IMG/VR virus record: IMGVR_UViG_3300025695_001455
Location: 1 to 31,345 of that record
Origin: a virus
Strand: one strand, 5' to 3'
Length of the DNA: 31,345 bases
Part shown: piece after piece, positions 1 through 31,345 of the stretch
How positions within the stretch are numbered: the stretch's first letter is position 1
Layout: the number at the start of each line of letters is the position of its first letter
Position numbers and translations under genes: made by a program
Notes under the pieces: generated by a model
Databases searched by the model: none
What the model was told of the DNA's origin: nothing
Seen by the model: only the letters and a program-made list of their open reading frames with translations

Positions 1-1545
1 CTTAGAGCAGAAACTCCTTTATTACCATTATTACCATTAGTACCGTTAGAACCAGAGGTTCCAGATAAACCACTATTACCATTACCACCGTTATTCCCGT
101 TTGTTCCTGAAGAACCGTTTGAACCAGATAGTGCTGAAGCACCACTGTTACCAGCAATACCTGCTGTACCATTTGTACCAGAAGATCCATTAGATCCTGA
201 TAGTGCTGAAGCACCGCTGTTACCAGCTATACCATTATTTCCGTTTGTACCCGAAGAACCAGAGGTTCCACTTAGAGCAGAAACTCCTTTATTACCAGCT
301 ACACCAGAAGTTCCGTTAGAACCTGACGTACCAGTTGAACCCGATAGTGCTGAAGCACCACTGTTACCAGCGACTCCATTATTTCCATTTGTACCTGAAG
401 TTCCGTTAGAACCAGACAACCTAGACAAACCACTATCACCAGCTATACCATTAGTACCAGACGTACCAGAAGATCCATTAGACCCTGATAGTGCTGAAGC
501 ACCGCTGTTACCAGCTATACCATTATTTCCGTTTGTACCCGAAGAACCAGTTGATCCAGACGTACCACTTAAAGCAGACACGCCTTTATTACCAGCCGCA
601 CCAGAAGTTCCGTTAGAACCAGATGTACCAGTTGAACCAGATAGTGCTGAAGCACCACTATTACCAGCTACACCATCATTTCCATTTGTACCCGAAGAAC
701 CTGATGTACCAGATAGTGCTGAAACACCTTTGATTCCATTATTACCTGACGTACCATTAGACCCAGTTGAACCAGAGGTTCCACTTAGAGCTGAAGCACC
801 ACTATTACCAGCTATACCTACTGTACCATTTGTACCTGAAGATCCGTTTGAACCCGATAGTGCTGAAGCACCGCTGTTACCAGCGACTCCATTATTCCCA
901 TTTGTCCCTGAAGATCCAGACGTCCCGCTTAAAGCGGATACACCTTTATTACCAGCTACACCAGAAGTTCCGTTTGAACCAGATGTACCAGTCGACCCTG
1001 ATAGTGCTGAAGCGCCGCTGTTACCAGCAATCCCGTTATTTCCGTTTGTACCCGAAGATCCGTTTGAACCCGATAGTGCTGAAGCACCGCTGTTACCAGC
1101 GACACCAACGGTACCATTTGTACCAGAAGATCCATTAGACCCTGATAGCGCTGAAGCACCGCTGTTACCAGCTACTCCGTTATTTCCGTTTGTTCCTGAA
1201 GACCCAGAGGTTCCGCTTACAGCAGAAACTCCTTTATTACCAGCTACACCAGAAGTCCCATTAGAACCTGATGTACCAGTTGATCCTGATAGTGCTGAAG
1301 CACCGCTGTTACCAGCAACTCCATTATTTCCGTTTGTACCTGATGTACCATTAGAACCAGATAATGCACTTAAACCACTATTACCAGCAATACCGTCATC
1401 ACCATTTGTCCCTGAAGAACCAGATGTACCACTTAAAGCGGATACGCCACTATCACCATTTAGACCAGAAGTTCCGTTAGAACCAGAAGATCCTGAAGAT
1501 CCCGAAACACCACTCTGACCAGAAGATCCAGCTGTCCCACTAGTA
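1..1545 (-). repeat. 72-nt (24-residue) tandem repeats in the collagen-like fibre
   Basis: The block coding for ALSG recurs at spacings of 72 nt or about twice that; for example gatagtgct is at 1000 and again at 1072. One unit encodes eight Gly-X-Y triplets. Copies differ by synonymous and conservative changes, which is typical of repeats that expand and contract by recombination while under selection for the protein. Confidence 0.85.
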
Positions 1546-1862
1546 CCAGAAACTATTTCAGAAAACTGAAACTCACCAGTATTATTGTTGTATGAAACGA
1601 AATGTGTAGGATTTACGTCTTCTGTTAAACTAGAAACACTAAGGGTATCTAAAGAGACATCCTTAGTGTTTTCAAATTCACTAGTCACACTATTATAAGC
1701 TAGTAAATCCCCATTTTGAGGATTTAATAGTACGATATCGTTAAGATCCCCTATACCGAGGTCTTCAATTACCGTTTTAATATTTTCGAAGTTAGTATCT
1801 AACTCTGTATACGAGAGCGCTCGACCTAAATCATTTCTAAGGTATATTGTTACTGTAGCCAT
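1..1862 (-). CDS. Collagen-like tail fibre/adhesin, 5' part (runs off the window)
   Basis: The minus-strand frame is open from the ATG at 1862 to the window edge (620 codons, no stop), so the C-terminus is missing. Residues 1 to about 105 form a non-repetitive head with the motif LRNDLGRALSYTELDTNFEN, which closely matches the start of the other fibre gene at 19789 and probably attaches the protein to the virion. From about residue 107 onward the chain is Gly-X-Y repeats rich in Ser, Thr and Asn, broken regularly by the block SALSG where Ala replaces a Gly. There are no prolines in the repeats. The six lysines I find there all lie in Gly-X-Lys-Gly. Bacterial and phage collagen-like fibres form trimeric rods that carry receptor-binding tips; the tip would lie outside this window. 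A TATTTATA motif lies 24 nt upstream of the start. A fibre is the best reading; whether it is a long or short tail fibre or a head fibre cannot be told. Confidence 0.85.
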   Translation of the reverse strand, partial: MATVTIYLRNDLGRALSYTELDTNFENIKTVIEDLGIGDLNDIVLLNPQNGDLLAYNSVTSEFENTKDVSLDTLSVSSLTEDVNPTHFVSYNNNTGEFQFSEIVSGTSGTAGSSGQSGVSGSSGSSGSNGTSGLNGDSGVSALSGTSGSSGTNGDDGIAGNSGLSALSGSNGTSGTNGNNGVAGNSGASALSGSTGTSGSNGTSGVAGNKGVSAVSGTSGSSGTNGNNGVAGNSGASALSGSNGSSGTNGTVGVAGNSGASALSGSNGSSGTNGNNGIAGNSGASALSGSTGTSGSNGTSGVAGNKGVSALSGTSGSSGTNGNNGVAGNSGASALSGSNGSSGTNGTVGIAGNSGASALSGTSGSTGSNGTSGNNGIKGVSALSGTSGSSGTNGNDGVAGNSGASALSGSTGTSGSNGTSGAAGNKGVSALSGTSGSTGSSGTNGNNGIAGNSGASALSGSNGSSGTSGTNGIAGDSGLSRLSGSNGTSGTNGNNGVAGNSGASALSGSTGTSGSNGTSGVAGNKGVSALSGTSGSSGTNGNNGIAGNSGASALSGSNGSSGTNGTAGIAGNSGASALSGSNGSSGTNGNNGGNGNSGLSGTSGSNGTNGNNGNKGVSAL

Positions 1863-1886
1863 TTATTTATGTAATTTTAGTACACA

Positions 1887-1894
1887 TATAAATA
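1887..1894 (-). promoter_or_regulatory. Putative late promoter octamer (TATTTATA)
   Basis: On the minus strand TATTTATA lies 24 nt upstream of the fibre start at 1862. It is one of about a dozen copies in the same orientation relative to a start codon. Confidence 0.6.
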
Positions 1895-1925
1895 GTACGC
1901 AACTGCGTTAAGTTTTAGTTTTTAC

Positions 1926-4430
1926 TTAAAATTTTTCTACCTTAAGAGTTACTTTCGGTCTACCCAAACTAACATTCATAGTTATAGATATAGAACCAGA
2001 CTTAGGTAATCTTTTATTTAACATCTCATCTGATATAGGGTCCTCTATATACTTGCGTATCGTCCTATTTATTTCTCTAGCACCATAAATCTTATCATAC
2101 CCTTCATTTAAAATGAATAACTTAGTTTTTTTATCGACTCTAAGCTTAAAACCATTTTCTGATAACCTTTTAGCTAAATTCTTAATTTGTATATCAATAA
2201 TCTTAGTTATATCATCTTCACTTAAATAATTAAAATGTATTATCTCATCTAAACGGTTAATAAATTCTGGTTTAAAAGTACGCTTCATGTTCTTATCGAT
2301 TATACTCTTAATATTCTCTAAATCATCTGTTTTAGAAGAAGAATCACTAAACCCCATTTTCGTACCGAAATCCTGAACCTCTTTCAATCCTATATTGGAA
2401 GTCATTATGATTAACGTATTTTTGAAGTTAATCTTTCTACCATTAGCATCAGTAAGAAAACCCTCGTCCAGTAATTGCAACATAACATTGAAAATATCTG
2501 GGTGAGCTTTCTCTATCTCATCAAAAAGTATTAGGGAGTAAGGTTTATTCTTAACTTTCTCAGTTAACTGACCACCCTCGTTATAACCAACGTATCCAGG
2601 AGGGGCACCTATAATCTTACTTATATTAAACTTTTCTGAATATTCAGACATATCCAATCTTATTATAGAATCAGAAGAACCAAAAACACTTTCAGCTAAA
2701 GACTTAGCTAATTCGGTTTTACCAACCCCAGTAGGTCCAATAAAAAGGAAAGAACCTATCGGTTTAGATTGTTCTCTAAAACCAGTTTTATTTCTTTTTA
2801 TAGAGGACACAACCTTTTCGATAGCCTCACTTTGACCAATAACTGAACCAGACAAAGTATCACTCATTTTAAGTAGTTTATTTATATCAGATTCGGTTAC
2901 CCTACTAACAGGTATACCAGTCATCATAGAAACAACATTAGAAATCATTTCTGGTTTGATAACCACCCTAGATTCATTAATACTCAATCTCCAAGAAACA
3001 TTAGCTTCTTCTAACTTAACTAATAATTTCTTCTCTTTATCCCTTAAACCAGCAGCTTTTTCAAAGTTCTGTGATTTAACCACACTAGACTTCTCATCTC
3101 TTATCTCCTTTATAGCTAATTCTAGATCTTTAATTTCTTTTGGTGTTTTAGTTGATACCTGAGCCCTAGAACCAACCTCATCCATAATATCGATAGCTTT
3201 ATCAGGGAACTCTCTGTTGGTTATATACCTATCAGCTAGATTTACAATTTCATCTATAGATTCATCTAAATACTCAACCTTATGGTAATCTTCGTACTTA
3301 TTCTTTATGTTTTTAAGTATCTCTTTAGTTTCCTCCAAAGAAGTTGGGTTAACCATAACTTTTTGGAATCTTCTATCTAAAGCACCATCCTTTTCGATAT
3401 GTTCTCTGTATTCGTCTATAGTGGTAGCACCTATACATTGTATTTCACCCCTAGCCATAGCTGGTTTAAATACGTTAGCAGCATCTAAAGATCCAGATGA
3501 ATTACCAGCACCGACTATGGTATGAATCTCATCTATAAATAAAATAACATCAGTATTCTCCTTAACCTCATCTATTACCGATTTAATTCTCTCCTCAAAT
3601 TGACCTCTATACTTGGTACCCGCAACTAAAGAAGTCATATCTAATGTTACAACTCGTTTACCGATCAAAGTCCTAGGACATTCACCATTAGCTATCTTAA
3701 TAGCTAAACCCTCAGCTATAGCAGTCTTACCCACACCTGGGTCCCCTATCAATATAGGGTTATTCTTCTTCCTTCTACTTAATATTTGACAAACCCTGTC
3801 AACCTCATGAGATCTACCTATAACTGGGTCTAATACATCCTCTAAAGCTAATTTGGTTAAGTCTCTACCAAAACCATCTAACATAGGTGTCTTACTTTTA
3901 GAGTTTTCATTAGTCTTCCTTCTAATTCTAGGTGACTCATCTTCGTTCGGTGTTATATTCATATTTGTTTTATTTGTTAATTGTTTTATTTTTCTATATA
4001 CAAATGTTTTTGTTAGACCAAAATCTTTAAACAACTTAACGAAAGCAGAATCTACTTCCATTGAGATCTTAAAAAAAGTTTCTACTGTCACGTACTCTTC
4101 AGTCTTTTTCTTCAAAACACTATTTCTTATTACATCGTGTAACTCAGTTTCAAATGGTAATATGGTACTAGAACCATCAGCTAGACCATCTGACGTTCTT
4201 TTTATTAGGTTATACATGTCATCTATAAGTAAGTCGAAATCAGTTACCTTATTTTTAACTATTTCTCTAACCATATTATCTGTAACTAGTATACCGTAAA
4301 CAACATGTTGTAATCTAAGTAATGAGTCATCATATTTTAACGCTAAAGACTGCCCTTTTGTAAAAGCCACCCTAAGTTCGTTAGTCATTCTTTCCTTCAT
4401 ATTATAATTTGTTTTAAACAAAGATAGCAT
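1926..4430 (-). CDS. clpC: ClpC-like Hsp100 AAA+ unfoldase
   Basis: This 834-residue protein has the layout of a class I Clp ATPase. It has an N-terminal Clp-N-like helical region (about 10-145). AAA+ domain 1 has Walker A GDPGVGKT at 229-236 and Walker B VILFIDE at 295-301. A UVR-type coiled segment (about 453-472, NFEKAAGLRDKEKKL) is typical of ClpC rather than ClpB. AAA+ domain 2 has Walker A GPTGVGKT at 565-572, pore loop GYVGYNEGG at 612-620 and Walker B SLILFDE at 632-638. After the SNIG motif there is an MGF tripeptide at 692-694, where bacterial ClpC has its VGF loop for docking to ClpP. The protein is therefore expected to unfold substrates and may feed them to host ClpP. A TATTTATA octamer 42 nt upstream suggests late expression, next to fibre and head genes. 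The family call is very secure; the role in infection is inference. Confidence 0.95.
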   Translation of the reverse strand: MLSLFKTNYNMKERMTNELRVAFTKGQSLALKYDDSLLRLQHVVYGILVTDNMVREIVKNKVTDFDLLIDDMYNLIKRTSDGLADGSSTILPFETELHDVIRNSVLKKKTEEYVTVETFFKISMEVDSAFVKLFKDFGLTKTFVYRKIKQLTNKTNMNITPNEDESPRIRRKTNENSKSKTPMLDGFGRDLTKLALEDVLDPVIGRSHEVDRVCQILSRRKKNNPILIGDPGVGKTAIAEGLAIKIANGECPRTLIGKRVVTLDMTSLVAGTKYRGQFEERIKSVIDEVKENTDVILFIDEIHTIVGAGNSSGSLDAANVFKPAMARGEIQCIGATTIDEYREHIEKDGALDRRFQKVMVNPTSLEETKEILKNIKNKYEDYHKVEYLDESIDEIVNLADRYITNREFPDKAIDIMDEVGSRAQVSTKTPKEIKDLELAIKEIRDEKSSVVKSQNFEKAAGLRDKEKKLLVKLEEANVSWRLSINESRVVIKPEMISNVVSMMTGIPVSRVTESDINKLLKMSDTLSGSVIGQSEAIEKVVSSIKRNKTGFREQSKPIGSFLFIGPTGVGKTELAKSLAESVFGSSDSIIRLDMSEYSEKFNISKIIGAPPGYVGYNEGGQLTEKVKNKPYSLILFDEIEKAHPDIFNVMLQLLDEGFLTDANGRKINFKNTLIIMTSNIGLKEVQDFGTKMGFSDSSSKTDDLENIKSIIDKNMKRTFKPEFINRLDEIIHFNYLSEDDITKIIDIQIKNLAKRLSENGFKLRVDKKTKLFILNEGYDKIYGAREINRTIRKYIEDPISDEMLNKRLPKSGSISITMNVSLGRPKVTLKVEKF

Positions 4431-4472
4431 TATACTTTACAATATCAAAAATTATTCTACCTTTTATTCAAA

Positions 4473-4480
4473 TATAAATA
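4473..4480 (-). promoter_or_regulatory. Putative late promoter octamer upstream of the ClpC-like gene
   Basis: TATTTATA on the minus strand lies 42 nt from the start at 4430. It sits in the divergent gap with the gene at 4484. The flanking AT-rich sequence is nearly symmetrical, so use in both directions is possible. Confidence 0.5.
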
Positions 4481-4483
4481 TAC

Positions 4484-4720
4484 ATGGAAAAGATTACAAT
4501 CTATTTTAGAAGTGGTGATGTTAAGGAATATACTGGTAAATTAACCAGTACTAGTCTGACTGGTAACAACTTAATGGTCACAGAAAAAGAGACAACAAAA
4601 ACTGAAGAAGGTGATTTGTTGGTTACAACAACTAAATTATATAGTCTAGACACTATAGACCGTCTAGTTAAAATAACGCCTACTAGAACATTTGAATATA
4701 CATATGCCAGTGACAAGTAA
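4484..4720 (+). CDS. Small hypothetical protein, 78 aa
   Basis: The family is not recognised. The ATG at 4484 is the first codon after the divergent gap. The sequence alternates charged and beta-prone residues (ITIYFRSGDVKEYTGKL at the N-terminus, TRTFEYTYAS near the end), suggesting a small beta-rich fold. It overlaps the start of the KTSC gene by 17 nt and so is probably co-translated with it. Confidence 0.65.
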   Translation: MEKITIYFRSGDVKEYTGKLTSTSLTGNNLMVTEKETTKTEEGDLLVTTTKLYSLDTIDRLVKITPTRTFEYTYASDK

Positions 4721-4946
4721 AGAGTATTTAGGTGAAAACATAGTAGCCAAGTACGAGAGTTCGAACATACAACAAGGGACATACAATATCCCATCTAAAA
4801 AATTGATAGTGGTATTTAAGAGTGGCGCCTCATATGAATATGATGATGTACCTCACGATGTATTCGCTGAATTAAACCTATCCGAAAGTCAAGGTAAGTA
4901 CTTTAATACTAAAATATCTAAAAACTATACTTACAGAAAGCTATAA
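4704..4946 (+). CDS. KTSC domain protein
   Basis: The protein starting at MPVTSKEYLG (80 aa) has the KTSC-domain pattern: a Ser-Ser-asn-ile turn, a strand with LIVVFKSGASYEYDDVP, then VFAELNLSESQGKYFN and a final YTYRKL. KTSC is a small domain found alone in many phages and fused to the C-terminus of some lysyl-tRNA synthetases; its function is unknown, though RNA or protein binding has been suggested. A TTG at 4692 would add four residues, but ATG at 4704 is preferred. The next gene starts 1 nt after its stop. Confidence 0.8.
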   Translation: MPVTSKEYLGENIVAKYESSNIQQGTYNIPSKKLIVVFKSGASYEYDDVPHDVFAELNLSESQGKYFNTKISKNYTYRKL

Positions 4947-4947
4947 C

Positions 4948-5415
4948 ATGGAATTTAAGATATCTAATGACTCTAGTGTGCAGATAACCCTAAATGAGGT
5001 TGTAAAAGTAGCTGTAAATGGTGACTATGGTTACCGAGTAGAGTGGTTTTACGATAACGAATTTCTAGGTGATATGTATTTAAACGGAGGTACCTGGGGA
5101 AGTATGTTGATGCCAGAGATAGGCGATTGGGTGATAAAATTATATTCTGAAAACAATGAATTAGTTAAAACCTATAACTTTGAGTTAGATAATAGTGATT
5201 TATTGGTAATTTTCGATAATGATGGTAATAGTGACGAAGAATTCTACACGCGCATTAAAGAATACGCTTTAGGTTTAACCAATGATTTAAATGTGAATCT
5301 ACACGTATACTTTAAAGGATCTGAATTATGTGATTTTTATGATACCAATATAAAACCATTAAGATTGAATGATAAAATAAGTAAGTTTGATATGATATAC
5401 AATAAAGTTATATAA
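4948..5415 (+). CDS. Hypothetical protein, 155 aa
   Basis: The family is not recognised. The N-terminal half is beta-rich (VEWFYDNEFLGDMYLNGGTWGS), with a run that looks like an immunoglobulin or jelly-roll fold. The second half is acidic (IFDNDGNSDEEFYTRIKEYALGL). It starts 1 nt after the KTSC stop, and its own stop overlaps the ATG of the oxygenase (TAATG). Tight coupling suggests a shared transcript and possibly a related role. Confidence 0.7.
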   Translation: MEFKISNDSSVQITLNEVVKVAVNGDYGYRVEWFYDNEFLGDMYLNGGTWGSMLMPEIGDWVIKLYSENNELVKTYNFELDNSDLLVIFDNDGNSDEEFYTRIKEYALGLTNDLNVNLHVYFKGSELCDFYDTNIKPLRLNDKISKFDMIYNKVI

Positions 5416-6077
5416 TGGATAATCTAGTTAAAATATACGAAAAAACTTTATCTAAAGAGGTGTGTGATTTTATAATCAATGAGTTTGAAACATCTAGTGA
5501 ACAAAGTGAAGGTATAAGTGGTGCTGGTGTTAATAAATCAGTTAAATCATCTACAGACCTTATGATACACTTAAACCTAGATAACGATAATTGGTTATAC
5601 ATATACGACTATCTGAGAGAAAATTTATTGTCTAATCTAGTTGATTACATCACACAAAACCCATTCATGACCATAAACGGTGATTTTAAATCTAAATCTT
5701 CTGCGGTTATGAGTGCACAATCCTGTTATGTAGCAGGTAATAATGGTGTACCACATATGCAAATGCAAAGATATATAGATGATCAAGGGTACTATGCTTG
5801 GCATCACGAGAACGAAGGAGGGTCAACCTCCAAAAGAGAATTATTCTTTATATATTACCTTAACGATGTTGAGGGTGGTGAAACTGAATTTAAATTCAAT
5901 CAACAAAAAGTTAAACCAGAAACTGGTAAATTAATTATGGCACCAGCCCTATGGACACATAAACATAGAGGTAACCCACCATTAAAAGGTCAAACTAAAT
6001 ACATTATCACTGGTTGGATAGAAAAAACAGATGACCATCAGATAGCTCAAGAATTTGCTGATGATTATCTAATATAA
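5415..6077 (+). CDS. 2-oxoglutarate/Fe(II)-dependent oxygenase (prolyl-4-hydroxylase-like)
   Basis: This 220-residue protein has the iron-binding facial triad and 2OG site of the P4H-like dioxygenases. The motif YYAWHHE gives H130-x-E132. The distal histidine is H182 or H184 in WTHKHRG, and K195 in TKYIITGW is placed to bind 2-oxoglutarate. FFIYYLND (144-151) and GGETEF (154-159) are the expected core strands. HxE in place of HxD is an accepted variant. Similar proteins are common in T4-like marine phages, usually without a known substrate. Here the enzyme is close to a fibre with Lys in X-Lys-Gly sites, so protein lysyl or prolyl hydroxylation is one possibility; nucleic-acid modification is another. 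Confidence 0.88.
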   Translation: MDNLVKIYEKTLSKEVCDFIINEFETSSEQSEGISGAGVNKSVKSSTDLMIHLNLDNDNWLYIYDYLRENLLSNLVDYITQNPFMTINGDFKSKSSAVMSAQSCYVAGNNGVPHMQMQRYIDDQGYYAWHHENEGGSTSKRELFFIYYLNDVEGGETEFKFNQQKVKPETGKLIMAPALWTHKHRGNPPLKGQTKYIITGWIEKTDDHQIAQEFADDYLI

Positions 6078-6113
6078 AAGGTTTTTTTATTAAAATACGT
6101 GTATTTATTACAT

Positions 6114-6860
6114 ATGGATGGTATTATAAAAAGTTTTAATGTGAACGACAGTTTAGCTCAAGATATTTGGGTTAACCATGATTCCGATAATTTTAAAGAA
6201 GTTAAATTAGATAAAGATATCAGAGATAGATTAATATCTATAACTAAAGACTTTATGGATAGTATGGGTATAGAAACTGTTGTGGTTGAAGATATCATTA
6301 TAGTAGGTAGTATAGCTAATTATAACTGGTCTAAGTATTCAGATATCGACTTACACGTAGTTATAGATAAAGAAAAAGTAACAGATGACACCTTATTAGC
6401 TGATGAATTTTTTACTGCTAAAAAAGAGTTATACAACATAAAACACGATATAAGTATAAAAGAGTTTGACGTTGAGTTATACGCACAAGACATCAAGGAG
6501 ACAGTAGATTCAGATGGTATATACAGTGTATTATACAACAAATGGATTAAAACTCCCACCAAAGATAAAGGTGAGGGTGTTATAGATAAAAAGGGTATAA
6601 TAAAAAAAGTTAAAGATTTCGATAAAAAATTAACTAATATAATTAAAGAAACAGACCCAGAAGCTAAGATATTAAAAATAGATAAATTAAAAGCTAAGAT
6701 AAGAGCCTACAGAAAAAGTGGTTTAACCAAGGGTGGTGAGTATAGTACAGAGAACTTAGTATTCAAATATCTTAGAAGATCTAAGTACCTAGAACAGTTA
6801 AGGGATTTAGGGATAGACATTAAAGATGAGCTATTATCATTAGAAAATGAAGTATATTGA
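6114..6860 (+). CDS. Nucleotidyltransferase-fold protein
   Basis: Residues 62-84 (IIVGSIANYNWSKYSDIDL) carry the signature of the DNA polymerase beta-like nucleotidyltransferase fold: Gly-Ser (65-66), ten residues, then Asp77-x-Asp79 for metal binding, followed by HVVID. A third carboxylate may lie in KEFDVELYAQD. The C-terminal 100 residues are basic and helical. The fold transfers nucleotidyl groups to small molecules, RNA or protein, or acts as a MNT-type antitoxin or toxin; the substrate cannot be read from sequence. A GTG at 6099 would add five residues (YLLH); ATG at 6114 is preferred. The gap from the oxygenase gene is 36 nt. Confidence 0.8.
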   Translation: MDGIIKSFNVNDSLAQDIWVNHDSDNFKEVKLDKDIRDRLISITKDFMDSMGIETVVVEDIIIVGSIANYNWSKYSDIDLHVVIDKEKVTDDTLLADEFFTAKKELYNIKHDISIKEFDVELYAQDIKETVDSDGIYSVLYNKWIKTPTKDKGEGVIDKKGIIKKVKDFDKKLTNIIKETDPEAKILKIDKLKAKIRAYRKSGLTKGGEYSTENLVFKYLRRSKYLEQLRDLGIDIKDELLSLENEVY

Positions 6861-6880
6861 TTTTTTTAATAAAAGGCTTA

Positions 6881-6888
6881 TATTTATA
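6881..6888 (+). promoter_or_regulatory. Putative late promoter octamer (TATTTATA)
   Basis: Plus-strand TATTTATA lies 34 nt upstream of the ATG at 6923 and just after the stop of the nucleotidyltransferase gene. Confidence 0.55.
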
Positions 6889-6922
6889 AGAAGAATAACA
6901 CTTATTTAATAAATAGAAAATT

Positions 6923-7291
6923 ATGAGACCAGTAGGTTCAGAGAAAATAGTAAACCCAGACGAAAAATTGTTAAGAATTTTAGAGATTGCTGGTATAAAT
7001 AAAGACAGTATGAATGAAAATGTATCTAAAACTGGTACACCATCAGATGTCTTACACGAAGCATTAGCCTCTGACGGTACCGAATATGGTATTGTACAGG
7101 AAGAAAAACATGTTTACATAAAGGTTAAAAAAGAATCTGGTTACGAATATATTAGTGGTGTTCAAAACATACACGAACATTCTTACAGATCATACGCAGA
7201 AGCACTTAAGCATTTAAATATGATGTTTAAACAAATCAACGAAAATGTTGGTCATTCTGAAAATATAGATGTTTTAAAAAAAAAAGTCTAA
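6923..7291 (+). CDS. Putative head-core protein, N-terminal part before the frameshift
   Basis: The frame gives 122 residues and stops at TAA 7289-7291, directly after an A10 run. Residues 11-27 (NPDEKLLRILEIAGINK) resemble the N-terminal targeting motif of the head proteins at 20512-24891, with AGIN in place of MMGI. The middle (about residues 50-100) is a small beta-rich domain, with KHVYIKVKKESGYEYISGV. The acidic coding sequence that follows is open only in the -1 frame and has no start codon near this stop. I therefore read this and the next entry as one gene of about 314 residues joined by a -1 shift or by an assembly error in the A run. The family is not recognised. Confidence 0.75.
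   Translation: MRPVGSEKIVNPDEKLLRILEIAGINKDSMNENVSKTGTPSDVLHEALASDGTEYGIVQEEKHVYIKVKKESGYEYISGVQNIHEHSYRSYAEALKHLNMMFKQINENVGHSENIDVLKKKV
7271..7291 (+). other. A10 slippery run and -1 frameshift point
   Basis: Zero-frame codons are GTT TTA AAA AAA AAA GTC TAA. The ten A residues at 7276-7285 contain A AAA AAA heptamers. A -1 slip gives AGT CTA ACT GAA (S L T E) and then 193 open codons. Programmed slippage or a homopolymer miscall would look the same here. Confidence 0.7.
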
Positions 7292-7866
7292 CTGAACGTT
7301 ACGTTTTAAAAATTAAAGGAGCTGAATCTGATAATACGGATTCGGCTTCTTCTATTAATAACGATTCTGAATCGACTTCAGAGTTTGATGATACCGAAGA
7401 TTTAGGTACTGATTTTAAACCAGAATCACCAGAAGATATGGGTGTTGACATGGAAACTGAATTAACTGATGATTCAGATATGATGGACACCGAAACCCCA
7501 GAAGATACCGAAGGGATGGTTGATGACGAAGAGATTGTAGATGATGAGATGAGTGATGAAGAACCAACTGAAGAACCAGCTGACGAAGAGAATATACTTA
7601 AATCTATACAGAAATTAACTGGTAAATTAGCTCAAAAAATGAGAAGTGGGTCTGAAGAACTAGAATCAAAGGATTACAAATACGTAGTTAACTCTATATT
7701 ATCAGCGGTAGATATGAATAAAGTATCTGAAGACGATATGTCTGATATGTTAGATAAATTAGAAACCAAAGAGTCAGAATCAGAAGAACAAGAAATATCC
7801 GAAGAACCAATACACAACAATAGAAGACTTACGAAATCTATAATAGACGAATTTATAAATAAATAA
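7285..7866 (+). CDS. Acidic C-terminal part of the putative head-core protein
   Basis: This frame continues the previous gene after a -1 shift (SLTERYVLKIKGAESDN). It passes through a highly acidic stretch of Asp/Glu with Ser, Thr and Pro (about 7340-7590) and ends in a helical region with NRRLTKSIIDEFINK. If translated alone, the first ATG is at 7438, but the sequence from 7288 to 7437 reads as coding of the same acidic type, so a separate start there is unlikely. Acidic, low-complexity, helical-ended proteins of this kind are typical of phage scaffold or core proteins. LTE at the beginning and ISE (EISEEP) near the end match the (L/I)-x-E tripeptide discussed for the head proteins. Confidence 0.75.
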   Translation, partial: SLTERYVLKIKGAESDNTDSASSINNDSESTSEFDDTEDLGTDFKPESPEDMGVDMETELTDDSDMMDTETPEDTEGMVDDEEIVDDEMSDEEPTEEPADEENILKSIQKLTGKLAQKMRSGSEELESKDYKYVVNSILSAVDMNKVSEDDMSDMLDKLETKESESEEQEISEEPIHNNRRLTKSIIDEFINK

Positions 7867-7867
7867 A

Positions 7868-7899
7868 TTTGTTTTTATCAAACGTTTAACTTATTTTTG
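7868..7899 (+). promoter_or_regulatory. Bacteroidota-type promoter of the dNMP kinase gene
   Basis: TTTG at 7868-7871, a 20-nt spacer and TATTTTTG at 7892-7899 match the Bacteroidota primary sigma consensus TTTG-N19-21-TAnnTTTG exactly. The ATG is 18 nt downstream of the -7 element. Confidence 0.75.
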
Positions 7900-7917
7900 T
7901 ATAAAAATATATTAAAT

Positions 7918-8478
7918 ATGATAATAGGTGTTTTAGGTAAAAAAAGGTCTGGTAAAGATACAACAGGTGATTATTTGGTTAATAATAAAGGTTTCACTAA
8001 ATATAGCTTTGCTAACCCAATAAAAAGGGGTGCGATGGAATTATTCGGGTTTACCGAAGATCAAGTATTTGGCGACTCTAAAGATGAAATTGACCCTTCT
8101 TGGGGTATAACCCCTAGATTAGTACTACAGATAATGGGTACTGAAATATTCCAATACGACATACCAAAACACATACCAGAATTAAAAGCTTTAGGTAGAT
8201 CATTCTGGGTGAAAAGATTCCAACAATGGTATGAAAAAAATAACGATTTAGATGTGGTTATATGTGACGTAAGGTTTCAACACGAAGTAGACGCTATACT
8301 TAATATGGGTGGCGTTATTTGGTCGGTTAATAGACCAAACTTAAATAATGTAGACGGTCACGCCTCAGAGAAGGAAATGGACTCCATAACTGGTATAAAT
8401 AAAGAAATTATTAATAATGGTACTTTAGAGGACCTATATTTAAAGGTAAATAATTCTTTAAGTGATTTACAAGAATAA
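7918..8478 (+). CDS. Deoxynucleoside monophosphate kinase (T4 gp1-like)
   Basis: The 186-residue protein begins MIIGVLGKKRSGKDTTGDYL, a P-loop (GKKRSGKD, 7-14) of the type found in T4 gp1 and related dNMP kinases. It continues with YSFANPIKRGAMELFGF, RLVLQIMGTE and VICDVRFQHEVDAI, all typical of this family. It would phosphorylate dNMPs to dNDPs for phage DNA synthesis in the cytoplasm. The TTG at 7897 would add seven residues but overlaps the promoter; ATG 7918 is preferred. A perfect host-type promoter precedes the gene, consistent with early expression. Confidence 0.88.
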   Translation: MIIGVLGKKRSGKDTTGDYLVNNKGFTKYSFANPIKRGAMELFGFTEDQVFGDSKDEIDPSWGITPRLVLQIMGTEIFQYDIPKHIPELKALGRSFWVKRFQQWYEKNNDLDVVICDVRFQHEVDAILNMGGVIWSVNRPNLNNVDGHASEKEMDSITGINKEIINNGTLEDLYLKVNNSLSDLQE

Positions 8479-8815
8479 TTTAGCAGAACTATTATCGGTA
8501 CACGACTTTAATGTTGATAGAAGTATAGCAGAAACTCTATACCACTCTTTTAAAGATGAAATATCTTGCAAAAGAGATATACACCTAGGTATATTTAGTA
8601 TGTTTGATAAATTTAATCCCACCTTCGTATTTATTTACGATAAATCAAATGGTGTTAGTCTAGAAGGTATTAGGTTTTTATTACTTAAAACCCAGGTAGA
8701 AGATTTCATGTTAGACACCTTCGACTTCATTTTTAATGGTAGTGATGATTATTCTGATGCAGAATGGAAGAGTGGAACTATAAGTGATTATGATGAGTGT
8801 TTTATTAGGTTGTGA
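8462..8815 (+). CDS. Hypothetical protein, 117 aa
   Basis: The family is not recognised. The frame starts at GTG 8462, inside the 3' end of the kinase gene (17-nt overlap); there is no ATG until about residue 47. The sequence is soluble, acidic and mixed alpha/beta (PTFVFIYDKSNGVSLEGIRF). It overlaps the minus-strand gene ending at 8805 by 11 nt, end to end. The start is uncertain. Confidence 0.55.
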   Translation: MIYKNNLAELLSVHDFNVDRSIAETLYHSFKDEISCKRDIHLGIFSMFDKFNPTFVFIYDKSNGVSLEGIRFLLLKTQVEDFMLDTFDFIFNGSDDYSDAEWKSGTISDYDECFIRL

Positions 8816-9089
8816 ATTTATTTATCCTAACCAGTAACTTACCATCACCTTTTATAACCCTATGCCAATCATGTCTCTTTATAGATAAAGACTTATTATT
8901 ACACAATTTAATAGGTAGTTCGTTATCAAATTGAAACATCCAACCTTCACCACAGTCAATTACCTCAACCAACCTATCCTCTTTATCTCTATGCCACATC
9001 AATTCGATAGGGTCTATATCATCCCCAAACTCTCTAATGATACAACCAGACTTTAACTCGGTATCGATATAAGGTTTACCAGTACCCAC
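8805..9089 (-). CDS. Small cupin-like protein, 94 aa
   Basis: Residues ELMWHRDKEDRLVEV, GEGWMFQFDNELP and a closing HDWHRVIKG follow the spacing of short cupin-like barrels, where the first His/Glu block and a late His bind a metal. The residues WHRDxEDR and the late H-x-x-H make this plausible. The start is GTG at 9089, overlapping the upstream gene by 14 nt, so translation is probably coupled. No substrate can be named. The convergent gene at 8462 overlaps its 3' end. Confidence 0.6.
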   Translation of the reverse strand: MGTGKPYIDTELKSGCIIREFGDDIDPIELMWHRDKEDRLVEVIDCGEGWMFQFDNELPIKLCNNKSLSIKRHDWHRVIKGDGKLLVRINKFTT

Positions 9090-10647
9090 TAAAGTTAGAT
9101 TTTAAACCTAATAAACTTGCGTATCTAGGTAGTCTACAAGACCAGTATGATGCCTTAGTTCTATCCTTCTTATTAGCACAGTCATGTCTGGCCGCAAATG
9201 ATTTCCTAGCCTTAGGGTCGTTTAGTTTAACAGAAAGACCAGTAGTATCACCAAAAGAAACTTTCTTTATACCACCATTAGGTTTCCTAACGTAAACATA
9301 GAACTTCTTAGAACCACCTCGCTTTGGTTTGTTTAATTTAACATCCCTACCTTTATATTCAGCCTCATTTACACCATCAACAATACCCAGTAAAACTTTT
9401 CTAGCTTTAGCATCCAAATCTGAAGGTTTAATTAATTTAGCTGGTATTGTCTTCATATTAGAACCCAACGCTCTTTGAGCTCTATGGTTACCATCTAAAA
9501 TCCATTGAATCTCACCAACCTCGTTAACCATAATTAATATAGGGTATTGTTCGGAAACTTCAACCTGTTCAACTCTATCCAGCTCCTCAGGGTTACCATC
9601 CCAACCTAACACTACATCCGCTAATTTATCCGTCGGATAATCCTTTTTAGGTATATCTTTAGTCATAACTAAAATATCCTGTAGAGTGATCTTTTCACCC
9701 TCGTCATTTTCCCAAGAAGTATCTGAACCCTGTTCAGCTAAAATAGGGAGATCTAAGGGTACTTTAAGACCATTATACTCACCAAAGGTACCTAGACTAG
9801 TATTTTCAAAAAGAAATGAATCAAAACCGTCTAAATTAAGTGATCCTCTCTCCCACATCTCTCTAGCTTCTCTAATTAAATCCATGTGCTTATAACTACC
9901 AGGTCTATAAATATTTTCTATCAATGGTATATTGTTATCTAAATGATATGTTATACTTTCGTTTAACTCTACCATATCAGAAAGAACATCTAATTTCTCG
10001 TTAAGTCTCTCTTCAATTTTTAACTCTAAACACTCCTCACAAACGAACTCTGATTCAGAAAATAGTGATTCAAACTCTTTATTGTTGTACATATCGTTAA
10101 TAACCTCAAATACGAAAAAAAGATCTTTATACTTAGGGTTAACCTTAACACTATACATGTCATTCTTTTTTTCCATCATAGGTTCACCGAAGTTATCCTT
10201 AGCCATTGATATATAAAAACTAGGGTCCTCACACTCTGGTGAAATTGAGAATAATTCGGAAACAACCTCTAAATCAACATCACCGTTAGATTTAGTGAAA
10301 TCCAATACAGGCAACTTACGTATACCTATTTGCATAGCCATTATAGCTCTATGTCTACCATCACTATTCCTAACATCGGTCTTATCTAGCGAATATAAAG
10401 TTAAAGGGTCTAGTTTACCACCATTACTAACATGTGCGATAAGATCATTAATATTAGACCTAGTCTCATCAGTCATCTCCAATGGTTTAGCCTTCGATAA
10501 GAACTCATCTGGTGTCATATAAACCATTTCACCACCCCTAGCTTTATAATCAGAATCACCATACCACAACCCGATATCCTCTAACGGGTATTCTTTATAA
10601 AACCCTTCGTTTAATGAATCTAATATATCTTTTTTAGTAACAATCAT
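9076..10647 (-). CDS. Multidomain protein with two ParB/sulfiredoxin-like modules; possible head polyprotein
   Basis: The 523-residue protein has two ParB/Srx-like signatures: DGRHRA at 96-101, preceded by LDPLTLYSL, and DGNHRA at 385-390, preceded by YPILIMVNEVGEIQWIL. The C-terminal 95 residues (about 429-523) are a separate basic module with VKLNKPKRGG, KKFYVYVRKPNGG, RKSFAARHDC and YWSC; a similar module occurs in many phage structural-region proteins. (L/I/V)-N-E tripeptides mark the N-terminus (LNE 12-14), the centre (LNE 215-217 and 228-230) and the junction to the C-terminal module (VNE 426-428). These fit cleavage by a T4 gp21-like protease. CxxC at 203-206 may bind metal. ParB-fold modules can be CTPases, nucleases or kinases; the activity is unknown. 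TATTTATA lies 15 nt upstream, so it is probably a late gene. Confidence 0.75.
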   Translation of the reverse strand: MIVTKKDILDSLNEGFYKEYPLEDIGLWYGDSDYKARGGEMVYMTPDEFLSKAKPLEMTDETRSNINDLIAHVSNGGKLDPLTLYSLDKTDVRNSDGRHRAIMAMQIGIRKLPVLDFTKSNGDVDLEVVSELFSISPECEDPSFYISMAKDNFGEPMMEKKNDMYSVKVNPKYKDLFFVFEVINDMYNNKEFESLFSESEFVCEECLELKIEERLNEKLDVLSDMVELNESITYHLDNNIPLIENIYRPGSYKHMDLIREAREMWERGSLNLDGFDSFLFENTSLGTFGEYNGLKVPLDLPILAEQGSDTSWENDEGEKITLQDILVMTKDIPKKDYPTDKLADVVLGWDGNPEELDRVEQVEVSEQYPILIMVNEVGEIQWILDGNHRAQRALGSNMKTIPAKLIKPSDLDAKARKVLLGIVDGVNEAEYKGRDVKLNKPKRGGSKKFYVYVRKPNGGIKKVSFGDTTGLSVKLNDPKARKSFAARHDCANKKDRTKASYWSCRLPRYASLLGLKSNFSGYW

Positions 10648-10662
10648 AATACCCTCTTTAGT

Positions 10663-10670
10663 TATAAATA
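10663..10670 (-). promoter_or_regulatory. Putative late promoter octamer of the two-ParB gene
   Basis: Minus-strand TATTTATA ends 15 nt upstream of the ATG at 10647. Confidence 0.6.
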
Positions 10671-10714
10671 TAATTAAAGTTAAGTAAATTTTTTTTTAAA
10701 TAAATATATTGTCG

Positions 10715-10722
10715 TATATTTG
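10715..10722 (+). promoter_or_regulatory. Bacteroidota-type -7 element, possibly leaderless
   Basis: TATATTTG is followed by AATT and then the ATG at 10727. The spacing is the same as at the leaderless pair near 12284-12341. The -33 region reads TTTT, not TTTG, so the match is partial. Confidence 0.4.
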
Positions 10723-10726
10723 AATT

Positions 10727-11083
10727 ATGAAATACTTGGAAGCAGAATTGTACGAAAGTAAAGAGTGTGAATATACTTCACCCGTTTTAGTTAACCTGGA
10801 TAAACTAATATCTAGGTTAAAGTCTGACACCCCAGAATATCATATAGACATTGATACTAAAAACGTATATTCTATTAACAGAGTTAATGATTGTATAAAC
10901 CACATCAAAAAAAATATTAACAAAAAAGGTTCGTTAGAACTACCATCATTAGGGTTCCAATCTAATAAGATAGGTGTTATAGATGGTAGACACAGGATAA
11001 TAGCCAACAAAAAAATTGGGTATACCCACATTTATGTAGATATACCCAATTCATATAAAGATATATTATTAAATCTTAATTAA
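10727..11083 (+). CDS. ParB/sulfiredoxin-like small protein
   Basis: The 118-residue protein carries IGVIDGRHRIIANKKIGY (about 87-104), the same DGRHR signature as the divergent neighbour at 10647. Upstream are VNLDKLISRL and INRVNDCINHIKKNI helices, and the chain ends with THIYVDIPNSYKD. It is one isolated ParB/Srx-like fold. The neighbour has two such modules, so they may share a ligand or have arisen by duplication. The 3' end overlaps the convergent gene at 11076 by 8 nt. Confidence 0.65.
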   Translation: MKYLEAELYESKECEYTSPVLVNLDKLISRLKSDTPEYHIDIDTKNVYSINRVNDCINHIKKNINKKGSLELPSLGFQSNKIGVIDGRHRIIANKKIGYTHIYVDIPNSYKDILLNLN

Positions 11084-11705
11084 ATTTAACCATACTTTTC
11101 AATTTATCACTACCAATACCTTCAATAGACTCTGGACTAACTTCCATAAACCAAACATCACCATTTTCATAAGCTTCTTGGTCACCAGAATCAATATCAT
11201 TACTGTTATTTAAATAACTAGCCATAGCACCTAATAGTTCACCTTGATCAATATAACTCTTCCAATCGTTTATAGCGACCATATATCGACCATCCTCATC
11301 TTCATCTTCTTCTTGAGGTATATCTAAAAAGTCAGATAACTCATCATATATATCATATTTACCATCAGTGATAGCTTCATTAATAGTGTAATAATATTTA
11401 CCACTAGATTTATCCATCAATAGCATCTCATCCCCATCATAACCAACACCAACAATGTCACCCTTAACGTACTCACCCTGTCTAGTACTACCACCATCAT
11501 CATTCCATGGGGCGCTAGGATCTGCGTCAGCTCCAGCTGGGTAGTTATAATTATCGTACTCTTCAACCTTATCGGCTAAACTCTCGAATATGTTTTTTAA
11601 CTGATCTTCAGATATCTGTTCTTTAGTATCATTTTTAGAAGACTTCTTATTTTCTAAAATACTCTTCATTTGAGATTCAGTTATTTTATAGATTTTCTTA
11701 CCCAT
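11076..11705 (-). CDS. Acidic late protein with possible N-terminal targeting peptide
   Basis: The 209-residue protein starts MGKKIYKITESQMKSILEN. ITE at 8-10 and the amphipathic helix around it are similar to, but not the same as, the MMG-type head-targeting peptide. The rest is acidic, with a region rich in Asp/Gly/Pro (PAGADADPSAPWNDDGGS) and another DIPQEEDEDEDGRYMVAIND. No enzymatic motif is seen. TATTTATA ends 11 nt upstream of the ATG. I infer a virion or head-associated protein; the family is not recognised. Confidence 0.65.
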   Translation of the reverse strand: MGKKIYKITESQMKSILENKKSSKNDTKEQISEDQLKNIFESLADKVEEYDNYNYPAGADADPSAPWNDDGGSTRQGEYVKGDIVGVGYDGDEMLLMDKSSGKYYYTINEAITDGKYDIYDELSDFLDIPQEEDEDEDGRYMVAINDWKSYIDQGELLGAMASYLNNSNDIDSGDQEAYENGDVWFMEVSPESIEGIGSDKLKSMVKFN

Positions 11706-11716
11706 AATGTTTTATT

Positions 11717-11724
11717 TATAAATA
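11717..11724 (-). promoter_or_regulatory. Putative late promoter octamer
   Basis: Minus-strand TATTTATA lies 11 nt upstream of the ATG at 11705. Confidence 0.6.
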
Positions 11725-11729
11725 TACTC

Positions 11730-12284
11730 TTATTTCATTAAATTCTGGAACTCGTAAATATTATTCGGTAACTTACTTAAGTACTCAAAACCATAGAAAG
11801 CACTCATATTAGTATGCTGACGTATACTACTGTTTATAACCAATGATTTATGGCTGTAACTATTCACGACACTCTGTGCAGCGTAACCACAAACAATGTA
11901 CTCGGTATCGGTAACTCTACATATAAAAAAAGATTTACTGTAAATAGGGTAATAGAAGATAGGGAACTCACCCATGTTAAATCCGATAACATCAACCCAC
12001 CTACCACTATACCTTCTAAATTGATCAATAACTGGGGTTTCCATATCATCATAGTTAATAATAGGGAAATCTATTGCTTTAGATATTGCGGTTATTTCAC
12101 AAACCAAATTGAATATCTTTCTATATTTATCCTTATCCGACACCAATTCATGAACCCCCAAATCTTTGAATATCAATTTCTTTATATAGGAGACACAGTT
12201 ATGCACGTCCTTATCACCCAAGACCACTTTTTTGAAATTATGTTCTTGCTCACCGAAAACTTCATCGAATTTTAATATACTCAT
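11730..12284 (-). CDS. Hypothetical protein, 184 aa, probably early
   Basis: The family is not recognised. The protein is mixed alpha/beta with a hydrophobic beta stretch (FPIFYYPIYSKSFFICRV) and several cysteines, but no clear CxxC or signal peptide. A 141-residue frame exists on the opposite strand (11850-12275). The minus-strand frame is chosen because it is longer and because a perfect host-type promoter ends 4 nt before its ATG. It is divergent from the helicase gene and shares its promoter region. Confidence 0.65.
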   Translation of the reverse strand: MSILKFDEVFGEQEHNFKKVVLGDKDVHNCVSYIKKLIFKDLGVHELVSDKDKYRKIFNLVCEITAISKAIDFPIINYDDMETPVIDQFRRYSGRWVDVIGFNMGEFPIFYYPIYSKSFFICRVTDTEYIVCGYAAQSVVNSYSHKSLVINSSIRQHTNMSAFYGFEYLSKLPNNIYEFQNLMK

Positions 12285-12288
12285 AGGA

Positions 12289-12320
12289 CAAAAGTAGAAA
12301 AAAGTTTGTTTTAAAACAAA
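12289..12320 (-). promoter_or_regulatory. Bacteroidota-type promoter, leftward, likely leaderless
   Basis: On the minus strand TTTG (12317-12320), a 20-nt spacer and TACTTTTG (12289-12296) match the consensus. The ATG at 12284 follows after only TCCT, so the transcript should start at or beside the start codon. Confidence 0.7.
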
Positions 12321-12336
12321 TAATTATTTAAGTTTG
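12305..12336 (+). promoter_or_regulatory. Bacteroidota-type promoter, rightward, likely leaderless
   Basis: TTTG (12305-12308), a 20-nt spacer and TAAGTTTG (12329-12336) are followed by TCCC and the ATG at 12341. It overlaps the leftward promoter by 16 nt, and the two are mirror images in spacing. Confidence 0.75.
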
Positions 12337-12340
12337 TCCC

Positions 12341-13744
12341 ATGGAAAATAAATACACTAAAGAACAATTGAACTTTATAGAGTTCGGTGGACCAGAATCG
12401 GTTATATTATCAGCAACTGCTGGTAGCGGAAAGACACACTCTACTGTAGGTAGGTTAAACCATTTGTTAGAAAATGGTGTTGATCCATCAAGAATTATAT
12501 TCTTTTCATTCACAAACGATGCCGTTAATGAATTAAGGAATAGAATAGATGGTCAGGTTAAGATAACCACTATACATAGTTTTACCAGCAGTGTGTTAGG
12601 TAAGTTAGGTAAATTCAAACCTATCGTAACTTTTTATGATTTTATTTCGTGGTATAGAGATAATATGAAACCATCTTTTAAAGAACCAAAATCAGTAAGA
12701 GAACAATATTACGGTAACCTAGAGAGGTTTTATGAGGACGGTAGTAGTATATCATCAAGTTTCTCATCATATAAATTACAATTTTACGATGGTGTTAAGT
12801 CCCCTAAACCAAATTTCTACGAATATTACACAGCTTTCTTGAAAGCTACTAATAGTAGGGACTTTTCTGATATGTTAATTGATACCGAAAAATTATCTAA
12901 AGACCCAAACCACAAAGGTTTCTTTAATGGTATGTACGACTACATATTTATTGATGAGTACCAAGACACCTCAACTTTACAAATGAAGATATTATTAGCT
13001 ATAAACGCTAAACAATACTATATAATAGGGGATAAAAACCAATCGATATACGGCTTCTCTGGAGCTAATTGTAGTAAGATAGAGTCATTACTTAAAGAAA
13101 AGAAAACTGTTGTAGAGTTAACCCTAACCAAGAACTTTAGGTCACATAAAAAAATAGTGGAGAATGCTAATAAGTATAGTTCATTAGAAGCTATACCAGA
13201 ATCTAAAAATGATGGGTTTGTTGATGATAAGTTTATAAACAAAACTAAGTTATTCAGTATGATGGGTGACGGCAAACCATTAACAGTACTAGCTAGAACC
13301 AACAAGGTCATAAAAGATATAGAAAAGAGATGTTTTAAGAAAAAGTTACCCCTAAAATACTTCAACTATCTAACTAAAACCGATATAGACAGAATAACCA
13401 AAGGTGATATGACTGATTCTATTAAAAAGAAAATAAGAGACATCCTACCCTATTACGGTAAAGATGTAAATCAGTTACTAGAATTCATAGAATCTAATAA
13501 AGACTCCGAAGTCTTTATAACCTCAATACATAAAAGCAAGGGTCGTGAATTCCCTAGATGTGTTGTAGTAAACTCGTCAGATCCAGAAATGTTACTAGAG
13601 CACGGTAGTATGACTCATGATTTAGACGAATACTCATTTATAACCAATGATGGATTACTTATTGAGGAGAGTAGGAACGTACACTACGTTGCCGTCACAA
13701 GACCTAAAGAGGAATTGTATTTTATGATATACGATGATGTATAA
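12341..13744 (+). CDS. UvrD/PcrA-like superfamily 1 DNA helicase
   Basis: The 467-residue protein has the SF1A motifs in order: a Q-motif-like QLNFIEF (9-15), Walker A ATAGSGKT (25-32), Ia FSFTNDAVNELRNRI, TIHSF (77-81), Walker B DEYQD (205-209), motif III GDKNQSIYGFSGA (230-242), motif IV LTKNFRS (262-268), motif V TSIHKSKGREF (394-404) and motif VI YVAVTRPKEELY (449-460). It is much shorter than UvrD (about 720), as small phage helicases of this group are, lacking most of the 1B/2B insertions. It should unwind DNA 3' to 5' in replication or repair. A perfect leaderless-type host promoter precedes it and a strong hairpin terminator follows. Confidence 0.92.
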   Translation: MENKYTKEQLNFIEFGGPESVILSATAGSGKTHSTVGRLNHLLENGVDPSRIIFFSFTNDAVNELRNRIDGQVKITTIHSFTSSVLGKLGKFKPIVTFYDFISWYRDNMKPSFKEPKSVREQYYGNLERFYEDGSSISSSFSSYKLQFYDGVKSPKPNFYEYYTAFLKATNSRDFSDMLIDTEKLSKDPNHKGFFNGMYDYIFIDEYQDTSTLQMKILLAINAKQYYIIGDKNQSIYGFSGANCSKIESLLKEKKTVVELTLTKNFRSHKKIVENANKYSSLEAIPESKNDGFVDDKFINKTKLFSMMGDGKPLTVLARTNKVIKDIEKRCFKKKLPLKYFNYLTKTDIDRITKGDMTDSIKKKIRDILPYYGKDVNQLLEFIESNKDSEVFITSIHKSKGREFPRCVVVNSSDPEMLLEHGSMTHDLDEYSFITNDGLLIEESRNVHYVAVTRPKEELYFMIYDDV

Positions 13745-13748
13745 AAAG

Positions 13749-13779
13749 AAAAACCACCATTATTTAATGGTGGTTTTTT
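13749..13779 (+). terminator. Intrinsic terminator after the helicase gene
   Basis: CCACCATTA (13754-13762) pairs with TAATGGTGG (13765-13773), then T6. A-runs on the left make it usable on the minus strand as well, where it would serve the gene at 13798-14433. Confidence 0.85.
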
Positions 13780-13797
13780 CGTTGTTTAATTTTTATT

Positions 13798-14433
13798 TTA
13801 TGAATTAATAATGGTTTTCATTCTATTAATGGATTCATAAACAGCCCCAGACTCTATATCATCATAGTTCTTCATAGCCATTTCACCATCTTTTTCATCC
13901 TCCATTTGTTTAATCATTTCTTCGATCTCATCGATACCTTCACTAGCTTTATTAGAGAAGCCAGTTAGCTTATCATAAGCTCTTTTAAGCCAATCCTTTA
14001 CAGAACCAAACCAATTAGTAATCGCTCCTTCATATACCTTAGAACCGTCTATAGTAAGTTTACCCTTAACTTTACCAGCAACTTTAGACTCCTCTAAAAT
14101 TTGGTTCAGTACTTTTTTGGTATTTTCATTTACTTTAGTCAAAGCTGTATCAAACGCCTGTTTATAAGAAGTGGTAAGTCTTTCTGATTGCTGAGTAATC
14201 TCAACTAACAAACCATCTAATTCAACCTTAAGTTTTTTACCTGGATCAACCTGACCATCAAACATAGCCATAACCTCTGGTACTAATTCGCTTTTAGTAG
14301 CCTCCAATTCAGATACAGACTCTTTGTATAAAGCTAGAGCTTCATCCAATTTGATTTGTATATCCTTTAATTCGTTTATTTTATTCTTAATGGATTCCTC
14401 CATATTTGGGTTAAAAACTTCGTTAATCTCCAT
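13798..14433 (-). CDS. Coiled-coil late protein, putative head/core component
   Basis: The 211-residue protein is almost entirely helical, with heptad-like spacing from about residue 12 to 110 (ELKDIQIKLDEALALYKESV and onward) and an acidic, Met-rich C-terminal helix (IDEIEEMIKQMEDEKDGEMA). A short central segment (KGKLTIDGSKVYEGAITNWF) breaks the coil. INE at residues 3-5 fits the (L/I)-x-E tripeptide of the head set, but the rest of the targeting motif is absent. TATTTATA lies 20 nt upstream. A scaffold-like or internal head role is inferred; the family is not recognised. Confidence 0.65.
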   Translation of the reverse strand: MEINEVFNPNMEESIKNKINELKDIQIKLDEALALYKESVSELEATKSELVPEVMAMFDGQVDPGKKLKVELDGLLVEITQQSERLTTSYKQAFDTALTKVNENTKKVLNQILEESKVAGKVKGKLTIDGSKVYEGAITNWFGSVKDWLKRAYDKLTGFSNKASEGIDEIEEMIKQMEDEKDGEMAMKNYDDIESGAVYESINRMKTIINS

Positions 14434-14453
14434 AATAATGTCTTGTATTTCTA

Positions 14454-14461
14454 TATAAATA
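14454..14461 (-). promoter_or_regulatory. Putative late promoter octamer
   Basis: Minus-strand TATTTATA lies 20 nt upstream of the ATG at 14433. Confidence 0.6.
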
Positions 14462-14507
14462 TAAACCTTTTAAATAAAAGTTTAATATATATAATAAAGA
14501 GTGTGTT

Positions 14508-14672
14508 ATGACGTATTTTTACAACAAATCAGACGAAAAGAAAGAAGCTATCGGTGTGGTTAATATTAATGATAGTAGATTAGAAGCCGCTAAATACTTC
14601 GCTAAAATAAAGAGATTACCTTTAAAGGATTTTCTTAAGATATTCTCTGTAGAAAAAAATATTAAAAAATAA
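14508..14672 (+). CDS. Small protein, 54 aa, upstream of the endolysin
   Basis: A short frame from ATG 14508 to TAA 14672 encodes MTYFYNKSDEKKEAIGVVNI, then a basic amphipathic helix (LEAAKYFAKIKRLPLKDFL). It ends 2 nt before the endolysin start, so it is probably co-translated with it. There is no transmembrane segment, so it is not an obvious holin. The family is not recognised. Confidence 0.55.
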   Translation: MTYFYNKSDEKKEAIGVVNINDSRLEAAKYFAKIKRLPLKDFLKIFSVEKNIKK

Positions 14673-14674
14673 TT

Positions 14675-15556
14675 ATGGTATTAAAAATAGGTTCTAGAGG
14701 TCAAGAGGTTAAAGAGTTGCAAGAATTCTTAGACATAAAAAGTGATGGTGTATTCGGGAAAGTAACGCACAAAGCTGTAGAAGAGTGGCAACATAAAAAT
14801 GGGTTACTTACAGATGGTATTGTGGGGCCAATAACCATGTACGCAATGGGTTTCGCTACAACTGACAACCAAGAAACAGTATACACTACCCCTAACGGGT
14901 TAATAGTCAACCGACACTTCTTACCAGAGGGAGAATACAAAGAAGGTCCAATAAACGCAGAATATGTATTCCTACACCATACAGCTGGATGGAATAACCC
15001 TTATAAAACCATTGATAATTGGGGTAGAGACAAGAGAGGTGCTATAGGTACCGAATTTGTTTTAGGTGGTCAGAAGATTACTGATGGTAATTCTGATTAT
15101 GACGGTGTTATGGTCCAAGCATTCCCTGAAGGTAATTACGGTTGGCACTTAGGTAAAAACGGTTCTCAACACATGCATGTAAATTCAGTCGGTTTAGAGG
15201 TTAATAATTTTGGTTACCTCAAAGACGGTAAGACATATGTTGGTACTAGAGCTCACGAATCACAGATTGTTACCCTGGCAAAACCATTTAAAGGGTATAA
15301 ACAATGGCATAAATATTCGGATGATCAAATAGAAGGTATTAGGTTATGGGTTTTATGGATTGGTGAAAGAGACGGTATAGATATTAGAGAAGGGTTACCT
15401 AAATGGGTTAAAGAAAAGGGTGCAGACGCATTCGAATTTAATTCAGATGCGTATTATGGTAAAGTTAAAGGTCTTTTAACACACACTAACACGAATAAAG
15501 GTAAATTTGATATGTTCCCACAGCAGGAGTTATTAGATATGTTAGTTAGTCTGTAA
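14675..15556 (+). CDS. Endolysin: peptidoglycan-binding domain plus N-acetylmuramoyl-L-alanine amidase
   Basis: Residues 3-60 are a PG_binding_1 domain (GSRGQEVKELQEFL, SDGVFGKVTHKAVEEWQ, TDGIVGPIT). Residues about 80-275 are an amidase_2/PGRP domain: YVFLHHTAG (zinc His at 101 or 102), GAIGTEFVLGG, YGWHLG (155-160), VGLEVNNFG (172-180) and a late THTNTNKGKFDMFP (269-282) that should supply the remaining zinc ligands. It cleaves the bond between MurNAc and L-alanine in peptidoglycan at lysis. There is no signal peptide, so release needs a holin or similar, which I do not see nearby. The length of 293 residues is normal for a two-domain amidase. Confidence 0.92.
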   Translation: MVLKIGSRGQEVKELQEFLDIKSDGVFGKVTHKAVEEWQHKNGLLTDGIVGPITMYAMGFATTDNQETVYTTPNGLIVNRHFLPEGEYKEGPINAEYVFLHHTAGWNNPYKTIDNWGRDKRGAIGTEFVLGGQKITDGNSDYDGVMVQAFPEGNYGWHLGKNGSQHMHVNSVGLEVNNFGYLKDGKTYVGTRAHESQIVTLAKPFKGYKQWHKYSDDQIEGIRLWVLWIGERDGIDIREGLPKWVKEKGADAFEFNSDAYYGKVKGLLTHTNTNKGKFDMFPQQELLDMLVSL

Positions 15557-15558
15557 AT

Positions 15559-15566
15559 TATTTATC
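15559..15566 (+). promoter_or_regulatory. Near-match to the late octamer (TATTTATC)
   Basis: TATTTATC, one mismatch at the last base, lies 41 nt upstream of the ATG at 15608. Confidence 0.3.
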
Positions 15567-15607
15567 ATAAGTTAGAATATTACATCTATTTTTATTAGTT
15601 TTGTTAT

Positions 15608-15796
15608 ATGGGATTTAATAAAACATATATAGGACTAAAAAACATCATAGATAATAAAGATGATTTAAAAAGGGTATTTAATCGAAATTCAAATGTTTAC
15701 ATATTTAGTGATAGCACCTCTAATTTAATATACGAACTATACCTTAAATCTGAATTTAAATTAATTGATAGTATTATAGAAAAATCATGTAGTTAA
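15608..15796 (+). CDS. Small hypothetical protein, 62 aa
   Basis: The family is not recognised. The short protein is mixed helix/strand (GLKNIIDNKDDLKRVF, NVYIFSDSTSNLIYELYL). It is flanked by two TATTTATC sites. No motif suggests a function. Confidence 0.5.
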   Translation: MGFNKTYIGLKNIIDNKDDLKRVFNRNSNVYIFSDSTSNLIYELYLKSEFKLIDSIIEKSCS

Positions 15797-15809
15797 GGCT
15801 TTGATGATA

Positions 15810-15817
15810 TATTTATC
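15810..15817 (+). promoter_or_regulatory. Near-match to the late octamer (TATTTATC)
   Basis: The site reads ATATTTATCTAA and lies 15 nt upstream of the ATG at 15833, the same distance as several perfect copies. Confidence 0.45.
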
Positions 15818-15832
15818 TAAAAACAAAACAAC

Positions 15833-16087
15833 ATGAATTTAAACGCTTCAGAGTTCCTTAAAGACTTACAGGTAGAACTAGAAAATATATTACACGAATA
15901 CATTTCAAATTTAGAGGAGATACCACCAGATCAATTTAAATATGATGTAACAGAATCTATATTAGGTAAAATTAGTGGCGCTCTATATGAAATAGATACA
16001 ATATTATCCGACTTAGAAAGTGGTTACTACTCAGAATTTTTAGACAATAACGACGAGGACTCTTACGGTTCCGATAACGACTATTAA
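15833..16087 (+). CDS. Small acidic helical protein, 84 aa
   Basis: The family is not recognised. It is helical (ASEFLKDLQVELENILHEYI), with an acidic tail containing NNDEDSYGSDNDY. A TATTTATC site is 15 nt upstream. It precedes the DUF2827 gene by 12 nt and is probably on the same transcript. Confidence 0.55.
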   Translation: MNLNASEFLKDLQVELENILHEYISNLEEIPPDQFKYDVTESILGKISGALYEIDTILSDLESGYYSEFLDNNDEDSYGSDNDY

Positions 16088-16099
16088 TATTTTAAAGTA

Positions 16100-17287
16100 A
16101 TGAATGTAGGTATAACATTAAATGTTCAAAAAGAAGGATCTCTATTCTCAAATGGGTTAAAGCAAAACTGTCTTATGCTATACGATGTGTTCGATAGAAT
16201 AGAATCTGTAACCAAAATATATATAATTAATACAAACCCAAAACTTAAAGATGAAGAGTTAAATAAGATTTCATGGATTAAGAATTATAATATATTAGGA
16301 TGGGATAAAAATACTAAAGATAATATAGATGTACTAATAACTTTAGATACAGTACCATCAGAAAAAGATATTAAATTCTTTAAAAGTGGTGGTAATAAAA
16401 AGGTGGTGGGTTATAAAGGTGGGAATACCTTTGTTATGCACATGGAGAATATATTATTTAATGGTAGATTTGGTAAAAAAGATGAACCTAATCACGGGGT
16501 GGTGATATCAGAACTATTTGATGAAGTTTGGATGGTACCCCAACAAGAATTCCATAACAAACAATACTTTGAAATAACTCATAATTGCGAGGCCAAGTCA
16601 GTACCTTTTGTATGGTCACCTAAATTCGTAGAAGAATTAGCACCTAAAGTAACTAAAGATGGTTTAACACCATTTTTTGATGATAAGGAGTTCGACAAAT
16701 GGAAAATAGCCTCAATAGAACCAAATCTAAGTGTTTTAAAGAACTTACTACCAATAATACACTCTTGTGAGTATGCTTACAAAATAAACCCAGAAGCGAT
16801 ACAAGAGGTTAGTATAACAAATGCAACTAAATTAATTAAAAACGAAACTTTAATTGACATAGTTAAAACATTTCAACTACACAAAGATAAAAAAATTATA
16901 TTCGATCATAGATACAATATAGTTTACCTATTATCTAAATATGCTGATATGATAGTATCAAATCAATGGGGTAACGCTCTTAATTACGCTTATTTAGATA
17001 CAGTATATTTTGGTACACCACTAATACATAATGCACACCTATGTAAAGATATCGGTTATTATTATGAAGATTTTAATATTAAAGACGCTGGTGACTTAAT
17101 ATTAGAAGTTATAGATAAGAGAAAGTCCGATAAAGATTATACAGAAAGAAATAGAGAAATAATAAAGAGGTATACTATTGATAATCATGTTATGATAGAA
17201 CAATATGAGTTACTACTTAAGAATCTATTTGAAAAAAACGAAATCGACGGTAAGAGTTACGATTGGAAAACCAACACACTTAAATAG
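16100..17287 (+). CDS. DUF2827 glycosyltransferase-like protein (GT-B type)
   Basis: The 395-residue protein follows the DUF2827 pattern: N-terminal VGITLNVQKEGSLFSNGLKQN (positions 3-23), then VGYKGGNTFVMHMENILF (103-120), DEVWMVPQQE (141-150), VPFVWSPKF (168-176) and a C-terminal half with HDKRYNIV-like and GNALNYAYLDTVYFGTPLIHN segments that look like the nucleotide-sugar-binding lobe of a GT-B enzyme. DUF2827 occurs in phages and bacteria next to surface-glycan genes. It may glycosylate a virion protein or host surface component. Donor and acceptor are unknown. It is followed by a 111-nt gap with the terminator of the convergent fibre gene. Confidence 0.8.
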   Translation: MNVGITLNVQKEGSLFSNGLKQNCLMLYDVFDRIESVTKIYIINTNPKLKDEELNKISWIKNYNILGWDKNTKDNIDVLITLDTVPSEKDIKFFKSGGNKKVVGYKGGNTFVMHMENILFNGRFGKKDEPNHGVVISELFDEVWMVPQQEFHNKQYFEITHNCEAKSVPFVWSPKFVEELAPKVTKDGLTPFFDDKEFDKWKIASIEPNLSVLKNLLPIIHSCEYAYKINPEAIQEVSITNATKLIKNETLIDIVKTFQLHKDKKIIFDHRYNIVYLLSKYADMIVSNQWGNALNYAYLDTVYFGTPLIHNAHLCKDIGYYYEDFNIKDAGDLILEVIDKRKSDKDYTERNREIIKRYTIDNHVMIEQYELLLKNLFEKNEIDGKSYDWKTNTLK

Positions 17288-17343
17288 TGTTATTAAATAC
17301 TGTATCTATCGATCAAACCACAATCATTCCGTAAAATTTAAAC

Positions 17344-17374
17344 AAAAAAAAAGGGTGGAATTTCTCCCACCCTT
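17344..17374 (-). terminator. Intrinsic terminator of the coiled-coil fibre gene
   Basis: On the minus strand AAGGGTGG pairs with CCACCCTT (17351-17358 and 17367-17374), followed by a long T tract (A run at 17344-17352 on the plus strand). It lies about 25 nt after the stop at 17399. Confidence 0.8.
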
Positions 17375-17398
17375 ATTATAGTCTATTTATTTAGTCTA

Positions 17399-19789
17399 TT
17401 ATTTTCCGTCAGCTGGGTATTCAGTAACATAAGCAACCGCTTTGTTTACCGCTAATAATACACCTACACCTGTAGATAACATATATACTTGAGCAGACTC
17501 ACCTTCTTGAAGGATTAGTTCAGCAGTACCATAAGGGTTACCAAATAGTTGGTTGAATCTAACTATAAATTCAGATGATCCAGTACTATCACCAGCTAAA
17601 TCAGCTATAACTATAGTACTAATAGTACCAGCAGTAGCAGCAGTAAAGTCGATGTTCCCGTTAGTTACAGCAGGCGCGTCAACGACCATTATAGCTTCAG
17701 CAGAACCAACAACCACATATGATGCACCAGTTATATCAAGCTTATTACCGTCGAATATATATCTTGGGTTCTCAGCTAAATACTCTACGTCATCAATGTT
17801 ACCTTGTAATACTGTATCAGCAGAAGCTCTAGCAACTAATTCAGTTGATAATGCAGCGTCGTTAGACGTTTCATAATCAGATAAGTCACCAGCAACAGCG
17901 TCGATGTTATCTTGTAATACAACATCAGCAGAAGCTCTAACAACTAATTCAGTTGACAATGCAGCATCGTTAGACGCTTCATAATCAGATAAGTCGGTAG
18001 CAACGGCACTAATGTCATCTTTTAACACAACATCAGCAGAAGCTCTAACAACTAATTCAGTTGACAATGCAGCGTCGTTAGACGTTTCATAATCAGATAA
18101 GTCACCAGCAACAGCGTCGATGTTATCTTGTAATACAACATCAGCAGAAGCTCTAACAACTAATTCAGTAGACAAGTTATCTTCGATAACTCCTTCAGCA
18201 GCGATAGCTCTTGCAGTTTCAACAGAAACAGCTTCACTTACTTCGATGTCTGTAGCGAAATCATTGTTAAGGTTATCTATTCTAGTCGTCAATGAAGCAT
18301 CTCCAGATATTCTTGCAGTCTCTTCAGCAGTGATATCAGTAGATAAATCGTTGTCAGCAGCAGCTCTATCCACTAATTCAGTTGATAAGTTATCAGCAAT
18401 AACTCCTTCAGCAGCTAGTGCTCTTGTTTCTTCAGCGTCAATGTTACCTTGTAACACAACATCAGCAGAAGCTCTAGCAACTAATTCAGTTGATAAGTTA
18501 TCTTCGATAACACCTTCAGCAGCTAATGCTCTAGTTTCTTCAGCATCAACGTCAGCGATTCTATCAGCAACTTCAGTAGACAATGCAGCATCGTTAGATG
18601 TTTCATAATCAGATAAGTCAGAAGCGATTGAACCTTCAGCAGCGATAGCTCTAGTTTCTTCAGCATCAATGTTACCTTGTAATACAACATCGGCAGCAGC
18701 TCTATCTACTAATTCAGTCGATAAGTTATCTTCAATAACACCTTCAGCAGCTAATGCTCTAGTTTCCTCAGCATCAATATTACCTTGTAATACCGTATCA
18801 GCAGAAGCTCTAGCAACTAATTCAGTTGACAATGCAGCGTCGTTAGACGTTTCATAATCACTTAAGTCAGAAGCAATTGATCCTTCAGCGGCAATAGCTC
18901 TAGCAGTTTCAACAGAAACAGCTTCACTTACTTCGATATCCGTAGCAAAATCATTGTTAAGGTTATCTATTCTAGTTGCCAATGAAGCATCTCCAGATAT
19001 TCTTGCAGTTTCTTCAGTAACAATTTTACCTTCTAACACTGTATCAGCAGAAGCTCTATCTACTAATTCAGTTGATAAGTTATCTTCGATAACTCCTTCA
19101 GCTGTTTCAGCTCTCAATTGCTCAGCATCAACATCAGCAATTCTGTCTGCAACTTCAGTTGATAATGCAGCATCGTTAGATGTTTCATAATCAGCTAAAT
19201 CAGAAGCGATTGAACCTTCAGCAGCGATAGCTCTAGTTTCTTCAGCATCAACGTCAGCTTCTCTATCAGAAATTTCCTGAGTTAAGTCACCAGCAACACC
19301 ATCGATGTTGTTTTGTAATTGAGTATCAGCAGAAGCTCTATCAGCAACCTCAGTTGATAATGCAGCATCATTAGACGCTTCATAATCACTTAAGTCAGTA
19401 GAAACACCATCAATGTTACCTTGTAACGTTGAGTCAGCAGCAGCTCTATCTACTAATTCAGTAGACAAGTTATCTTCGATAACTCCTTCAGCAGCGATAG
19501 CTCTTGCAGTTTCAACAGAAACAGCCTCACTTAATTCGATGTCTGTAGCGAAATCAGCACTAAAATTGTCTAATCTAGTATCTAATGAAGCCTCAGCAGC
19601 ATCACTAGTAGTTTTATTGTCAGTAATTACTGTCTCTAAAGATGCATCTACCGACGCACTAAGAGCTTCTTCAGCACTTACTCTTGTTTCCAAAGATGTG
19701 TTCAAGTCTTCTAAGAACTCGAAGTTACCATCTAATTGGGTGAAACTTAACGCTTGTGTTAAGTTCTTTCTTAAATTTAAATTTGCCAT
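17399..19789 (-). CDS. Coiled-coil tail fibre with repeats
   Basis: The 796-residue protein starts MANLNLRKNLTQALSFTQLD and shares the pattern LRxxLxxALS(Y/F)TxLDxNFE with the collagen-like fibre at 1862. Residues about 30-670 are repeats of short helices (ETRAIAAEGVIEDNLSTELV, RASADTVLQGNID, DLSDYETSNDAALSTE) typical of trimeric coiled-coil fibre shafts. The last 120 residues lose the repeat and become beta-rich (YIFDGNKLDITGASYVVVG and onward, ending AVAYVTEYPADGK), the likely tip or a small knob. TATTTATA lies 47 nt upstream and a terminator follows. Two fibres with the same attachment motif but different shafts suggest alternative or paired adhesins. Confidence 0.85.
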   Translation of the reverse strand: MANLNLRKNLTQALSFTQLDGNFEFLEDLNTSLETRVSAEEALSASVDASLETVITDNKTTSDAAEASLDTRLDNFSADFATDIELSEAVSVETARAIAAEGVIEDNLSTELVDRAAADSTLQGNIDGVSTDLSDYEASNDAALSTEVADRASADTQLQNNIDGVAGDLTQEISDREADVDAEETRAIAAEGSIASDLADYETSNDAALSTEVADRIADVDAEQLRAETAEGVIEDNLSTELVDRASADTVLEGKIVTEETARISGDASLATRIDNLNNDFATDIEVSEAVSVETARAIAAEGSIASDLSDYETSNDAALSTELVARASADTVLQGNIDAEETRALAAEGVIEDNLSTELVDRAAADVVLQGNIDAEETRAIAAEGSIASDLSDYETSNDAALSTEVADRIADVDAEETRALAAEGVIEDNLSTELVARASADVVLQGNIDAEETRALAAEGVIADNLSTELVDRAAADNDLSTDITAEETARISGDASLTTRIDNLNNDFATDIEVSEAVSVETARAIAAEGVIEDNLSTELVVRASADVVLQDNIDAVAGDLSDYETSNDAALSTELVVRASADVVLKDDISAVATDLSDYEASNDAALSTELVVRASADVVLQDNIDAVAGDLSDYETSNDAALSTELVARASADTVLQGNIDDVEYLAENPRYIFDGNKLDITGASYVVVGSAEAIMVVDAPAVTNGNIDFTAATAGTISTIVIADLAGDSTGSSEFIVRFNQLFGNPYGTAELILQEGESAQVYMLSTGVGVLLAVNKAVAYVTEYPADGK
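17790..19560 (-). repeat. Internal DNA repeats in the coiled-coil fibre gene
   Basis: Blocks of 30 to more than 85 nt recur with few changes. The clearest pair is about 18230-18330 and 18920-19020, both coding ETARISGDASLxTRIDNLNN and its neighbours. Such repeats allow length change by recombination. Confidence 0.8.
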
Positions 19790-19836
19790 TTGTTTTTTTT
19801 GGTTTTTTTAAAGTTTATTATTTTATTATTGTTACA

Positions 19837-19844
19837 TATAAATA
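19837..19844 (-). promoter_or_regulatory. Putative late promoter octamer of the fibre gene
   Basis: Minus-strand TATTTATA lies 47 nt upstream of the ATG at 19789. The leader between them is rich in A and T. Confidence 0.55.
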
Positions 19845-19855
19845 TCTGGCTATAA

Positions 19856-20431
19856 TCAAAAATACATAAAAGTCAAGTATTTTTCTAAAATATTTTTTTT
19901 AGTTTCTTCGTCTGAAGAATACCAAACATAAACCGTAGAATCCTTAGATTTCTTTAGTCTATCATCTAATATGTTGACCTTGTGCTTAATAATAGGTATA
20001 TGGGTCTCATCTATAGTTATATTAGGTATACCAAGCTCATCAGCGACAGAGATAAGTTGTAATAAATCTTTATTTTCGACTGCCTCAACAGCCAATTCAA
20101 ATAAATTAGTTAACTTAAGTTTAACATCCTCCTCAACCCCAATTAATTTATCTGGATGGGTTTTTGTGACGATTTTACGATAAAGCTTCTTTATATCTTT
20201 ACTCATCTCAACATCATCATCAATAACTTCCTCAGTAGACACCTCAGCCTCTAAAGGAGTTATAATCTCATCCTTTTTAGGTTTAAGGCCTCTAGACTTA
20301 GCCAGTTCCTCAGCTTCTTTCATAAACGTAGATAATAACTCTTCGTGAACAGAGTCTACCATATTTAACTCATCCTCCATAGACCTTATTTTACTAAGCA
20401 AACTCTTAACCTCTAATTCCTTTAATCCCAT
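19856..20431 (-). CDS. J-domain (DnaJ-like) protein
   Basis: Residues 78-95 (KDIKKLYRKIVTKTHPDKL) match helix II and the HPD loop of J-domains (HPD at 92-94), the site that stimulates the ATPase of DnaK/Hsp70. The following helix III segment (VKLKLTNLFELAVEAVENKD) fits a J-like fold. The N-terminal 75 residues are a coiled coil (LEVKSLLSKIRSMEDELNMV) and an acidic linker. There is no zinc-finger or Gly/Phe region, so it is a class III type co-chaperone. It probably recruits host DnaK to a virion assembly substrate. Two TATTTATA copies lie directly upstream, marking it as a late gene like the ClpC-like unfoldase. Confidence 0.75.
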   Translation of the reverse strand: MGLKELEVKSLLSKIRSMEDELNMVDSVHEELLSTFMKEAEELAKSRGLKPKKDEIITPLEAEVSTEEVIDDDVEMSKDIKKLYRKIVTKTHPDKLIGVEEDVKLKLTNLFELAVEAVENKDLLQLISVADELGIPNITIDETHIPIIKHKVNILDDRLKKSKDSTVYVWYSSDEETKKNILEKYLTFMYF

Positions 20432-20435
20432 ACTA

Positions 20436-20453
20436 TATAAATACCTATAAATA
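20436..20453 (-). promoter_or_regulatory. Two adjacent late promoter octamers
   Basis: Minus-strand TATTTATA occurs at 20446-20453 and again at 20436-20443, 10 nt apart (one helical turn). The distal copy is 14 nt from the ATG, within the usual range; the proximal one is 4 nt away, probably too near to serve this gene unless the transcript is leaderless. Confidence 0.55.
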
Positions 20454-20487
20454 GGTTTGAGTATCCAACTTTTAATATAATATCATA

Positions 20488-20495
20488 TATTTATA
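20488..20495 (+). promoter_or_regulatory. Putative late promoter octamer
   Basis: Plus-strand TATTTATA lies 16 nt upstream of the ATG at 20512, divergent from the J-domain gene promoter. Confidence 0.6.
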
Positions 20496-20511
20496 TTAAA
20501 ATATATTATAC

Positions 20512-21789
20512 ATGAAAAAGCTAGTAATTAACGAAGAGATCGTTAGAATGAGACAAATGATGGGTATTAACGAGAATACTATTAAAGAAGATAATGTAGG
20601 TGAAGAAACTGTTAGTGAAGACATGTCTTCATTGGAGGACGTTATCGTACATCTAATGAATACACATAACATGGATTATGATGAAGCTAGTGTTTTTAGT
20701 AAAGAATTTGAGGATAATTTACCTGTAACACATAAGGATGTTGAAGATTTCTTCACTGACTTAAGTAACTCTGATTCACCAGAAGTACCTGGTTTTGAGG
20801 GTACTATGGATAAATTAAATGACCTTAGTATATTTAATGAAGAGGAAACGGAAGATCCAGTAAACGAGATAGGGATGTTTCATGATGCTAGAATGGGATC
20901 CGACGATTACTTAACCCCAAAAGAAACTGAATCACCAAGACAATGCTCATTAACTGGTGAAGGTATGGACGCAGGTTGGGTTCACGAAGATAGAGACAAA
21001 TATTTTAAATACGAAAAGGATGTTGTTGATTACATAAAAGGGTTAATGACTTATAACAGAGAAAGTATCAAAGATTTAACTGATGACGAAATTCTAGAGA
21101 TAGGTTATAACAAATATAATGTATACTATACAGAATGGGAAGAAGATGATGTATCTGAAAATGATGAGGTAAAAAAGAAATTTAAAGACGAGTACGGAAA
21201 AAAGAAAGGTGAGGCGATATACTACGCTACCGCTAACAAACAAGATAGAGACCCAGAAACTTTCGAGAAAAATGAATCCTTTGATCCATTAGATGCTTAT
21301 GAAGAAGGTGAATCTGATTGTTGTGGTGCCCCAATTTTTATGGGTGATATATGTTCAGATTGTTATGAACATTGTAGTGTGGCGGAATTGGATGAAGAGT
21401 CAGCTATAGGTGGATGGGATTTAGCTATGGAAGCCATGGATACACTAGAAAGTGAAATTAAAGAAGAAGAACAATCATGGTTAGCTATGAGAAGTGGTAA
21501 AGAAGGTAAGGTTTATGAGAATAGAACTTATGAAGGTAGAGCTTACGCACAAGAAACCTATTTTGAAACTCAGTCTGGTGCATTAGAGTCAGCAGAAGAA
21601 TACGCACTTAATAGAGGTTATGAGGCTAATATGGCTAGCTTCTACCCAGAACATATTAAATATGGGCAAACTGTAAGTTACAGTGTAGAACTAAGTAAAA
21701 ATGGTAAACCAGTAAAAAACAAAATGTTACAGATATCACTTTATAGAATGGATTCTGGTAAATATGAATTAACGAACTACATCAACTAA
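20512..21789 (+). CDS. Putative internal head protein with N-terminal targeting motif and zinc-finger-like segment
   Basis: The 425-residue protein begins with the shared motif: INEEI (6-10), then VRMRQMMGINE ending at residue 21. It has (I/L)-x-E at 6-8 and 19-21, the same positions as in the next gene. After an acidic linker it has a region with CSLTGEGMDAGWVHEDRDKY, then FKDEYGKKKGEAIYYATANK, then a Cys-rich segment DCCGAPIFMGDICSDCYEHC that should bind zinc. The C-terminus is beta-rich (GQTVSYSVELSKNGKPVKNK). It is overall very acidic. By analogy with T4 internal proteins I infer that it is packaged in the prohead and trimmed after MMGINE. The function of the mature domains is unknown. 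Confidence 0.75.
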   Translation: MKKLVINEEIVRMRQMMGINENTIKEDNVGEETVSEDMSSLEDVIVHLMNTHNMDYDEASVFSKEFEDNLPVTHKDVEDFFTDLSNSDSPEVPGFEGTMDKLNDLSIFNEEETEDPVNEIGMFHDARMGSDDYLTPKETESPRQCSLTGEGMDAGWVHEDRDKYFKYEKDVVDYIKGLMTYNRESIKDLTDDEILEIGYNKYNVYYTEWEEDDVSENDEVKKKFKDEYGKKKGEAIYYATANKQDRDPETFEKNESFDPLDAYEEGESDCCGAPIFMGDICSDCYEHCSVAELDEESAIGGWDLAMEAMDTLESEIKEEEQSWLAMRSGKEGKVYENRTYEGRAYAQETYFETQSGALESAEEYALNRGYEANMASFYPEHIKYGQTVSYSVELSKNGKPVKNKMLQISLYRMDSGKYELTNYIN

Positions 21790-21798
21790 TTTAACTTC

Positions 21799-22356
21799 AT
21801 GAAAAAAGATTTACTAACAGAAGAGATTTCTAAAATAAAAGATATGATGGGTATCTCAGAAGAGATGGGTACACCACAATCACAAAACCCTACAGGGGCC
21901 GCTAAGAAAAAATGGGATTCTGGTGTGGCTAGATCTGGTCCAGGTAACCCAGTGGTAGATAATAATAGTTCGTATAGTATTAGAACAAATCATGGTAAAG
22001 GTAACCCTATAGAATTAGGTGAAGCTGATGATAAAGAAGATTCTTTAGAAGAGTTTTCGGAGAATAGAATGTCTGGTGCCAAAAAAATAGCAGATAACGC
22101 AAAAGAAAAGGGTGGTTCATCAATATTAACATACCACCACTTCGACGTTAAGTTACCTTACTATGATAAAGCAGCAAAAGGAGAATTCAACGTAGAGGAG
22201 GCAACTAAAGAGTATGACGAACTATTAACCAAGTTAATGTCATCGTCAGAAGGTGAAATAACCATAGACGAGATAGAATTCCAGGAATTAGTTGGTAAAA
22301 TAGAGGTATTAGGCGAGTTAATTAGAAAAGAATCTAAATTAACTCAAAAGAAATAG
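21799..22356 (+). CDS. Putative internal head protein with N-terminal targeting motif
   Basis: The 185-residue protein begins LLTEEISKIKDMMGISEE (residues 5-22), with LTE at 6-8 and ISE at 19-21. A low-complexity linker follows (TGAAKKKWDSGVARSGPGNP), then a helical C-terminal domain with ILTYHHFDVKLPYYDKAAKG and an acidic bundle (EATKEYDELLTKLMSSSEGE). The latter YHHFDVKLPYY segment looks conserved and may be functional. It follows the previous gene by 9 nt, on the same late transcript. The 3' end overlaps the convergent gene at 22334 by 23 nt. Confidence 0.72.
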   Translation: MKKDLLTEEISKIKDMMGISEEMGTPQSQNPTGAAKKKWDSGVARSGPGNPVVDNNSSYSIRTNHGKGNPIELGEADDKEDSLEEFSENRMSGAKKIADNAKEKGGSSILTYHHFDVKLPYYDKAAKGEFNVEEATKEYDELLTKLMSSSEGEITIDEIEFQELVGKIEVLGELIRKESKLTQKK

Positions 22357-23098
22357 TAACCAATTGATTAGCAACAAAATTAGCATCTGACGCTGTCACT
22401 AAAACCACGGAGTTTGCAGGACCCATGAAAAAAGAACGACTCAACTCACTCCCTTCTTCCAAACCTAAACCAGTGGCTGTGTAGACAGCAGAGTCACCGT
22501 TCTGAGTAAAAGTTATTCTATAATTAGCGTTGGCTATAGTATTGAAATAAGATTCCGTATTAACACCCTCAATATCCGCCACATTCCAATATACGGAATC
22601 TAAATCGAATTTGTTAGGGTTCAACGTACCTTCAGTACCAGCACCAGACAATACTGGGAATATAACTCTACCAGCCGATGGTGGTTCGTAAGGTAATGTA
22701 ACCAATTCAAAAGAATACCCACTAACAATAGGTTTTTGATCATTCAAAATGACATAGGTACCAGAAATAGATGCTTTAGCCCCGCTAACCGTTGTATGAC
22801 CACCAGTTGAACCTGGTAATTTGTTAATTAACCCTATTAAAGAATCGTCAGTTAAATCCGAAGATTTCCAAAAAGTCGGCTTATCTGGGATAACCATACC
22901 AGTATCACCACCAGTAGTTCTACCAAGTAGGTTAGCAGAAGTGGTATCACTAACTATAACGTAACCATCTGAGTAATCTACACCACCATACCAATCACCA
23001 GAACTATAATCATGTTCACCGTCAGATATGGCTATATTATTTACTTGTGTTGTACCATCTATAGGTCCACCACTATTAACCGAAATATCGTTTATCAT
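22334..23098 (-). CDS. Probable virion surface or adhesin protein, beta-rich
   Basis: The 254-residue protein is Gly/Ser/Thr-rich and beta-prone throughout (GGVDYSDGYVIVSDTTSANL, AGRVIFPVLSGAGTEGTLNP, ANYRITFTQNGDSAVYTATG). Lysine and helix content are low. This is the usual look of a phage fibre, head decoration or tail-tip protein. It is 7 nt downstream of the LETM1-like gene and so belongs to the leftward late transcript from 24905. The family is not recognised. Confidence 0.65.
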   Translation of the reverse strand: MINDISVNSGGPIDGTTQVNNIAISDGEHDYSSGDWYGGVDYSDGYVIVSDTTSANLLGRTTGGDTGMVIPDKPTFWKSSDLTDDSLIGLINKLPGSTGGHTTVSGAKASISGTYVILNDQKPIVSGYSFELVTLPYEPPSAGRVIFPVLSGAGTEGTLNPNKFDLDSVYWNVADIEGVNTESYFNTIANANYRITFTQNGDSAVYTATGLGLEEGSELSRSFFMGPANSVVLVTASDANFVANQLVTISFELI

Positions 23099-23105
23099 TA
23101 CCTAT

Positions 23106-24380
23106 TTAATTTTTAAACAAACCCTTAAAAGAGTGTAATTTTTCTAATGAATTAGTTTTATATATAAATTCTTCAAGTACTTCAGACAATTCATCTAAAG
23201 TTAATTGTAAGTCATCTAATTCCTCAACGATACTCTCTAACATCTTAAGTTTATCAGAAAGATTTCTGAAATCGAAAGCGTCAACCACATCATAATAATA
23301 CTGAAATTTCTTATACGTTTTACTGTATTCGTATCTCATATCATCATGGTAATTATTAAAAGTACCTTTGTTGTCGTATATATCCATTAGAGTACTGTTA
23401 AGCACTATATTTTTATATTTACCTATAGAACTTATAGCTTCATCCCTAACTCTAGTAGCGTCAACTATAAATTCGTCTATCTTATCATCAGAATAACCAA
23501 CAACCGATGCTTCAGAAATAGAAACAGGGTTATCTTTAAAAGAAGATGGGGTTATCCAGGATTCCTTTTTAAAGAACTTTATTAATATAGCTGCTATTAA
23601 ACCTCCTGGTAAAATAGATATTGCCGCTAAACCAGATAATTTTAGAAGGTCCTTAAGTTGCGTACCTATCTCTTTTAAATCCTCATCACTAAGTCTTTGA
23701 GTACCAGAAGCGGCTTTAATTAACTTAGTTATAGCTTCTAAAGTTTCAACACCTTCCTGCTTTAAGTTATCCTTTATTATACCAAGTTTAGATTTAAGTT
23801 TAGATATATAACCCCTTAAATTAGAATCCTCCATCACATACTCCTCAGAGATAGCTTTAGCCTCTAACTCGTTTATCTGGAATATTTTATCGGATGGTTG
23901 GTTTATCATCTCAACTTCTTTAGCCATATAAACAGGTGTTTCGTCATTTTTATATACAAAAGAATCGTATTTATAAGGGTTATATGTTATAACCTTAGAA
24001 CCAGTTGATTGTGGTATGTCGTCAGAAGGATGTTCCTTATAATCCACTAAAGTACCAATAACAAATGCGTGAACATTTTTTCTCTTTTCATCCCTAACCT
24101 TATCCTTTCCACCCTGTCTAACTCTGAACTCAACGTCTTTAAGTTTAACGTAATCAGAATAAGACTTAACCAGTCCTTTATAAGTTACAGAAAAAACGTG
24201 TTTGTGTAGGTTATAATAAACCATCACCTTTTTACCAATAAGTTCATCATCAGAAACTTCACTAGAATCATCAGATGTGTCATCCTCAGTATCAGCGAAC
24301 ATATCTAATTGATTCTCTGTTAAACCCATCATCTCATGGATTCTATATAACTCTTCGTTTAAACTATTCTTATTAACCAT
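23106..24380 (-). CDS. Putative head polyprotein with targeting motif and LETM1-like membrane-type segment
   Basis: The start is ATG 24380; the longer TTG start at 24395 would overlap the previous gene. Residues 7-22 (LNEELYRIHEMMGLTE) are the shared targeting motif. Residues about 45-115 form a domain with VMVYYNLHKHVFSV and EKRKNVHAFVIGTL that I recall from many phage proteins of unknown function. Residues about 187-283 look like the LETM1 family: a helical lead with SGTQRLSDEDLKEIGTQLKD, a hydrophobic LAAISILPGGLIAAILIKFF (251-270) and TPSSFKD. The C-terminus is a coiled coil. (I/L)-x-E tripeptides sit between the parts (INE 169-171, ISE 177-179, ISE 288-290). The LETM1 resemblance is a motif reading only. 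A packaged, protease-processed protein is inferred. Confidence 0.7.
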   Translation of the reverse strand: MVNKNSLNEELYRIHEMMGLTENQLDMFADTEDDTSDDSSEVSDDELIGKKVMVYYNLHKHVFSVTYKGLVKSYSDYVKLKDVEFRVRQGGKDKVRDEKRKNVHAFVIGTLVDYKEHPSDDIPQSTGSKVITYNPYKYDSFVYKNDETPVYMAKEVEMINQPSDKIFQINELEAKAISEEYVMEDSNLRGYISKLKSKLGIIKDNLKQEGVETLEAITKLIKAASGTQRLSDEDLKEIGTQLKDLLKLSGLAAISILPGGLIAAILIKFFKKESWITPSSFKDNPVSISEASVVGYSDDKIDEFIVDATRVRDEAISSIGKYKNIVLNSTLMDIYDNKGTFNNYHDDMRYEYSKTYKKFQYYYDVVDAFDFRNLSDKLKMLESIVEELDDLQLTLDELSEVLEEFIYKTNSLEKLHSFKGLFKN

Positions 24381-24381
24381 A

Positions 24382-24891
24382 TTATATTCTTTCAATATTA
24401 ATTCTATCTAAAATAAAGATACCATTATCACCCGAAAACACTATTTCCTCTGGTGAAACAGATACGCTACCACCTTCATGGTAATCTAAATCACTAAAAA
24501 TAGATTCATGGTTATTAGATAACCAATCAACCAATCTATCCTCATAACCATCACCTAAATTAACACTCACTATCACACCTTTATCTAGGTTGGCGAAGGT
24601 TAAATCAGTACTGGTTTTAGACTCAACTTCAGCTAATTGTTTCAAGTTACCCACTAACATATCATAATCATCCATGGTTAAAACACCATTCTTTGATCCA
24701 GATATCGCTTTTTCAGCCAAATCATGTAAATCCATATCAGTCTTAGCATCTTCCTTAGCGTACTCGAGGGTACGTATAAATAAAGGTACATCCATAGTCA
24801 CCGTATCAATCTCATCTTTAGTATTAGGTGTAGAAATACCCATCATATTACGAATATTTTCTATTTCTTCATTTAATAAACCATTAACCAT
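24382..24891 (-). CDS. Putative internal head protein with N-terminal targeting motif
   Basis: The 169-residue protein begins LLNEEIENIRNMMGISTP (residues 5-22). It keeps LNE at 6-8 but has IST where the others have IxE, so the second site may not be cut. A helical domain follows (DVPLFIRTLEYAKEDAKTDM, HDLAEKAISGSKNGVLTMDD), then a beta-rich C-terminus. Its stop is 1 nt before the ATG of the LETM1-like gene, so the two are translationally coupled. TATTTATA lies 13 nt upstream. Confidence 0.72.
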   Translation of the reverse strand: MVNGLLNEEIENIRNMMGISTPNTKDEIDTVTMDVPLFIRTLEYAKEDAKTDMDLHDLAEKAISGSKNGVLTMDDYDMLVGNLKQLAEVESKTSTDLTFANLDKGVIVSVNLGDGYEDRLVDWLSNNHESIFSDLDYHEGGSVSVSPEEIVFSGDNGIFILDRINIERI

Positions 24892-24904
24892 ACTTATATT
24901 TTAA

Positions 24905-24912
24905 TATAAATA
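24905..24912 (-). promoter_or_regulatory. Putative late promoter octamer, leftward head-gene transcript
   Basis: Minus-strand TATTTATA lies 13 nt upstream of the ATG at 24891 and should drive 24891 to 22334. Confidence 0.6.
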
Positions 24913-24954
24913 TATATAATTAAAGCAATATTTAATTTAACCGAATAAAACCAC

Positions 24955-24962
24955 TATTTATA
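24955..24962 (+). promoter_or_regulatory. Putative late promoter octamer, rightward polyprotein transcript
   Basis: Plus-strand TATTTATA lies 12 nt upstream of the ATG at 24975, divergent from the copy at 24905. Confidence 0.6.
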
Positions 24963-24974
24963 ATAAAAAACTGA

Positions 24975-26852
24975 ATGAATAACCCGTTTAACGTACTAGA
25001 TAGCAAGTATCCAGACATAAGATTTGAACTATACACAAAAGAAAAGGATAAGAGTGTTTATCTGACTGGGTTTATAGTACCACAATCAATGAGAAATCAA
25101 GGTGTGGGTTCCGACTTTATGAATGACCTAATAAAGATAGCTGATGGTGACGGATGGAAGATAACACTAACACCATCATCCAGTTACGGAGGTAATGTGA
25201 ATAGGTTAAAGAAATTCTATAAAGACTTTGGTTTTGTTGAAAATAAAGGTCAAAATAGAGACTTTACACACAAAGAAGATATGTACAGAGAACCTAAAAA
25301 TATGGGTACAGAAGAAACAATAACCGAAAAGGTTGTGGGTGACAAAATAGAATGTAATAAATGTGATTGGAGCTGGGATATTAAAGACGGTGGTGATGAC
25401 TTATATGTTTGTCATAAATGCGGTAACGACAATACACCAAAACTTAATGAAAATGTTAATAGGTTAAAACAAATAATCACGTTAACTGAAGAAAAGAAAC
25501 CAAAAGCTGATAGATGCCTTAGGATAGCTAGAAGAAAATATGATAAACCCTCAGCATATAGGTCTGGAGCTATTGTAAGATGTAGAAACGGTAAGATATG
25601 GAAAGATCTAAAAGAAGATGACATAAATGAGGCACCAGAGGATATAAAGGAACTACTATACCAGGCACACGAAGCTATAACAAGCGTGGAAGGTGAAGAT
25701 TACGCACCAAATATCCATGAACTAGAAGGTTGGGTTAAAAATCATATAAATGAGTACAATACATTTACAGGTGAAGAGGTAGCACAACACATCAAAGACA
25801 TAACACCAGAAGAAAGTGATATACCAGACCACTTCATAGATGAGTTCATTATACCTAACGACGGATGGGTTCTAAAACAAATAAATCTTAAAGAATTATT
25901 AAACGATAAAGATTTTAAAGAATATTACGATTCAGGCGATGAAAGATACGAAGACGAGGAAGTTAATGCCGATGATTTATACAACGATTTAGTGGTATAT
26001 AATGGTGAACTATTAGACGGTTACTCTAGAGCAGCAAAAATGATACGCTCTGGTGAAAAAGTGGCTGGCGCATTCGTATTAGAACCAGAAGATATAAACG
26101 AAGCCAAAAAAACTGATTATTCAAAAGAGAAAAAAGACGGACTACACGGATGGTTCTCCAGAAGAGGTGGTGGTGGTAACAAAGGTTGGGTAGACTGTAA
26201 TACATGTAGAACAGTAAACGGTAAAAAGAAATGTAAGGCCTGTGGTAGAGAAAAAGGTGAGAAAAGATCTAAATACCCATCCTGTAGACCAACACCAGGA
26301 TCATGCGGAACACCTGGTAAAGGTAAAAAATGGGGTAAGACTAAAAAGAATGAATCTATTACCGAAAACATTAATGAAGAAGATATGGAAAAGAAAAGAA
26401 TAGCATTATTATTCATAGTGATAGATAATAAAGTATTATTATTTAAAAGAAGTCCAGAGGAAACAACAAACGCTGGTAAATACGGAATGCTTGGTGGTCA
26501 TATAGAAAAAGGTGAAACCCCAGAAGAAGCTTTAGTTAGAGAGGTTAAAGAAGAAGCTGGTGTAGAAATCGAACCAGAATCATTTAAAAAACTAAAAACA
26601 TACGAAATGGATAATGTACAGTTAAATGTTTTCCACACAAATGAATTCGATGTAGAGAATATAGAACTGGATAAAAAAGAACACGTAAGTAAAAAATTCT
26701 TTACCTTAGAAGAGCTGGATGAAATGTCACCAGAAGAATGTATAGAAACTAACAAGGAAATAGCTAGAGACTATAACGAAAAAGTGACTAAGAGTAACGA
26801 ACTAAATGAGGACATCCAAAGAGTCAAGGAATGGTTTAAAATACTAAACTAA
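24975..26852 (+). CDS. Modular polyprotein: GNAT, zinc ribbon, ParB-like, DUF5872-like and Nudix domains
   Basis: This 625-residue protein strings together unrelated domains. Residues 1-100 are GNAT-like: RNQGVGSDF (40-48) fits the acetyl-CoA loop and FYKDFGFVE (81-89) the closing strand. 125-152 is a zinc ribbon (C127, C130, C146, C149). 157-172 (LNENVNRLKQIITLTE) repeats the head-targeting motif internally. 178-213 is a basic module (DRCLRIARRKYDKPSAYRSG). About 290-372 has a ParB/Srx-like LLDGYSRAAK. 386-455 resembles DUF5872 (GLHGWFSRRGGGGNKGWVDC, YPSCRPTPGSC). 472-606 is a Nudix hydrolase with a full Nudix box, GHIEKGETPEEALVRE plus VKEEAGV (508-530). (I/L)-x-E tripeptides lie at nearly every junction: ITE 116-118, LNE 157-159, LTE 170-172, INE 217-219, INE 374-376, ITE 462-464, INE 466-468, LNE 610-612. 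I infer proteolytic processing in the prohead. Confidence 0.85.
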   Translation: MNNPFNVLDSKYPDIRFELYTKEKDKSVYLTGFIVPQSMRNQGVGSDFMNDLIKIADGDGWKITLTPSSSYGGNVNRLKKFYKDFGFVENKGQNRDFTHKEDMYREPKNMGTEETITEKVVGDKIECNKCDWSWDIKDGGDDLYVCHKCGNDNTPKLNENVNRLKQIITLTEEKKPKADRCLRIARRKYDKPSAYRSGAIVRCRNGKIWKDLKEDDINEAPEDIKELLYQAHEAITSVEGEDYAPNIHELEGWVKNHINEYNTFTGEEVAQHIKDITPEESDIPDHFIDEFIIPNDGWVLKQINLKELLNDKDFKEYYDSGDERYEDEEVNADDLYNDLVVYNGELLDGYSRAAKMIRSGEKVAGAFVLEPEDINEAKKTDYSKEKKDGLHGWFSRRGGGGNKGWVDCNTCRTVNGKKKCKACGREKGEKRSKYPSCRPTPGSCGTPGKGKKWGKTKKNESITENINEEDMEKKRIALLFIVIDNKVLLFKRSPEETTNAGKYGMLGGHIEKGETPEEALVREVKEEAGVEIEPESFKKLKTYEMDNVQLNVFHTNEFDVENIELDKKEHVSKKFFTLEELDEMSPEECIETNKEIARDYNEKVTKSNELNEDIQRVKEWFKILN

Positions 26853-26854
26853 AC

Positions 26855-27604
26855 ATGAAACCAAATCTATTCATAGTATCGTCAGCAATCTACGTGGGTA
26901 ACGAAGAAACACCCAGAAGATTCCTAGAAACGATAGGTACACTGAATAGTATAATCTCGAATAACCCAAATAACAAAATAGTGGTACTAGAAAACTCTAG
27001 TAAACCATTAAACAGTGTATTCATAAAAGAATTGGAAGCCAGAGCCGAAGTATTCCACTATGGCCAGGACCCAGAAATGTCAAACATAGACCAAAAAGCC
27101 GAAGTAATCGCAAACCAAACAACGATTAAATACAATGACCCTAGTATAAACGCAAAGGAGTATATTAAAATGGGTTACCTAAAGAATAAAAAAGAATGCT
27201 ATGCAATACATAAGTTCTTATCAGAAAACGACCTGTCTGGGTTCGGTAGAATATTTAAAATGTCTGGTAGATATATTCTTAACAATGAATTCGAAGAAAC
27301 GAATCATATAGAAGAAATATCGGCAGTGGTTAGAGAAACCAATCAACCAATTGAATACATGCAAACCGATCACCTATGTTATACCACATTATATAGTTTC
27401 GACCCTAAAATACAACCAAAAATGATTAATGTGTACCAAAACATAATATGGTACATGGATGAAAGATATGAACTAGATATCCCAGTAGATATTGAACACG
27501 GGTTACATAAATTCACAAAAAAATTAAAAGTAAATAAGTTAAAAAGGTTAGGTATTATGGGGATAACCAATAAATCGGGCAACTCATTAATGACCCTAGT
27601 ATAA
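26855..27604 (+). CDS. Putative glycosyltransferase-like protein
   Basis: The 249-residue protein starts 2 nt after the polyprotein stop. LFIVSSAIYV (4-13), NKIVVLENSS and FGRIFKMSGRYILNNEF resemble small glycosyltransferases of the GT-A grade, in which a KxSGRYxL strand lies near the acceptor site. There is no clear DxD. The call is weak; the protein could also be a capsule- or LPS-biosynthesis related protein of unknown activity. It shares the late promoter at 24955, and together with the DUF2827 gene makes two potential sugar transferases in the window. Confidence 0.5.
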   Translation: MKPNLFIVSSAIYVGNEETPRRFLETIGTLNSIISNNPNNKIVVLENSSKPLNSVFIKELEARAEVFHYGQDPEMSNIDQKAEVIANQTTIKYNDPSINAKEYIKMGYLKNKKECYAIHKFLSENDLSGFGRIFKMSGRYILNNEFEETNHIEEISAVVRETNQPIEYMQTDHLCYTTLYSFDPKIQPKMINVYQNIIWYMDERYELDIPVDIEHGLHKFTKKLKVNKLKRLGIMGITNKSGNSLMTLV

Positions 27605-27724
27605 TAATAAATGTACTTTTACTAAAAAACGACATAGTTATAATTAAAGGTATTAGTACTACCTTATAAAAGAAAACCTAAATATAATAGGAAAACAGTT
27701 CCGAAAGGAATAACACACCATTAT

Positions 27725-27732
27725 TATTTATA
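27725..27732 (+). promoter_or_regulatory. Orphan late promoter octamer
   Basis: Plus-strand TATTTATA lies 25 nt before the terminator hairpin and is not followed by a gene within 200 nt. It may be chance or may give a very short or read-through transcript. Confidence 0.3.
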
Positions 27733-27750
27733 TTATTGTGAAATTATAAA

Positions 27751-27784
27751 AAAAAACACTTACTTAACGGTAGGTGTTTTTTTT
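27751..27784 (+). terminator. Intrinsic terminator
   Basis: CACTTAC (27757-27763) pairs with GTAGGTG (27770-27776, one G-T pair), flanked by A6 on the left and T8 on the right. It ends the transcript that began at 24955. Confidence 0.8.
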
Positions 27785-27797
27785 ATTCGATACAATC

Positions 27798-27848
27798 CCA
27801 AAAAAAGGGGGCTGGGGGTTTTTGGTACGACCGAAGGGAGTTCGGGTC
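27798..27848 (+). other. G-rich potential RNA hairpins
   Basis: CCAAAAA (27798-27804) can pair with TTTTTGG (27819-27825), with GGGGGCTGGGGG (27807-27818) in the loop. A second stem follows, CCGAA (27831-27835) with TTCGG (27841-27845), extended by GA/TC around a bulged G. The G runs stand out in an AT-rich genome. The function is unknown. Confidence 0.35.
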
Positions 27849-27919
27849 AAAGAACGATTCACTATTAACCATTATAAAGCACCCCATATAAACCCATAAT
27901 CATCTTTTTTTTCAAATTA

Positions 27920-27950
27920 CTTGCCGTTATCAATATTTTAGTTATATTTG
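27920..27950 (+). promoter_or_regulatory. Bacteroidota-type promoter of the GIY-YIG operon
   Basis: CTTG (27920-27923), 19 nt and TATATTTG (27943-27950) match the host consensus with one mismatch in -33. The ATG is 16 nt downstream. Confidence 0.65.
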
Positions 27951-27966
27951 TACAAACAAAATTGTT

Positions 27967-28698
27967 ATGAGCAAACCAGGTTACGTTTATATTGCAAGGA
28001 TTATAGATCACGGCGGTCAATTCGTAAACGGGTACCATAAAATCGGACTGTCAAAGCAATATAAGATAAGAGAAACCCAACTAAACTCAACACACCTACC
28101 ATTCGACGTATTAATGATAAGAGTATTCAAAACAGATGATATGAATAAACTCGAATCAATATTACACGTCTGTTTCGATGATTACAGGGTTATAAAAGAA
28201 TATGACGACAGAAGAAACATAACAACAGAATGGTTTAACGTGGATGATATCGAAACATTTAATGAAAGGGTGGATAAAATGATTCAACTACTCGAAATAA
28301 ATGAAATGGATATAAACCTGTCAATAGATAAAGACAACACACTAACACAACAACAAAAGTTAGAAACCAAACAGAATATAGGCAGAGCCAAAAGTACAAA
28401 ACTAAAAGTAATCACGGAGGATAAAACATTTATGGGGGAAACATCAAAGGAAACATATGTGGATGTAATGAACAACCTAACAAAAGATATGGACCCAGAT
28501 TATATAATGGAAAACTTCTCAACATTCTTTAAAAGGGTTAAAGAAGACTTTACTGAGTCAATGAACGAGTATAATAAAGTGTTAATGGAAAATGGACTAT
28601 ACATGTCAACATGGGGTTCAAATAAACTTAAAATAAGAAGAATAAAAGCCCTATCAAATTTATTGGGGGTTGATAATATTAAATGTGAACTAATATGA
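27967..28698 (+). CDS. T5orf172/GIY-YIG nuclease-superfamily protein
   Basis: Residues 1-100 match the T5orf172 (MUG113-type) form of the GIY-YIG fold: GYVYIARIIDHGG (5-17), YHKIGLSKQYKIRETQLNST (23-42), HLPFDVLMIRVF, the LESILHVCFDDYRV helix with its conserved His, and TEWFNVDD. The C-terminal 140 residues are helical and polar and are not recognised. Such proteins are common in phages and may be nucleases acting on host DNA or homing-like elements; most are untested. It begins an early-type operon that overlaps the next gene by 4 nt. Confidence 0.8.
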   Translation: MSKPGYVYIARIIDHGGQFVNGYHKIGLSKQYKIRETQLNSTHLPFDVLMIRVFKTDDMNKLESILHVCFDDYRVIKEYDDRRNITTEWFNVDDIETFNERVDKMIQLLEINEMDINLSIDKDNTLTQQQKLETKQNIGRAKSTKLKVITEDKTFMGETSKETYVDVMNNLTKDMDPDYIMENFSTFFKRVKEDFTESMNEYNKVLMENGLYMSTWGSNKLKIRRIKALSNLLGVDNIKCELI

Positions 28699-29108
28699 AA
28701 GAAAAAATAGGTATAACATGCTCATGTTTTGATTTATTACACGCAGGGCATATTAAAATGCTGGAAGACGCAAAAAAAAGATGTGATAAACTAATAGTGG
28801 CACTACAAACAGACCCAACTGTAGATAGACCAGGAAAAAATAAACCCGTACAGTCAATTGTTGAAAGGTACATACAATTGGAAGGTTGTAAATGGGTTGA
28901 TCAAATAGTACCATACACAACCGAAAAAGATCTTGAGGATATATTATTGTCATTTGATATCGATGTAAGAGTCATTGGTATTGAATATAAGAATAAACCA
29001 TTCACTGGTAAAGATATATGTGAAGATAGAAATATTGAATTGGTTTATAACACTAGAGACCATAACTGGTCATCATCAGAATTAAGAAAAAGAATTAAAA
29101 CAACATAA
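28695..29108 (+). CDS. Cytidylyltransferase-family nucleotidyltransferase (TagD/RfaE-like)
   Basis: The 137-residue protein has HAGH at 16-19 in TCSCFDLLHAGHIKMLEDAK, and a late SSSELRKRI (126-134), the two nucleotide-binding signatures of the HIGH superfamily that includes glycerol-3-phosphate cytidylyltransferase and the HldE adenylyltransferase domain. RYIQLEGCKWVDQIVPY and VRVIGIEYKNKPFTGKDICE also fit. It activates a phosphorylated small molecule (for example glycerol phosphate or heptose phosphate) with CTP or ATP. The length is normal. The phage may use it for surface glycan or lipid modification. It overlaps the GIY-YIG gene by 4 nt. Confidence 0.85.
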   Translation: MKEKIGITCSCFDLLHAGHIKMLEDAKKRCDKLIVALQTDPTVDRPGKNKPVQSIVERYIQLEGCKWVDQIVPYTTEKDLEDILLSFDIDVRVIGIEYKNKPFTGKDICEDRNIELVYNTRDHNWSSSELRKRIKTT

Positions 29109-29111
29109 GAC

Positions 29112-29366
29112 ATGAAAGCAACATTAGAATTTAACCTGGAAAACCAGACAGAAAGAATAGCACATATGAGATGTGTTAAAGCAAATGACATGGCAAACGT
29201 GTTGTTTGATATTATAGGAACTGCAAGAGTTAAAGTTGAAGAGAGGTTATCTGCCGATCCAGACTTGGATGATAAAAATGTTTTTGATGGAGTTGATGAA
29301 GTATTCATGGAAGTATTCACATTGATGTTGGAATACGGAATAGATATTAACGAACTTGTAGACTGA
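29112..29366 (+). CDS. Conserved small phage protein, 84 aa
   Basis: It begins MKATLEFNLENQTERIAHMR, a start I recall from many small phage proteins of unknown role. The rest is helical with VFMEVFTLMLEYGIDI near the end. It begins 3 nt after the cytidylyltransferase stop and ends 1 nt before the next gene, so it is part of the operon. Confidence 0.6.
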   Translation: MKATLEFNLENQTERIAHMRCVKANDMANVLFDIIGTARVKVEERLSADPDLDDKNVFDGVDEVFMEVFTLMLEYGIDINELVD

Positions 29367-29367
29367 T

Positions 29368-29592
29368 ATGGTTAATGATGAAGAACTGATCGAGCTGATC
29401 ACACAGTATAAAATGTTGGAATCAGAATATACGATAATATTTAATCATATATCTGATAAGGTTAAACACCTCGATAACCCCGTACTTAGGTTTATTGAAG
29501 TGGCCGAAAATTATAAGCACCCCGAATTATTAATAACCATGTTGAATCGTGGCGATTATACAGAATTACTATGGGGGATAATTAACCCATAA
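29368..29592 (+). CDS. Small hypothetical protein, 74 aa
   Basis: The family is not recognised. It is helical and acidic (NDEELIELITQYKMLESEYT). It is the last gene of the operon from 27967. It is followed by the repeat region rather than by an obvious terminator hairpin. Confidence 0.55.
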   Translation: MVNDEELIELITQYKMLESEYTIIFNHISDKVKHLDNPVLRFIEVAENYKHPELLITMLNRGDYTELLWGIINP

Positions 29593-29600
29593 TTACAGAT

Positions 29601-29800
29601 AAAAAATTCCCCAGATATTTTTTTGAAAAATGGTTTCTTAAATACATGTGGGTCCCTTTCTGGTAGGATCAAAAATTCTGAATAAAATTTTCCCCAGATA
29701 TTTTTTTGAAAAATGGTTTCAAATATAACAATGGGTCCCTTTTAGAAAAGACCTAAAATTTCAGAAAAAAATACCCTCAAAAATTTTTTTAGAAAAAGTT
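29601..29800 (+). repeat. Imperfect tandem repeats of about 82-83 nt, function unknown
   Basis: CCCCAGATATTTTTTTGAAA begins at 29609 and again at 29692 (83 nt apart), each followed by ATGGTTTC and later GGGTCCCTTT. A third, diverged copy starts at about 29774 (CCCTCAAAAATTTTTTT). No gene is seen from 29593 to 30040. Confidence 0.7.
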
Positions 29801-29830
29801 CATACGGATGTCTGAGCCCCTGTTTTGGAA

Positions 29831-29880
29831 ACCACCCCGCCCCATATAGGAGGGCTAATGGAGGGAGGGAGGGTGTATAG
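29831..29880 (+). other. GC-rich island with G-quadruplex-type runs
   Basis: A C-rich stretch (ACCACCCCGCCCC, 29831-29843) is followed by four GGG runs at 29852, 29863, 29867 and 29871, with loops of 8, 1 and 1 nt. It lies between convergent transcripts in an AT-rich genome. It could form a quadruplex on the plus strand. The role is unknown. Confidence 0.4.
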
Positions 29881-29991
29881 TACAAACTTTATCACTAAAT
29901 ATGCCAATAACCATTTTAAGCCATTTTAAAGCATCTTTATATATATAACCATAACAATACATTACTTTAGATTAAAAGTACCGTATAGAGC

Positions 29992-30020
29992 AAAAAAAAG
30001 AGCCAATTAAGGCTCTTTTA
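29992..30020 (-). terminator. Bidirectional intrinsic terminator
   Basis: AGAGCC (29999-30004) pairs with GGCTCT (30011-30016) around AATTAA, with an A8 run on the left and TTTT on the right. On the minus strand it ends the gene at 30041. Confidence 0.85.
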
Positions 30021-30040
30021 GTTTGTTCCTTTGGTTTGTG

Positions 30041-30682
30041 TTATCCAATCTCAACAACTTCACCTGAAACTTTCACACTACCTACTAAATTATCAATAGC
30101 AAATCTACGCAAGGTTTGTGTTTTACCTTTTGCTTTTCTCTCGATTAATTTCTTTGCTATCGTTTTCGGTGCTGACTTAACGACCTTAAAAGTACCTTTC
30201 TTTTCGATAGTCTTATTAATGGTTTGACCTAACAAAGATAATTTTCTTGTATTAGTGTTAAAAGCTAAAGCATTGTTAAAGTAAATATCGTTACTAACTT
30301 TTTTCTTTTTAGGTTGAGATAACTCATTCAAAGCTATTTCTAAACTATCTTTAACGGCTTTCTTATACTCGTTTAGTGTTAAACCATTGGTATTGATAGT
30401 ATCATAATTAAAAGCATCAACATCAACACTTGATAAATCAAAGTTAGCATATATGTTAGTGTCCTTTTTTAACATATTTTTGTAACTCGCACCGATATTA
30501 ATCACTTGATTCGCCACTTCTGTATTATTAGACTTTTCGCTTGAATAACCTTTTACCGAAACGAAAGAAACGCCGTTTAAGTTAGTGTTGTTAATTAATG
30601 ATTCTAACTGCTCAATAGTTAGGTTTTCGTAAGAGTTTAACACTTCTAAGATTAACTCCTTTTTGTTGTTTAAATTTAACAT
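30041..30682 (-). CDS. Hypothetical protein, 213 aa, with strong early-type promoters
   Basis: The start is ATG 30682 (MLNLNNKKELILEVLNSYEN); the codons upstream lie inside the leader and promoter. The N-terminal half is Asn/Ser-rich and helical. The C-terminal third is basic (KKGTFKVVKSAPKTIAKKLI, RKAKGKTQTLRRFAIDNLVG), which suggests nucleic-acid or acidic-protein binding. There is no known motif. Three tandem host-type promoters upstream suggest very strong early expression, as for a host-takeover or abundant DNA-binding protein; this is inference. A terminator follows. Confidence 0.7.
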   Translation of the reverse strand: MLNLNNKKELILEVLNSYENLTIEQLESLINNTNLNGVSFVSVKGYSSEKSNNTEVANQVINIGASYKNMLKKDTNIYANFDLSSVDVDAFNYDTINTNGLTLNEYKKAVKDSLEIALNELSQPKKKKVSNDIYFNNALAFNTNTRKLSLLGQTINKTIEKKGTFKVVKSAPKTIAKKLIERKAKGKTQTLRRFAIDNLVGSVKVSGEVVEIG

Positions 30683-30718
30683 AATTTTTAGTTTTTTTGT
30701 TTTGATTAATAATTGATA

Positions 30719-30922
30719 CAAATATATGGGTTTCAAAATTACCCTGCAAACTTTATTGTAAAAAAAATTAAATTATTTTAGTAGGAAAGTTTAAAGCACC
30801 ATCACAAATATAATGGTAATAAAATTATCCTGCAAACTTTATTGTAAAAAAAATTAAATTATTTTAGTAGGAAAGTTTAAAGCACCATCACAAATATAAT
30901 AATAAAAAAAATATCCTGCAAA
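30719..30922 (-). promoter_or_regulatory. Triple tandem Bacteroidota-type promoters in 86-bp repeats
   Basis: On the minus strand there are three perfect TTTG-N20-TATATTTG promoters: 30747-30750/30719-30726, 30833-30836/30805-30812 and 30919-30922/30891-30898. The period is exactly 86 nt. Between them the units share a leader-like ATGGTGC and AAACTTTCCTACT block. Each promoter points to the gene starting at 30682; only the proximal one has the AAC-rich leader found also upstream of 31244. Confidence 0.85.
30727..30898. repeat. Two near-identical 86-bp direct repeats and a partial third
   Basis: The unit with CCTGCAAACTTTATTGTAAA and TAGGAAAGTTTAAAGCACCA occurs twice back to back with almost no changes; a third copy (from 30914) is truncated by the terminator. 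A diverged end (AATAGGAAAGTTTAA) is seen again at 31331-31345, upstream of the next promoter, so the array unit probably continues outside the window. Confidence 0.85.
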
Positions 30923-30931
30923 CTTTATAAT

Positions 30932-30961
30932 AAAAAAAAAGAGGCTCATTTCTGAACCTCT
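30932..30961 (-). terminator. Intrinsic terminator of the 89-aa gene
   Basis: GAGGCTCA (30941-30948) pairs with TGAACCTC (30953-60; one G-T pair on the transcribed strand) around TTTC, with a run of nine A on the plus strand giving the U tract on the minus strand. It insulates the promoter array from the gene upstream. Confidence 0.85.
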
Positions 30962-30974
30962 CTATTTTGTTTGA

Positions 30975-31244
30975 TTAGATTAAACCTGCTGAATAATCTG
31001 CAATAATCTTCTCTAGTTGTGGTAGGCAATCTTTAGCACCTCTACCCTTTAAGCCGTAATACTTTTTAATCTGTGTAAACTTAATCCCTCTAAAAGTCAT
31101 ACCTCTAGACATTACTGATAGGTTGAACTTGTGTGTTGCTAGTTGATAACCGAAATAATCCACATCATTCCCACTTGCGTGTACTGATGGTGTTTGTAAT
31201 TCTCCGTTTCTCACTGACTCTAATGCTTTCTCAAAATCTGTCAT
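30975..31244 (-). CDS. Hypothetical protein, 89 aa, early type
   Basis: The family is not recognised. The protein begins MTDFEKALESVRNGELQTPS; the middle (VDYFGYQLATHKFNLSVMSRG) and the basic KFTQIKKYYGLKGRGAKDCL suggest a small compact fold, perhaps nucleic-acid binding. It has its own host-type promoter and terminator, the same arrangement as the gene at 30041. Confidence 0.6.
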   Translation of the reverse strand: MTDFEKALESVRNGELQTPSVHASGNDVDYFGYQLATHKFNLSVMSRGMTFRGIKFTQIKKYYGLKGRGAKDCLPQLEKIIADYSAGLI

Positions 31245-31279
31245 AATTTGTTTTTTTTATATGTGATTAATAACTGATA

Positions 31280-31311
31280 CGAATATAGTTGTTTAAAAAT
31301 TACTAGCCAAA
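31280..31311 (-). promoter_or_regulatory. Bacteroidota-type promoter of the 89-aa gene
   Basis: On the minus strand TTTG (31308-31311), 20 nt and TATATTCG (31280-31287, one mismatch). The leader GTATCA(A/G)TTATTAATCA that follows is nearly the same as that of the promoter at 30719. Confidence 0.7.
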
Positions 31312-31345
31312 CTTTTTTACTAATTATTTCAATAGGAAAGTTTAA

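Follow-up and report, generated by a model that had tools for sequence, protein, structure and literature searches.

A terminal peptide resembling the phage's own scaffold C-terminus is a probable capsid-targeting sequence in T4-like phages

The window analysed here, 31,345 nucleotides of viral DNA (IMG/VR record IMGVR_UViG_3300025695_001455), raises the question of what is accomplished by a peptide of about 21 residues that begins four proteins with unrelated bodies. The shared pattern was found, as an initial annotation had described it, at the N-termini of ORFs 20512-21789 (MKKLVINEEIVRMRQMMGINE, positions 20512-20574, plus strand, 43.5 bits), 21799-22356 (MKKDLLTEEISKIKDMMGISE, 21799-21861, plus strand, 38.6 bits), 23106-24380 (MVNKNSLNEELYRIHEMMGLTE, 24315-24380, minus strand, 43.6 bits) and 24382-24891 (MVNGLLNEEIENIRNMMGIST, 24829-24891, minus strand, 38.6 bits). 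ORF 23106-24380 starts at the ATG at 24380, and its homologues use the same ATG position. A first (I/L)xE triplet lies at residues 6-9 of the tags and a second ends at residue 21 or 22 in three of the four, where cuts are predicted after INE-21, ISE-21 and LTE-22, respectively; only the copy at 24891 lacks the final (L/I)xE, having IST instead. The bodies belong to four different homology clusters, as had been claimed. The four tagged genes had also been called adjacent, which is incorrect, since the untagged ORF 22334-23098 on the minus strand separates two pairs, one on the plus strand and one on the minus strand. The tags sit directly behind the start codons.

The recurrence of the tag in the window is not due to chance. 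With a 15-column PSSM, the four copies scored 38-44 bits, and when all ORFs in some 1.2 Mb of DNA from related phages were shuffled, one match of at least 9 bits resulted. The motif had been predicted to recur in related phages, and in uncultured phages, where it is widespread, 292 distinct proteins with an N-terminal tag were indeed observed, their bodies falling into 137 unrelated clusters. No N-terminal copy was found in 1.05 Mb of random IMG/VR DNA (2,403 ORFs). The tag has two dialects, LNEEIxRIKxMMGIxxE (MMG) and LSEEFxRMQKLAGIIxE (LAGI). Pattern matches of the type GGPMNEDDLTPEELAAIQEMMGM were excluded as an unrelated internal motif. The tagged T4-like phages include an isolate, immuto, which infects Flavobacterium and whose tag dialect was missed by a strict regex scan; a second tagged immuto ORF (L123) has the sequence MKKQILSEQFKRMQFLAGIITE... 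A tblastn search of isolate phages with the 21-residue tag gave no matches, because a tag of this length is too short for tblastn. Neither Pfam nor PHROG names the tag, and its motif strings were not found in the literature searched. The tag of ORF 20512-21789 is kept in 8 homologues, while the linkers behind it vary, and that of ORF 21799-22356 was modelled by AlphaFold, with low confidence, as a separate helix (residues 2-16).

The peptide had been likened to the T4 targeting peptides that are removed by the gp21 protease. The predicted (L/I)xE was observed behind the tag in 71% of the MMG cluster representatives, far over the background of 3-17% in control windows and 12% after shuffling. 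The corresponding value for the LAGI dialect, 89%, is too high, since the Glu was already required by the DNA pattern used, and the MMG figure was therefore relied on. Among contigs of at least 100 kb, a gp21-type (S77) prohead protease was present in 9 of 9 selected by the tag and in 3 of 6 random ones, an excess that is modest because S77 proteases are common in large phages. The search for such a protease proposed in the initial annotation was thus successful in the long relatives, including the window's nearest one, G062, where 20512 and 21799 have orthologues with the tag, but not in the window itself, a 31-kb fragment in which neither an S77 protease gene nor head genes were found. The cut in T4 gp23, FLTE/AE (the slash marks the cut), aligns with IVSE/AN and LINE/AT in the capsid proteins of these phages.

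Dialect by dialect, the tag further resembles the very C-terminal end of the protein at the gp22 position, whose ORF lies between the S77 protease and the capsid gene. Only position and composition mark these proteins as scaffold; PHROG and Pfam gave them no name, and homology to T4 gp22 was not demonstrable (hhalign probability 4%). The immuto scaffold ends ...SEQVSRWQKLAGIIK and an immuto cargo tag is LSEQFRRMQKLAGIITE; by PSSM, this scaffold C-terminus ranks 1 of 167 ORFs (32.9 bits). The LAGI scaffolds have R-x-Q-K-L-A-G-I-I in common with the tag, almost letter for letter. The MMG scaffold C-termini (the end in G062 is ...NPQLSRMLDIIGKIK) rank only 2-12 by PSSM and BLOSUM scans were mixed, so that these single-sequence scores are weak and the likeness was settled only by profile comparison with controls. 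That comparison gave z=5.0 for the MMG tag against the MMG scaffold and z=10.3 for the LAGI pair, own-dialect scores exceeded cross-dialect scores, and the control segments (S77 C-terminus, scaffold N-terminus and scaffold middle) reached a z of at most 1.8. MMG and LAGI scaffolds are homologues, and their homology extends through the C-terminal end (hhalign 98%). The scaffold of Microcystis phage Mel-JY01 ends ...NNVVERMKKLAGIVK and an N-terminal tag was looked for in this phage without success; the peptide can thus be present on a scaffold where no cargo is tagged.

Copies of the tag were also found within proteins and at their C-termini. ORF 24975-26852 (plus strand), a multidomain cargo candidate with GNAT-like, zinc ribbon, DUF5872-like and Nudix modules and with (L/I)xE sites between them, has an internal copy between modules (LNENVNRLKQIITLTE, 25443-25490, plus strand, residues 157-172, 13.3 bits) and a C-terminal copy (LNEDIQRVKEWFKILN, 26802-26849, plus strand, residues 610-625, 14.7 bits). 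Neither had been noted earlier. Its orthologue in G019 ends LNETIQRMKSIIGL (23.4 bits). C-terminal copies of at least 10 bits occur in 7 of 1,043 ORFs, compared with none among internal segments and none among shuffled segments, and the C-terminal cargo copies LNRIKDLMKKIL are the genome's best match to the scaffold end RMKDLMTKIK. The looser copy that had been claimed at 6923 is plausible; it lies near the N-terminus of ORF 6923-7291 (PDEKLLRILEIAGIN, 6956-7000, plus strand) and scores 7.8 bits, and the ORF is conserved at 71-79% in G062, G050 and G019. A weak C-terminal candidate in ORF 13798-14433 (YESINRMKTIINS, 13801-13839, minus strand) scores 0.7 bits only; that in its G019 orthologue scores 4.9 bits.

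We consider it probable that the tag serves as a capsid-targeting sequence by imitating the C-terminal helix of the scaffold, and that the S77 protease later removes it, packaging and cleavage being inferred. On this reading the tag, a short amphipathic helix, would reproduce the helix in which the phage's own head scaffold ends, and tagged cargo would enter the prohead core through the contact normally made by the scaffold C-terminus, whether with the shell protein or with other subunits of the core. The protease would then cut after the (L/I)-x-E behind the tag helix, and the mature cargo, freed inside the head, would be delivered with the DNA. It was observed directly that the peptide recurs on unrelated proteins and sits at their ends, that an (L/I)xE lies behind it, that relatives encode the protease, and that tag and scaffold C-terminus resemble each other within each dialect. 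That the cargo is physically packaged, cleaved and injected, and what the tag binds, is inferred, with no virion proteomics or N-terminal sequencing data from any tagged phage to draw on.

The T4 capsid-targeting sequence (CTS) is carried by the internal proteins IPI-III and Alt (Mullaney and Black 1996, reviewed in PMC9026906). Like it, the tag is a short N-terminal propeptide common to unrelated proteins and portable between cargoes, with (L/I)-x-E behind it and a prohead protease of the gp21 family (PMC9026906). Unlike it, the tag has about 21 residues instead of 10 (PMC9026906), occurs internally and at C-termini and on dozens of cargo families, and resembles the scaffold C-terminus, each lineage in its own dialect. 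Inspection beside the published CTS of 10 residues showed no sequence similarity. The inference of a T4-like targeting system therefore stands for the kind of system, which the recurrence, the (L/I)xE and the S77 protease in relatives support, and not for the sequence. The match to the scaffold C-terminus likely adds a targeting mechanism that was absent from the initial annotation.

It remains possible, if unlikely, that the tag is a T4-like targeting and cleavage peptide that is directed to the head by another core protein, its likeness to the scaffold being incidental. Short amphipathic helices look alike, and tag and scaffold end are both of this type; the MMG similarity is weak sequence by sequence; and the T4 CTS has no such mimicry, since no CTS copy of the gp22 C-terminus was seen when T4 was examined and that C-terminus lacks the tag motif. 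An incidental likeness does not explain why own-dialect matches exceed cross-dialect ones and the control segments, why the LAGI peptides are nearly identical, or why the C-terminal cargo copies best match the scaffold end. That the tag is instead an address for the tail or baseplate, or a general protein-interaction helix with no head address, is very unlikely. Some tagged bodies are wall-degrading enzymes of a kind often found in tails (an M23 peptidase with a tail-lysozyme domain, GH19), but the tag depends on the scaffold dialect and has a prohead-protease site directly behind it, and T4 tail proteins are not known to be gp21 substrates. Hardly any weight can be given to a degradation or adaptor signal for the phage ClpA/B-like ATPase (1926-4430 in the window): phages of this group share the ATPase and N-terminal degrons occur in bacteria, but the (L/I)xE and the scaffold match would be left unexplained and no match to the ATPase was found in the tagged phage immuto. 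A nucleic-acid signal in the conserved 5' end (a translation leader or recombination site) or a recent duplication can be set aside with near certainty, for although the tags directly follow the start codons and identical tag residues share a codon a little more often than expected across all genomes (61% vs 52%), sharing in the window equals that expected from codon usage (53% vs 51%) and the same peptide occurs internally and at C-termini. The tag is conserved as protein, not as DNA.

The proposed capsid targeting by the tag also has parallels outside T4. In phage P1, an N-terminal signal sends DarB, a large injected protein, to the head (PMC9024508), and the GNAT part of ORF 24975-26852 resembles parts of DarB-like antirestriction proteins. 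Many head proteins of phiKZ and SPN3US carry N-terminal propeptides that are removed by the prohead protease, but these often exceed 100 residues, are cut at A-x-E or S-x-E, and have not been described as scaffold mimics (PMC5694885).

Detailed knowledge of how proteins are selected for the head in T4-like phages is confined to the few internal proteins of T4. As the tag copies the scaffold C-terminus, it suggests a binding partner, which is unclear for the T4 CTS. The tag also provides a sequence rule by which injected proteins, counter-defence and host-takeover proteins expected among them, can be listed across a very large group of uncultured phages. We lean towards a natural, modular encapsidation code in which the scaffold C-terminal helix is placed, in lineage-specific dialects, at either end of proteins or where their domains join, in more than 100 unrelated families; if this is true, sequence alone could reveal which proteins are injected. 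The code may also include a second, independent class of tag, KKIIRLTESDLxRIVKRVLxE. The C-termini of the P22 scaffold have been engineered to load cargo into particles, and there too the coat-binding end of the scaffold serves as the packaging handle; in contrast to that man-made loading, the tag is natural and present on many phage proteins, and it offers new handles for loading proteins into phage heads.

The bodies of ORFs 20512-21789 (20575-21789, plus strand) and 24382-24891 (24382-24828, minus strand) are of unknown function and matched no family in Pfam or PHROG; the former has a zinc-ribbon-like CxxC...CxxC stretch. The body of ORF 21799-22356 (21862-22356, plus strand) consists of a disordered linker followed by an all-helical domain (residues 83-184), for which a fold search of the PDB gave no match, the helical core having a pLDDT of about 80-93 in the AlphaFold model. 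The body of ORF 23106-24380 (23106-24314, minus strand) contains a Phage_L5_gp82 domain (PF25735, phrog_586), and 14 other tagged proteins share its homology cluster.

The initial annotation described a shared N-terminal peptide, here called the tag, on four adjacent genes of the window, and the sequences at 20512 and 21799 (+ strand) and at 24380 and 24891 (- strand) matched that description exactly. The genes are not strictly adjacent, however, as an untagged gene on the - strand (22334-23098) separates the two pairs. With a 15-column PSSM derived from related phages, the four tags scored 38-44 bits, while shuffled ORFs from eleven related contigs gave a single match of 9 bits or more. Within the window, codon sharing at identical tag residues (53%) was no higher than the 51% predicted by codon usage, so the conserved entity is the peptide. 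The looser copy reported at 6923 was also detected by the PSSM but was weaker (7.8 bits). The product of 24975-26852 carries an internal copy between modules (LNENVNRLKQIITLTE, 13.3 bits) and a C-terminal copy (LNEDIQRVKEWFKILN, 14.7 bits). This product is multidomain; its GNAT part has matches among the DarB-like antirestriction proteins found in other phages and is followed by Nudix, zinc-ribbon and DUF5872-like modules.

Searching IMG/VR with a degenerate DNA pattern of the tag core gave matches in at least 119 stretches. Leaving aside one internal motif that has no relation to the tag and a few chance matches, these fall within residues 4-20 of ORFs that are unrelated to one another. Of 51 PSSM matches in the initial contig set, whose members were read wholly or largely, 49 adjoined a start codon and the other two lay at the extreme C-terminus; four of the 51 were counted twice because one contig, G017, is nearly the same phage as the window. 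A second dialect, LAGI (MKKQILSEEFxRMQKLAGIIxE), was discovered through the isolate Flavobacterium phage immuto and was also frequent, with 82 of 97 distinct copies N-terminal and four at extreme C-termini. Altogether, 292 distinct tagged proteins were collected whose bodies formed 137 clusters (E 1e-3), bearing out the claim that the motif precedes otherwise unrelated proteins. Tag density in the tagged phages was 19-149 per Mb, and no N-terminal copy was present in 1.05 Mb of random viral DNA (2,403 ORFs). C-terminal copies of at least 10 bits occurred in 7 of 1,043 ORFs and in none of the internal or shuffled controls, and are real. Homologues of 20512 retain the tag and the body with a variable intervening segment, and immuto carries the 21799 body with a different N-terminus. 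An M23 peptidase carrying a phage-lysozyme domain and a GH19 chitinase are among the tagged bodies (L490:16156-17724, L093:3812-4612); most others had no Pfam match.

In relatives with head genes, an ORF lies between the protease and capsid genes, the place of T4 gene 22. These proteins are called scaffold from position and composition only; no PHROG names them and homology to T4 gp22 could not be demonstrated. Their last residues are predicted to form a short helix, with an x-E site (for example LIE, IIE, IVE or LNE) before it, and the C-termini read ...PIIEVNNQFARWQKLAGIK and ...PIVESNEMVNRFQKLAGII in LAGI phages, ...NLIESKTYENPQFLRMKDLMTKIK in phages of the first, MMG dialect (LNEEIxRIKxMMGIxxE), and ...KLNESTAYQNPQLSRMLDIIGKIK in G062, the nearest long relative of the window. 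At least two of the four C-terminal LAGI copies belong to such proteins (L274, L301). The immuto scaffold end ranked first among 167 ORFs against the LAGI tag (32.9 bits; runner-up, 1.8). For the MMG dialect, individual sequences are not enough to establish the likeness. In unanchored profile comparisons, which gave one register, z was 10.3 for the LAGI tag against the LAGI scaffold and 5.0 for the MMG pair, own-dialect scores exceeded cross-dialect scores, and control segments (capsid ends, protease C-termini, other scaffold segments) did not exceed 1.8. The two scaffold groups are homologous up to the last residues (hhalign 98%). C-terminal copies on tag-bearing proteins (cargo), such as ...LNEELNRIKDLMKKIL, were the best match to the scaffold end in their genome. 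Microcystis phage Mel-JY01 has a LAGI-type scaffold end (L651:23870-24970) and no N-terminal tag was found in it, suggesting that the peptide originally served the scaffold and that its copies on cargo are derived.

The (I/L)-x-E site said to follow the tag held up. T4 gp21 cuts after (L/I)-x-E (PMC9026906). Although the MMG DNA pattern imposed no requirement behind MMG, (L/I)xE began 10-16 residues from the motif start, most commonly 13 or 14, in 71% of 58 cluster representatives, compared with 3-17% in control windows further downstream and 12% after shuffling. In a capsid-protein alignment the T4 cut FLTE|AE lay over IVSE|AN (immuto) and LINE|AT (an MMG phage), suggesting, from sequence alone, that the protease of the tagged phages may have the same specificity as gp21.

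The predicted gp21-like protease, Peptidase_S77 (PF03420), was absent from the 31,345-base window, a complete IMG/VR record but a fragment of a larger phage. All nine tag-selected contigs of 100 kb or longer encode it, as does G062 (56 kb). At least 15 genes of G062, largely in matching order, have counterparts in the window (37-88% identity), among them tagged orthologues of 20512 and 21799. Since three of six random contigs of 100 kb or longer also had S77, co-occurrence alone is only modest support.

Our interpretation is that the tag reproduces the scaffold C-terminal helix in portable form. By inference, cargo would enter the prohead core through the scaffold's own contact, S77 would then cut the tag off, and the cargo might be injected; packaging, binding partner, cleavage and injection are all inferred. 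For the 21799 product, AlphaFold modelled a low-confidence helix at 2-16, followed by a long disordered linker and a folded helical domain, which fits this interpretation. The functional idea is common to the capsid-targeting sequence (CTS) of T4 internal proteins (PMC9026906) and is also seen in P1 DarB (PMC9024508) and the giant phages phiKZ and SPN3US (PMC5694885). In sequence, however, the tag does not resemble the T4 CTS. It differs further in mimicking the scaffold, in having dialects, in being used internally and at C-termini as well, and in the very wide variety of its cargo. None of the papers searched contained the motif strings.

A second tag-like N-terminus, KK(I/V)(I/V)(R/K)LTESDLxRIVKRVLxE, possibly another address tag, opened 22 ORFs in eight of the same phages (G003, G011, G006, G012, G004, G014, G021 and G015, within stretches L134-L182 and L185-L188), with one C-terminal copy adjoining a capsid gene, a looser form at 11076-11705 of the window, and no copy in the 1.05 Mb of random viral DNA. 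In immuto, a third repeated N-terminus, ENFDLKKFLVENKLTxNSKxLxE, was present on three ORFs (L122 12563, 27389 and one more). Elsewhere in the window, 17399-19789 is a long repetitive ORF with many AEETRAIAAEGVIEDNLSTELVDRAAAD-like units, probably a fibre protein, of which no relative was found in the searched parts of G062, G050, G019 or immuto, and 1926-4430 encodes a ClpA/B-like ATPase (45-81% identity across the group). The signature DTSWENDEGxK marks a domain that G011 and G012 encode as a small protein with its own tag; in the window this domain lies, preceded by ILAE, inside a 523-aa ORF (9076-10647), an arrangement suggesting that protease sites link cargo domains.

Follow-up and report, generated by a model that had tools for sequence, protein, structure and literature searches.

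Why would a virus set three promoters in exact 86-bp steps before a single small gene? The question is raised by a virus contig of 31,345 bases, analysed here over its full length as the window, which carries near its right end a tandem promoter array with all elements on the minus strand. The host group of this virus is Bacteroidota, and the array is made of promoters of the Bacteroidota type. We put the array forward as a duplicated early-promoter cassette whose role would be to boost transcription of a single early gene, a reading to which we assign a probability of roughly two in three. On the minus strand, the right end reads in the order 89-aa gene, terminator, array (30939-30719) and 213-aa gene, with the features below; predicted transcription starts follow the 4-5 nt rule of PMC6847099.

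31322..31345, minus: third, partial copy of the 54-nt block (TTAAACTTTCCTATTGAAATAATT), 92% over 24 nt, ending with the record
31280..31311, minus: fourth, weaker promoter-like site before the 89-aa gene; TTTG 31311-31308, -7 element TATATTCG 31287-31280; matrix score 11.4
30975..31244, minus: 89-aa gene, relatives in 29 viral loci
30938..30963, minus: terminator closing the 89-aa gene; 11-bp stem with 4 G-C pairs, then a T-run
30891..30922, minus: promoter 1 (distal); TTTG 30922-30919, -7 element TATATTTG 30898-30891; matrix score 18.8
near 30886, minus: predicted start of promoter 1, leader of about 204 nt
30837..30890, minus: conserved 54-nt block between promoters 1 and 2 (TGATGGTGCTTTAAACTTTCCTACTAAAATAATTTAA...), identical to the second copy
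30805..30836, minus: promoter 2; -7 element TATATTTG 30812-30805; matrix score 23.3
near 30800, minus: predicted start of promoter 2, leader of about 118 nt
30751..30804, minus: second copy of the 54-nt block, from the repeat search and comparison with contig L147
30719..30750, minus: promoter 3, the 213-aa gene's own; -7 element TATATTTG 30726-30719; matrix score 19.8
near 30714, minus: predicted start of promoter 3, leader of about 32 nt
30041..30682, minus: 213-aa gene, 62-72% identical to orthologues in three other phage contigs
29996..30019, scored on both strands: terminator-like hairpin between converging genes, downstream of the 213-aa gene

Geometry and promoter class of the array

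Tandem Repeats Finder (TRF) delimits an array at 30735-30939 with a period of 86, 2.4 copies, 94% matches and 0 indels, and an independent repeat search returns start-to-start spacings of 86 and 86 between the copies, together with a 66% fourth copy at 31279-31328. An earlier note on this DNA had described three 86-bp repeats; the spacing is indeed exact, but the copies number 2.4, since the third unit is common to the repeat over 41 nt only and continues beyond that as the leader of the 213-aa gene. The motif TTTG-N20-TATATTTG occurs three times on the minus strand (30922-30891, 30836-30805 and 30750-30719), with no ORF between the sites. The further claims that the array is insulated upstream by a terminator (11-bp stem and T-run, 30963-30938) and faces a single downstream gene (213 aa, 30041-30682) are both borne out.

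The primary sigma factor of Bacteroidota recognizes a -33/-7 consensus of TTTG and TANNTTTG, revised to TAHHTTTG; in Flavobacterium johnsoniae, transcription starts 4-5 nt past the -7 element and leaders average 33 nt (PMC6847099). The -7 elements of the window fit this consensus in all three units (TATATTTG) and in the fourth site (TATATTCG), and the -33 TTTG stands at a fixed gap of 20 nt in 3/3 units. Over the whole record, TTTG-N17-23-TANNTTTG is matched 8 times against 1.85 expected, a count reached by 0/100 shuffles. The likeness to the sigma-ABfr promoters of Bacteroidota thus covers both elements and extends to the predicted leader (about 32 nt against the host mean of 33), with one difference: the -33 element is weak in the host set, whereas in the phage array it is strong and fixed at the 20-nt gap (PMC6847099).

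The sites were also scored with a matrix of 46 positions, for which 106 promoters of related phages, and not the record itself, had served as the training set. Units 2, 3 and 1 score 23.3, 19.8 and 18.8 and are the top three sites on either strand, and the earlier reading of host promoters in exact 86-bp steps is supported; the next-best site in the record scores 15.8, and ten random windows contain no site at or above that value. All three fall below the training median (18.8-23.3 against 32.9), and the array sites are good, not extreme, members of the relatives' promoter class. An E. coli-type sigma-70 identity was dropped, as a scan for -35/-10 elements (TTGACA / TATAAT) found 11 sites against 11.6 expected in shuffles, the chance level. 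The fourth and fifth ranks by the relatives' matrix belong to two divergent promoter-like sites at 12289-12336, which overlap around the palindrome TTTGTTTTAAAACAAA.

Differences between the copies are confined to the promoter spacers. With the terminator junction set aside, units 1 and 2 differ at 4 bases and units 2 and 3 at 6 bases over their common 41 nt, in both cases entirely within the 20-nt spacer. The chance of such a pattern is about (20/84)^4 x (20/41)^6, roughly 4 in 100,000, by our own arithmetic treating changes as independent and random over the compared stretches. It follows that drift or exchange affected the spacer, whereas the -33 element, the -7 element and the 54-nt block stayed constant, so that the earlier description of repeats kept uniform applies to the transcribed block and not to the promoter spacers. 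The fact that the copies differ in bases also argues against an assembly artefact. The leader of unit 3 (TATCAATTATTAATCA...) resembles the leader behind the fourth site, which indicates that unit 3 is the gene's own promoter and that units 1 and 2 are additions. That fourth site is, as had been noted, a diverged unit preceding the next gene (TATATTCG, low score of 11.4, before the 89-aa gene), and the end of the record at 31345 falls inside the block upstream of it.

The locus in related phages

The 213-aa gene converges on plus-strand genes, and its product has no Pfam, NCBIfam or credible PHROG match; matches in the PDB (E 0.02-0.6) and in PHROG (E 0.03 and up) were judged to be chance, and a predicted structure (mean pLDDT 37.6 from 4 sequences) was set aside. 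The 89-aa protein likewise has no match in Pfam or PHROG. Against 50,697 phage records, neither the last 25 kb of the record (Megablast) nor the 213-aa and 89-aa genes (tblastn) found a match, and bacterial genomes yielded no orthologue of the 213-aa protein. Orthologues are present in viral contigs L002 (72% identical), L039 (70%; the same contig as L009) and L040 (62%), and the gene order 89-aa then 213-aa is kept in L039. Elsewhere in the record, a second tandem repeat (29591-29797; period 83, 2.5 copies, 77% matches) lies in non-coding sequence behind the last plus-strand genes, and long in-frame tandem repeats within large ORFs at 69-1431 and 17796-18829 (periods 72/216 and 108) are like those of repetitive fibre-like proteins.

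Upstream of the 213-aa orthologue, L002 carries a series of small genes, of which most have a promoter of the array type to themselves and several also have terminators; 17 same-strand matches to the promoter pattern fall within 6 kb, a few of which overlap or sit inside ORFs. The equivalent region of the relatives holds about one such promoter per 300-400 bp, and this small-gene cluster with its dense promoters appears to be early-type. Such density bears on the proposal, made in the earlier note, that the array titrates a host factor: two extra copies add little to the relatives' promoter density, which makes titration unlikely. We regard as very improbable the wider notion that the repeats serve as replication iterons or as a sink for a host factor; direct repeats, A+T-rich sequence and regular spacing would suit it, but what repeats at the core is the promoter consensus, which the small-gene clusters of the relatives contain throughout, and a gain of two sites where there are dozens can titrate little.

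Two tandem promoters with no ORF between them precede the 213-aa orthologue in L002 (164 bp apart) and L039 (167 bp apart); L040 has one clear promoter there. Close promoter neighbours are uncommon, with 26 pairs among 235 promoter matches, several of them inside ORFs. The 86-bp triple array is absent from every relative found, in which dispersed promoters do go on. A near-identical 55-nt stretch ending in GTTTAACTTTYRCCCCTAAACATTAAACAAAAAAAAATAAAAAA is also seen before the 213-aa gene's own promoter in two relatives (about L002 5860-5915 and L039 4872-4927). Could the array be a duplication that arose by chance, has no effect and persists merely on account of its recent origin? The identity of the two block copies, and the lack of three copies in any relative found, would agree with that explanation; the tandem promoters before the same gene in two relatives, the related module of L147 described below and the avoidance of the -33 element, the -7 element and the block by the changes speak against it, and we consider it improbable.

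Our preferred account remains the duplicated early-promoter cassette. Each 86-bp cassette would consist of one host-type (primary sigma) promoter and the conserved 54-nt block, two of them lying downstream of the 89-aa gene's terminator and upstream of the promoter that belongs to the 213-aa gene. Host RNA polymerase could then start at three places, with every transcript entering the 213-aa gene, and repeated loading of the polymerase on a single early gene would be the simplest mechanism. As a result, this one small gene would be transcribed more often at the early stage, without depending on the adjacent gene. The 86-bp step just exceeds the polymerase footprint. In favour of the duplicated cassette are the sites with their period and matrix ranks, the constancy of -33, -7 and block between copies, the tandem promoters at the orthologue in L002 and L039, the block module in L147, the upstream terminator and the dense promoters of the relatives' small-gene clusters; against it are array scores below the relatives' median, the one clear promoter of L040, an imperfect distal -7 element in L147 and the conservation of the block.

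We infer that all three promoters are used, that their use is early, that output is raised and that the block may be more than a spacer. Early timing is suggested by the host-type promoters and by the small-gene cluster of the relatives. Engineered clusters of tac promoters, repeated in tandem like the array but man-made, give a stepwise gain in transcription in E. coli as the number of copies grows, up to five (PMC3293061). Stronger early transcription from the phage array is a plausible prediction.

In phage T7, the early promoters A1-A3 are three tandem host-polymerase promoters ahead of the early genes. The array resembles them in having several host-type promoters before one predicted-early gene with no gene between, and since T7 has this arrangement, the array's kind is already known; the triple array would be a fairly ordinary way to switch a gene on strongly and early. 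The T7 promoters differ in serving an entire early operon and in lacking exact repetition, whereas the array has Bacteroidota-type promoters, an exact 86-bp period and one gene. A literature search for tandem early promoters in Flavobacterium phages returned nothing on point. The array illustrates one way in which a phage of Bacteroidota may boost expression of just one early gene, and the conserved 213-aa early protein is worth testing for a role in host takeover. As compact natural elements, the array and versions of it with a single promoter are candidates for use in gene expression in Bacteroidota.

The conserved block and a phage RNA family

Exact searches of viral contigs for the block with its -33 element, and for the block alone, found none; contigs L146 and L147 were found via the promoter pattern. 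The closest module, in L147, consists of a promoter-like site, a block (TGCTGGTGCCTTAAACTTTCGTAATAAAAATAATTTAA) and a promoter, with 87 bp from TTTG to TTTG and a distal -7 element one base short (TACTTTG). Its block is 81% identical to that of the array over 57 nt (E 2e-8 within the fetched loci), in keeping with the earlier observation that the AAACTTTCCTA block is conserved. The module precedes a 186-aa gene that itself stands behind an MKKLV lipoprotein-like gene, and the 213-aa gene of L002 likewise follows an MKKLV lipoprotein-like gene; homology of the 186-aa protein to the 213-aa family is not supported. Homology of the array block to the inter-promoter sequences of L002 and L039 was dropped (shuffles reach the score in 22% and 78% of cases), as was a three-codon mini-ORF at the block start (ATG GTG CTT TAA), because the predicted start site falls inside it.

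The conservation of the block suggests more than promoter dosage, and the block may be an operator, a short RNA or a mere spacer. The inter-promoter segment of L002 offers a comparison, as it is a structured RNA, and similar RNAs lie behind promoters in many related phages. These RNAs, of about 60-70 nt, combine two variable hairpins with a fixed core, GTA[GT]ACTCCRAC, and occur in several copies per phage:

L002: structured RNA copy at 5798-5863
L003: copies at 6347 and 9000, and at 7037 and 5863 on the minus strand
L006, L008, L010, L051, L079, L109 and others: further copies

Scanning viral contigs for the RNA pattern turned up 80 stretches, some of which match by chance. A covariance model (R1) built from 22 sequences gave 132 matches at E up to 0.01 in the fetched loci, which partly overlap, corresponding to 109 distinct aligned rows. 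All 5/5 modelled pairs have changes on both sides, and the covariation score is 0.246 against 0.138 in shuffles, on an alignment that is biased towards the model, having been fitted to it. Rfam at the gathering threshold gave no match in seven loci, six of which hold RNA copies, nor a credible weak match for one RNA copy. The pattern occurs in 21 stretches of a genome collection of 257 billion bases, which makes the RNA rare in bacterial genomes and marks it as mainly a phage feature, and it mostly stands alone (an ORF follows within 60 nt, with no promoter between, in 3/74 copies).

By analogy, promoters 1 and 2 might serve the block itself, as a small non-coding RNA gene or a controlling leader duplicated in this phage. 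The block is conserved in L147 and begins right past the -7 element, the same slot in L002 holds a structured RNA with its own promoter, and the array block ends in a T8 run. Yet no helix with compensating changes links the copies of the array to that of L147, where the T-run is just T5, and neither Rfam nor the known RNA family matches the record (in the 31-kb sequence R1 has no match with filters on, and at best 4.8 bits with filters off); we find this alternative unlikely, though the least so of those weighed against the duplicated cassette. Rather less likely, at about the level of chance duplication, is an operator at which a phage or host regulator would switch the array. Its appeal lies in AAACTTTC, the best-kept part of the block, which recurs before the fourth promoter and in L147, and in AAACTTT, which forms an inverted pair with AAAGTTT at the -33 element; AAAGTTT is, on the other hand, simply part of the -33 region in these promoters, and no candidate regulator was identified.

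More broadly, and with considerable doubt, promoter and 54-nt block may form a recurring, duplicable cassette of Bacteroidota phages in which the transcribed block is a regulatory element, either RNA or operator. This cassette occupies the position that in a relative is taken by a small structured RNA present in multiple copies, so early genes of these phages may have interchangeable promoter-driven non-coding modules in front.

Hairpin-spacer promoters in related phages

Together with the phage RNA family, a class of promoters with hairpin spacers may matter more than the array. The fetched loci contain 615 promoter-like sites; in 60 of these an inverted repeat of 7-8 bp fills the gap from -33 to -7, against 1 in shuffled sequence. 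The characteristic form is a perfect 8-bp stem with a 4-nt loop, often GAAA, and the stem sequence varies widely while pairing is kept; the array's own spacers show at most short, imperfect versions.

L003: hairpin-spacer promoters at 225, 1650, 4763 and 6315
L010: hairpin-spacer promoter at 4215
L057, L061, L095, L109 and others: further hairpin-spacer promoters

A terminator fused into the promoter, a hairpin formed in DNA and an operator dyad are all conceivable identities for such a spacer. Hairpin-spacer promoters less often have a separate terminator upstream (1/44) than other promoters do (23/238), a weak contrast that lends weak support to fused terminators. The literature searched for promoter-terminator overlap held nothing on point. 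Long terminator-like hairpins with T-runs are seen at L003 7920, L010 10110, L046 456, L058 335 and L092 1538, where they overlap the -33 element and spacer of the next promoter, so that terminator and promoter share bases.
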